The notes below the pieces were generated by a model. It saw only the letters and a list, made by a program, of their open reading frames with translations, did not search any database and was not told the DNA's origin. The position numbers were made by a program, and so were the translations under genes. From Paraburkholderia sp. (GTDB taxonomy: Bacteria > Pseudomonadota > Gammaproteobacteria > Burkholderiales > Burkholderiaceae), in contig JAITTX010000279.1 of the NCBI GenBank assembly GCA_031286755.1, positions 1 to 45,129 on the forward strand: a DNA stretch of 45,129 bases. Direction: 5' to 3'. How positions within the stretch are numbered: the stretch's first letter is position 1; each line of letters starts with the position of its first letter. Shown one piece after another: positions 1 to 45,129 of the stretch.

Positions 1-83
1 GGATTGTGCGCGCTCTTCACGAAGTCGCCGCGCGACGGGATCTTGCCGAAGTAGGCGATCTGCGCCTGAACGGTTTGCGTCAT
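1..83 (-). CDS. tagF: Type VI secretion-associated protein TagF (ImpM), N-terminal fragment
   Basis: Only the first 27 codons lie in the window; the gene runs off the left edge. The translation starts MTQTVQAQIAYFGKIPSR and continues GDFVK. The pattern YFGKxPSRGDFVK is the hallmark N-terminus of TagF/ImpM proteins, which in characterised systems act as post-translational repressors of T6SS assembly. Its ATG at 83-81 overlaps the TGA of tssM (82-80) as ATGA, so the two genes are translationally coupled in the order tssM-tagF. Nothing can be said about the rest of the protein. Confidence 0.85.
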   Translation of the reverse strand, partial: MTQTVQAQIAYFGKIPSRGDFVKSAHN

Positions 84-3000
84 TGCGCCTCTCCCGCGTT
101 ATTGTTGGCGCCCGTGGCATTGGCCGTCGTGACGGCGCCGCCCGGCGCGTTGTTGTTCTGCGCGTTGCCCGCGGCGGGCGCCGCGTTCGGCGCACCGGAC
201 GGATTGGCGTTGCCGCCCGCCGGGCCCACGGTCGCGATCGAAGACGGCAGTTGCACGCCGCTCAGCCCTTGCTGTTGCGGCGCATTGCCGTTCGCGGCCG
301 TGGCCTGCGAGGTGCTGATGATGCGCATGCTCACCGAAACCGTCACGCTGCCTTGCGTCCACGTGAGATCGAAGGTGCCGTCCGGACGGCGGTTGCGTTG
401 CGCCGAATTGATCAGCTTTTCGAGACCGTAGCGGCCCGGCTCGTTCACGAGCTGGATCGTGCGGCCGTCGAAGGTGGTGGCGGACAGCGTGGCGCCCGGC
501 GTGCCCTGCGGGTTCGGCCACACGAAGTTGGCCCACTGCGGCGGCGTGTTGCGGTAGCGCAGTTGCTGGCCGTCGATCGCGATCGTGTACTCGGTCGTGC
601 CGCTCGACGGTTGCGGCAGGATCTGGAACACCGTTTGCGGCTCGCTCGAACCGGCGCTCGTGCTTGCCGCGCCGCCTGCGAGCGGTGCGACCCAGCGCGC
701 GAAGCCGCTGGTGAAGTCGGGCGTGAGCGAGAGGCCCATGTCACCCCACGTGCGCGCGGTGAGCGTGTCGCCGCGGCGCACCGCGAGCGGCCCGAGCGTG
801 GTGCTCACGAACTTCGAGATCGCGCCGTCCGGGCCGAAGGTCTGGGCGATTTCGCTCGAACCCGCCTCGATCTTCGCGGTGCTCGAGAACGGATACTTGT
901 TCGCGAGCGACGCCTGGAAGGGCTGATACACCTGGGCGTTCCACACCTTGTTCACTTCCGCGCTGGCCGGCTGGATCACCACGGCGTACGCCTGCATGAG
1001 CGGGCGCACGAGCAGCGGCCGCAGCGCCTTGCGCTGGTCGTCGGAGAGGCCGGTGAGCATCTGTTCGTCGACGAACTTCAGCGAATCGGCCAGTTCCGAG
1101 CCGTTGCCGTCGAGCGTCTGCTGCATCAGCTGGCGCGCGCCCGGTCCCGGATCGCCCTGGTTCTTGATGGTGTTGAAGCGCGTGCGCACCTTCGAGAGCG
1201 TGTCCATGTAGCCCTTGAGCATCGAGCCATTGTCGTGCGTGACGACGATGCGCCCAAGACCCGCGAACGCCTGGCCGATCGGCCCCATCGGCATCTGGAC
1301 CGGCTTGCCGTTGATGTCGATGTTCGCCTGGATCGGGCCGCTCGTGGCGCGCGAGAACAGGTTCTTGAACCAGCCCATGATGCCGCTTTGCGCCTGCTTG
1401 ATGGTGGTGTTGACGAGCGACGGGTTATCCCACGAGGTCTGGTCGTAGGCGGTTTCGAGGATCTTGCGGATCGGCGAATCCTGCGGGTCGCCGAGGCGGT
1501 TCATCGCATCGACGGCCTGGCCGAAGCTGCCGAAATCCTGCACGGCAATGCCCTGCATGAACTTCTGCCAGTGCTGCGCGTACTCGGTCTTGTACATGCC
1601 CACCAGGGTCTTCTGGATCTGCTCGGGGCTGCCTTCGAGCGTGAGGTCGTCGCTGGCCGAGGTGTTGAGCACCCAGTCCTTCGCCTGCAGCTCCTTGGTG
1701 GCGGCTTCGCGAATCGCGGGCTGCACGTACTGGAACCACGCTTCGCGCGTGAAGGTGCCCGGAATGGCGTAGCTGCCCGCCACGAGCGAGGAATTGCCAT
1801 CGCCGACGATGCGCGCCACCGTCATGGGCGCGAAACGCGTGGAGGCGCGCGCCTTGATTTCCTCGTAGACGCGCTGGCGCGCCGGCATGCCGCGCACCAC
1901 GTGGCGCAAGTCTTCGCGCGTCTGGTCGACGAGCGCGAGATTCGCGTTGATCATCGGCCAGTCGTCGTCGGACACGCGCGAAAGGTAGAAGGTGATCATG
2001 CGCTCGGCGCTCTTGATCATCTCGTCGCGAGGCATGTTGCCGCGATTCTGCTCCAGCCAGCCGCGCCAGAAGCGCGCGATCTGGTCGGTGAGGTGAGCGG
2101 CTTCCACGTGGCGCTTGTCCGAGAGCATCAGGTAGGTCTTGAGCGCGTTGTAGGCGTCCTCGACGCTGCTCGGCGACGCATCGCTATAGAGGCCGCCCTG
2201 GCTCGGGCTCGCCATGGCCGCGCGCGCGGAGACCGGCACCGCGCCCGAATCCGGCGCGTGGGTCATGGGCGCGAGCTGGTCCGGATGCGTGTCGACTTCC
2301 TTGAGGAAGCCTTCGACATTCTGCGAGACCGGCGTGAGCATGATCTGGCGAACGCCGTTGTAATACTCCTGCAGCAAATGCTGCTCGACGCGGTTGCCCT
2401 GATACAGGCCCAGCGAGACCGCGAGCGGCCGGTTGCGGCGGAACTGCTCGAGCTGCTCGATGCGGTCTTCGAGAATGTCCATCGCCTGCAGGCGCGATTG
2501 CAGATCGTTGCGGTTCTGCTGCAGCTTTTCCACGTTGTCGAGGTCGGCCTGCACGTTCGCCACGAGCTGCTGGTTGTTGATGGCCGACCACGTCCAGCCG
2601 CCGAGCGCCAGCGCGAGCGCGGCCACCACGCCGAAGAACGTGGCGTAGCGCAGGCGGGTTTTCGCGGGGCTCGCGAATTGCCGGACCGTTTGCTTGTCGG
2701 CGAAAATCACCTTGGAGAACAGGTCTTTCAGGAAGAAGCCGTTCTTCGAGAACGCCGCTTGCGGCTTGGGCAGGCTGTCGGTGGAGAGCGTGAAGCGGTT
2801 GGCGATGCGCTGGGCGGCGGCGCTGTTGGTCTCGCCTTCCTGCAATGCGCTCGTGAAGTAGAAGCCGCGGAAAATGGGCTTGTACTGGAACGGATTGTTC
2901 TCGAACAGCGTGGCGAGGAACGCGCGCAGCGCGGGCTTGATGGTCGAAAATTCGAGCGGGAAGCTCAGTTGGCCCGGCGTGAGCGCGTTGCCGCGGCTGA

Positions 3001-3970
3001 TCGACATCTGCGCGATGCTGATTTCCTTGAGGCCGTCGTAGAGTTCTTCGAAGCGCTCGTCGAACTGCGTGACGACGTCGCGTTTCTCGTCGGGCTCATA
3101 GGGCAGGGTGGCGCCCCAGACGCGGTCGTATTCGTTGCGGTCGCTGCCGCTGAAGAACTCGGTGAAGCCCGTGATGAGGTCGACCTTCGTGAACATCACG
3201 TAGACGGGCGCGAACACTTCGAGCTTTTCGGTGAGCTCCTGCACGCGCTGGCGCAGGTTCTTCGCGAGATTGATCGCGAATTCGGGGCGGTTGCCGGTGA
3301 GCTCGGCAATGCTCGCGGTCACGATGATGCCGTTGATGGGAGCCTTGGGCCGGAAGCGCTTGAGCAGGCCCAGAAAGCCGAGCCATTCGCCACGGTCTTC
3401 CTCGTGCACCGAATAGCGGCCCGCCGTGTCGAGCAGAATGCCCTCGGTCGTGAAGAACCAGTCGCAATTGCGCGTGCCGCCAATGCCGTGAACAATGGCG
3501 TCTTTCTTATCGGCGAACGGAAACTGCAGGCCCGAGTTGAGCACGGCGCTGCTCTTGCCCGCGGCGGGATTGCCGATCACGATGTACCACGGCAGTTCGT
3601 ACAGCGCCGAGCCGCCCGAAAGCTGGCCGATCTTCGAAGTCTTGATGGTCTTCACCGCATCGACGAGGCGCGTGCGCAGCGCGTCGAGCTCGACCTGAGT
3701 GCCGTGCGCGGCGGCGACGGCGGCGGGGCTTTCGACCTGGGCCTGCTGCTCGAGCATCTCGCCGAGCTTGTCGTTGGCGCGGCGCGCGCGAATGCGGCGC
3801 ACGATCCAGACCAGCAGCCAGAGCGCGAGCAGCACGCCCAGCGCGGCCGCGACCCAGACGAGCGCGACCTGCAGCGTGTCGGCGGCAATGAACAGCACCG
3901 CGGCCAGCGCAATGAAGCCGATGATGGAAAGCGTGCGCCTGTGGGTCAACACGTTGAGGAAGCGTTGCAT
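80..3970 (-). CDS. tssM: Type VI secretion system membrane subunit TssM (IcmF)
   Basis: This 1296-residue protein is the inner-membrane core of the T6SS TssJLM complex that docks the baseplate and opens the secretion channel. Two N-terminal hydrophobic segments lie at about residues 14-32 and 36-57 and a third at about 440-460, the usual TssM topology with a cytoplasmic NTPase-like domain between segments 2 and 3 and a large periplasmic part after the third. A Walker A motif, GNPAAGKS, sits at 133-140. The periplasmic half matches the ImcF-related and TssM C-terminal regions; the last 60 or so residues are a Gly/Ala/Asn/Pro-rich tail of low complexity. Length is normal for the family. The ATG at 3970 follows a 192-bp gap after the M15-peptidase gene on the same strand, and the stop overlaps tagF. 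Confidence 0.97.
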   Translation of the reverse strand: MQRFLNVLTHRRTLSIIGFIALAAVLFIAADTLQVALVWVAAALGVLLALWLLVWIVRRIRARRANDKLGEMLEQQAQVESPAAVAAAHGTQVELDALRTRLVDAVKTIKTSKIGQLSGGSALYELPWYIVIGNPAAGKSSAVLNSGLQFPFADKKDAIVHGIGGTRNCDWFFTTEGILLDTAGRYSVHEEDRGEWLGFLGLLKRFRPKAPINGIIVTASIAELTGNRPEFAINLAKNLRQRVQELTEKLEVFAPVYVMFTKVDLITGFTEFFSGSDRNEYDRVWGATLPYEPDEKRDVVTQFDERFEELYDGLKEISIAQMSISRGNALTPGQLSFPLEFSTIKPALRAFLATLFENNPFQYKPIFRGFYFTSALQEGETNSAAAQRIANRFTLSTDSLPKPQAAFSKNGFFLKDLFSKVIFADKQTVRQFASPAKTRLRYATFFGVVAALALALGGWTWSAINNQQLVANVQADLDNVEKLQQNRNDLQSRLQAMDILEDRIEQLEQFRRNRPLAVSLGLYQGNRVEQHLLQEYYNGVRQIMLTPVSQNVEGFLKEVDTHPDQLAPMTHAPDSGAVPVSARAAMASPSQGGLYSDASPSSVEDAYNALKTYLMLSDKRHVEAAHLTDQIARFWRGWLEQNRGNMPRDEMIKSAERMITFYLSRVSDDDWPMINANLALVDQTREDLRHVVRGMPARQRVYEEIKARASTRFAPMTVARIVGDGNSSLVAGSYAIPGTFTREAWFQYVQPAIREAATKELQAKDWVLNTSASDDLTLEGSPEQIQKTLVGMYKTEYAQHWQKFMQGIAVQDFGSFGQAVDAMNRLGDPQDSPIRKILETAYDQTSWDNPSLVNTTIKQAQSGIMGWFKNLFSRATSGPIQANIDINGKPVQMPMGPIGQAFAGLGRIVVTHDNGSMLKGYMDTLSKVRTRFNTIKNQGDPGPGARQLMQQTLDGNGSELADSLKFVDEQMLTGLSDDQRKALRPLLVRPLMQAYAVVIQPASAEVNKVWNAQVYQPFQASLANKYPFSSTAKIEAGSSEIAQTFGPDGAISKFVSTTLGPLAVRRGDTLTARTWGDMGLSLTPDFTSGFARWVAPLAGGAASTSAGSSEPQTVFQILPQPSSGTTEYTIAIDGQQLRYRNTPPQWANFVWPNPQGTPGATLSATTFDGRTIQLVNEPGRYGLEKLINSAQRNRRPDGTFDLTWTQGSVTVSVSMRIISTSQATAANGNAPQQQGLSGVQLPSSIATVGPAGGNANPSGAPNAAPAAGNAQNNNAPGGAVTTANATGANNNAGEAQ

Positions 3971-4162
3971 AAGCCGGTCAGGTCCTGGTGCTTTGAGTGC
4001 TGTTCTGATTGTCCGTGGCGATGGTCACGGCGGGCGGCATGAGCTTATCGGCGCACGGTTGCGAAACCGTGTCGGCGAATGGCGTGGAGGGGGTGTGAGG
4101 GCGCGCGGCGCCCGCCCGGTGGCATGCGGTGAGGCGCTGCGTTTGCATTCTCATCGGCACGC

Positions 4163-5110
4163 TTATTGGACTTTTTGAAGTGCCACAGTCCTGCGCCCGA
4201 GCACGAAACCGGGCTTGTGATATTCGACGTGCCCGAGATCCATCATTTTCCACCGGCCACCCCACGTTAGCCCGACCTGCTCGGCAACCTGCCCGTATAA
4301 CTGATAGCCGCGCATGGCCCAAGGATCTTTTTCTGAAATGACGAGTTTGCCGTCACGTAAAAACGCGTTATCCGCCGCGAGACCATATTGGTGATAGCTC
4401 TGAAATGCCGCGGCATTGGTCACGCTGCCCCCCATTTTTGCCAGCCGGTCCTGCCGTTCGGGGCTCCGATAACCTTCCAGTAACGCCATTTGATAACCGT
4501 ATTGCTCGCGCATGATTTTATAAGCGAGCAATAGACGCGTACGGAAATCGGGATCGAGCAGATTCCAGTCTCGGCTCGCATCTACCAATGCGGGCCGAAT
4601 CTGTTCGACCTCCCGTGTGGCGAACGCTTCGGGCGGCAATGGCGGCGGCGGAACGAGCTGCTCGCCATTGAGCAACGCCGAGATTTTCTCGTCGGGCGCC
4701 CGCAGCGTGTCATCGTATTGGAATAACTGGTGGCCGCGAAGCGCAAGGGCGATCAGCGGCGGCGTCGCAAGAATACCTGTCGTCGACAAAATCAGCAAGC
4801 GCCGTTTAATCAGCAAATTTTGCACGCCGGAGACGGTCGATTGAGAATATTTTGCCGATCTGGAAATGCCTTTGCGCGCGTGCGTGGCGCTTGCTGAAAC
4901 GCGCCGCGTGATACGGTTATGCAGATTGGATACGGTTTCGAAAAACGCGGCCCGCACGCCCGGAAAAAGCAGTATTGCTGCTAACGGCACGGTAAGGACG
5001 AAATAGACGACGAGTGCAATGGCAACCAAAAGCGACACCGTGAACTGGAGGCAATTGTTTTTTGTAATGCTTGATTTTAGAATCAGGCCTGCCCGAAGTC
5101 GGGCCGACAC
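4163..5110 (-). CDS. Membrane-anchored M15-family peptidoglycan peptidase, TagX-like
   Basis: The reading frame gives up to 315 residues. Two hydrophobic segments (about 24-49 and 104-125, counted from the GTG at 5110) precede a C-terminal M15 (VanY/CwlK-like) peptidase domain. Zinc-site motifs are intact: SYHQYGLAAD with H240 and D247, and DLGHVEYH with H294 and the usual following Glu; GYRS at 214-217 is the common substrate-loop motif. Known family: TagX of Acinetobacter is an L,D-endopeptidase that makes room in peptidoglycan for the T6SS, and M15 genes of this kind sit in Burkholderia T6SS clusters. The position upstream of tssM on the same strand supports that role. The start is unresolved: a good sigma70-type promoter (5113-5141) would begin the transcript near 5106, past the GTG at 5110, so a downstream start such as GTG at 5038 is possible. 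The gene is visibly less GC-rich than its neighbours. Confidence 0.8.
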   Translation of the reverse strand: MSARLRAGLILKSSITKNNCLQFTVSLLVAIALVVYFVLTVPLAAILLFPGVRAAFFETVSNLHNRITRRVSASATHARKGISRSAKYSQSTVSGVQNLLIKRRLLILSTTGILATPPLIALALRGHQLFQYDDTLRAPDEKISALLNGEQLVPPPPLPPEAFATREVEQIRPALVDASRDWNLLDPDFRTRLLLAYKIMREQYGYQMALLEGYRSPERQDRLAKMGGSVTNAAAFQSYHQYGLAADNAFLRDGKLVISEKDPWAMRGYQLYGQVAEQVGLTWGGRWKMMDLGHVEYHKPGFVLGRRTVALQKVQ

Positions 5111-5112
5111 GT

Positions 5113-5141
5113 ATTATCACGGCGAAACAGGCCCGATTCAA
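5113..5141 (-). promoter_or_regulatory. Putative sigma70 promoter of the M15-peptidase/tssM genes
   Basis: Read on the minus strand, TTGAAT (5141-5136) and GATAAT (5118-5113) are separated by exactly 17 bases, and TG precedes the -10 hexamer directly as in TGATAAT. It points into the T6SS genes. It was found by eye; no transcript data support it. Confidence 0.45.
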
Positions 5142-5166
5142 TGTGCACGATTCGAATGAGACACTA

Positions 5167-6087
5167 ATGAGTGTGCCGGACAACTCCCAACCTAAAGCTC
5201 CACCCAGCCTGCTCGCCGATGCTCCCGCCAAAGCGGCCAGCGCCCCGGCCGGCAACGCCCCCAATGGCTCGCGCATCCTTGCGAACCTGGAAGGGCGCGT
5301 CGTGCCGCCTGCCGCGCCTGCCGGCAAGACATCGTCGCGGCCCTCGAAGACAGGCGCGCTCGTTGCGCTGCTCGTGATCGGCGCCGGCGCGTTCGGCGCA
5401 TGGCACCTGATGACGCGCGCGCCATCCACGGCATCGAGCGCGTCCGCGCCGGCGAGCGCCACGGTTGCGGCCGCAAGCGCATCGCAGGCGGCTGTCGCGA
5501 GCGCGCAACCCGACGCCGCCTCGGCATCGCACGCGGCCACCATCGTTTCCGACGACGATGCGGCCAACGCCAGGCCAGCCGCGAACAGTTCCGCAGCCGC
5601 GCCGGCCAGCGATGCCGACCGGCTCTCGCGCGCGCTGGCAGACGGCGCGCACGACGGCAACGCCAGTGGCGCCACGGTTGCGGCGGCAGCGCCCAAAGCG
5701 CAAACGCGCGAGGCGCAGGCGAGCGAGAAAGGCGGGAAGGGCGCGGAGAAGCGCCAGACGGCCAGCGCGCGCCGTGCGGAAAGCAAGAGCACGGTCGCGC
5801 AGTCGAAGAAGCCGCACAACGCCGCGAAGAAGGACGACTCCGATGCCGATCTGCTGGCCGTGCTCGTTGCTCGCACCAAGCCGGCCGACACCAAGGCGGC
5901 CGCGCGCGCGCCCAAGGCGGGTGCCAAGGCCGCGGGCGCCAGCAACGCACCGCTTGCGCAGCAGGTGAAGGCATGCGGGGAGCGTGGCTTCTTCGAAGAC
6001 CAGTTGTGCCGCTGGCGCGTGTGTGACGGCCACTGGGGCCTGGATCCGGCATGCCCCTCGGCGGCGCGCGCAAGCAACGAGCATTGA
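5167..6087 (+). CDS. Ala-rich single-pass membrane protein beside T6SS genes, function unknown
   Basis: I do not recognise a catalytic domain. The 306-residue product begins MSVPDNSQPK at ATG 5167, which fits better than the upstream in-frame start at 5071 because that one would overlap the divergent peptidase gene. One hydrophobic helix (about 62-81, TGALVALLVIGAGAFGAW) is followed by a long Ala/Ser/Lys-rich, probably disordered stretch. The C-terminus is compact and distinct: KACGERGFFEDQLCRWRVCD then GHWG and a last Cys, four cysteines within about 30 residues, possibly disulphide-bonded if periplasmic. Divergent arrangement with the M15 peptidase, with about 56 bp between them, suggests a T6SS accessory role. 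Burkholderia T6SS loci carry poorly characterised tag genes (for example TagY), and this may be one, but I cannot confirm identity. Confidence 0.75.
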   Translation: MSVPDNSQPKAPPSLLADAPAKAASAPAGNAPNGSRILANLEGRVVPPAAPAGKTSSRPSKTGALVALLVIGAGAFGAWHLMTRAPSTASSASAPASATVAAASASQAAVASAQPDAASASHAATIVSDDDAANARPAANSSAAAPASDADRLSRALADGAHDGNASGATVAAAAPKAQTREAQASEKGGKGAEKRQTASARRAESKSTVAQSKKPHNAAKKDDSDADLLAVLVARTKPADTKAAARAPKAGAKAAGASNAPLAQQVKACGERGFFEDQLCRWRVCDGHWGLDPACPSAARASNEH

Positions 6088-6093
6088 AATGGC

Positions 6094-6120
6094 GATGGCA
6101 CGTCCGTCGGGCGTGCCATC
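6094..6120. terminator. Hairpin between convergent genes
   Basis: GATGGCACG (6094-6102) pairs perfectly with CGTGCCATC (6112-6120) around a 9-base loop. It lies between the stop codons of the plus-strand Ala-rich protein and the minus-strand LysR gene. There is no U-tract, so it is a candidate bidirectional terminator only. Confidence 0.5.
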
Positions 6121-6155
6121 CGCATCCACGGCCAGACCGCTCCGCTCCCAAACCC

Positions 6156-7049
6156 CTACCGTAATTTGCCGCGAAGGTCGATCGTGCCGATGAAGTCCTC
6201 GGTCACGCGCGGCAGCGTGCGGCCGCGTTTCTTGACGAGCGCGATTGGCCGCGTGAACGCCGGATCGTCGATCGGCCGCGTGACGAGCCCCTGCTCGGCA
6301 TGCACTTCGCGCGCGGACTCCGGCAGGACGGAGAGGCCGAGGCCGCCGCGCACCATCGCCACGGCCGTCATCATGTACATGGGCTCGCATGCGATATCGG
6401 GCGCGCAGCCCGCCTTCGACAGTGCGGCATCCACCACCGCGCGCACACTGGTGCCGGGCGCGGTCAGCACGAGCGGCATCGACGCGAAATCATCGACCTG
6501 CACCGAGCGCTTGCGCGCGAGGCGATGGTTCTTCGGACACACGATCACGAGCCGGTCCTCGCCGGTCTGCAAGATATCGAGCGTCGCATCGACGCTGTGA
6601 CCGCCGGTCAGGCCAATATCGGCTTCCTCGTTGCGCACGAGCGCATTGACCGCGCTGGCGACGACATCGCGAACCTGAAAGCGCGCGCCCGGCACCCGCT
6701 TGCGAAACGCCTGAATGAGCTCGGGCAGCGCGCTGGCCGCGAACGTCGGCAGGCACGCGAGCCGCACCGTGCCGCTCGAACCTTCTCCGAGCGCGCGCGC
6801 ATCCCGCAAGGCCTGCTCCATGTCCATCAGCGAGCGCGTGAGAATCGGCAGCAGCTCGCGGCCCGTTTGCGTGAGCGCGACACTGCGGCTGTTGCGATCG
6901 AATAAACGCGCGCCGACGGTTTCCTCGAGACGGCGAATCTGCACGGTCAGCGCGGGCTGCGACACATGCAGCCGGGCGGCCGCGCGCGTGAAATTGCCGG
7001 CTTGCGCCACGGTCACGAAAGCGCGGATGTCGCGAAGATTGAGATCCAT
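6156..7049 (-). CDS. LysR-family transcriptional regulator, divergent from CitMHS transporter
   Basis: This 297-residue protein has a normal LTTR length. The winged HTH occupies residues 1-60 (MDLNLRDIRAFVTVAQAGNF, then AAARLHVSQPALTVQIRRLE), and the rest is the periplasmic-binding-protein-like effector domain. It is transcribed away from the CitMHS/AtuA genes, with 98 bp between the two start codons, the classical arrangement in which the LTTR controls the divergent operon and itself. Two inverted repeats in that gap are candidate binding sites. The inducer is likely the carboxylate imported by the neighbouring transporter or a product of it; this is inference from position only. Confidence 0.93.
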   Translation of the reverse strand: MDLNLRDIRAFVTVAQAGNFTRAAARLHVSQPALTVQIRRLEETVGARLFDRNSRSVALTQTGRELLPILTRSLMDMEQALRDARALGEGSSGTVRLACLPTFAASALPELIQAFRKRVPGARFQVRDVVASAVNALVRNEEADIGLTGGHSVDATLDILQTGEDRLVIVCPKNHRLARKRSVQVDDFASMPLVLTAPGTSVRAVVDAALSKAGCAPDIACEPMYMMTAVAMVRGGLGLSVLPESAREVHAEQGLVTRPIDDPAFTRPIALVKKRGRTLPRVTEDFIGTIDLRGKLR

Positions 7050-7058
7050 AAAAAACTG

Positions 7059-7097
7059 TGATTGCTGTAATCAATTCATTTCAATTGCGTTATTGAA
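7059..7097. promoter_or_regulatory. Two inverted repeats between divergent lysR and citMHS genes
   Basis: TGATT-GCTGT-AATCA occupies 7059-7073 and TTCAAT-N6-ATTGAA occupies 7080-7097. Both are dyads of LysR-operator size in a 98-bp divergent promoter region, close to the regulator's start codon. The first is the better candidate for the autoregulatory site. Assigned by eye. Confidence 0.5.
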
Positions 7098-7147
7098 CTG
7101 CCGAACTTACGCTGGTCCGCACTAAAAGACAAGACTGGAGACACACC

Positions 7148-8452
7148 ATGCTGCCTTTGCTGGGGCTCGTCACGATCGTGGTACTGCTGGCCGCGATTCT
7201 TTCGAAGCGCATGTCGCCGCTCGTCGCGCTGATCATCGTGCCGATCGCGGCGTCGCTGATCGGCGGATTCGGCCTGCAGACGAGCAAGTTCGTCATCGAC
7301 GGGTTGAAGGGCCTCGCGCCCGTCGTCGGCATGTTCGTTTTCGCGATTCTCTATTTCGGCACCATCACGGACGCGGGCACGCTCGATCCGATCATCGATC
7401 GCATCTTGCGCACGGTCGGCACCAAACCGACGCGCATCGTGATGGGCACGACGCTGCTCGCGCTGCTGATTCACCTCGACGGCTCCGGCGCAGTGTGCTT
7501 TCTCGTCACCATTCCCGCGATGCTGCCGCTCTACGAGCGCCTGAACATGGACAAGCGCGTGCTGGCCGCGGCGGTCTCGATGGCGGCGGGCATCAACTTC
7601 CTGCCGTGGACCGGGCCGATGATCCGCGCCTCGGCATCGCTGCATTTGCCGATTTCGGCGCTCTTCAATCCGCTGATTCCGGTGCAGGCGATCGGCCTCG
7701 TGTTCGTGTTCAGCATGGCTTGGTGGCTGGGCCGGCGCGAGGAAAAGCGCCTCGGCCACAGCGGCGCGAGCGGCGCCGTTGCGCTGCCCAGGCGCGAGCT
7801 TACGGCCGATGAACTCGCGCTGCGCCGCCCGAAGAACTTCTGGTTCAACATCGTGCTGACGATCGTGGTGCTGGGCACGATGGTGGTGATGGGCGAGAAG
7901 ATTCCGCCCGCGATCATGTTCATGGTGGGCCTGTGCATCGCGCTGATGGTGAATTATCCGAACGTCGACATGCAGCGCAAGCGCATCGACGCGCACGCGC
8001 GCGCCGCGCTGATGATGGCGGGCATCCTGCTCGCGGCGGGCGTGTTCACCGGCATCATGCAAGGCAGCGGCATGCTCAAGGCGATGGCGCAGGCGGCAGT
8101 GGGCTTCGTGCCGCCCGCCATGGCCGGGCACATTCCGGTCGTGCTGGGCGTGCTGTCGATGCCGCTCTCGATGCTGTTCGATCCCGATTCGTTTTATTTC
8201 GGCGTGCTGCCGGTGATTGCCGAAGTGGCGTCGCAGCTTGGCGTGCCGCCGGTGCACATCGGGCAGGCCGCGCTGCTGGGCCAGATGACCACCGGCTTTC
8301 CCGTGAGCCCGCTCACGCCGGCGACGTTTCTCGTCGTCGGCCTGTGTGGAATCGATCTGGCCGATCACCAGAAGTTTACATTTCCGCTGCTGTTCGGCGC
8401 GTCGATCGTCATGACGATCGCGTGCGTCGCGCTGGGCGTGTTTGCGCTGTAA
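7148..8452 (+). CDS. CitMHS-family citrate/carboxylate:H+ symporter
   Basis: The 434-residue polytopic membrane protein has about 12 hydrophobic segments. The conserved CitMHS block is present around residues 95-165, with HLDGSGAVCFLVTIPAMLPL and the following FLPWTGPMIRASASL. Known members (CitM and CitH of Bacillus) import divalent-metal citrate complexes with protons. Substrate here is not fixed by sequence; the downstream AtuA-like genes suggest that it may be a different tri- or dicarboxylate. ATG 7148 is preceded by GGAG at a good distance. It is the first gene of a three-gene plus-strand operon, with 15 bp to the next gene, and is divergent from the LysR regulator. Confidence 0.93.
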   Translation: MLPLLGLVTIVVLLAAILSKRMSPLVALIIVPIAASLIGGFGLQTSKFVIDGLKGLAPVVGMFVFAILYFGTITDAGTLDPIIDRILRTVGTKPTRIVMGTTLLALLIHLDGSGAVCFLVTIPAMLPLYERLNMDKRVLAAAVSMAAGINFLPWTGPMIRASASLHLPISALFNPLIPVQAIGLVFVFSMAWWLGRREEKRLGHSGASGAVALPRRELTADELALRRPKNFWFNIVLTIVVLGTMVVMGEKIPPAIMFMVGLCIALMVNYPNVDMQRKRIDAHARAALMMAGILLAAGVFTGIMQGSGMLKAMAQAAVGFVPPAMAGHIPVVLGVLSMPLSMLFDPDSFYFGVLPVIAEVASQLGVPPVHIGQAALLGQMTTGFPVSPLTPATFLVVGLCGIDLADHQKFTFPLLFGASIVMTIACVALGVFAL

Positions 8453-8467
8453 TCAGGAGTTGTCGAC

Positions 8468-9844
8468 GTGAAGAAACGGAACGAATCATCAAAGCGTGTG
8501 CGGATAGGCGCGGGTGCGGGCTACTCGGGCGACCGCATCGAGCCCGCCGTGGAGCTCGCGGAGCATGGCGCACTCGACTACCTGGTATTCGAATGCCTGG
8601 CAGAACGCACGATCGCGATCGCGCAGCAAACGCGCCGCCACGCCCCAGAACTCGGATACGACCCGTTGCTGGAAGCGCGCATGCGCGCGGTGCTGCCCGT
8701 CGCGGTGCCGCGCCGCGTGCGCATCATTTCGAACATGGGCGCGGCCAATCCGCGGGCGGCGGCGCTGAAGACCGCGCGGATCGCGCGAGAATTGGGCATT
8801 CATGGCCTGAAGATCGCCGCCGTCACCGGCGACGATGTGCTCGACGTGCTCCTGCAATCGTCATTGCGTTTCGAAGAATCCGGCGACGAGGTCGGCGCTT
8901 ACCGGGACCGCATTGTGTCGGCCAATGCGTATCTCGGCGCGGCGCCCATCGTCGAGGCGCTCGCGGCTGGCGCGGACATCGTGCTCACCGGGCGAGTCGC
9001 GGATCCTTCGTTGTTCACGGCGCCGCTCATCCACGAATTCGGCTGGCGCATGGACGACTGGAATACGCTTGGGCAGGCAACCGTCGTCGGCCATTTGCTC
9101 GAATGCGCGGGGCAGGTGACGGGCGGCTACTTCGCCGATCCCGGTTACAAGAACGTGCCGGATCTCGCGCGTCTCGGCTTTCCGATTGGCGAGGTGAGCG
9201 CCGATGCAAGTGTCGTCGTGACGAAGGTGCCGCAGGCGGGCGGGCAGGTGACCGAGGCAACCTGCAAGGAGCAATTGCTTTACGAAATTCACGACCCGCA
9301 CCGCTATTTGCAGCCGGATGTGGTCGCGGACTTCACGCGCGTACACGTCGTGGAGGAGGCGCAAGACCGCGTGCGCGTGATGGGCGGATGCGGGGCTCCG
9401 CGCACCGATACGCTCAAGGTGTCGGTTGCGTATGTCGACGGCTACATCGGCGAGGGGCAGATTTCCTATGGCGGACCAGGCGCGCTGGCGCGCGCGCGGC
9501 TGGCGCTCGACATCGTGCGCGAGCGCCTCGCGCTCACGGGTGTCGACACGGGCGAACTGCGCTTCGATCTCATCGGCGTGAATGCGCTCTATGGCGATGG
9601 CCTCGCCGCGCATCACGGGGAGCCCTACGAGGTGCGCGTGCGCGTGGCGGGTCGCACCTCGAATGCCAGCGAGGCGGCGCGCATCGGCAACGAGGTCGAA
9701 ACGCTCTACACCAATGGACCCGCGGGCGGCGGAGGCGTGACGAAAGCGGTGCGCGAGGTGCTCGCCGTGCAGTCCGTGCTGATGCCGCGCGAGCAGATCA
9801 ATCCGTTTTTTCAATTTGTCGAGGCTGGCGATGAAACTGCGTGA
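8468..9844 (+). CDS. AtuA-family protein (DUF1446), large subunit
   Basis: This 458-residue protein belongs to the acyclic terpene utilisation AtuA family. The diagnostic N-terminal part reads RIGAGAGYSGDRIEPAVELA followed by LDYLVFECLAERT; later conserved blocks include SNMGAANP and GGCGAPRTDTLKVSV. AtuA is needed for citronellol/geraniol degradation in Pseudomonas, but its reaction is not established, and most family members sit in unrelated carboxylate operons as here. GTG 8468 is the start (AGGAG lies at 8455-8459). The normal C-terminal ferredoxin-like domain is missing from this chain and is encoded by the next gene, whose ATG overlaps this gene by 14 bp; the two products probably form one complex. 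No atu-pathway carboxylase genes are nearby. Confidence 0.9.
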   Translation: MKKRNESSKRVRIGAGAGYSGDRIEPAVELAEHGALDYLVFECLAERTIAIAQQTRRHAPELGYDPLLEARMRAVLPVAVPRRVRIISNMGAANPRAAALKTARIARELGIHGLKIAAVTGDDVLDVLLQSSLRFEESGDEVGAYRDRIVSANAYLGAAPIVEALAAGADIVLTGRVADPSLFTAPLIHEFGWRMDDWNTLGQATVVGHLLECAGQVTGGYFADPGYKNVPDLARLGFPIGEVSADASVVVTKVPQAGGQVTEATCKEQLLYEIHDPHRYLQPDVVADFTRVHVVEEAQDRVRVMGGCGAPRTDTLKVSVAYVDGYIGEGQISYGGPGALARARLALDIVRERLALTGVDTGELRFDLIGVNALYGDGLAAHHGEPYEVRVRVAGRTSNASEAARIGNEVETLYTNGPAGGGGVTKAVREVLAVQSVLMPREQINPFFQFVEAGDETA

Positions 9845-10145
9845 ACTGGCCCACGGCCGCACTGGCGACAAAGGCAATACGCTGAATATTTCGGTGATCT
9901 GTTTTGACGCGAAGCATTACGCGCATCTGCGCGACGTCCTCACGCCGGAGCGCGTCAAAGCGCACCTCGCCGACGTGGTCAAAGGCGAGGTCTTGCGCTA
10001 TGAACTGCCGCTGCTGGGCGCGTTCAATTTCGTGCTCGGCAATGCGCTCGGGGGCGGCGTCACGCGCTCGCTGGCGCTCGACGCGCATGGCAAGTCGGTG
10101 AGCGCGGCGCTGCTCGATATCGACGTGGCCGAGCCTCGCGAATGA
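9831..10145 (+). CDS. AtuA-like ferredoxin-fold small protein
   Basis: The 104-residue product starts MKLRELAHGRTGDKGNTLNI and corresponds to the domain that forms the C-terminus of full-length AtuA proteins. ARTGDKG-type and later GGxxRSLALDxHGK-type motifs are visible. ATG 9831 lies inside the end of the preceding AtuA gene (14-bp overlap), an arrangement typical of subunits made in equal amounts. A longer reading from 9816 is possible, but the family begins at MKL. The function is presumably to complete the AtuA enzyme; the reaction is unknown. Confidence 0.88.
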   Translation: MKLRELAHGRTGDKGNTLNISVICFDAKHYAHLRDVLTPERVKAHLADVVKGEVLRYELPLLGAFNFVLGNALGGGVTRSLALDAHGKSVSAALLDIDVAEPRE

Positions 10146-10169
10146 ACGGAGGGGACGGGCGCGCCCGGT

Positions 10170-11414
10170 TCAATGCAGTTCGTTGAATTCGATGCGCCCG
10201 CCCTTCATCACCAGCGGAATGCGCTCGCCCTGGCCGCCGAGGCAGCTCAGGTCGCGCAGCGGATCGCCGTCGACCACCAGCACGTCGGCATAGGCGCCCG
10301 GCGCGAGGCGTCCCAGCTTGCCCGTCATGCCGAGGATCTCGGCGCCGATAGTGGTGGCGCTGCCGATGATCTCGGCGGGCGTGAGGACTTGCGCGCGAAT
10401 TGCGAACTCGTCGCTTTGCATGCGATGCGACGGGCCGAGCAGATCGGTGCCGAAGCCCATCTTGACCCCCGCGCGCTTGAAGATCTCCAGCGACTTCAGG
10501 CCGGCCTCGCGCACGATGTCGATCTTGGCCGCGCTCTCGGCCGGCAAGCCGTAGCGCACGCCTTCGAGATGCAGCGCTTCATAGGCCACCAGCGTGGGTA
10601 CCGCGTAGGCGCCGCACTCGGCAATCAGCGCGGCGCTCGGCGCGTCGATCAGGTTGCCGTGCTCGATGGTGCGCACGCCGCAGCGCACCGCGCGCTGCAT
10701 CGATTCAGGCGTATAGGCATGCGCCATCACGTAGGTGCCGCGCGCCTGGGCCTCGGCCACGACCGCACGGATCTCGTCCTCCGAATAGCCGAGCGCGCCG
10801 ACCGGGTCGGTGGGCGACGCGACGCCGCCCGAAGCCATGATCTTGATCTGGTCGGCGCCCATCTGCAGCTCCTCGCGCACGGCCCGGCGCAATGCGTCGA
10901 CGCCATCGACCACCCGGCTCAAGGCCCCGACGCGCACGCAGCAGTTGCACGGCGCGTCGCCGGCGATGAAGTCCGAGCGCGCGCGCACGTCGCCGTGGCC
11001 GCCGGTCTGGCTGAGCGCGCGTCCGGCAACGAACAGGCGCGGCCCCTGCGCGAGGCCCATTTCTATCGATTGCTTGAGCGCGAGGCCCGCGCCGCCCGCG
11101 TCGCGCACCGTCGTGAAGCCGCGCCGCAAGATACCGCGCATGATCGGAACCGCCTTGAGCGTGATGAAGACGTTGGGCATGGCGACCTGGCCGGGCAGAT
11201 CGAACTGCGTGGCCACCATGTGCGCGTGCAAGTCGATCAAGCCCGGCATGAGGGTCTTGCCCTCGAGGTCGAAGACCTGCGCGTCGGGGGCGGTAATGGG
11301 CTGTTGCGAGACCTCCTTGATCGTGCCGCCTTCCACCAGCAGATTATGGCCCGGCTGCAAGGCCCCTTGCAGAGGGTCGAGCAAAGCGCCGTTCTTGAAC
11401 AGGATGCGGTCCAT
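10170..11414 (-). CDS. Metal-dependent amidohydrolase, prolidase/Xaa-Arg dipeptidase-like
   Basis: This 414-residue amidohydrolase-superfamily enzyme has the HxH metal motif DLHAHM (H63, H65), a likely carboxylated lysine in GADQIKIMASGGVASPTDP, the downstream His motifs MAHAY and TIEHGN, and the terminal Asp in FGTDLLG. The DQIK-MASGG signature is that of the group containing Cc2672 and Sgx9260b, which cleave C-terminal residues from dipeptides or N-acyl amino acids. Reaction class (amide or peptide hydrolysis at a binuclear metal site) is well supported; the substrate is not. It is the last gene of the six-gene minus-strand operon starting at 17687, separated from the MFS gene by 56 bp, and may release an amino acid from an N-blocked or dipeptide form. 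It converges on the AtuA-like small gene with 24 bp between stops. Confidence 0.9.
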   Translation of the reverse strand: MDRILFKNGALLDPLQGALQPGHNLLVEGGTIKEVSQQPITAPDAQVFDLEGKTLMPGLIDLHAHMVATQFDLPGQVAMPNVFITLKAVPIMRGILRRGFTTVRDAGGAGLALKQSIEMGLAQGPRLFVAGRALSQTGGHGDVRARSDFIAGDAPCNCCVRVGALSRVVDGVDALRRAVREELQMGADQIKIMASGGVASPTDPVGALGYSEDEIRAVVAEAQARGTYVMAHAYTPESMQRAVRCGVRTIEHGNLIDAPSAALIAECGAYAVPTLVAYEALHLEGVRYGLPAESAAKIDIVREAGLKSLEIFKRAGVKMGFGTDLLGPSHRMQSDEFAIRAQVLTPAEIIGSATTIGAEILGMTGKLGRLAPGAYADVLVVDGDPLRDLSCLGGQGERIPLVMKGGRIEFNELH

Positions 11415-11470
11415 GGTTTCTCCTTCGTGGGGCGGTTGCGGGAGCTGCGTGCGGCGAGTGGCCCGGTGGC

Positions 11471-12844
11471 TTAGCGTTTCAGGCGCATGGCGGCGATTTC
11501 TTCCAGCGACCGGCCGCGCGTGGGCACGCCCATGATCAGCACGGCGAGCGCGCCGATGGCCAGCACCAGCGTGGTGGCGCCGAACACCCCGCCGAAACCG
11601 AGGCGCGGGTAGAGATAGCCGACGAGAATGGGCGCGGCGATCGCGCCCAGGCGCCCGATTGCGGAGGCGACGCCCATGCCGGTCGCGCGGACATGGGTGG
11701 GAAACACTTCGGGCGTGAAAGCGTAGACGCCGGCATAGGTCCCGTTCATGAAGAATGACAGCAAAAAGCCCGATGTCAGGATGGCGGCATCGCTGTGGGT
11801 GAGCGCGAGCCCGAGCGCGGAGAAGCCGCCGAGGGCCATGTAAATCACGATGGTGGCCTGGCGGCCGATTTTTTCATTGAGCCATGCGCCCGAGAAATAA
11901 CCTGGGATTTGCGCGAGGTACATGACGAGCGAATACGAAAAGCTGCGCGTGATGGTCATGCCGCTTTGCACCAGTAGGCCGGGGATCCACGTAAAGAACG
12001 CGTAGTAGCTGAAGGTGATCGACAGCCACATCAGCCAGGCCATTGCGGTAATGCTCGCCAGCTCGCGCGACCAGAGCGCCTTGAGATTGTCCAGCGGCGT
12101 GCGGCGCCCACTGGTTGCGGGGGCAACCGGTTCGTGCGCCGGCACCGGCTCCTGCTCGAACGGCACGCCCGCGGCGCGCAGCTCCGCCTCCATTTTGTCG
12201 ACGACAGCCTCGGCCTCGGCGGTCCTGCCGCGGCTGTCGAGCCAGCGCGGCGACTCGGGCAGCGCGCGCCGCCACCACAACAGCATGACGACCGGAAGCG
12301 CCGTAATTACCGAGACGACGCGCCACGCATCGGGAGAGAGCGGGATGACGAGATAACCGAGCACGGCGGCCGCGACGAAGCCGAACGAGAAGAAGGCCGC
12401 CAGACTGCCGGTGAACGTGCCGCGATATTTGCGCGCCACGAACTCGGAGAGAAACGGCGCCACGATGGCGCTTTCGCCACCGGTGCCGAACCCGGCGATG
12501 ATGCGCATCGCCATGAAGAAAGGCCAATCCTGCGCCGCCGCGCTGATGAGCGATGCGACGCAGTAGATGATCAGCGACCACACCATGACCGTGCGCCGGC
12601 CGATCACATCGCCGAGAATGCCGGCGAGCGCAGCGCCGAAGAAATACCCAATGAAGGTGCCGCTGCCGAGCACGCCGGTCTGCACGCTGCTCAGATGCCA
12701 CTGCTCGCGCAACACCGGCAGCATGAAGGCCAGCACGGCGGCATCCATCGCATCGAATACGTAGCCCAATCCGCCCAGCCACAACAGCCGCCGATGGAAG
12801 CTCGAGTACGGCATGCGTTCTATGCGGGCTGGAATCGTCGACAT
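11471..12844 (-). CDS. MFS transporter, sugar/aromatic-acid-type
   Basis: A 457-residue major facilitator with 12 predicted helices. Motif A-like GDVIGRRTVMVWS follows helix 2, and the long central loop (about 210-250) is charged. It resembles the AAHS/SP branch that takes up organic acids. ATG 12844 is chosen because GGAGG lies 6 bp upstream on that strand; a longer reading from 12958 has no such site. It is the fifth gene of the operon, downstream of two 2-hydroxyacid-oxidising enzymes, so a hydroxy- or keto-acid is a reasonable cargo. A 190-bp gap separates it from the upstream oxidase gene, so an internal promoter is possible. Confidence 0.92.
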   Translation of the reverse strand: MSTIPARIERMPYSSFHRRLLWLGGLGYVFDAMDAAVLAFMLPVLREQWHLSSVQTGVLGSGTFIGYFFGAALAGILGDVIGRRTVMVWSLIIYCVASLISAAAQDWPFFMAMRIIAGFGTGGESAIVAPFLSEFVARKYRGTFTGSLAAFFSFGFVAAAVLGYLVIPLSPDAWRVVSVITALPVVMLLWWRRALPESPRWLDSRGRTAEAEAVVDKMEAELRAAGVPFEQEPVPAHEPVAPATSGRRTPLDNLKALWSRELASITAMAWLMWLSITFSYYAFFTWIPGLLVQSGMTITRSFSYSLVMYLAQIPGYFSGAWLNEKIGRQATIVIYMALGGFSALGLALTHSDAAILTSGFLLSFFMNGTYAGVYAFTPEVFPTHVRATGMGVASAIGRLGAIAAPILVGYLYPRLGFGGVFGATTLVLAIGALAVLIMGVPTRGRSLEEIAAMRLKR

Positions 12845-13034
12845 GGCTTGCCTCCATAGGGGGGCGCGGCGTGGCGCCGGGCAATGTCGAACGAGTATAG
12901 GGAGTCGAAATGGACGCGTCTTGGCCGCAAACCGCACCGAACATGCGGATTCCGGCATAACGGCGCGCTATCGCGATTCGGCGCGCGGGGGCGGGCGGTA
13001 ATCCGCTATCTCGCCGCGCCTGCCGGATGTTTCG

Positions 13035-14207
13035 CTACGCGATTGCAATATCCGCGAGCTGATCGAGGCTTGCGCAGCCGAGTTGCGCGAGCCCGTTGTC
13101 GATTTCCGCCCGCATGATCTCCAGCGCGCGCCACGCGCCGCGCTCGCCCGCCGCCGCGACGCCGTAGAGCGTGGCCCGTCCGAGCAGCACGCCCTGCGCG
13201 CCAAGACGGCGCGCCTTGATCACGTCCATGCCGCGCCGGACGCCGGAGTCGAGCAGAATCTCCGCGCGAGCGCCCACCGCATCGGCAATGGCCGGCAGCG
13301 CCGCGATGCTCGGGATCGCGCCGTCGAGCTGCCTGCCGCCGTGGTTCGTCACCACGATCGAGTTCACGGCGCAACGCACTGCCTGCGCCGCGTCGTCGGC
13401 GTCGAGAATGCCTTTCAGGATCAGCGTGCCGTCCCAGCGCTCGCGTAGCCATTGCACGTCGCGCCAGTTGAGCGTGGTGTCCATCTGGCGCTCGATCCAC
13501 TCCGCCGCGTCGAGCGCGCTCGCGCGCTTGCCGATGAAAGCGTCGAGATTCTCGAAGCGCGGCAGCCCGGGCGCGTAGACGTTGGCGAGCCAGCGCCAGC
13601 GCGTCGCCGCATTCAGCAGGTTCCGGAAGTTCGGCTGCTTGAAGCCACGGTAATTGCGCGCCTCCCAGTTGCGATTGCCATACACGGTCGCGTCGGTCGT
13701 CAGGACGATGGAGGTGAATCCCGCATCCCGGGCACGCTGCAGTAGCTCCAGCGTGCACTGCCGGTCCTTGAACATGTAGAGCTGGAGCCAGCGGCGCGTG
13801 TCGGGCCAGTCGCGCGTGGCCGCCGCGACGCGCTCGATGCTCGCGCTCGCGAGCGTCGCGAGACAGAAGGGCACGCCGCTTCGAGCGGCCGCTTTGGCCA
13901 GCGCGATATCGGCATCGCGCCACAGCATGCCGTTGAAGCCCGTGGGACCGACGGCAATCGGCGCCGATGCGTCGCCGCCTTCGAACCGCGTCGCGATCGA
14001 GCGTGCCGATACGTCGCGCAGCGTGCGAGGCACGAGCCGAATCGACTCGAACGCCGCGCGATTCGCGTGGACGCTCAATTCGTCCTCGGCGCCGCATTCG
14101 AGGTATTCGAGCGCGAAGTGGGGCAGGCGCCGGCGCGCCATGGCTTGAAGATCGGCAATCGCGGCTGCGCGAGCCGGATTGCATCCGCTATAAAGCTTGC
14201 GTTTCAT
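13035..14207 (-). CDS. FMN-dependent L-2-hydroxyacid oxidase/dehydrogenase (LldD/MdlB family)
   Basis: The 390-residue protein is a member of the glycolate oxidase/lactate/mandelate dehydrogenase TIM-barrel family. Key residues are visible: the N-terminal tyrosine region LEYLECGAEDE (about 33-43), QLYMF with Y144, LKGI with K265 (FMN N1), and VTNHGGRQLDG with catalytic H289 and substrate-binding R292; the FMN phosphate loop LLDSGVRRGMDV and GAQGVLLGRA follow. The enzyme oxidises an L-2-hydroxyacid to the 2-oxoacid. Natural substrate within the family cannot be told from this. In the operon it stands beside a D-2-hydroxyacid dehydrogenase-like flavoprotein and an aminotransferase, which implies use of both enantiomers. 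It starts at ATG 14207, 34 bp after the preceding gene. Confidence 0.93.
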   Translation of the reverse strand: MKRKLYSGCNPARAAAIADLQAMARRRLPHFALEYLECGAEDELSVHANRAAFESIRLVPRTLRDVSARSIATRFEGGDASAPIAVGPTGFNGMLWRDADIALAKAAARSGVPFCLATLASASIERVAAATRDWPDTRRWLQLYMFKDRQCTLELLQRARDAGFTSIVLTTDATVYGNRNWEARNYRGFKQPNFRNLLNAATRWRWLANVYAPGLPRFENLDAFIGKRASALDAAEWIERQMDTTLNWRDVQWLRERWDGTLILKGILDADDAAQAVRCAVNSIVVTNHGGRQLDGAIPSIAALPAIADAVGARAEILLDSGVRRGMDVIKARRLGAQGVLLGRATLYGVAAAGERGAWRALEIMRAEIDNGLAQLGCASLDQLADIAIA

Positions 14208-14241
14208 TCAGGTATGCCAGGCATTTCGCTTCGAGCGCCGC

Positions 14242-15684
14242 TCAAAGCACTTTCCCGGGATTCAGGATCTGGTGCGGATCGAGCGCCGCTTTCAGGCGGC
14301 GCATCAGGCCGATTTCGGCGTCGCTGCGCGTGCAGGCCAGGTACGGCCGTTTCAGCACGCCGATCCCGTGCTCCGCCGAAATCGAGCCGCCCATGGCCTG
14401 CACGACGCCATAGACCACACGATCCAGTTCGTGCGCGAGCGCCTCGTCGAGTTCGGCCAGCGATGCGCCGATATGCACGTTGCCGTCGCCAGCATGCCCG
14501 AAGAACAGGCACACGATGTCCGGCCAGCGCGCGCGCAGCGCCGCCTCGCAACGCTCGGCGAACACGCCGAGCTCGCCGGTCGGCAGGCTCACGTCGAAAT
14601 TGACGAGATTGGGCAGCGCGTCGATCGCGAGCCCCTCGCGCAGCAGCCACATGTCGCGCGCTTGCCGCTCTGAAGTCGCGAGCGCCGCGTCGTCGACGAG
14701 CCCCGCTTCGAAGCAGTCGGCGAGGCAGGTTTCGAGCGTCTGCGCCGCATCGCCGCCCGGCGCGCTCGTGGCGCATTCGATCAGCACGGCGAAACCTGCT
14801 TCGCCGGCGAACGGCGCGACGACATCGGGCGTGTGGCTGCCGACATAGCGATAGAACGACGGCCACATGGCCTCGAAACTGACGACTTCCGGCACGGCGC
14901 GCATGCGGTCCCAGAGCCGGACCACCGCGTCGTAATCCACAACGCGGCACATCGCGGTAGCAGGGGAGGCGAGCTTCGGGCGAAGCCGCAGCACCGCGCG
15001 CGTGATGATCCCGAGCGTGCCCTCGCTGCCAATGAACAATTGCTTCAGGTCGTAACCGGTGTTGTCCTTCAGCATCCGGTTCATCGACGAGACGACCGTG
15101 CCGTCGGCGAGCACGGCTTCGAGCCCGAGCACCTGCTCGCGCATCACGCCATAACGGATCGCGCGCGTGCCGCCCGCATTCGTGGCGATGGCGCCGCCGA
15201 TCTGGCATGAGCCGCGCGCGCCCAGATCGACGCCGAACGTGAAACCAGCCGCTTCCGCCGCCTCCTGCACCACCTGCAGCGGTGTGCCGGCGCGCACGGT
15301 GATCGTGCCGGCCGCCGCGTCGATCGACTCGACGCCGGCGAAGCGCTCCATCGACAGCACGATCTCTCCGCCGAGCGCGACCGCGCCGCGCGCGAGGCCG
15401 GTCAGCCCGCCCTGGGGCACGACGGGCTGGCCCAGCTTCGTGCATAACGCGAGTGTGCGCGCGACGTCGTCGACGCTGCGCGGCCGCACCAGCGCACGCG
15501 GCCGCGCGCCGGGCGCCTCGTTGTAGGCGGTGAAGTAGTGCGGGTCGATATCGGCCGACCGCGTGACGATGTCCGCGCCCAGCTCGCCAACCAGCGCGGA
15601 TTCGAACGCGGCGTCGGTCGCGCACGCGTCCATGGCTGCCGCGCCCGGTTCACCGCACGCGGCAGTCATATCGCGATTCGGCAT
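14242..15684 (-). CDS. FAD-linked D-2-hydroxyacid dehydrogenase-like oxidase (GlcD/DLD family)
   Basis: This 480-residue VAO-fold flavoprotein has an FAD-binding-4 domain at about 60-200 with PQGGLTGLARGAV and GSCQIGGAIATNAGGTRAIR, then a FAD-oxidase C-terminal domain with GHAGDGNVH (about 396-404) and AEHGIG (about 437-442), the metal and substrate signatures of D-lactate, D-2-hydroxyglutarate and glycolate dehydrogenases. Length is standard and no domain is missing. It lies 4 bp after the binding-protein gene and 34 bp before the L-2-hydroxyacid oxidase gene, so the operon carries enzymes for both stereoisomers of a 2-hydroxyacid. Electron acceptor is unknown. Confidence 0.93.
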   Translation of the reverse strand: MPNRDMTAACGEPGAAAMDACATDAAFESALVGELGADIVTRSADIDPHYFTAYNEAPGARPRALVRPRSVDDVARTLALCTKLGQPVVPQGGLTGLARGAVALGGEIVLSMERFAGVESIDAAAGTITVRAGTPLQVVQEAAEAAGFTFGVDLGARGSCQIGGAIATNAGGTRAIRYGVMREQVLGLEAVLADGTVVSSMNRMLKDNTGYDLKQLFIGSEGTLGIITRAVLRLRPKLASPATAMCRVVDYDAVVRLWDRMRAVPEVVSFEAMWPSFYRYVGSHTPDVVAPFAGEAGFAVLIECATSAPGGDAAQTLETCLADCFEAGLVDDAALATSERQARDMWLLREGLAIDALPNLVNFDVSLPTGELGVFAERCEAALRARWPDIVCLFFGHAGDGNVHIGASLAELDEALAHELDRVVYGVVQAMGGSISAEHGIGVLKRPYLACTRSDAEIGLMRRLKAALDPHQILNPGKVL

Positions 15685-15688
15685 GGCG

Positions 15689-16468
15689 TTACTCCGCGGA
15701 GATGTCCGCGTTGCCGAAGTACTTCTGGCCGAGCGACTTCACGGTGCCGTCGGCCTTCAGTTTGTCGATGGCCGCGTTCAGCTTCGTCTTCAGCGCGGTG
15801 TCGCCCTTGCGCAGGCCGAACGCGATGCCGGCGCCGAGGATCTTGTCGTCACGCACGGGCCCGCCCGCGAACGAGAAGCCCTTGCCCTCGGGGCGGTCGA
15901 GGAAGCCGGACTGGCCCGACGGCGCCTGCACGAGGGTGGCGTCGACGCGCCCGGCGGCCAGGTCGGCGTAAGCCTGGTTCTGGTCCTGATACGACACGAC
16001 CGAAATGCCCGCCGGCTCCCAGTGCGCCTTCGCATAAGTTTCCTGAACCGACGCCTGCAGCACCGCGACGCGCTTGCCCTTCAGCGAGGCGGGTGTGGGC
16101 AGCAGACCACTGCCGGTGCGCGCGATCAGCATCGTCGGCACGCGATAGATGACGTGCGTGAAATCGATCGCCTCGCGACGCTTGTCGGTCGCGTTCATGC
16201 CCGAGTTGATGGCGTCGAACTTGCGGCCGTTCAGCGCCGGGATCAGGCCGTCGAACGACGTCTCGACCCAGGTGCAGGTGAGCTGCGCGGTCTTGCACAC
16301 GGCATTGCCGACGTCGATGTCCATGCCGACCAACTGACCGCTCGGCGACTTCGACTCGAACGGGGCATATTCCGCCTCGAGGCCGTAGCGCAGCGTATTC
16401 GACCCGGCGAACGCCACGCCGGAACCCAGCGCGCAGGCGAGCGCGAGGCCAATTTTCAGGTGTTTCAT
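15689..16468 (-). CDS. Periplasmic amino-acid-type ABC substrate-binding protein (family 3)
   Basis: A 259-residue solute-binding protein with a cleavable signal peptide (residues 1-21, ending GVAFA). Family-3 motifs are present: LRYGLEAEYAPFESK, GMDIDVGNAVC, ETSFDGLIPALNGRKFDAIN, and KRREAIDFTHVIYR. The fold binds polar amino acids such as Lys/Arg/Orn/His or close analogues. No permease or ATPase gene accompanies it within the operon, so it must borrow a translocator encoded elsewhere or act as a sensor or scavenger. It lies between the aminotransferase gene (64 bp) and the flavoprotein gene (4 bp) on the same strand. Confidence 0.93.
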   Translation of the reverse strand: MKHLKIGLALACALGSGVAFAGSNTLRYGLEAEYAPFESKSPSGQLVGMDIDVGNAVCKTAQLTCTWVETSFDGLIPALNGRKFDAINSGMNATDKRREAIDFTHVIYRVPTMLIARTGSGLLPTPASLKGKRVAVLQASVQETYAKAHWEPAGISVVSYQDQNQAYADLAAGRVDATLVQAPSGQSGFLDRPEGKGFSFAGGPVRDDKILGAGIAFGLRKGDTALKTKLNAAIDKLKADGTVKSLGQKYFGNADISAE

Positions 16469-16532
16469 GGTGATTTACTCTCGTTGGGAGCGTCAGTGGT
16501 CAGCGCAAGGGTGCCGCCGGTGTCCGTCGCTG

Positions 16533-17687
16533 TCAAATGTTGCAAAGCCGCCGCGCGCCCTCGACCAGCGTGGCGTCGTCCTTCGAAAAGCTCAGCCGGA
16601 TCACGCCGTCGTCGGTGCCGTCCGTATAGAACGCGGACAGCGGAATGGTCGCGACGCGCGCATCGCGGATCAGGCGCAAGACAAAGTCGCTGTCGCGCTC
16701 GTCGGAGAAGTGCCGGAAACGGGCGAGCATGAAGAACGAGCCCTCGCTCGGCAGCAACTCGAAGCGCGACCCCGCGAGTTCGCGCGCCAGCAGGTCGCGT
16801 TTATTCTGATAAAACGCGGCGAGCCCGAGATAACTGGCGGGCTGCGCGAGCATTTCCGCGAACCCGACCTGCATCGGCGTGTCGGCCGCGAACACCATGA
16901 ACTGGTGCACCTTGCGGATCTCGTCCATCAGCGTGGCGGGCGCGAGCATGTAGCCGACACGCCAGCCGGTCACGTGGAACGACTTGCCGAACGACGACAC
17001 GATCACGCTGCGCTCCGCGAGCTCGCGGTGCCGCGCCATGCTCTCGTGCCGCGTGCCGTCGAACACGACGTGCTCGTACACCTCGTCGGACAGGATCACG
17101 ATGTCGGTCTGCCGGGTGAGGCGGGTGAGGTGTGCGATGTCGTCCGCGGAGAAAATCGTGGCGGTCGGATTGTGCGGCGTGTTCACGATGATCATCCGCG
17201 TGCGCGGGGTCATCGCGGCGGCCACGGCGTCCCAGTCGACGCGGAAATGCGGGGCGGCGAGCTTGACGGGAACGGGCGTCGCGCCTTGCATCCGCACGAT
17301 CGGCGCGTAGCTGTCGAACGACGGCTCGAAGTAGATCACCTCGTCGCCGGGATGCACGAGGGCGCTGATCGACGCATAGAGTCCTTCGCTCGCACTCGCG
17401 ATCACGGTGATTTCGGTGGACGGATCGTAGCGCGTGCCGTACAGGCGCTCGGTCTTCTCGGCGAGCGCGTCGCGCAGGGCGCCGACGCCCGCCATCGGCG
17501 CGTACTGGTTGTGCCCGTCGCGCATCGCGCGCGCGACGCTTTCGACGAGCGCCGGGTCCGGAGCGAAGTTCGGCGCCCCCTGCGAAAGGTTGAGCGCGTC
17601 GTGCTCGGCCGCGAGTTGCCCGATCACGGTGAAGATCGTGGTGCCGACATCGGGCAGCTTGGAGCGGGGTACGGTGGCGCTTCGCAT
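16533..17687 (-). CDS. Methionine-type 2-oxoacid aminotransferase (YbdL-like, PLP class I)
   Basis: This 384-residue fold-type I aminotransferase is strikingly like E. coli YbdL along its length, for example SKLPxxGTTIFT, QYAPMxGVxALR, KTERLYG, PHFRVDW and IPLSxF. PLP residues are present: N173 in TPHNP, D201 and Y204 in SDEVYEH, and the Schiff-base K235 in SSFGKSFHVTGWRVGY. YbdL prefers methionine, histidine and phenylalanine, transaminating 4-methylthio-2-oxobutanoate in the reverse direction. It is the first gene of the operon; its promoter should lie in the 323-bp divergent region to the right, which holds two palindromes. The start at ATG 17687 is followed by the canonical N-terminus. 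Confidence 0.94.
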   Translation of the reverse strand: MRSATVPRSKLPDVGTTIFTVIGQLAAEHDALNLSQGAPNFAPDPALVESVARAMRDGHNQYAPMAGVGALRDALAEKTERLYGTRYDPSTEITVIASASEGLYASISALVHPGDEVIYFEPSFDSYAPIVRMQGATPVPVKLAAPHFRVDWDAVAAAMTPRTRMIIVNTPHNPTATIFSADDIAHLTRLTRQTDIVILSDEVYEHVVFDGTRHESMARHRELAERSVIVSSFGKSFHVTGWRVGYMLAPATLMDEIRKVHQFMVFAADTPMQVGFAEMLAQPASYLGLAAFYQNKRDLLARELAGSRFELLPSEGSFFMLARFRHFSDERDSDFVLRLIRDARVATIPLSAFYTDGTDDGVIRLSFSKDDATLVEGARRLCNI

Positions 17688-17870
17688 GAGGTCTCCTTCT
17701 GGATCGGGTATTGATCGATGCGCGTGTGCGCGATCAAGTACGCGAAACTTTATGCGGACCCGTAGCAGGTGCCAATCGAGTATTTCGCATGAGAGGCATG
17801 AGTTAAATGCATGCCGGTGGGGCTGCTGGGCCGTGGGATGGTGGAAAGAGCGTGCCTGGCGGCATGCTTA

Positions 17871-17925
17871 TGCATTATTTTACATAATGCAAATTATCGC
17901 AGTTTTTATAATGTTATCTAACATT
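17871..17925. promoter_or_regulatory. AT-rich control region with two perfect palindromes
   Basis: The 323 bp between the aminotransferase gene (minus) and the DUF3293 gene (plus) contain an abruptly AT-rich core. TGCATTAT-TTTAC-ATAATGCA spans 17871-17891 with 8-bp perfect arms; AATGTTA-TC-TAACATT spans 17910-17925 with 7-bp perfect arms. A TATAAT at 17907-17912 reads rightward and abuts the second palindrome. These look like operators for a repressor or activator of one or both divergent units. No regulator gene lies next to them. The rest of the gap shows nothing else clear. Confidence 0.55.
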
Positions 17926-18010
17926 CTACGCATAACGTGGCGTCATCTTTTGAAACACGACGCCCAAGTCTATTCTGCATACTGCTGAAACCCATGCACG
18001 GAGGTCTTTT

Positions 18011-18439
18011 TTGTTTTCCGGCTCGAGCATCCCGCGCGACACGATTCAGGCTTACCTCGAAACGCATTACGAGGTGTTTGGCGACACGCCTGCAACGCTG
18101 CAAGTCGGTCAATTCAATCCGACGCTCGCCGCGCTGCACGATGCGCGCCACGTCGCCTGTAGCGCCTTCATCACCGCCTGCAATCCGTATAGCCGCAATC
18201 TCGATCCGCAAGACAATGCGGCCCGGCAAGAAGCGCTCGCGCGCGAACTCGATGCGCTCGGCCTCGCGTACCTCAAGGGCGTCGGAAAACATCCGTCGAA
18301 CGGCTGGCCCGGCGAAGCCAGCTTCCTCGTGCTGGGCTTGACGCTCGATGCCGCGAAGGCGCTTGGTGAACAGCACGGACAGAACGCAGTCGTCTGGTGC
18401 GGCGCGGATGCCGTGCCGCAACTGATTCTCCTGCGCTAA
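18011..18439 (+). CDS. DUF3293 domain-containing protein
   Basis: A 142-residue protein matching the DUF3293 pattern: early AYLETHYEVFG, then SAFITACNPYSRNLDPQDN, GKHPSNGWPGEASFLVLGL and a C-terminal QNAVVWCGADAVPQLILLR. The family has no established function. The start is TTG at 18011, supported by GGAGG at 18000-18004 with 6-bp spacing; the ATG at 17994 is out of frame. It stands alone, convergent with the isomerase gene to the right (7 bp between stops). Confidence 0.85.
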   Translation: MFSGSSIPRDTIQAYLETHYEVFGDTPATLQVGQFNPTLAALHDARHVACSAFITACNPYSRNLDPQDNAARQEALARELDALGLAYLKGVGKHPSNGWPGEASFLVLGLTLDAAKALGEQHGQNAVVWCGADAVPQLILLR

Positions 18440-18446
18440 GTCACGG

Positions 18447-19235
18447 TCACTGGCCGGCTTGCAGATACGGCCGCAGCCAGCCCAGTCCGCTGGAGGTGGC
18501 CGCCTTCGGCCGGTATTCGCAGCCGATCCAGCCGTCGTAGCCGAGCGCGTCGATCAGCGCGAACAGGTACGGATAGTTGAGTTCGCCCAGATCCGGCTCA
18601 TGCCGCTCGGGCACGCCGGCAATCTGGATATGGCCGATGCCGGCGATGTCGCGCCGGAGCTTCATCGCGAGGTCGCCTTCGACGATCTGGCAGTGGTAGC
18701 AGTCGAACTGCACGCGCAGGTTGGGCGCGCCCACTTCGCGGCAGATGGCCTGCCCTTCGTCCTGGCGGCTGAGGAAATAGCCGGGCATGTCGCGCTGGTT
18801 GATCGGCTCGATCAGGATCTGGATGCCGTCGCCGCGCGCGGCTTCGGCGGCCCAGGCGAGATTGCGTAAATACGTTTCGCGATGGCGCGCGCGCTCGCCG
18901 TCGGCGCTGGTCAGCCCTGCCATCACATGCAGCTTGCTGTTGCCGATCGTGCGCGCATAGTCGAGCGCGGTCTCGACCGAGCGGCGGAACTCGTCCTCCC
19001 GGCCCGGCAGCGAGGCGAGGCCCCGCTCGCCCGCGGCCCAGTCTCCGGGCGGCGCGTTGAAGAGCGCCTGCACGAGGCCGTTGCCGTCCAGGCGCGCGCG
19101 GATTTCGGCGGCCGGGTGCTCGTAGGGAAAGAGGTATTCGATCGCGCGGAAGCCGTCGCGCGCGCAGGCGGCGAAGCGCTCCAGGAACGGCTGCTCGTTA
19201 TACATCATGGAGAGATTCGCGGCGAATCGCGGCAT
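18447..19235 (-). CDS. Hydroxypyruvate isomerase-family TIM-barrel protein (Hyi/OtnI-like)
   Basis: The 262-residue protein has the Hyi N-terminus [20 protein letters not shown], then [36 protein letters not shown] and GCEYRP, which supply the conserved acidic and His metal ligands of the xylose-isomerase-like fold. Family members interconvert hydroxypyruvate and tartronate semialdehyde or isomerise 2-oxo-tetronates. In glyoxylate/allantoin gene clusters Hyi handles the C3 product of glyoxylate carboligase; no gcl or glxR is present here. It is encoded just downstream of the LysR gene on the same strand (55 bp apart). Confidence 0.9.
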
Positions 19236-19290
19236 GGCATCGGCTCCGGTTAGAGATTGAGGATGGGTTTGGAACGGGCCGGGCCGGCCA

Positions 19291-20172
19291 TTACCGGCGC
19301 GGCTTGCCGATCATGCGCGACATGGCCCGCGCGAGCTCCTTCACGACTGTGTCGGCGGTTGGCCGGTGCAGCAGCGCGATGTCCATGGTCTCGACCGAAG
19401 GCAGCCCGCTCTTTTGCGTGAGCACGACGTGATCGGCCGTGACCGAGCGCAGCGGCAGCAGGCTGATGCCGAGGCCGTCGGCCACCGCCGCCTGGATGCC
19501 GCTCAGGCTCGAACTGATGAAGCTCAGGCGCCAGCGGCGCCCGAGCGCTTCGATCGCGTTCGTCATGTCGTCGCGATACAGCCCGCGCGGCGGGAACGCC
19601 ACCAGCGGTATCGGATCGAGCTGAAACGAAGGATTCTTCGCGCTGTCGATCCAGCGCAGTTGCTCGGGCCAGCTCGCCACCGCCTCGCGGCTGTTGCGCC
19701 GGTGTTTCACGAGCGCGATGTCGAGGTCGCCGCGATCGTAGCTGCTCGCGACGTCGCGGCTCAACCCGCTCATGACTTCGAGCTTCACTTGCGGATGCTG
19801 GCGATTGAACGCCGCGAGCATATGGGTCGTCGGCCCGCCGACGAAATCCTCGGGCACGCCCAGGCGCACCGTCAAACCCACCGTCGCGCCCGCCAACGAT
19901 TCGATCATCTCGTCGTTGAGCGCCAGCATGCGCCGCGCGTAGGCCAGCAAGGTCTCGCCCGCATCGGTCGGGCTCACGTCGCGGGCGCCGCGCTCGAGCA
20001 GCTTGTGCCCCGCCATGTCCTCCAGGCGCTTCACTTTCTGGCTCACCGTCGACTGCGTCGAATGCAGCCGCGCCGATGCCGCCGTGAAGGTGCCGCAATC
20101 GGCCACCATGACGATGGCCTTGAGCAGGTCCAGGTCGAACAGAGGCCGATGCCCTCTCGCGTTGCTTTTCAT
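19291..20172 (-). CDS. LysR-family transcriptional regulator of the symporter/amidohydrolase operon
   Basis: A 293-residue LTTR starting [20 protein letters not shown] at ATG 20172; a longer in-frame reading to 20310 would run into the promoter region and is not preferred. The HTH lies at about 15-70 ([20 protein letters not shown] then [20 protein letters not shown]). The C-terminal half is the usual effector-binding domain. It is divergent from the DUF3311/symporter operon with 201 bp between start codons, and that gap is AT-rich with an inverted repeat. The natural expectation is that it senses a substrate or intermediate of the amidohydrolase pathway. Confidence 0.93.
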
Positions 20173-20177
20173 CGGAC

Positions 20178-20295
20178 TATCCGATTTTCGAATGAGATAC
20201 CGCCTTCTATCACGCAGTGTGGAGGCTGGCAATCGCCGCTCATTATTCGATTTTTTACTGAATGCTATTCGAACATTTAATTTTTGAATAATGAG
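20178..20295. promoter_or_regulatory. Divergent control region with inverted repeat and repeated TATYYGATTTT
   Basis: CTCATTATTC (20239-20248) and GAATAATGAG (20286-20295) form a perfect 10-bp inverted repeat 37 bp apart, framing a TTCGAA (20268-20273). TATCCGATTTT (20178-20188) and TATTCGATTTT (20244-20254) are near-copies of one motif, and a third copy, TATTTGATTTT, lies at 27191-27201 upstream of another amidohydrolase gene. The layout suits a LysR protein with distal and proximal half sites. Assigned by eye. Confidence 0.5.
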
Positions 20296-20373
20296 CCCGA
20301 TCGCTAACATCCGAATGCTTTGATTGGCTGAACTTCGGGATCAGCCTGCACATATAGAAGTCTGGAGACAGGA

Positions 20374-20637
20374 ATGGCGCAAACGCAGTTGAGCAGGCCA
20401 GCGCGCATCAAGTCAGCAGTGAGCCTTCGGGTTCTGCTGGCGGCGCTGCCGTTCGTTGGCATCTATTCGGGCGGCACGCTCGCGGCCCATATACCGATGC
20501 TGTTCGGCGTCCCCTTCCTGCTGGTCTGGAACCTGATCTGGATGGCGGGGACGGCCGCGATTCTCGCCCTCATCTATCTGCTCGACAGCCGCGACGAAGC
20601 TGCTCGCGCGCACGGCAAGACGGCAGGTGAACCATGA
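20374..20637 (+). CDS. DUF3311 small membrane protein
   Basis: An 87-residue protein with two hydrophobic helices (about 18-38 and 44-69), matching the DUF3311 pattern LLAALPFVGIYSGGTLA and GVPFLLVWNLIWM. Members are commonly encoded directly before a sodium:solute symporter, like the small partner genes of PanF, and may be accessory subunits. GGAG lies 8 bp before ATG 20374. Its TGA overlaps the ATG of the symporter gene (ATGA), so translation is coupled. Confidence 0.9.
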   Translation: MAQTQLSRPARIKSAVSLRVLLAALPFVGIYSGGTLAAHIPMLFGVPFLLVWNLIWMAGTAAILALIYLLDSRDEAARAHGKTAGEP

Positions 20638-22112
20638 ATCCGGCGCTTGTCATCATCGTTCTGTTCGCGCTGTTTTCGCTTTTCATCGGCTTGCGCGCGC
20701 GGCGCGGCAAAAATCTGAGCCTCGAACAGTGGGCGGTCGGCGGCCGTGGCTTCGGCTCGCTCCTCACGTTCCTGCTGATGGCCGGCGAGGCCTTCTCGAC
20801 TTTCACGTTTCTGGGCGCGAGCGGCTGGACCTACAGCAAGGGCGTGCCCGCTTTCTACATCCTTTCATATGGCTGTCTCGCCTATCTGTTCGGCTATTGG
20901 ATGCTGCCCGCCATCTGGCGCTTCGCGAAGGAGCGCGGCCTCGTTTCGTTCGCCGACTATTTCGCGGCGAAGTACGAAAGCCGAGCGATCGGGGTGCTCG
21001 TCTCGGTCGTGGCCGTGTTCGCGATGGTGTCGCTGCTCATCATCCAGTTGCGGGGGCTCGGCATCATCGTCTCCGAGATGTCGTACGGCCTGATTGCCGA
21101 GAACACCGCCATCTGGATCAGCGCGACGCTGATGGTGCTCTATATGAGCGTCTCCGGCATTCACGGCTCGGCGAGCATCGCGATCTTCAAGGACGTGCTG
21201 ATCCTCGCCCTCGCGATCTTTCTCGGCACGTATTTGCCGTTCCATTATTTCGGCGGCTACGGCGAGATGTTCGCGCGCATCAATGCCGTGCATCCCGAGT
21301 TGCTGCGCCTGCCCGAGCACGGCTACAACCTGAGCTGGTACAACTCGACGCTGCTGCTCACCTCGCTCGGCTACTACCTCTACCCGCACGGTTTCACCGC
21401 AACCTACGTGGCGCGCGACGCCGCGGCGCTGCGCAAGAACACCGTGCTGATGCCCATCTACCAGGTGCTGATCGCCTTCCTGTTCATGGTGGGATTCGCG
21501 GCGGTCCTCACCGTGCACGGGCTCGAAGGCGCGCAGACCGATCTCGCGCTGCTGCGGCTCGTCAAGCAGACCTTCCCGGCGTGGTTCGTCGGCATCGTGG
21601 GCGGCGCGGGCCTGCTCACCGCGCTCGTGCCGGGCTCGCTCATCATGCTCAACGCGTCCACCACGATCGCCCGCAACATCTATCGCGAAGGCTTCGCGCC
21701 GAACGCGACCGACCGCCAGGTCACCCGCGTCGCGCGCATCGCGCTGCCGCTCTTCACGCTCGTCGTGGTGTACTTCGTGCTGCGCGGCGGCGCCACCTTC
21801 GTCTCGCTCGCGATCTTCTCGTCGAGCCTGCTCACGCAACTCGTGCCGATGCTCGCCTCGAGCTTCCTGAAGCGCCCATTCGGCACGCGCGAAGCCGCGT
21901 TCGGCGGCATTTTCGCGGGCGCGATCGTGCTCGCGCTGGCAAACTGGCGAGGCATGACGCTCGCCGCGGTTTTCCCGGGCGCGCCGCTCGCTTTCACTTC
22001 CATTAACACGGGCCTCGTCGCGCTGTTCGCCAATGCGCTGGTGTTCGTCCTCATCAGCGCCGCGCAGCGCGCGTTGCGAGGCCCCATGGCCACTACCGTG
22101 GAATCGGCATGA
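20634..22112 (+). CDS. Sodium:solute symporter (SSS family)
   Basis: A 492-residue protein with about 13 hydrophobic helices. SSS features include EQWAVGGRGFGSLLTFLLMAGEAFSTF near the N-terminus, the unwound helix region with SKGVPAFYILSYG, and GAGLLTALVPGSLIMLNASTT near the Na2 site. Family members carry monocarboxylates, pantothenate, proline, allantoin-like ureides or nucleobase-like solutes with sodium. Substrate is inferred only from context: it is cotranscribed with two amidohydrolases (ATGA overlap with the next gene at 22109), so a ring amide or ureide is likely. Confidence 0.93.
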   Translation: MNPALVIIVLFALFSLFIGLRARRGKNLSLEQWAVGGRGFGSLLTFLLMAGEAFSTFTFLGASGWTYSKGVPAFYILSYGCLAYLFGYWMLPAIWRFAKERGLVSFADYFAAKYESRAIGVLVSVVAVFAMVSLLIIQLRGLGIIVSEMSYGLIAENTAIWISATLMVLYMSVSGIHGSASIAIFKDVLILALAIFLGTYLPFHYFGGYGEMFARINAVHPELLRLPEHGYNLSWYNSTLLLTSLGYYLYPHGFTATYVARDAAALRKNTVLMPIYQVLIAFLFMVGFAAVLTVHGLEGAQTDLALLRLVKQTFPAWFVGIVGGAGLLTALVPGSLIMLNASTTIARNIYREGFAPNATDRQVTRVARIALPLFTLVVVYFVLRGGATFVSLAIFSSSLLTQLVPMLASSFLKRPFGTREAAFGGIFAGAIVLALANWRGMTLAAVFPGAPLAFTSINTGLVALFANALVFVLISAAQRALRGPMATTVESA

Positions 22113-23308
22113 CTTCTGCTATTCGCCCTCTCCTGATTTCCAATGTCCGCCTGGCCGATGACCAGACGGTGTCCGTCTCCGTCGTCGGCGGACGCATCGA
22201 GGCGATCGGCCCGAACGTGGCGCCGCCCGCCGATGCGCTCGTCGAAGACGGCGGCGGCGCCCTGCTGCTGCCGGGCTTCGTCGAGGGCCATACGCACCTC
22301 GACAAAACCCACTGGGGCCGCGAGTGGTATCGCAACGAAGTCGGCCCGAATCTCACCGACCGCATCGCGAACGAACGCGAATTCCGCAAGAACTCGGGGC
22401 ACGATGCCGGCGTGCAGTCGCTCGCGCTGTCGCACGCATTTCTCGCGGCCGGCACGACGCGCTTGCGCACCCACGTCGACATCGACACCGACGCTGGCCT
22501 GCGCTACCTCGAAGGCGTGCTCGGCACGCGCGACACGCTGGCGGGCGTGCTCGACATGCAGATCGTCGCGTTCCCGCAATCGGGCATGCTGATCCGTCCG
22601 GGCACCGAGGAACTGCTCGGCAACGCGCTCGCCGCTGGCGCCGACGTGCTCGGCGCGCTCGATCCCGCCTTGATCGACGGCGACCCGGCCGGCTCGCTCA
22701 ATGCCACCTTCGCGCTCGCCGAGCGTCACGGCAAGCCCATCGACATCCATCTGCACGAACCCGGCGAGATTGGCGCGTTCACGCTGAAACTGCTGCTCGA
22801 CCGCGTGGAGGCCTTGGGCATGCAAGGGCGCGTCGTGGTGAGCCACGCGTTCTGTCTGGGCGCGCTGCCCGAGCCCACGGCGCTGCTGGAGCGCGTCGCG
22901 CGCCTGCGCGTGGCGCTGCTGACGAGCGCCCCGCCCTCGCGTCCCGTGCCGCCGCTCAAGCGCTGCCGGGAGCTGGGCATCACGATCTTCGGCGGCAACG
23001 ACGGCATCCGCGATACGTGGACGCCCTACGGCGTGCCGGACATGCTCGAACGCGCGATGCTGATCGGCACGCGCTACGACCTGCGCCGCGACGACGATCT
23101 GGCGGTCGCGTTCGACTGCGTGAGCGCGGCGGCCGCGCAGGGCTGCGGTTTCGCCGATTACGGCCTGTATGCGGGCGCGCGCGCCGATCTCGTGCTGGTG
23201 GACGCCGAAACACTCGCGCATGCGGTGGTCGCGCGGCCGGCGCGCAAGCTGGTAGTGGCGAACGGGCGCATCGTCGCGCGCGATGGCGCGCTTGTCCACG
23301 CCGCGTGA
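22109..23308 (+). CDS. Cytosine-deaminase-like amidohydrolase, paralogue 1
   Basis: A 399-residue amidohydrolase of the CodA/AtzC-like group. Metal ligands are complete: EGHTHLDK (H61, H63), IDIHLHEPG (His near 213), VVSHAFCLG, and FGGNDGIRDTWTPYG with D298 matching the catalytic Asp of E. coli CodA (GHDDVFDPW). The family removes ammonia or an amine from a cyclic amidine or cleaves ring amides. Its ATG overlaps the symporter stop as ATGA, so import and hydrolysis are coupled. Two related paralogues lie at 25829-27046 and 29672-30943. Exact substrate unknown. Confidence 0.92.
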   Translation: MTSAIRPLLISNVRLADDQTVSVSVVGGRIEAIGPNVAPPADALVEDGGGALLLPGFVEGHTHLDKTHWGREWYRNEVGPNLTDRIANEREFRKNSGHDAGVQSLALSHAFLAAGTTRLRTHVDIDTDAGLRYLEGVLGTRDTLAGVLDMQIVAFPQSGMLIRPGTEELLGNALAAGADVLGALDPALIDGDPAGSLNATFALAERHGKPIDIHLHEPGEIGAFTLKLLLDRVEALGMQGRVVVSHAFCLGALPEPTALLERVARLRVALLTSAPPSRPVPPLKRCRELGITIFGGNDGIRDTWTPYGVPDMLERAMLIGTRYDLRRDDDLAVAFDCVSAAAAQGCGFADYGLYAGARADLVLVDAETLAHAVVARPARKLVVANGRIVARDGALVHAA

Positions 23309-23361
23309 CGTGCGGTCTGCCCAGTAACAACCCGCAAAATAGCTGACGAAAGAGGATACCC

Positions 23362-24813
23362 ATGGACCAACGGGAACGCGTGGACGTGCTGATCGTGCAC
23401 GGCTGCGTGATTACGGTCGACCCCGCGCGCCGCGTGATCGAGGACGGCGCGGTGGCGGTCAAGGGCGAGCGCATCGTCGCGGTCGGCACGAGCGCGGAGC
23501 TGGCCGAAAAATATTCTGCAGACCGTACGATAGACGCGCGCCGCAAGGCCGTGCTGCCGGGCTTCATCGACGCCCACGCGCATGCGGGCCACGCGATGCT
23601 GCGCACCATCGGCGGCGCCGACGGCGACGCCTGGACCCGCGCCTGCGAGGTGATCTATACGCAGGCGTCGGACGAAACGTTCTGGGAGATGGAGTCGCAT
23701 CTCGCGGCGCTCGAACGCCTGAAGGCCGGCGTGACGACCGGCGTTTCGCTGCTCGGCGGCGGCGATTCGATCATGCGCGTGGACGACCCGGTCTATGCGC
23801 GGCGCCATTGCGACGCCGTGGTCAAGACGGGCACCCGCTCGATGGTCGCGGTGGGCCCTTCGCGGCCACCCTCGCCGCGCGCCTATACCCGTCACACGCC
23901 CAACGGCAGCACGACGCGCGAAGTCGATTTCGATCAGATGTACGAAGTATGCGAAGCGATCATCGACACCTGCCATGGCGATGCGAACGGGCGCATTCAC
24001 GTCGCGCTGACGCTACCCGTCTACGCGCCGCAGCACTACCCCGAGCAGGCGCAATGGGAAAGCGTGGCGCGCGCGGAGGCGGCGCGCTACATGGCGCTGG
24101 CGCAGGCGCGCGGGCTCTCCTTCACGCAGGACGGCCATCGCGCCGGCTCGCTGGAATTCGCGCAGCGCGAACTGGGTCTGATGAATGCGAAGTCGTTCAT
24201 GTCGCACGCCATCGACCTGACCGAAGCGGACATTGCCGCGTGCGTGGAGTCAGGCGCCTCGATCGTGCACAACCCGAGCGCGATCATGTCGATCATCGGC
24301 CGCTGCCCGGTGCCGGAGCTGATCGATGCGGGCGTGAACGTGGCGATCGGCTCGGACGCCGCCGCGCCCGACCGCGGCTACGACATGTTCCGCCACATGT
24401 GGCAGTGCATGCACTATCACCGCCGCCACTTCCGCGATCCGGACGTGCTGCCGCACGGCAAGGTGCTGGAGATGGTCACGATCGATGCCGCGAAGGCGTT
24501 GTCGCTGGATGCGGAATTGGGTTCGCTCGAAGCGGGCAAGCTGGCCGACATCATTCTCGTCGACCTGTTCAAGCCGCATATGCTGCCGATGAACATGCCC
24601 GTCTATCGCGTCACGTGCTTCGCGAATGCCGCGGACGTGTGCATGACGATGGTGGGCGGCCGGATCCTGATGGAGGATTACCGGGTGCTGTCGGTCAACG
24701 AAGCGGAAATACTGGAGGAGGTTCAGGCCGCTGCGGAGCACACGCTCGAGCGCAGCGGCCTGCGTCACCTGCTGGAGATGCCGGCGACGCTATGGCGAGC
24801 CAGCCACTATTGA
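23362..24813 (+). CDS. TRZ/ATZ-family amidohydrolase (chlorohydrolase/8-oxoguanine deaminase-like)
   Basis: A 483-residue enzyme of the amidohydrolase superfamily, a different subgroup from the CodA-like paralogues. It has GFIDAHAHAGH (HxH at about residue 72), a central His in FTQDGHRAG, SHAIDLTEADI and IGSDAAAPDRGYDMF for the final metal ligand, and the typical C-terminal AKALSLDAELGSLEAGKLAD. Members hydrolyse C-N or C-Cl bonds on s-triazines and purines. ATG 23362 has AGAGGA upstream; the gap from the preceding amidohydrolase is 53 bp. It is the last gene of the four-gene plus-strand operon and ends against a hairpin. Confidence 0.92.
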   Translation: MDQRERVDVLIVHGCVITVDPARRVIEDGAVAVKGERIVAVGTSAELAEKYSADRTIDARRKAVLPGFIDAHAHAGHAMLRTIGGADGDAWTRACEVIYTQASDETFWEMESHLAALERLKAGVTTGVSLLGGGDSIMRVDDPVYARRHCDAVVKTGTRSMVAVGPSRPPSPRAYTRHTPNGSTTREVDFDQMYEVCEAIIDTCHGDANGRIHVALTLPVYAPQHYPEQAQWESVARAEAARYMALAQARGLSFTQDGHRAGSLEFAQRELGLMNAKSFMSHAIDLTEADIAACVESGASIVHNPSAIMSIIGRCPVPELIDAGVNVAIGSDAAAPDRGYDMFRHMWQCMHYHRRHFRDPDVLPHGKVLEMVTIDAAKALSLDAELGSLEAGKLADIILVDLFKPHMLPMNMPVYRVTCFANAADVCMTMVGGRILMEDYRVLSVNEAEILEEVQAAAEHTLERSGLRHLLEMPATLWRASHY

Positions 24814-24824
24814 GCGGCTGGCAG

Positions 24825-24896
24825 GCGGGCTTTGAAGCAGGCTTTAAAGGAGGCTTTGAAGCGGGCCTCGAAGCCCCGCTTCAAGCCGGCTATCAA
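24825..24896. repeat. Six imperfect 12-bp tandem units between convergent genes
   Basis: Six consecutive 12-bp units run from 24825 to 24896: GCGGGCTTTGAA, GCAGGCTTTAAA, GGAGGCTTTGAA, GCGGGCCTCGAA, GCCCCGCTTCAA, GCCGGCTATCAA. The last two are diverged; unit 6 covers the stop codon of the minus-strand gene. The repeat begins 11 bp after the stop of the amidohydrolase. All three reading phases stay open through a 12-bp unit, so it could have arisen from a lost coding end, or by slippage in non-coding DNA. Confidence 0.8.
24856..24884. terminator. Hairpin inside the 12-bp repeat, candidate bidirectional terminator
   Basis: TTGAAGCGGG (24856-24865) pairs perfectly with CCCGCTTCAA (24875-24884) over a 9-base loop. 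It lies between the stop codons of two convergent operons. No U-run follows on either strand. Confidence 0.55.
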
Positions 24897-25741
24897 GCCG
24901 TGCGCTTCGGCTGCTGGCCGAGCGTGAGCTTCACCGTGCGGTTCACATCCTTGTACAGGAGGTAGCGGAAGCGCGACGGGCCGCCCGCATAGCAGGCTTG
25001 CGGGCAGAACGCGCGCAGCCACATGAAGTCGCCGGCTTCGACTTCCACCCAGTCCTGGTTCAGGCGGTAGACAGCCTTGCCTTCGAGCACATAGAGGCCG
25101 TGTTCCATCACGTGCGTTTCGGCGAACGGAATCGTGCCGCCCGGCTCGAACGTGACGATGTTCACGTGCATGTCGTGGCGCATGTCGCTCATGTCGACGA
25201 AGCGCGTCGTGACCCAGCGGCCTTCCGTGCCCGGCATCGGGATCGGCTCGATGTCGCGCTCGTTGGTCACGAAGGCTTCGGGCATCGGCACGCCTTCGAC
25301 GGCTTCGTAGTGCTTGCGCAGCCAGTGGAAGCTGGCGACGTTGCCGCTGCGGTTGTGCAGCGTCCAGTTCGTGCGCGGCGGGATGAATGCGTAGCCGCCC
25401 GGCACGAGCTTGTGCTCGACGCCATTGAGCTTGAGCTCGAGCTCGCCGTCGACCACGAAGATCACGCCTTCGGCGAGATCGTCGAGTTCGGGACGGTCGC
25501 TGCCGCCGCCCGGGCCCACTTCCATGATGTACTGCGAGAACGTTTCGGCGAAGCCGGTCAGCGGACGCGCGAGCACCCACAGGCGGGTGTTGTCCCAGAA
25601 CGGCAGGTAGCTCGTGACGATGTCACGAATCACGCCCTTCGGGATGACCGCATACGCTTCGGTGAACATGGCGCGATCGGTCAGCAATTCGGTTTGCGCC
25701 GGATGGCCGCCTTTCGGCGAGTAGTACGGACTGGATGACAT
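24893..25741 (-). CDS. allE: (S)-ureidoglycine aminohydrolase (bicupin, AllE/UGHY family)
   Basis: A 282-residue bicupin that matches (S)-ureidoglycine aminohydrolase, which releases ammonia from ureidoglycine in allantoin breakdown. The N-terminal part has GVIRDIVTSYLPFW and WVLARPLTGFAETFSQYI; the second cupin has HVMEHGLYVLEGKAVY and WVEVEAGDFMWLRAFCPQAC, the region carrying the Mn-binding Glu/His/His/Gln set. The start MSSSPYYSPKGG at ATG 25741 has GGAG 8 bp upstream; the GTG at 25771 is less likely. Allantoicase and allantoinase genes are not in the window, so either they lie elsewhere or the enzyme serves a related ureide. It is transcribed against the symporter operon. Confidence 0.9.
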   Translation of the reverse strand: MSSSPYYSPKGGHPAQTELLTDRAMFTEAYAVIPKGVIRDIVTSYLPFWDNTRLWVLARPLTGFAETFSQYIMEVGPGGGSDRPELDDLAEGVIFVVDGELELKLNGVEHKLVPGGYAFIPPRTNWTLHNRSGNVASFHWLRKHYEAVEGVPMPEAFVTNERDIEPIPMPGTEGRWVTTRFVDMSDMRHDMHVNIVTFEPGGTIPFAETHVMEHGLYVLEGKAVYRLNQDWVEVEAGDFMWLRAFCPQACYAGGPSRFRYLLYKDVNRTVKLTLGQQPKRTA

Positions 25742-25828
25742 GCTATGTGCTCCGTGAGGATTTGATGTCACAACTTCAAAGACGAGGCCGCGCGCGCGGA
25801 CACCGGCGCGCGAAAGCGCTCGGGATAG

Positions 25829-27046
25829 TTAGCCGCGCGTGCCGGGTACGGCGGGCGTGGCTTCGAATTGCATGCGGGGGGCGTCGCCCCAGAGCTGTCC
25901 GCGCCGCACGACGACGCGCCCGGCGGGTGCGGCTGCCACGGCGGCCGCTGCGTTCGGTGCCTTGACGACGACGAACGACGCCTCGTTGCCGACCTTCAGG
26001 CCATAGTCGCGCTTGCCGATCACGGCCGCGCCGGCTTCGGTCGCCATGTCGAGCGCCACCAGCAGTTCTTCGTCAGTATAGAACCCGGAACGATAGCCAA
26101 GCAGCATGGCGCGCTGCAGCATGTCGCCGTTGCCGTACGGCCACCAGGCGTCCTGAATGTTGTCGTTGCCGCTGAACACGCGCACGCCGGCCGCGCGCAA
26201 CGGGAGAATCGGCGGGAAGGCGCGGTCGCCGGGGGCGTTCGTCATGATCGACACGCCCGCTGCGGCCAGCGCGTCGGCAATGCGCGCCACTTCGTCGGCG
26301 CTCACATCGCCCAGTGCATAGGCGTGGCTCACCGACACCCTGCCCTCCAGGCCGACCGCGCGGGTGCGCGCGGCGATGCGATGGAGTTGCTCGATGCCTT
26401 GCGCGCCGGGTTCGTGCAGGTGGATGTCGATCTTCACGCCGCGCTTTTGCGCAATGCCGAAGACGATGTCGAGCTGGCCGTCGGCGTCGCCGTCGAGCGT
26501 GGTCGGGTCGATGCCGCCCACCACATCGGCGCCGTCTTGCGCGGCGGCGTCGAGCACCTCGGCCGTGCCCGGGCACGACACGACGCCCGCTTGCGGAAAG
26601 GCAACGAGTTCGATGTCCATGAGGCCGCGCCATTTTTCGCGGGCTTCCATCACGGCATGAAGATGGGTCAGGCCGGTCGTGGCGTCCACGTCGACATGGC
26701 TGCGCATGGCCATGGTGCCGAACGACGCCACCTGGCGCAGCAGCGCGTCGGCGCGCTGGGCAATGGGCGCCGCGCTCGCCAGCGCCGCTTTTTCGTCGGC
26801 GAGACGCTCACGCAGCGTCGCGACGGGGCGATGCGGGCGCCAGCCGTCGCCGAGGAAGCTTTTATCGAGGTGGATGTGGCCGTCGACGAAGCCCGGCAGG
26901 ACGAGGTGGCCCTGGAGGTCGACGACTTCGGCGCCGCCGGTTTCGGGGCGCGCGGTGCCGAGGCTGGCGAAGCGTCCGTCGCGTACAGCGAGATTGAGGG
27001 ACTGGCCGTCAGCGCCCACGGCGTTGACGAATACGCGATCGAACAT
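25829..27046 (-). CDS. Cytosine-deaminase-like amidohydrolase, paralogue 2
   Basis: A 405-residue CodA-like amidohydrolase closely parallel to the product of 22109-23308: DGHIHLDK (H57, H59), IDIHLHEPG, VSVSHAYALGD and FSGNDNIQDAWWPYG with the catalytic Asp kept. Shared phrases in the middle, such as ELVAFPQAGV and the VDVDATTGLTHL-type block, show recent common descent with paralogues 1 and 3. It lies 87 bp upstream of the ureidoglycine aminohydrolase gene on the same strand and probably forms an operon with it. The 237-bp upstream gap carries a palindrome and the motif TATTTGATTTT. Substrate unknown. Confidence 0.92.
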   Translation of the reverse strand: MFDRVFVNAVGADGQSLNLAVRDGRFASLGTARPETGGAEVVDLQGHLVLPGFVDGHIHLDKSFLGDGWRPHRPVATLRERLADEKAALASAAPIAQRADALLRQVASFGTMAMRSHVDVDATTGLTHLHAVMEAREKWRGLMDIELVAFPQAGVVSCPGTAEVLDAAAQDGADVVGGIDPTTLDGDADGQLDIVFGIAQKRGVKIDIHLHEPGAQGIEQLHRIAARTRAVGLEGRVSVSHAYALGDVSADEVARIADALAAAGVSIMTNAPGDRAFPPILPLRAAGVRVFSGNDNIQDAWWPYGNGDMLQRAMLLGYRSGFYTDEELLVALDMATEAGAAVIGKRDYGLKVGNEASFVVVKAPNAAAAVAAAPAGRVVVRRGQLWGDAPRMQFEATPAVPGTRG

Positions 27047-27173
27047 GACTGTGTCTCGGTGAAGCAGGACCCACTCGACGCGTTCCGATCTGCGTTGCGC
27101 TCGGTGCGCAGTGTGGCCCTATGGGGGGATGAATGCCGTCACCATATCGGAAGCCGGCATTATCGACAAATTA

Positions 27174-27206
27174 AATATTGGAATATTCATTATTTGATTT
27201 TCCGAT
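27174..27206. promoter_or_regulatory. Palindrome and LysR-region motif copy upstream of paralogue 2
   Basis: AATATT-GG-AATATT spans 27174-27187. Directly next to it, CATTATTTGATTTT (27188-27201) matches 13 of 14 bases of the sequence at 20241-20254 in the LysR-DUF3311 region. TTCCGAT at 27200-27206 has an inverted partner ATCGGAA at about 27145-27151. The stretch is AT-rich against a GC-rich surround and is the likely promoter region of the 25829-27046 gene. Confidence 0.45.
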
Positions 27207-27283
27207 GGGGCGTGCGAGGACTTGCCCGATGATTGGTCTGATGGTTCGTCCGATGATTTGTCGATAGTGCCCGTCTTTGCGGA

Positions 27284-29017
27284 TTACAGGCCGAGCGCGC
27301 GCCCGTCGCTGCGCGGGTCGTGGGCGCCCGTCATGTGGCCGCCCGCGTCGATGCGGATGGCGCCGGGGTGCCCGGCCAACTGGCTTTGGGCCGGAATGGC
27401 GCTCATCTCGTGGCCGCGCGCCGCCAGTTCGTCGAACACGCGCGTGCCCGCGTCCGCTTCGAGCTTGAGGCTGTCGCGGCTGTCCGAGAAGGTCTTGCCG
27501 AGCAGAAAGCGCGGCCGGCCGAGCGCCGTGAGCGGATCCATGTCGTAATCGATCAGGCGCGTGAGCACAGCCGCGAGCGTCTGCGGCTGCCCGTCGGCGC
27601 CCTGGGTGCCGTACAGCAGGTGCGGGCGCCCCGCCTTGAGATACATGCCGGGGTTGAGCGTATGGAACGGCCGCTTGCCGCCGCGCAGGACATTGGGGCT
27701 CTTCGGGTCGAGACTGAACGAGGCGCCGCGGTTGTGCCACAAGATGCCTGTGTCTCCAGCCACCACGCCGCTGCCCCAGTCGAAATACACGGTTTGCAGC
27801 ATGCTCACGCTGTTGCCCTCTTCATCGGTCGCGCCGATATAAACCGTGTCGCCCGTCTTGAACGTATGGGGCCACGGCATCGCGCGATCCATGCGGATAC
27901 GGCGCGCGTGAGCGTCGAACGTGGCCGACGACAACATCTGGTCGACCGGCACGTCCACGAAATCCGGATCCGCGACGTAGCGGTCGCGGTCGAGAAACGC
28001 CAGCTTCACGGCTTCGACGAGGACGTGATAGTAGTCGGCGCTATTCTCGGGAATGGCGGCGAGATCGAAGCGCTCGAGAATGCCCATGATTTCGAGCGTG
28101 GTCACGCCCTGGGTCGGCGGCCGCAAGCCCAGCAATTCGCCGCCGCGATAAGCCACGCGCAGCGGCACTTCCTCGCGGGCCGTGGTGCGGGCGAGATCGT
28201 CCAGCGTGAGCGGCGAGCCCGCCTGCTTCAGCCCGGCCGCAATCCGGGCCGCCAGGTCGCCTTCGTAGAACTCGCGGCCGCCATGCGTGGCGATACGCTC
28301 GAGGCTGCGCGCCAGTTCGCGCTGAACGAACGGTTCGCCGGCCTGCGGAATGCGTCCGTGCGGCATGAAAACCCGCGCGAAGCCCTCCCAGCTGGCCAGC
28401 TCGCCCGCGCGCAGCGTCTGCCAGAACTGCTGCGAGGGCGTCACGGGAAAGCCGTTGGCCGCGTATTCGATGGCGCGCGAGAACAGCGACGACCAGCCCT
28501 GCTTGCCGCCCCAGGTGCCCCGGCTGAGCGCGTAGGCTTTGTCCCAGACGGCGACCGAGGCCGCCGTGGTGAGCGCGGCGCCCGGCCCGCGCACCGGAAT
28601 GGCGCCCTGATAGTCCGGCACGCGCGCGGGCGCCTGGCCGATGCCCGAGAGCGTATGCACGTGGCCCGCGCGATCGCTGATCACCATGAAGGCGTCGCCG
28701 CCGAGCCCTGTGAAGTGCGGATAGGTCACGCCCAACACCGCGCCGATCGCGATGGCCGCCTCGATCGCGTTGCCGCCCGCGCGCAGCACTTCGCGTCCGG
28801 CTTCGCTCGCGAGTTCGTGCGGGCTGGTCACCATGCCGCGCGACGAGCGCGCGAGACGCGACGTTTCGGCGAACTTGCCGGGGGAGCGCGCGACGGTGTT
28901 TTCCAGGGTCGCCTCGTCATCCAGAATCGCCTGCTGTGCCATCTCGTCGATGTCCGCTTCGATGTCCGCTTCGATGTCCGCTTCGATGTCCATTTGGGCT
29001 TGCGCTACGAACGTCAT
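27284..29017 (-). CDS. Gamma-glutamyltransferase-family Ntn hydrolase, oxamate amidohydrolase (HpxW)-like
   Basis: A 577-residue GGT-fold protein. The N-terminal domain has GGNAIEAAIAIGAVLGVTYPHFTGLGGDAFM, split here as GGNAIEAAIAIG and TGLGGDAFM. The autocatalytic nucleophile region reads GDTVYIGATDEEGNSVSML (Thr about 391), not the TTH start of classical GGTs; the GDT form with a hydrophobic residue after it recalls HpxW, the oxamate amidohydrolase of Klebsiella purine use. No signal peptide is visible, unlike periplasmic GGT, which also favours a cytoplasmic amidase. ATG 29017 follows GGAGG by 4 bp; ATG 29035 is the alternative. Residues near the N-terminus contain a 4-residue DIEA repeat. 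It lies 80 bp after the DUF1097 gene on the same strand. Confidence 0.85.
   Translation of the reverse strand: MTFVAQAQMDIEADIEADIEADIDEMAQQAILDDEATLENTVARSPGKFAETSRLARSSRGMVTSPHELASEAGREVLRAGGNAIEAAIAIGAVLGVTYPHFTGLGGDAFMVISDRAGHVHTLSGIGQAPARVPDYQGAIPVRGPGAALTTAASVAVWDKAYALSRGTWGGKQGWSSLFSRAIEYAANGFPVTPSQQFWQTLRAGELASWEGFARVFMPHGRIPQAGEPFVQRELARSLERIATHGGREFYEGDLAARIAAGLKQAGSPLTLDDLARTTAREEVPLRVAYRGGELLGLRPPTQGVTTLEIMGILERFDLAAIPENSADYYHVLVEAVKLAFLDRDRYVADPDFVDVPVDQMLSSATFDAHARRIRMDRAMPWPHTFKTGDTVYIGATDEEGNSVSMLQTVYFDWGSGVVAGDTGILWHNRGASFSLDPKSPNVLRGGKRPFHTLNPGMYLKAGRPHLLYGTQGADGQPQTLAAVLTRLIDYDMDPLTALGRPRFLLGKTFSDSRDSLKLEADAGTRVFDELAARGHEMSAIPAQSQLAGHPGAIRIDAGGHMTGAHDPRSDGRALGL
28949..28991. 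repeat. In-frame 12-bp tandem repeat encoding DIEA units
   Basis: GATGTCCGCTTC occurs three times without a mismatch (28949-28984) and a fourth time in part (28985-28991). On the coding minus strand it gives DIEADIEADIEADIDE, an acidic low-complexity insert at the very N-terminus of the GGT-like protein. Exact DNA identity points to recent slippage and possible copy-number variation. Confidence 0.9.
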
Positions 29018-29097
29018 GCTGCCTCCACTATGCATTTATTGCTTGAGCCGCGGCCCACTGGTTCGAGCAGATTGCCGCGGCCATTTCTTCAACTCCC

Positions 29098-29643
29098 TCA
29101 CTCGGTCTCGACTTCCGGCTTCCAGCCCTTCCACCAGCGGTGCGTGGTGACTTCGGGTGCCGAATAGCGCTCCTTCACCCAGGCATAGGCCGGTCCGAGC
29201 GCGTTCATCGCAATCGCCGCGAAGAGCGCCATGAGCGGATTGTGCGCAACGGGACCGAAGCCGCCGAAGAGCGTGCCGAAATACGTCGCGAACCCGAAGA
29301 ACATGCCGGGGATGAAGTTGAACATGACGAACTGGCGGGCCAGCGCCATCATCAGGCCGTTCAGCGTGAAGAGAATTGCCATTTGCGCGAGCAGCAGCGT
29401 GTTGCCGCTGAATTGCGTCGCCGCGTAATCAAAGCCCAGAATGATCAGGAATGCGAAGAACGAGCCTACCGGCAAGGTGGGCCAGATGCGCTTGAGGTTT
29501 TTGGCGCTCGGCCCGCCCATCGCGAAGGTGGCGGCCCAACTGATGAAGATGGCCCACGGCGGCAAATGCAACGGCAACATGCTGATCGGTATCGTCGTGA
29601 CTGCAAGGGCTGACGCAACGACTTCCGCGGGTAGCTTCTTCAT
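29098..29643 (-). CDS. DUF1097 inner-membrane protein (YcdZ-like)
   Basis: A 181-residue membrane protein with about five hydrophobic helices. DUF1097 features include LPPWAIFISWAATFAMGG, GSFFAFLIILGFDY and FNFIPGMFFGFATYFG, with a charged soluble tail. The family includes E. coli YcdZ and has no proven role; transport or channel activity is possible. It lies 28 bp after the amidohydrolase gene at 29672-30943 and 80 bp before the GGT-like gene, forming a three-gene minus-strand operon. Confidence 0.88.
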   Translation of the reverse strand: MKKLPAEVVASALAVTTIPISMLPLHLPPWAIFISWAATFAMGGPSAKNLKRIWPTLPVGSFFAFLIILGFDYAATQFSGNTLLLAQMAILFTLNGLMMALARQFVMFNFIPGMFFGFATYFGTLFGGFGPVAHNPLMALFAAIAMNALGPAYAWVKERYSAPEVTTHRWWKGWKPEVETE

Positions 29644-29671
29644 GATCGTCTCCTTGAGTTTTGATTGAATG

Positions 29672-30943
29672 TCACTGGGCGCAGCAGCACGAATGCCGGT
29701 GGATTTCGCAATGATGGGTGGTGACCACCGTGATGCGCCCGCGCTTGACGACCCACAGCCGCGGCGGGATGTCGAGCAGCGCGTCGGCCACCTTGAAGGT
29801 GTCGAGAATCACGAGATCGGCCTGCTTGCCCACGGCGATGCCGTAGCCGTGCTCGATCCCGATGGCGCGCGCGGCGTTGCGCGTGCCCATGTCCAGAATC
29901 GCCTGCTGGTGCTCGGGCACGCCGAACTGGGCCACGTGCGCGAGCATGTTGCCGATCTGCAGCATGTCGGCCTTGCCGAACGGCGTGAAGGCGTTGCGCA
30001 CGTTGTTCGACGAATAGGCAACGTTCACGCCGGCGTTGTGCAAGGCCTTGACGGGCGTGAGGCCGCGCCGCTGGTTGCCCTGGTCCTTGCGGCCGCCCAG
30101 ATACAGGTCGGTGGCCGGCAGGGTCACGATGCTGATGCCCGCTTCGCGCATGCGCTCGATGACGGGCTTGAGCGCCTCGTCGTCGAGCGCGCCGAGGCTC
30201 GTGACGTGCCCGAGCGTCACGCGGCCCTGGTAGCCGGTCTCGATGGTCTTTTGCGCGATGTACGCAATCGCCGCGAAGCGCTGGTCGCTGGTGTCGTCGG
30301 CGAAGTCGGCGTGCATGTCGACCGGCACGTCGAAGCGCTGCGCGAGCTCGAACACCATGTCGATGTGGCGCTGCGTGTCGGCCCAGTTGAGTTCGTTGTA
30401 CGGGCAACCACCCACGACATCCGCGCCCATCTTCAGGGCGTCGATCATCAGCTCGTGCGTGCCCTGCGACTTGAGAATGCCCTCCTGCGGGAAAGCCACG
30501 ATCTGCAGGTCGAGCAGGTCTTCGTATTCGGATTTGAGTTCGAGCAGCGTCTCCACGCCGATCAAGCCCTGAATGAGATCGACGTCGGGGTGCGCGCGCA
30601 CAGCCACGGTGCCGTTCTTCACCGCCATGTCGAGCACCTGGCGCGAGCGCTCGAGCACGTCGTTGCGCTCCTGCTTGCTCTTGAGCACGCCCGTCACGCG
30701 AATCGCTTCGTCGAGCGTGCCGAAGCGAGCCGGCAGACGGCGGTGCAGCAAGGCCTTGTCGAGATGCAGGTGAGCCTCGATCAGCCCCGGAATGGCTGCG
30801 CGCCCGCCCGCGTCGATGACCTCGTCCGCCGATGCGTCGATGCCCGGTTCGAGCGCCACGATGCGTCCGTCACGAATGGCGATGTCGACCAGCGGGTCGT
30901 CGTCGCGAACGCATACGTTGTTGATCAGCAGGTCCACATGCAT
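29672..30943 (-). CDS. Cytosine-deaminase-like amidohydrolase, paralogue 3 with altered active site
   Basis: A 423-residue CodA-like protein. The first metal motif EAHLHLDK (H58, H60), VDMHADF (H211) and TLGHVTSLGA (H246) are kept, but the motif holding the catalytic Asp reads YSSNNVRNAFTPFG, placing Asn313 where paralogues 1 and 2 and E. coli CodA have Asp. The protein may have a different reaction or use another base. The C-terminus ends in an unusual His/Cys-rich tail, HHCEIHRHSCCCAQ. ATG 30943 heads the operon with DUF1097 and the GGT-like gene; the 224-bp upstream gap shows no copy of the TATYYGATTTT motif. Confidence 0.88.
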   Translation of the reverse strand: MHVDLLINNVCVRDDDPLVDIAIRDGRIVALEPGIDASADEVIDAGGRAAIPGLIEAHLHLDKALLHRRLPARFGTLDEAIRVTGVLKSKQERNDVLERSRQVLDMAVKNGTVAVRAHPDVDLIQGLIGVETLLELKSEYEDLLDLQIVAFPQEGILKSQGTHELMIDALKMGADVVGGCPYNELNWADTQRHIDMVFELAQRFDVPVDMHADFADDTSDQRFAAIAYIAQKTIETGYQGRVTLGHVTSLGALDDEALKPVIERMREAGISIVTLPATDLYLGGRKDQGNQRRGLTPVKALHNAGVNVAYSSNNVRNAFTPFGKADMLQIGNMLAHVAQFGVPEHQQAILDMGTRNAARAIGIEHGYGIAVGKQADLVILDTFKVADALLDIPPRLWVVKRGRITVVTTHHCEIHRHSCCCAQ

Positions 30944-31167
30944 GGTCGGGTCTCCTTACGTAATGGGTCGGCTGGGACAATGCGCTAGCGCGTCCCGGCG
31001 CCGCGCGCATGCGCTGCGGACCTGCCCGGTGGCGGCCCGCGGCGCTTGCGCGGTAGTAAAGACAGATTAGGTGCGCGGCGCGGCGCCTGACATCGGGATC
31101 GGCTGGTTTTCGCCCAGGGATTTTCCGAGACGCACCGCACAAAGACGAGGTCCTGGATGGATGGCGC

Positions 31168-31812
31168 TCAGGTGTCCGTGCCGGCGACGATCAGCCCGTG
31201 CTGGATCGCGTAGTGGACGAGCCCGGCAGTCGACGGGATATCCATCTTGTCGAGAATATTGGCCTTGTGCGTGCTGACCGTTTTGCTCGACAGCGAGAGG
31301 CTGTGCGCGATTTCGTTGATGCTGCTGCCCTCGACGAGCATCTGGAAGATCTGGAACTCGCGTGGCGTGAGTAACGTATGAGGAAACGAGCTGGCGGGCT
31401 GGTGCAACTGCTTGACCAGCTTCTCGGCCACGAGCGACGAAACGATCGTGCCGCCGCGAGCGACCTTGCGTATCGCGCCGATCAACTGATCGGATTCGGC
31501 GTTCTTGGTGAGGTACCCCGCCGCGCCCGCGCGAATCGCCTGGACCGCGTATTGCGACTCGCGGTACATGCTCAGCACCAGCACCGGCAGCGACGGGTGG
31601 CTTGCCTTGATCTGCTGGATCAGCGCAATGCCGCTCTTGCCCGGCATCGACATGTCGAGCAGCAGCACGTCGACGGCTGTGCCGCGCAATTGCTCGACAA
31701 CGTCGGCGCCGTCGACGGCTTCCGCCGCCACCTGCATGTCGGGCACCGTGGAAAGGATTCTTTTCAGGCCATCGCGAATGATCGCGTGGTCGTCGGCAAT
31801 CATGACGCGCAT
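31168..31812 (-). CDS. NarL/FixJ-type response regulator
   Basis: A 214-residue response regulator. The receiver domain has DD at 7-8, the phosphoacceptor D53 in LLLDMSMPGKSG, and Lys in AAGYLTKNAES; the LuxR-type HTH covers about 148-205 (LTPREFQIFQMLVEG, then INEIAHSLSLSSKTVSTHKA). ATG 31812 is the family-like start and overlaps the end of the kinase gene by 13 bp, so kinase and regulator are coupled and almost certainly cognate. Target genes are not evident; the nearest units are the amidohydrolase operon downstream on the same strand and hipBA. Confidence 0.95.
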   Translation of the reverse strand: MRVMIADDHAIIRDGLKRILSTVPDMQVAAEAVDGADVVEQLRGTAVDVLLLDMSMPGKSGIALIQQIKASHPSLPVLVLSMYRESQYAVQAIRAGAAGYLTKNAESDQLIGAIRKVARGGTIVSSLVAEKLVKQLHQPASSFPHTLLTPREFQIFQMLVEGSSINEIAHSLSLSSKTVSTHKANILDKMDIPSTAGLVHYAIQHGLIVAGTDT

Positions 31813-32900
31813 GGCGGGCTCGCTTCGTTGGCGGCGGTGTTGGCAACTGCGTGGCGCAGCGGGATGCGGACGCTCACGCGCGTCCCATGGCCCGGCCGGC
31901 TGGTGACGCTTAGCTGTCCGCCGAGCATCAGTGCGCGCTCGCGCATGCCGAGCAGGCCGAGCCTGGGCCCGCTCGCGGCGCGCGAAGTGTCCATGCCGCA
32001 GCCGTCGTCGGCAATCGCCAGATGGCAGTGATCGTCGAGCGCGTCGAGCTCGACCACCACGCGCGAGGCATGCCCGTGGCGGCTCGCATTGGTGAGCGAC
32101 TCCTGCACGATGCGGAAGATGGCCGTGCTGCGCTCGGCATCGAGCTCGCCCAGCAGCGCGTCCGGCATGTTCAGCCGCAGTTCGCACGGCAGCGCGTTGC
32201 GCTGCGTGAACGACTCCGTCAGCCATTCGAGCGCGGCGTGCAGGCCCAGCTCGTCCAGCACCGGCGGACGCAGATCGGACGCAATGCGGTGCACGGCATC
32301 CATCGTGGTATCCACCAGGCCTTTGAGCATCCCGATGTGGTCGATCTGCCCGAACGTCAGCGCGCGGGCCTGCGTCTCCAGATAGTTCAGGCCGAGTCGC
32401 AGCCCGCTCAGCAACTGGCCAAGCTCGTCGTGCAACTCGCGCGAAATGCGCGAGCGCTCGCTCTCGCGCACGGACTGAAGCCACGCGGAAAGCTGCCGCA
32501 ACTGGGAGCGCGAATCGCGCAGCTCGGTTTCCGTGCGCTTGAGGTCGGTGATGTCGCGCGAGATGCCCACTGTGCCGACGATGCTCCCATCCGCGTCGCG
32601 CACCGGCATCTTGACGGTGTCGAACCAGAGCAGCTTGCCGTGGGGGCCGGGGCGCCTTTCCTCATAACGGCGGCGCTGGCCGCCTTCGAGCACGGCGCGA
32701 TCGGTGTCCAGATACACCTGCCCCAGTTCCGGCGACCAGACCTTGTCCGGCGTGCTGCCGATGATGTCTTTCTCGGGGCGTCCGCATGCTTCAATAAATG
32801 CTTCATTGACAAGGACATAGCGCGACTCGGTGTCCTTCAGCCATGCCTGGTCCGGAATATTGTTCAGAATGGCCCGATGCAGTTCGCCATAGTTCTCCAC
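31800..32900 (-). CDS. Soluble PAS-domain sensor histidine kinase (HisKA_3 type)
   Basis: A 366-residue kinase with no membrane segment. A PAS/PAC domain fills about 8-125 (NNIPDQAWLKDTESRYVLVN to VGISRDITDLKR). The dimerisation motif SRISRELHDELGQLLSGLRL has the phosphorylated H157, and the ATPase domain shows RIVQESLTNASRHGHA, DDGCGMD and GLLGMRERALMLGG. This is the NarX/UhpB/DegS-like class that pairs with LuxR-type regulators, here encoded next door with an overlap. The PAS input is likely cytoplasmic, such as redox or a metabolite; no Cys or heme ligand is obvious. Confidence 0.95.
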   Translation of the reverse strand: MENYGELHRAILNNIPDQAWLKDTESRYVLVNEAFIEACGRPEKDIIGSTPDKVWSPELGQVYLDTDRAVLEGGQRRRYEERRPGPHGKLLWFDTVKMPVRDADGSIVGTVGISRDITDLKRTETELRDSRSQLRQLSAWLQSVRESERSRISRELHDELGQLLSGLRLGLNYLETQARALTFGQIDHIGMLKGLVDTTMDAVHRIASDLRPPVLDELGLHAALEWLTESFTQRNALPCELRLNMPDALLGELDAERSTAIFRIVQESLTNASRHGHASRVVVELDALDDHCHLAIADDGCGMDTSRAASGPRLGLLGMRERALMLGGQLSVTSRPGHGTRVSVRIPLRHAVANTAANEASPPCAS

Positions 32901-33214
32901 TACTGTTCCTCGCTAGGGACACGCGCGCGCCGACGAGCAAGGCCGCCAGGCCCCGCTATTGGGTCTGCACTCCGGAACTGGGAGGCACGCAGGGACACGC
33001 AGCTCGCGAGACGAGCCCCCGAATGAATGCAATATATCGAGACCGGCCAGAACACGCGCCTCTAGTTTTCCCGGATATTCCTGGATTTCAGGTATTCATG
33101 AATTATTTATCTGATTCCGCCCTGCCGCGAAGCGCTTGCGATGACACCTTGATGCCCTGAGCCGCGGCATGCCGCACCCGGACGCCTCATGCGCGAACAT
33201 CCGCATTGCGTCTC
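32901..33214. other. Intergenic region between the kinase gene and the hip operators
   Basis: This stretch upstream of the divergent kinase gene holds no convincing reading frame. It becomes AT-rich around 33065-33115. The kinase promoter should lie here but no clear -35/-10 pair stands out. Confidence 0.6.
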
Positions 33215-33313
33215 TACAGCCTGAAATCTGTAATTCCCGGATACAGCCTTAAGGCTGTATTTTTCATTTACAGCTTTTAGTTTGTATTTTCCATTTACAG
33301 CCTATAGACTGTG
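33215..33313. promoter_or_regulatory. Four 18-bp hip operators with exact 27-bp spacing
   Basis: Sites start at 33215, 33242, 33269 and 33296: TACAGCCTGAAATCTGTA, TACAGCCTTAAGGCTGTA, TACAGCTTTTAGTTTGTA and TACAGCCTATAGACTGTG. The second is a perfect palindrome. Each is followed by a 9-bp AT-rich linker, giving a strict 27-bp period. E. coli hipBA also has four 18-bp operators (TATCC-N8-GGATA), so these are the expected autoregulatory sites of HipB, with a different sequence. The last site ends 39 bp before the hipB start. Confidence 0.88.
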
Positions 33314-33352
33314 ACGATGCCCTTTGCAAAGTCACCATTGCGGGAGTCTCGC

Positions 33353-33721
33353 GTGGACTATTCGCTCAAGACCGTCAGCCAGTTGCGTCCCATGCTGCTG
33401 GGCTTTCGCAAGCAAGCCGGCCTGACCCAGGAAAAGGTCGCGCAGCGTCTCGGCATCTCCCAGCAAAGCTATGCCGCCTTCGAAGCGCACCCCGAAGCCG
33501 CGAGCGTCGACCGGCTCTTTCGCGTGCTGCGGCTGTTCGCGGTCGAAATGCGCCTGTCCTCCGCGGCTTCGGCGCCGGCAACCCGCAGCGCTGCCGCGAA
33601 AAAACGCGCGGCACCCACGGCCGCGCCAGCCGCCGCGAAACGCACGGCCGCCACCGGCGCCGCGGGCAAGCGCGCGGCGCCCAAGCCCAGTGCGAAGCCG
33701 CGCAAGCGGGAGGACTGGTAA
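33353..33721 (+). CDS. hipB: HipB-type antitoxin and autorepressor with basic tail
   Basis: A 122-residue protein from GTG 33353, which has GGGAG 6 bp upstream and gives the family-like start xDYSLKTVSQLRPML; earlier starts at 33311/33317 fall inside the fourth operator. The Xre HTH spans about 9-65 (FRKQAGLTQEKVAQRLGISQ). Residues 71-122 are a histone-H1-like Ala/Lys/Pro tail (AAAKKRAAP, AAAKRTAA, AAGKRAAPKP) ending in REDW. E. coli HipB also ends in Trp, and that residue docks in HipA, so the tail may extend that contact and add DNA affinity. It neutralises and recruits HipA and represses the operon through the four upstream sites. Its TAA overlaps the hipA ATG by one base. Confidence 0.9.
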   Translation: MDYSLKTVSQLRPMLLGFRKQAGLTQEKVAQRLGISQQSYAAFEAHPEAASVDRLFRVLRLFAVEMRLSSAASAPATRSAAAKKRAAPTAAPAAAKRTAATGAAGKRAAPKPSAKPRKREDW

Positions 33722-35052
33722 TGGCGCGCACCCGCCAGACGAACCGGCTCGACCTGTGGATGAACGGTCTGCCCGTCGGGTACTGGGAAATTGTGCGAGG
33801 CGTGGAGCGCCTCGCCTATTTCGAAACCTGGCGCGACGACGAGCAAGGCCGGCCGCTCTCGCTTTCGCTGCCCTTCACGCCGGGCAACCAGCCGTTGCGC
33901 GGCGCGGCCGTGGCCGATTACTTCGACAACCTGCTGCCCGACAGCGAGCGCATCCGGCGGCGCATCGCGGCCCGCTACCGCACGGCCGGCATCACGCCGT
34001 TCGAGCTTCTCGCCGTGCTCGGGCGCGACTGCGTGGGGGCGCTGCAATTGCTGCCGGCCGGCGAGACGCCGGTGGACCTCGAGAACATCGAAGGCAAACC
34101 GCTCTCCGTTGCGGCCATCGCGCGGCTGCTGCGCGACACCACCGCCGCGCCGCCATTCGGCGAGCACGAGAGCGTGGACGACCTGCGCCTCTCGATTGCC
34201 GGTGCGCAGGAAAAGACCGCCCTGCTGCGGCACGGCAACCGCTGGCTGCTGCCCATGGGCAGCACGCCCACCACGCACATCCTGAAGCTGCCGCTGGGTC
34301 TCGTCGGCAACATGCGCGCCGACATGCGCACCTCGGTCGAGAACGAATGGCTGTGCGCGAAGATCGTCGCGGCGTTCGGGCTGCCGATCGCGTCCTGCGA
34401 GATCGCGCATTTCGAAGACACCAAGGCGCTCGTGGTGGAACGCTTCGACCGGCGCATGGCGCGCAATGGCCGCTGGATCGTGCGCCTGCCGCAGGAGGAT
34501 CTGTGCCAGGCCACGGGCACGCCGGGCCTGCACAAGTACGAGGCGGACGGCGGGCCCGGCATCGAAAGCGTGATGACGGTGCTCGGCGGCTCCTCGCGCC
34601 AGGCGGACGACCGGCGCCACTTCTTCCTCGCGCAACTGGTGTTCTGGCTGCTCGCCGCCACGGACGGCCACGCCAAGAATTTCAGCATCGCGCATCTGCC
34701 AGGCAGCCGCTACGTCGCCACGCCGCTCTACGACGTGCTCTCGGCGCATCCCATCATCGGGCGCGGGCGCAACCAGCTTCCGGCGCAGCGCGCGAGCCTC
34801 GCCATGGCCGTGCGCGGCCGCAACGCGCACTACCGCATCGCGCAGATCCTGCCGCGCCACTGGATCGCTCAAGGGCAGCGCGTGGGCTTCGCCGCCGAAC
34901 AGGTCGAGGAAATGATGGCGACGGTGGCCGGCGCCACCGAGCGCGTGATCGGCGAAGTCGCCGCGCAGCTTCCCCGCGACTTTCCGCTCGACGTGGCCGA
35001 GGCGATATTCGCGGGCATGCGCAGGCTGGCAAGAGTCTTGAAGGCCGCTTGA
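33721..35052 (+). CDS. hipA: HipA serine/threonine kinase toxin
   Basis: A 443-residue HipA, about the length of the E. coli protein. The glycine-rich ATP loop reads RLSIAGAQEKTALL with S158 at the place of the regulatory autophosphorylation site Ser150, followed by PTTHILKLPLG. Catalytic D315 is in TDGHAKNFSI and metal-binding D338 in LYDVLSAHP. All key kinase residues are intact, so it should be active. E. coli HipA phosphorylates glutamyl-tRNA synthetase, which raises ppGpp and causes persistence; the same target is probable here given the close similarity around the ATP loop. Translation is coupled to hipB (TAATG). Confidence 0.95.
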   Translation: MARTRQTNRLDLWMNGLPVGYWEIVRGVERLAYFETWRDDEQGRPLSLSLPFTPGNQPLRGAAVADYFDNLLPDSERIRRRIAARYRTAGITPFELLAVLGRDCVGALQLLPAGETPVDLENIEGKPLSVAAIARLLRDTTAAPPFGEHESVDDLRLSIAGAQEKTALLRHGNRWLLPMGSTPTTHILKLPLGLVGNMRADMRTSVENEWLCAKIVAAFGLPIASCEIAHFEDTKALVVERFDRRMARNGRWIVRLPQEDLCQATGTPGLHKYEADGGPGIESVMTVLGGSSRQADDRRHFFLAQLVFWLLAATDGHAKNFSIAHLPGSRYVATPLYDVLSAHPIIGRGRNQLPAQRASLAMAVRGRNAHYRIAQILPRHWIAQGQRVGFAAEQVEEMMATVAGATERVIGEVAAQLPRDFPLDVAEAIFAGMRRLARVLKAA

Positions 35053-35061
35053 GCCGATGCT

Positions 35062-35122
35062 GGCAACGCGCGCGATGCGCGTGCGCGTTGCCGGCCGGGT
35101 GTGTGCATCCACGTGCGGATGC
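35062..35122. terminator. Two hairpins between convergent hipA and cyoD
   Basis: GGCAACGCGC (35062-35071) pairs perfectly with GCGCGTTGCC (35081-35090), loop 9 bases. A second hairpin, GCATCC (35105-35110) with GGATGC (35117-35122), follows. Together they fill the 76-bp gap and could stop transcription from both sides. No U-run is present. Confidence 0.6.
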
Positions 35123-35128
35123 GCGGAA

Positions 35129-35515
35129 TCAGTCGCGCGCCAGCGCGCGTTCGATGCTGATCTGCGTGGGCATCATGTTGACGTTTGCGTTGTGCATGAC
35201 CCACAGCGATAGCCCGACGATCACCACGATCAGGAACGCCGTGCACACGAAGATGCCGGTGTTCGCACGCTGGCTGCGCGCAGTGCCGACGTGCAGGAAA
35301 TACACAAGCTGCACCACGAGCTGGGCGACGCACAGCACGACGATGGCTACGAGCCCTGTCTCAGGCGAGACGAGGTGGTACATGACCACGCCGAACGACA
35401 AGAGCGTGAGCACGAGCGACAGCATGGTGCCGATCATGTAGCTCTTGAGACTGCCGTGCGAGTTGTCGTGACCGCGGCCGTGACTGCCCGAATGCGTAAT
35501 GTTGGTTGGACTCAC
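35129..35515 (-). CDS. cyoD: Cytochrome bo3 ubiquinol oxidase subunit IV
   Basis: A 128-residue three-helix protein. Helices lie at about 27-50, 55-77 and 87-108, with [20 protein letters not shown] and [10 protein letters not shown] typical of CyoD. The start is GTG 35515, giving an N-terminus rich in His/Ser/Gly ([16 protein letters not shown]). It overlaps the cyoC stop as GTGA, so translation is coupled. Subunit IV assists assembly of the CuB site in subunit I. cyoE (heme O synthase) is not adjacent. Confidence 0.94.
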
Positions 35516-36123
35516 AGCATGCCTCGCAGATAAACAAAAGTGAAAACGCAGATCCACACGAGATCCAGGAAGTGCCAGAACAAGCTCAGGCATGCGAGAC
35601 GGCGGCGGATCGCGCCGGTGAGGCCGAACTTCCAGGTCTGATGCATCATGATCGCGAGCCACAGCAGACCGGCCGTGACGTGCAGGCCGTGCGTGCCGAC
35701 CAGCGTGAAATACGCCGAGAGATACGCGCTCACATGCGGTCCCGCGCCATCGGCGATGAGCTTCGCGAACTCGTTCACCTCCATGCCGACGAAGCCTGCG
35801 CCAAACGCGAACGTGATTGCGAGCCAGAGAATGACCTGCGCGCGGCGCGCGGCATGCAGGCCCAGCATCGCCATGCCGAACGTCACGCTGCTCGCGAGCA
35901 GCAACAGCGTTTCGCCGAGCACGTAAGGCAGCTCGAAGAGCTGCCTGGCGCCGGGGCCGCCCGCCGTCGCATTCGCGAGCACGCCGAAGGTGGCGAAGAG
36001 CGTCGCGAAGATGAGGCAGTCGCTCATCAGGTAGATCCAGAACCCCAGCGTGGTTTTGGTGCCATCGTCGTGACTGTGATCGTGGCCGTGCCCATGGGCG
36101 TGAGTGGTAGCAGCGTGTGCCAT
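35512..36123 (-). CDS. cyoC: Cytochrome bo3 ubiquinol oxidase subunit III
   Basis: A 203-residue five-helix COX3-type subunit. [44 protein letters not shown] and [17 protein letters not shown] are the diagnostic blocks, including the Glu of the subunit III core. The N-terminus carries a His-rich stretch ([18 protein letters not shown]), a common feature in Burkholderiales copies. ATG 36123 lies 2 bp after the cyoB stop codon. It is part of cyoABCD. Confidence 0.95.
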
Positions 36124-36125
36124 GG

Positions 36126-38138
36126 TTAAGCCATCTCCTCGATTTGTTCGGATTGTTCGGAACGCTCTGCGATATCGAGTTGCCTGAAGCGTGCGTTCTC
36201 GATGCGCGCCACCTCGGCGGCCGGCACCCAGTAATCGACGTCCTGGTCGTAGCTGCGCACGATGAACGTGGCAATCATGCCGGCGAGCCCCAGCGCCGCG
36301 AACGGCCACATGTGCCACACGAAGGCGAAGCCGAACAGCAGGCCGAACGCGGCGATGATGAAGCCCGCGCCCGTGTTGCGCGGCATATGGATGTCTTCGT
36401 AGGCGCGCGGCTGCACGTACGCGCGGCCTGCTTCCTTGTTGTCCCAGTGCTGCTCCATCGAGGTGATCTCCGGCAGCACGGCGAAGTTGTAGAACGGCGC
36501 GGGCGAGGCCGTCGACCATTCGAGGCTGCGGCCGTCCCACGGGTCGCCGGTGAGGTCGCGGAGCGCATCGCGGTTGCGAATGCTCACGTAAAGCTGCACC
36601 ACAAAGGCGACGATGCCGAGGCCCACGAACACCGCGCCCACGAGCGCCACCACGAGCCACGGATGCCAGCCGGGCACCGCGTAGTGATTCATGCGGCGCG
36701 TCATGCCTTCGAAGCCGAGGATATAGAGCGGCGTGAACGCGAGCCAATAACCGATCAGCCAGCACCAGAACGACACCTTGCCCCAGAACTCGTCGAGCGT
36801 GAAGCCGAATACCTTCGGGAACCAGAAGCTGATGCCCGCGAGACAGCCGAACACCACGCCGCCGATGATCACGTTATGGAAGTGCGCGACGAGGAACAGC
36901 GAGTTGTGCAGCACGAAGTCCGCGCCCGGCACGGCGAGCAGCACGCCGGTCATGCCGCCCACGGCGAACGTCACCATGAAGCCGATGGTCCAGAGCGTGG
37001 CGCTGTGATAGCGGATGCGGCCGCGATACATGGTGAAGAGCCAGTTGAACAGCTTCACGCCGGTCGGAATCGAAATGACCGTGGTCATGATGCCGAAGAA
37101 CGCGTTGACGTTCGCGCCCGAGCCCATCGTGAAGAAGTGATGGAGCCAGACGAAGAACGAGAGAATGCCGATCGACGACGTGGCATACACCATCGACTTG
37201 TAGCCGAACAGCGGCTTGCCCGAGAATGTGGCGATGATCTCCGAATACGCGCCGAATGCCGGCAGGATCAGGATGTACACCTCGGGGTGGCCCCATACCC
37301 AGATCAGGTTGATGTACATCATCGCGTTGCCGCCGAGCTCGTTCGTGAAGAAATGCATGTCGAGATAGCGGTCCATCGTGAGCAGCGCGAGCGTGCCGGT
37401 CAGCACCGGGAACACCGCAACGATCAGGATGTTGGTGATGAACGCCGTCCACACGAACACCGGCATCTTCATGAGGTTCATGCCGGGCGCGCGCATGCGC
37501 AGGATCGTCACGATGAAATTGATGCCCGAGAGCGTCGTGCCCAGCCCCGATAGCTGGAGCGACCATATGTAGTAGTCCACGCCGACTGTCGGGCTGTAGC
37601 CCAGTCCCGAGAGCGGCGGATACGCGACCCAGCCCGTCGCGGCGAAGTCGCCCACGAACATCGAGACCATCACCAGCACCGCACCCACCACCGCGAGCCA
37701 GTAGGAGAGCGAGTTCACGAACGGATACGCCACGTCGCGCGCGCCGATCTGCAGCGGCACGACCACGTTCATGAGCCCGAGAATGAGCGGCGTGGCCACG
37801 AAGAAGATCATGATGACGCCGTGCGCCGTGAAGATCTGGTCGTAGTGATGCGGGGGCAGATAGCCCGCCGCGTCGTTGTAGGCAACGGCCTGCTGCGCGC
37901 GCATCATGATCGCGTCGGCGAAACCGCGCAGCAACATGACGATCGCGAGCACGATGTACATGATGCCGATGCGCTTGTGGTCCACCGAGGTGATCCACTC
38001 GCGCCACAAATAGCCCCACTTCCCCGCGATCGTGATCGCGGCGAGCAAGGCAAGACCGCCGAGCGCCACTGCGACGCCCGTGCTCATGATGATCGGCTCG
38101 TGCCAGGGAACGGCATCGAGCGTGAGTTTTCCGAACAT
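36126..38138 (-). CDS. cyoB: Cytochrome bo3 ubiquinol oxidase subunit I
   Basis: A 670-residue heme-copper oxidase subunit I that reduces O2 and pumps protons. All ligands fall at the same numbers as in E. coli CyoB: H106 in FTAHGVIM and H421 (heme b), H284 with cross-linked Y288 in WGHPEVYIL and H333/H334 in WLHHFFTMG (CuB), and H419 in [11 protein letters not shown] (heme o3). The length and C-terminal helices are those of full CyoB. GGAG precedes ATG 38138. It follows cyoA by 6 bp. Expression as cyoABCD suits aerobic growth at high oxygen. Confidence 0.98.
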
Positions 38139-38144
38139 GTGTGT

Positions 38145-39080
38145 TTACTCCGCTGCGAGGGTGGCGGGCGCGCGTGCCCCGCTGCGTTCAAGGGTGAGTG
38201 CGGGAACGTTCGCGCCCGTGCCGCAAATCGGATTGCCGTGCGCGTCGCGCATGTACTGGCCGACCACGCCGTCGAAGAGGCCTGCCGCGACGTTCGAATA
38301 GAGGGCGACGGGCGTCTTCTCGCCAGGCTGCGCGAGGTGCTGGTAGGCGCCGCGGCTCAGCACCGCCGGCGAGGCTTTCGCGCGCGCGATCCACGCGTCG
38401 AAATCGGCGCGGCTCGTGGCGAGCGTGTCGAAATGCATGTCGGAGAAGCCCGATCCACTGAACGACGCCGAGCGGCCCGCATAGGTGCCGGGGTGGTTCG
38501 CGATCAGATGCAACTGCGTCTGCATGCCCGCCATCGCGTAGACCTGGCTGCCCAGTTGCGGAATGAAGAACGAGTTCATCAGCGAGTCGGCGGTCAGGCG
38601 GAACGACACGGGCGTGTCGACCGGAATCGCCAGCTGGTTCACCGAGGCGACGCCGTAATCCGGATAGATGAAGAGCCACTTCCAGTTCAGCGCGACCACG
38701 TCCACGCGAATCGGCTTCTGCTGCGATTCAATCGGCTTGTACGGATCGAGCGAATGCGTCGTGCGCCAGATCAGCGCGCCGAGCGTGAGCACGATCACGC
38801 AAGGGATCGACCACACCACGACCTCGATGGCGGTCGAATGCGCCCACTTCGGCGCATAGGTCGCGCGCGTGTTGGACGCACGATAGCGCCACGCGAACCA
38901 GAGCGTGAGTGCGATCACGGGAATCACCACGAGCAGCATCAGGCCGAGCGAGATCAGGATGAGGTTCTTCTCCTGCACGCCGATATCGCCTTTCGGGTCG
39001 AGCAGCACGGAGTTGCAGCCGCCGAGCAGCGCGAGCCCGGCCGCGCCCGCAAGCGTTGCGGCAGTGCGTGCGGCGCGCAT
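38145..39080 (-). CDS. cyoA: Cytochrome bo3 ubiquinol oxidase subunit II (lipoprotein)
   Basis: About 311 residues from ATG 39080, which places a lipobox LALLGGC at the end of a normal 21-residue signal (MRAARTAATLAGAAGLALLGG). Two transmembrane helices follow, then the cupredoxin domain with WKWLFIYPDYGVASVN and SFRLTADSLMNSFFIPQLGS and the CyoA-specific C-terminal part. CuA ligands are absent, as in all quinol oxidases. The start is not settled: longer in-frame starts at 39176, 39200 and 39281 exist, and ATG 39080 lacks a clear ribosome site, whereas 39200 has GGATGGG upstream. The gene heads cyoABCD. Confidence 0.93.
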   Translation of the reverse strand: MRAARTAATLAGAAGLALLGGCNSVLLDPKGDIGVQEKNLILISLGLMLLVVIPVIALTLWFAWRYRASNTRATYAPKWAHSTAIEVVVWSIPCVIVLTLGALIWRTTHSLDPYKPIESQQKPIRVDVVALNWKWLFIYPDYGVASVNQLAIPVDTPVSFRLTADSLMNSFFIPQLGSQVYAMAGMQTQLHLIANHPGTYAGRSASFSGSGFSDMHFDTLATSRADFDAWIARAKASPAVLSRGAYQHLAQPGEKTPVALYSNVAAGLFDGVVGQYMRDAHGNPICGTGANVPALTLERSGARAPATLAAE

Positions 39081-39281
39081 GGCGCGCGGGGGAGATGAGC
39101 GTAAGCGGGAAGCCGGTTGTGAAAGCGGCGGGCCGGCTTCGGCGGCCGGTCCTCTTCGTGTGTGGGGGATGCGCATGTCGGGGTTCCGTGGTTGACTCAT
39201 CGCGCAAACCCATCCATACGTGCTCACAGCGCTTTCACGACAGCGTCCGGACACGGCCGCCCGCATAGCCAGCCTGAGCAA

Positions 39282-39305
39282 CCATACATAGCCATATATG
39301 TATGG
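39282..39305. promoter_or_regulatory. 24-bp palindrome between cyoA and the MocR-type gene
   Basis: CCATACATA (39282-39290) and TATGTATGG (39297-39305) are perfect 9-bp arms with a 6-bp spacer. GCATACAT recurs at 39347-39354. MocR-type regulators bind short repeats of this kind in divergent promoters, so it may control the mocR gene, the cyo operon, or both. Confidence 0.6.
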
Positions 39306-39364
39306 ATTTATGCGATTCGTGTCCGCATGCTAGAGTAAGACATCATGCATACATCTGCGACAAA

Positions 39365-40816
39365 ATGGCGCGAACCGACCTGATCGATCCGGACAACACG
39401 GCTCCCGAATGGGCCAGGACCTGGGCTTCGGCGTTACAGGGCGGCAGCGGGCCGCGCTATCTGCGGCTCGTTGATTTCATCGAGTGCGCGGTGGCCGAAG
39501 GCACGCTGACGCCGGGCGAGCGCGTGCCCGCGCAGCGCGCGCTCGCGGCGCTGCTCGGCGTGGATCTCACCACCATCACGCGCGGTTTCAACGAGGCGCG
39601 GCGGCGCGCGCTGATCGAGGCGCGCGGACCGCTCGGCACCTTCATCGCGGCGCCGCGCGCGGCGCTCGAGCGGCGCGTGGACCTGAGCATGAACATCCCG
39701 CCCCCGCCGGCCGGCATCGACACCGACGCGCTGCTGCGCGAAGGCCTCTCCCGCCTCTTGCTGCGCAGCGACGCCGACTTGCTGATGACCTATCACATCG
39801 GCGGTGGCAGCGCGGCCGATTGCGCGACGGGCGCGAAATGGCTCGAGCCGATGCTCGGCAAGATCGACCCCGCGCGCATCATGGTGTGTTCCGGCGCGCA
39901 GGCGGCGCTGGCCGCGTTGATCCTCGCGTTCACGGGGCCGGGAGATACGGTGCTGAGCGAGCCGCTCGTCTATCCGGGGCTGCCGCACGCGGTTGCTCAA
40001 TTGGGGCGCCGCCTGGAAACCGTGGCAACGGATGCCGACGGCATGCTGCCCGATGCGCTAGAAGCCGCGTGCCGTCTGCACGACCTGGATGGTCCGCACG
40101 GCGCACGCCTCCTGTACCTGAACCCCACGCTGCAGAACCCCACCGCCAGGACCATGCCGGAGGCGCGCCGCCGCGCGATCCTGGCGGTGGCGGCGCGCTG
40201 CGGCCTGCGCATTGTCGAAGACGATCCCTACTGGCGCTTCGCGCCCGATGCGCCACCACCGCTCGCGCGTCTTGCGCCGGCGCAGGTCTGCTACCTCTCC
40301 ACGCTTTCGAAAACGCTTTCGCCCGGCCTGCGCACGGCGTTCCTGGCGCTCCCCGACGCGGCATCGCACGTGCGCGCGCTGGCCGCGCTGCGCACGTTCT
40401 CGCTCATGGCCGCGCCGCTCACAAACGCGCTGGCGCTGCAATGGATCGAGGACGGCACGGCCGCACACATCTTCGCAGGCGTGCGCGCCGAGGCGCAGGC
40501 ACGTCAGCGCATGGCGGCGCAGACGCTCGGCCCGGCGACGGGCGAGAACGCAGGCATTCATCTCTGGTACGCGCTGCCGAGCTACTGGCAGGCGCGCGAA
40601 CTGGCGGCGACCGCGAGCACCGAAGGACTCGCCGTGGCGCCGTCCACGGCGTTCGAGCCAGGCGCGGGCGCGGCCGGCAACACGGCCAGCGCAGCCAACG
40701 CGATCCGCATCTCGCTGGGCGCCACCGTCGAGCGCACGCGCTTGCAGGCTGCGCTGCGGCGGCTATCGACGCTGCTTGCGAGCGACCGGTCGGCGTCCGC
40801 GCAGGTGCTGGTCTGA
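39365..40816 (+). CDS. MocR-type GntR/aminotransferase-fold transcriptional regulator
   Basis: A 483-residue fusion of a GntR winged HTH (about 28-98; GERVPAQRALAALLGVDLTT then ITRGFNEARRRALIEARG) and a class I aminotransferase domain. PLP residues are present: N258 in LQNPT, D286 and Y289 in VEDDPYW, and the Schiff-base K316 in STLSKTLSPGLRTAF. Such proteins sense PLP or PLP-amino acid adducts and control vitamin B6, GABA or amino-acid genes. ATG 39365 (MARTDLIDPD) is preferred over 39302 because the region upstream is the palindrome. Its target is unknown; it is divergent from cyoABCD, which is unusual. Confidence 0.92.
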   Translation: MARTDLIDPDNTAPEWARTWASALQGGSGPRYLRLVDFIECAVAEGTLTPGERVPAQRALAALLGVDLTTITRGFNEARRRALIEARGPLGTFIAAPRAALERRVDLSMNIPPPPAGIDTDALLREGLSRLLLRSDADLLMTYHIGGGSAADCATGAKWLEPMLGKIDPARIMVCSGAQAALAALILAFTGPGDTVLSEPLVYPGLPHAVAQLGRRLETVATDADGMLPDALEAACRLHDLDGPHGARLLYLNPTLQNPTARTMPEARRRAILAVAARCGLRIVEDDPYWRFAPDAPPPLARLAPAQVCYLSTLSKTLSPGLRTAFLALPDAASHVRALAALRTFSLMAAPLTNALALQWIEDGTAAHIFAGVRAEAQARQRMAAQTLGPATGENAGIHLWYALPSYWQARELAATASTEGLAVAPSTAFEPGAGAAGNTASAANAIRISLGATVERTRLQAALRRLSTLLASDRSASAQVLV

Positions 40817-41062
40817 CGCTGGCATTGCGCTTGCTCCTTCAGCAGCCGGGCGCGCTGCACGCGCGGCCGGTGGTTGCCGCACACATCAGCCGAGACGCTG
40901 CCGCGTTGCGCCGGTACACTCACCGGATCGAATGCGGCCTGAATCGGGTTCCTGCAATGGGTTCCACCGGCGGGTTCCAGCAGCCGGCCCCAGCCGCTGG
41001 TCCGAACAGCGGGCCCCACATCACCGCGCCGCGCGCCGGCGCCTTTTTCGGGAGGTTTGAAC

Positions 41063-41959
41063 ATGGCCAACGACACGATGTTGCAGCAGATGCGCGACAA
41101 GCCGGGGTTCATCGCCGCGCTCGACCAGAGTGGCGGCTCGACGCCAGGCGCGCTGCGGCAGTACGGCATCCCGGAGAGCGAGTACAGCGGCGAGGCCGAG
41201 ATGTTCCGGCTCATGCACGAGATGCGCGTGCGCATCGTCAGCGCGCCGGCCTTCACGGGCGCGAAGGTGATCGGCGCGATTCTCTTCGAGCAGACCATGG
41301 ACGGCCAGGCGCACGGCAAGCCGGTGCCGGCATTTCTCTGGGAAGAGCGCGGCGTGGTGCCCTTCCTCAAAGTCGACAAAGGGCTCGAAGCCGAGGCGGA
41401 CGGCGTGCGGCTCATGAAGCCGATGCCCGGCCTCGGCGTGTTGCTCGAGCGCGCGCTGAAAGCCGGCATCTTCGGCACCAAGATGCGCTCGGTGATCGAG
41501 CACGCGTCGCCCGCGGGCATCGCGGCCATCGCGAGGCAGCAGTTCGAGGTGGGCGAGCAGATCGGCGCGCGCGGGCTCGTGCCGATTCTCGAACCCGAGG
41601 TGTCGATCAAGGCGCCCGACAAGGCGCAGGCCGAAGCGCTGTTGCGCGACGAACTGCTCAAGGGGCTCGACGCCCTGCCCGCTTCGCGCAACGTCATGAT
41701 CAAGCTGACGATTCCCGACACGCCCGACTTCTACAAGCCGCTCATCGATCACCCGCGCGTCGTGCGCGTGGTCGCGCTCTCGGGCGGCTACACGCGCAGC
41801 GATGCCTGCCAGCGGCTGGCGGCCAATCACGGCATGATCGCGAGCTTCTCGCGCGCGCTCATCAACGACCTCACCCGGCAGATGAGCGATGCGCAATTCG
41901 ATGCCGCGCTCGCTGCGAGCATCGACGAAATCTACAAGGCTTCCGTCGATAAAGTCTGA
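41063..41959 (+). CDS. Class I fructose-bisphosphate aldolase
   Basis: A 298-residue protein of the short bacterial class I aldolase type found in Staphylococcus (Fda/FdaB): GFIAALDQSGGSTPGALRQY, GAILFEQTMD, GVVPFLKVDKGL, IFGTKMRSVI, VPILEPEVSI, MIKLTIPDTPDFY with the likely Schiff-base Lys, and VALSGGYTRSDAC. It cleaves fructose 1,6-bisphosphate through a Schiff base and needs no metal. GGAGG at 41051-41055 precedes ATG 41063. Monocistronic, with a strong terminator. Burkholderiales usually also have a class II enzyme elsewhere, so this may be an alternative isozyme. Confidence 0.96.
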   Translation: MANDTMLQQMRDKPGFIAALDQSGGSTPGALRQYGIPESEYSGEAEMFRLMHEMRVRIVSAPAFTGAKVIGAILFEQTMDGQAHGKPVPAFLWEERGVVPFLKVDKGLEAEADGVRLMKPMPGLGVLLERALKAGIFGTKMRSVIEHASPAGIAAIARQQFEVGEQIGARGLVPILEPEVSIKAPDKAQAEALLRDELLKGLDALPASRNVMIKLTIPDTPDFYKPLIDHPRVVRVVALSGGYTRSDACQRLAANHGMIASFSRALINDLTRQMSDAQFDAALAASIDEIYKASVDKV

Positions 41960-41989
41960 GCAAGCTCAGCGCGAAGCGCATTGAGATCC

Positions 41990-42020
41990 ACAGCCGGGCC
42001 ATGTCCCGGCTGTCTTTTTT
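41990..42020 (+). terminator. Rho-independent terminator of the aldolase gene
   Basis: ACAGCCGGG (41990-41998) pairs with CCCGGCTGT (42005-42013) over a 6-base loop, followed by six T (42015-42020). It begins 30 bp after the aldolase stop. This is the clearest intrinsic terminator in the window. Confidence 0.93.
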
Positions 42021-42096
42021 CATGGCCGGATATACTGGGCGCCTTCCATTCGCTCACCCGTTGTTTGCTCACGTAATCACACGAAAAGGACCGGCC

Positions 42097-42858
42097 ATGA
42101 GGCGGTTACTCTGCCTGCTCGTCATGCTGCCTGGCCTTGTGCAATACGCGGCGGCCCAGCAGCCTCCAGGAGACGACAAGAAGCTCCCCAATTACCTGAG
42201 CCAGAAGTTCGGGCTGGCAAAGGAAAAGGCTGCCCTGATTTCGCAGGCCGTCACCACGGCCGCCGAGAAATACTCGCTGCCGCCCGCCGTGCTCCTCGCC
42301 ATCATCTCGATCGAGTCGCGCTTTCGCGAGAAGGCGCGCGGCTCGAACAACGCGACCGGGCTCATGCAGGTCGTGCCCTCGGCTCACCGCAATTTGCTGC
42401 GCAACGGGAAGGATCTCACGGACCCCGAGGTCAATATCGATGTGGGCTCATCGATTCTCTATGGCTACCGGCGCGCGGCCGGCGGCGATCTCGACGCGGC
42501 GATGAAGAATTACGGCGGCTCGAAGGCTTATGCGGAAAAAATCCGCATGCGCGCCGCGGAATTCAGCCGCGTGCTGGACGTGGCGAGCGCGCCACAAGCG
42601 GGCATAGCCGCGCGCGCGGCCGCGGTGGATGCGCCGGCAACTTTTAATGGTGTCTTCTCTGCCGGCATGACCGGTGGAGTGGCCGCGAGCGAATTGCCCC
42701 GGGCCTTCGCCACGGCGTCGCCAGCCAGCGCGGCGCCGGCAGCGCCAACGCCCACGACGTCCCCGCAACCTGCGCCGGCGAGCGCTCCGGTTGGCGATGC
42801 AGCGGCCATGCGCGGTGTGCTCGAAACCCGCGGCAACGCCCGCTCGCGCGAACGCTGA
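42097..42858 (+). CDS. Small exported lytic transglycosylase (SLT domain)
   Basis: A 253-residue protein with a signal peptide (1-20, ending YAAA-QQ). The SLT domain fills about 45-165 with the catalytic Glu73 in ISIESRFREKARGSNNATGLMQV, split here as SIESRF and NATGLMQV, followed by DPEVNIDVGSSILYGY and MKNYGGSKAYAEKI. It cleaves peptidoglycan glycan strands. The C-terminal 90 residues are Ala/Pro-rich and probably disordered. AAAGGA before ATG 42097 fixes the start; the in-frame upstream ATG at 42001 lies in the aldolase terminator. It is not next to secretion genes, so a housekeeping wall role is as likely as any. Confidence 0.92.
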   Translation: MRRLLCLLVMLPGLVQYAAAQQPPGDDKKLPNYLSQKFGLAKEKAALISQAVTTAAEKYSLPPAVLLAIISIESRFREKARGSNNATGLMQVVPSAHRNLLRNGKDLTDPEVNIDVGSSILYGYRRAAGGDLDAAMKNYGGSKAYAEKIRMRAAEFSRVLDVASAPQAGIAARAAAVDAPATFNGVFSAGMTGGVAASELPRAFATASPASAAPAAPTPTTSPQPAPASAPVGDAAAMRGVLETRGNARSRER

Positions 42859-42940
42859 AGCTGGCGCGCTCCTGGTTCAATCGCTCTATTGCCCTGGATT
42901 CCCGGGTGGCGTGCACGTCAGGTGCCTGGCCATGAAGACG

Positions 42941-42965
42941 AGCCACCCCGGTAAAAGGGGTGGCT
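42941..42965. terminator. Hairpin between convergent transglycosylase and proQ genes
   Basis: AGCCACCCC (42941-42949) pairs perfectly with GGGGTGGCT (42957-42965), loop 7 bases. It lies midway between the two stop codons. No T-run follows on either strand, yet a stable GC stem in this place fits a shared terminator. Confidence 0.7.
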
Positions 42966-42994
42966 CTCCTGCCCGGGTTCTGGCGATGCGCCGC

Positions 42995-44014
42995 TCAGCC
43001 CTGCGCCGCGGGCGCTTCGCCGTCGTTGCCCGGCGCCTGGGCGGCGGCCTCGGGGGCTTGCTCCGGTACCGTCCCGGCCGATTGCTGCGGCGCGGCCGCA
43101 GCGTGCTCAGCGGGTTGCGCGACCGCAGCGGGATCCTGCGTGGGCGCTGCCGGATCGGCAACGGCGGCAGCCGCGGGCGCGGCGGCCTGCCCGGACGCCT
43201 GCCCTGCCTTGCCGCCCGCCTGCTCCCTGGCGCGCGCCTCGGCCTTTGCCTTCTGGTGCGTGAGCGCCGCCTTGGCGCGGCCAACGTGCGAAGGATCGAT
43301 GCCCGGGCCTTCCGAGGCGCTGCCGTCCAGCTCGTAGCGCGAGCCGCCTTCGGCCACGCGCTCGTGGTAGCGCGGATGATTCACGTGGCGCTTGAGCACG
43401 GCCACGATCAGCGTGCGCTCGTAATCGGGATGGCGCGTGACCAGATCCTCGACCACGCCGATCTTCAGCGGCAAACGCTCGCGGAACGCCGGATAGTGCT
43501 TGGCGAAAACGTTCCAGACCGCGTTGAGCTGGCGATTGCGCTCGATGCGCGCCTTTTCGGCCTCGCTCAGATTGGCCATCGACTGCTGCTGGCGCGCCGG
43601 ACGCTGGCGCTGGGCGCCGCGCTCGCCATCGCGAGGGCCGCGCGCCGGGCGCGGCTGCTGGCCCCTGGCGTCGCGGCGCTGCTCGCCCGCCTCGCCGGCT
43701 GGCTTGCCCTGCGCCTCGCCGCGCGGCTGGGAGCGCGCGCGCGCCTCGTCCGTGCCCGCGCCGCCGGGACGCGGCCCCTGGGGCCCTTTGGCCCCCTTGT
43801 GGCCGGGCGCGCCTTGCGCGCGCCGCTGACCCTGAGCGCCCTTCTGCGGCCCGGTCTTTGCGCCCGCGCTGGTTCCTTTGGACGCATGCCGGCGTTGCGA
43901 CGATTGCGTCTGTTCTTCGGGAGGCTGCTCGGTACCCAGGCCCATGCTCTTCTTGATTTCCAGAAGGCCTTCCTTGAAGCTCAGGGTACGGCGGTGTTGC
44001 GATGCGGCTTTCAC
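42995..44014 (-). CDS. proQ: ProQ/FinO-domain RNA chaperone with long N-terminal low-complexity region
   Basis: A 339-residue protein. The FinO/ProQ domain is at about 158-252 (NAVWNVFAKHYPAFRERLPL, IGVVEDLVTRHPDYERTLI, AVLKRHVNHPRYHERV), which binds structured sRNAs and mRNA 3' ends. It is preceded by SFKEGLLEIKKSMGLG and then about 110 residues rich in Gly/Gln/Arg/Pro/Lys (GAKGPQGPRPGGAG, RGPRDGERGAQRQRPARQQQ), and followed by an Ala-rich acidic-poor tail. In E. coli ProQ the FinO domain is N-terminal and a Tudor-like domain follows; here the order is disordered-FinO-disordered and no Tudor domain is visible. GTG 44014 has AAGGAAGAG upstream. Monocistronic. Confidence 0.92.
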   Translation of the reverse strand: MKAASQHRRTLSFKEGLLEIKKSMGLGTEQPPEEQTQSSQRRHASKGTSAGAKTGPQKGAQGQRRAQGAPGHKGAKGPQGPRPGGAGTDEARARSQPRGEAQGKPAGEAGEQRRDARGQQPRPARGPRDGERGAQRQRPARQQQSMANLSEAEKARIERNRQLNAVWNVFAKHYPAFRERLPLKIGVVEDLVTRHPDYERTLIVAVLKRHVNHPRYHERVAEGGSRYELDGSASEGPGIDPSHVGRAKAALTHQKAKAEARAREQAGGKAGQASGQAAAPAAAAVADPAAPTQDPAAVAQPAEHAAAAPQQSAGTVPEQAPEAAAQAPGNDGEAPAAQG

Positions 44015-44335
44015 GTCCAGATCTCTTCCTTATTGGATCGGACGCTATGATACCGAATTCGCGCAGCGCTTTTTGTTCCGGCACGCGGGCCCCCTGCTTC
44101 GGAGCAGGTAGCGCGACCGTCGAACCGGGCCTGTTTCGTCGGCGTAAAGTCCGGAATACGTCTTGCCGGATGCATGAATCCGCATCAATCGGCCCCCCGC
44201 GACCGCCCCCGGATTGCCTCAGTCGGGCGCCCCCTGATTGGCGCGTTTCGCGCTTCGGGCATCTGCAGCGGTTACCTGTTTTCATCGGCCGATGCACGCC
44301 GCCGTCCGCGCGCATCGCGCTTTTTCCCGCCAACC
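44015..44335. other. Divergent intergenic region between proQ and the SDR gene
   Basis: The 321 bp hold the two divergent promoters. CCTGCT-TCGG-AGCAGG (44093-44108) is a small stable hairpin with a UUCG-like loop. I see no other dyad, no reading frame of quality and no RNA gene signature. Confidence 0.55.
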
Positions 44336-45121
44336 ATGACAGCCCCCACCATGACTCTCTCTCCGATTCGCGCCATCGTGACCGGCCATTCCCGCGGACT
44401 CGGCGCCGCCCTTGCAGAACTGCTGCTGGAGCGCCAGATCGACGTTTTCGGCCTCGGCCGCAGCGCGCATCCCACGCTTGCCGCTCGCGGGCAGCAAGCG
44501 TCCGCCGCGCAATTCAGGGAAGCCGCGCTCGATCTCGCCGATCCCGCCGCGCTCGAGCGCTGGCTCGCGAGCGGCGCGCTGCGCCAGTTCGCGCACGGCG
44601 CCCAATGCGTGCTGCTGTTCAACAATGCGGGCACCGTCGAGCCGATCGCGCCGCTGGGCGCCCAGGACGCCGGCGCCATCGCTCGCGCGGTCACGCTCAA
44701 TGTCGCGGCGCCGCTGATGCTCGCCAATGCGCTCGCCTCGCTCGAAGCATCGGGCCACGCGCAGGACCGCCGCATCGTGCACATCTCGAGCGGCGCGGCT
44801 CGCAATACCTATGCGGGCTGGAGCGTCTATTGCGCCACCAAGGCCGCGCTCGATCATCACGCCCGCGCCGTGGCGCTCGACGCGCCGCTCGCGCTGCGCA
44901 TCTGCAGCATCGCGCCGGGCGTGGTGGACACCGGCATGCAGGCCACCATCCGCGCCACTGGCGCCGACAAATTCCCCTTGCGGGAGCGCTTCGAACAACT
45001 GAAGGAAAGCGGTCAACTGGCCTCGCCGGAGCAAGCGGCGCGGCAACTGATCGACTACGTGCTGAGCGATGCGTTCGGCACTACGCCAACGGCCGACGTG
45101 CGCGAACTCGCAAAGGGTTGA
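44336..45121 (+). CDS. Short-chain dehydrogenase/reductase (SDR)
   Basis: A 261-residue classical SDR from ATG 44336; ATG 44351 (MTLSPIRAIVTGHSRG) is an equally good start and there is no clear Shine-Dalgarno for either. The cofactor motif TGHSRGLG is at 16-23, NNAG at 96-99, the catalytic Ser at 151/152 in HISSGAA, and YxxxK as Y165 and K169 in VYCATKAAL. The sequence resembles SDRs near sepiapterin reductase and YueD-type benzil reductases, with NADPH likely because of HSRG after the glycine turn. Substrate unknown. Divergent from proQ. Confidence 0.92.
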   Translation: MTAPTMTLSPIRAIVTGHSRGLGAALAELLLERQIDVFGLGRSAHPTLAARGQQASAAQFREAALDLADPAALERWLASGALRQFAHGAQCVLLFNNAGTVEPIAPLGAQDAGAIARAVTLNVAAPLMLANALASLEASGHAQDRRIVHISSGAARNTYAGWSVYCATKAALDHHARAVALDAPLALRICSIAPGVVDTGMQATIRATGADKFPLRERFEQLKESGQLASPEQAARQLIDYVLSDAFGTTPTADVRELAKG

Positions 45122-45129
45122 CGGCAATT

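What the first reader, a model, noticed from the sequence alone, without database searches (positions are those of the whole stretch)
33215..33313. Four HipB operators locked to a 27-bp period, with a new operator sequence
Four 18-bp dyads (consensus TACAGCYT-NN-AGNCTGTA) start at 33215, 33242, 33269 and 33296, every 27 bp without exception. E. coli hipBA also has four 18-bp operators, but of the form TATCC-N8-GGATA with uneven spacing. The exact spacing puts neighbouring sites on different faces of the helix (27 bp is about 2.6 turns) and suggests a cooperative wrapped HipBA-DNA assembly. The DNA pattern is read directly; the link to HipB is inferred from position.
Basis: partly seen in the sequence, partly recalled or inferred. 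Interest (0 to 1): 0.75.

Follow-up and report, generated by a model that had tools for sequence, protein, structure and literature searches.

The report
HipBA operators locked at 27 bp
In front of a bacterial toxin-antitoxin gene pair (hipBA), four palindromes repeat exactly every 27 bases, and across many relatives this 27-base step is kept while the palindrome's letters change, so the sites are likely bound by the antitoxin HipB and the step is probably set by neighbouring HipB-HipA complexes touching each other rather than by the DNA letters.

Summary
Four 18-bp dyads start at 33215, 33242, 33269 and 33296, directly upstream of hipBA (hipB 33353-33721, hipA 33721-35052). Related sequences turn a local pattern into a rule. 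A scan that ignores spacing, run on 118 hipBA-type loci, found 205 of 273 site-to-site steps equal to 27 bp, 19 of 28 and 8 of 26. Of the loci, 104 of 118 have a 26-28 bp step, against 7 of 118 and 8 of 112 in control stretches and 25 of 708 shuffles. The half-site letters turn over (TACAG, TACAA, TATCC, TAGAC, TATAC and others) and follow residues of HipB's recognition helix, which supports HipB as the binder. E. coli K-12 has 28, 39, 28. Most likely each site binds a HipB dimer with two HipA, and 27 bp is the pitch at which adjacent complexes touch through HipA; this contact is inferred from published E. coli work. This is an ordinary hipBA system with an unusually invariant operator pitch. 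Evenly spaced HipB operators were noted before in Legionella hipBST and, in general terms, in Caulobacter hipBA. Two text searches found no statement of the 27-bp rule; two central papers were not held.

The parts
33215..33232 (.). operator 1 (TACAGCCTGAAATCTGTA)
   Evidence: read directly; no mismatch to TACAGN8CTGTA
33242..33259 (.). operator 2, perfect palindrome (TACAGCCTTAAGGCTGTA)
   Evidence: read directly; no mismatch
33269..33286 (.). operator 3 (TACAGCTTTTAGTTTGTA)
   Evidence: read directly; one mismatch
33296..33313 (.). operator 4 (TACAGCCTATAGACTGTG); its centre may overlap the -10 element (inferred)
   Evidence: read directly; one mismatch; the promoter scan found no sigma-70-like site
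33353..33721 (+). hipB, antitoxin and likely repressor, 122 aa from GTG 33353; HTH_3 domain, tail of about 54 residues rich in K, R, A and P, ending in W
   Evidence: Pfam HTH_3 9.6e-10 over its cut-off, on the reading from 33311; start from codon and GGGAG context in relatives; tail
33721..35052 (+). hipA, HipA-family Ser/Thr kinase toxin, 443 aa, overlaps hipB by 1 base
   Evidence: Pfam HipA_C 3.5e-49 and Couple_hipA 4.2e-19; E. coli HipA structures, best 9.3e-95

Best explanation
The four 27-bp-spaced palindromes are likely operators at which the antitoxin HipB, with its toxin HipA, represses the hipBA promoter, and the constant 27-bp pitch is predicted to be the distance at which neighbouring HipB2-HipA2 complexes touch through HipA. 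Shown here: the sites, their position, the family-wide pitch, the turnover of half-site letters, and the match between half-site and HipB recognition helix. Inferred: each palindrome takes one HipB dimer flanked by two HipA. Adjacent complexes sit about 206 degrees apart round the helix and contact each other through HipA, so binding is cooperative along the array, the promoter is closed, and bound HipA is held inactive. Because the contact is protein to protein, selection would fix the distance and leave the letters free to change with HipB. The common three-site arrays suggest a chain of complexes, not the strict pairs that E. coli's 28-39-28 layout suggests.
For: Position directly upstream of hipBA. 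The period was found without assuming it: 205 of 273 steps are 27 bp; 104 of 118 loci have a 26-28 bp step, against 7 of 118 (inside hipB), 8 of 112 (further upstream) and 25 of 708 shuffles. In 94 of 118 loci the step is present and the score also beats all six of the locus's own shuffles. With the window motif fixed, pair separations are 27 bp (155 times), 54 bp (90), then 7 bp (21). With the array score recomputed at 17 assumed periods, 27 gives 87 of 118 loci and no other non-harmonic period more than 7. In the phylum-wide sample, 9 of the 11 loci whose HipB resembles this group (score 70 or more) pass, and none of the other 47. Half-site letters track recognition-helix residues beyond relatedness: partial r 0.36, against at most 0.21 for 51 other 7-residue blocks of HipB. 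At least 23 half-site changes on a HipA tree while 69 of 78 arrays stay all-27 (this array finder assumed 26-28). Copies share site bases (0.85) far more than linkers (0.44) in 63 arrays, so most are not fresh duplications. A separate plasmid set gave a 26-28 bp step in 7 of 9 loci. In E. coli, HipB binds four operators cooperatively (passages of PMC3376134) and the HipA N-subdomain takes part in dimerization during DNA binding (passages of PMC6581861; see also PMC7180214).
Against: No binding, repression or cooperativity was measured. Residues tied to the E. coli HipA contact are only partly kept: at D291 81 of 82 have D, but G22 42 of 82, P86 55 of 82, D88 29 of 82. HipB-HipB contact or RNA polymerase geometry could also fix a pitch. 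Exceptions: 14 of 118 loci showed no 26-28 bp step in the blind scan. Five of these show it with the fixed motif (L054, L056, L075, L086, L095) and four more score above 16 in a scan that assumes it (L060, L084, L115, L120); L079, L097, L099, L132 and L133 do not. A further 10 loci have the step but do not beat their own shuffles. The own-genome paralogue with a 51%-identical HipA (L098) shows only a weak 26-26-26 reading, and two of nine plasmid loci failed. The helix-to-half-site match is not one-to-one: TQQSYAY goes with four different half-sites, and TQQTYAR with TACAGC although SQQSYAR goes with TACAAC/TACATC. No sigma-70-like promoter was found in the region.
Confidence: 0.7

Rival explanations
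1. The sites are HipB operators, but the 27-bp pitch is set by direct HipB-HipB contact or by the bend that one HipB puts in the next site, without HipA.
For: A review passage says that E. coli HipB binds four operators cooperatively and bends its operator by 70 degrees, and links the bend to cooperative binding (PMC3920265). The residues tied to the HipA contact are not uniformly conserved.
Against: An 18-bp site leaves a 9-bp linker, and the same passage places a HipA on either side of the HipB dimer. The loci with ~50-bp steps in the 118-locus set (L097, L099, L132, L133) go with more distant HipA proteins: L132 and L133 are 32% and 30% identical, and L097 and L099 are not among the matches at E up to 1e-40.
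Confidence: 0.2
2. The array is a by-product of tandem duplication: 27-bp units were copied by slippage and the spacing has no function.
For: One relative (L148) has ten units in a row with partly similar linkers, which looks like recent expansion.
Against: Linkers differ (0.44 identity) while sites agree (0.85) in 63 arrays. The same pitch is seen across different half-sites, in a phylum-wide sample and on plasmids, and neighbouring periods are rare: 2 of 118 loci at 25, 7 at 29 (whose window includes 28), 0 at 30.
Confidence: 0.05
3. Another regulator (for example a LexA-like or global repressor), not HipB, binds the palindromes.
For: No binding experiment exists for this locus in my calls.
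Against: The only perfect matches in this genome lie in the hipBA promoter; half-sites follow HipB's own recognition helix; the register TANNN-N8-NNNTA equals that of the E. coli HipB operator. The LexA box as I recall it (CTG-N10-CAG) has the opposite polarity.
Confidence: 0.05

Closest known systems
Escherichia coli K-12 hipBA operators O1-O4
   Same: Four 18-bp palindromes upstream of hipB in the same register, gene order hipB-hipA with 1-base overlap, HipB ending in W (passages of PMC3376134)
   Different: Half-site TATCC, not TACAG; steps 28, 39, 28, not 27, 27, 27; HipB tail of 16 residues, here about 54 by my own cut
Caulobacter crescentus hipBA1 and hipBA2 promoters (PMC7029023, passages)
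   Same: [quoted passage not shown] coli higher-order complex
   Different: The passage gives no number and states no spacing rule for other bacteria; their supplementary figure was not seen
Legionella hipBST operators (PMC10653801, passages)
   Same: Evenly spaced 18-nt HipB operators conserved across species
   Different: Three operators with 53-bp gaps, another motif, split toxin HipS/HipT
Shewanella oneidensis hipBA (Wen et al. 2014; paper not held, not read)
   Same: HipB, HipA and operator DNA form a complex (as cited in passages)
   Different: HipA is only distantly related to this one (78 bits, against 321 for E. coli HipA); operator sequence and spacing not seen by me

Membership tests
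HipBA type II toxin-antitoxin | HipA N-terminal and C-terminal domains | tested here: met
   Couple_hipA 69.3 bits (cut-off 22.5) and HipA_C 167.8 bits (cut-off 30.5)
HipBA type II toxin-antitoxin | kinase residues of HipA (S150, D309, D332 in E. coli numbering; their roles recalled) | tested here: met
   all three identical in the window HipA and in 81 of 82 aligned rows; the other row (L075) is a 64-residue piece with a gap there
HipBA type II toxin-antitoxin | small HTH antitoxin gene just upstream, overlapping hipA by one base | tested here: met
   HTH_3 38.8 bits, cut-off 23; TAA/ATG overlap at 33721
HipBA type II toxin-antitoxin | C-terminal tryptophan of HipB | tested here: met
   window HipB ends in W; 104 of 117 HipB in the set do
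HipBA type II toxin-antitoxin | toxin arrests growth and antitoxin neutralises it | not testable with these tools
   needs expression in a laboratory strain
E. coli HipB equivalog (NCBIfam NF007271) | score over the curated cut-off of 79 bits | tested here: not met
   43.3 bits; filed as a HipB-like antitoxin, not as the E. coli equivalog
E. coli-type hip operator | TATCCN8GGATA | tested here: not met
   the window has TACAGN8CTGTA
HipA-bridged operator assembly (as in E. coli) | residues tied to the HipA-HipA contact or to high-persister alleles (G22, P86, D88, D291; that P86 and D88 belong here is recalled) | tested here: inconclusive
   window has G22, P86, D291, and E at 88; in 82 rows G22 42, P86 55, D88 29, D291 81

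The most novel reading that the evidence does not exclude
A 27-bp operator pitch is a structural invariant of one whole branch of HipBA systems across Pseudomonadota: the toxin complex polymerises along DNA in fixed 206-degree steps (up to ten sites in one relative), so the promoter array acts as a rack that both silences the operon and stores inactive toxin, while operator letters and the HipB recognition helix co-evolve freely. More distant HipA branches use other fixed pitches, near 50 and 41 bp.
Probability: 0.4. Interest if true: 0.75.

Novelty: new variant of a known kind. Interest (0 to 1): 0.52.

Why it matters
A distance that outlives the letters around it points to a physical contact under selection. 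Here it suggests that the HipA-HipA bridge known from E. coli is old and general, and that the number of operators may tune how much toxin is parked on DNA. It also gives a practical rule: HipB operators in unstudied hipBA loci of this branch can be looked for by the 27-bp step alone, and half-sites can begin to be predicted from the recognition helix.

Tried and rejected
Rejected: (1) chance. (2) Simple tandem duplication as the general cause: linkers diverge while sites agree; L148 may be a case of it. (3) LexA or another global regulator: opposite polarity (LexA box recalled) and the only perfect matches are in this promoter. (4) A wrapped nucleoprotein particle: the idealised path at 27 bp alternates bends and stays extended; this is a cartoon using a bend reported for E. 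coli. (5) The other register, CTGTA-N9-TACAG between sites: it leaves orphan half-sites at both ends and disagrees with the E. coli operator register.

Led nowhere or weak: the promoter scan found no sigma-70-like site; the search for further targets found seven one-mismatch single sites and no second array among the places listed, which are only the first of 389 forward matches at up to two mismatches; contact-residue conservation was mixed. The half-site states used on the tree include some doubtful arrays (for example L098), and that array finder assumes 26-28 bp, so searches are the evidence for the period itself. One search ended in an error after printing and was re-run with controls; one search recounted it.

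Dropped rows: 9 of 81 rows lacked a recognised hipB core; L076 lacked hipB (118 of 119 scanned); L192 lacked an HTH gene (58 of 59 scanned); L075 and L076 were left out of the tree (81 rows), and three of those rows had no half-site state. Of the 39 places, two lie in G000 and were in hand, three were not fetched (G325, G172, G214) and 34 were. Of the 70 places, six were in hand (four in G000, G272, G294), five were not fetched (three in G488, two in G496) and 59 were. Of the plasmid records with a match (1751, 1476) nine were fetched.

Full report
What is there. The window carries hipB (33353-33721) and hipA (33721-35052) on the + strand. Pfam gives HTH_3 for HipB and Couple_hipA plus HipA_C for HipA, all over their cut-offs. 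The nearest solved relatives are E. coli HipA (321 bits); Shewanella HipA scores only 78 bits. HipB is below the NCBIfam cut-off for the E. coli equivalog (43.3 of 79 bits). In the 6.66 Mb held of this genome (about 86% complete) the pattern TACAGN8CTGTA occurs perfectly only twice, both times here, and with one mismatch nine times, two of them here. The genome is likely a Paraburkholderia: HipA is 95% identical to that of P. tagetis.

Relatives. From 80 loci with related HipA (the best 80 of a capped list) plus the window, a hipB core was recognised in 72 of 81 rows. Upstream of it, with the window's motif and up to three mismatches, pair separations are 27 bp (155 times), 54 bp (90 times), then 7 bp (21 times); the motif read backwards gives 13 pairs in all. 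Chains of three or more sites at 26-28 bp occur in 60 of 72, two sites in 5, one in 7. Without any motif, the commonest self-match distance is 27 (best lag in 64% of 72 loci). The rows with arrays include Paraburkholderia, Caballeronia, Cupriavidus, Gallionella, Janthinobacterium, Hafnia, Brenneria and Colwellia, and Yersinia alsatica with six sites.

Blind test. To avoid assuming motif or spacing, I let a script choose for each locus the 5-letter word w that best forms w-N(6-10)-reverse complement sites in 260 bp upstream of hipB. The set was the window, 79 relatives, E. coli K-12, three own-genome paralogues and 34 loci from a class-wide sample in which 37 of 369 genomes had a match: 118 of 119 loci. 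Of 273 steps, 205 are 27 bp, 19 are 28 and 8 are 26; 104 of 118 loci have such a step. Controls: 7 of 118 inside hipB, 8 of 112 further upstream, 25 of 708 shuffles. In 94 of 118 the locus has the step and also beats its own six shuffles. In a second score tested at 17 assumed periods (each plus or minus 1), 27 passes in 87 of 118 loci. Other periods pass in 0 to 7, apart from the harmonic 53-54 (10). In a phylum-wide sample (40 of 150 genomes with the domain) 9 of 58 loci pass at 27: 9 of the 11 whose HipB scores 70 or more against my HipB profile, and 0 of the other 47. On plasmids, 7 of 9 loci taken afterwards have a 26-28 bp step, two of them from very similar E. coli plasmids.

Letters change, distance stays. 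Half-sites include TACAG, TACAA, TACAT, TAGAC, TATCC, TATAC, TATAG, TACTC and TTCAG. On a HipA tree of 81 rows the five-letter half-site changes at least 23 times, while of 78 arrays 69 are all-27, 8 mixed and one other (this array finder looked for 26-28 only, and a few states are doubtful). The half-site follows the HipB recognition helix: SQQSYAR goes with TACAAC (5) or TACATC (2); SQQSYAA with TACAGC (4) or TACAGT (3); SQRVFAR with TAGACC (4 of 4); KQATVSA with TATCCC (2 of 2); RQALVSD with TATACG (2 of 2). It is not one-to-one: TQQSYAY goes with four half-sites in six loci, and TQQTYAR with TACAGC (4 of 4). In 111 array-bearing loci the partial correlation of helix identity with half-site identity, given the rest of HipB, is 0.36. 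The best of 51 other seven-residue blocks gives 0.21. Related loci are not independent, so this is a ranking, not a probability. It is the main evidence that HipB itself binds these sites.

How it likely works. In E. coli, HipB binds four operators cooperatively (PMC3376134 passages) and bends each by 70 degrees, with a HipA on either side of the HipB dimer (PMC3920265 passage). The HipA N-subdomain takes part in dimerization during DNA binding (PMC6581861 passage), and G22S likely compromises dimerization and the operator complex (PMC7180214 passage). I infer the same here: a chain of HipB2-HipA2 complexes, one per site, each turned about 206 degrees from the last. E. coli K-12 has 28-39-28; 39 is 28 plus about one helical turn, so its rotational phase is roughly kept (240 and 257 degrees). 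Three-site chains are frequent (29 of 72), which suggests that pairs are not the required unit. In an idealised path with 70-degree bends, 27-bp spacing gives a zigzag and not a wrap.

Limits. Nothing was bound or assayed. The HipA contact is inferred, and the residues linked to it are only partly conserved. In the blind scan 14 of 118 loci showed no 26-28 bp step. Nine of these show it when the motif is fixed or the period is assumed; L079 and the four ~50-bp loci L097, L099, L132 and L133 do not. The own-genome paralogue with a 51%-identical HipA (L098) is counted among the 104, but its 26-26-26 reading is weak.

Prior work. Every paper was seen as search listings and passages only. The Caulobacter hipBA paper (PMC7029023) says in its discussion that inverted repeats in two promoters occur at intervals consistent with the E. 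coli higher-order complex. The Legionella hipBST paper (PMC10653801) reports three evenly spaced operators with 53-bp gaps in nearly all species. Searches for hipBA + operators + '27 bp' and HipB + operator + 'conserved spacing' returned no paper in the library held. Two central papers (Schumacher 2015, Wen 2014) are not held, so I cannot say that the rule is absent from print.

Noticed in passing
L148 (phylum sample, G434:C32:10359-11359): Ten HipB-type operators in a row, nine steps of exactly 27 bp in the scan that assumes 26-28, upstream of a hipBA pair; the longest array seen. Linkers are partly alike, so it may have expanded by duplication.
   Followed up: partly
window 33353-33721: HipB carries a tail of about 54 residues rich in K, R, A and P that ends in W; it reminds me of histone H1 tails (recalled, not tested). 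In relatives the tail length varies widely (median 28, 7 to 200 by my cut) while the final W is kept in 104 of 117.
   Followed up: partly
L097 (own genome C281), L099 (own genome C174), L132, L133, L136, L141, L153: Other hipBA-type loci show palindromes about 50 bp apart, several of them rich in CCC/GGG, possibly a second fixed pitch.
   Followed up: partly
L168, L175, L176: Palindrome pairs 40-41 bp apart upstream of other HipA homologues, possibly a third pitch.
   Followed up: no
L098 (own genome C73): The closest own-genome paralogue (HipA 51% identical) has no convincing 27-bp array, only a weak 26-26-26 reading; unexplained.
   Followed up: partly
L193 (Chromobacterium violaceum plasmid): HipA 62.8% identical and an HTH gene detected by profile, yet the blind scan finds no array and the PLSDB gene table, which is incomplete, lists no hipB; unexplained.
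   Followed up: no
window 33239-33262: Operator 2 plus the following T-run also scores as an intrinsic terminator on the + strand, so it might stop transcripts coming from upstream.
   Followed up: no
L122, L124, L126-L130: HipB proteins that end in Y or F instead of W, with operators outside the TACAG group where an array was read (L122's array is doubtful).
   Followed up: no
window 31168-32900: Divergent upstream: a PAS-domain histidine kinase with HisKA_3 (Pfam) next to an ORF that reads like a LuxR-type response regulator (recognised by eye, not tested).
   Followed up: no
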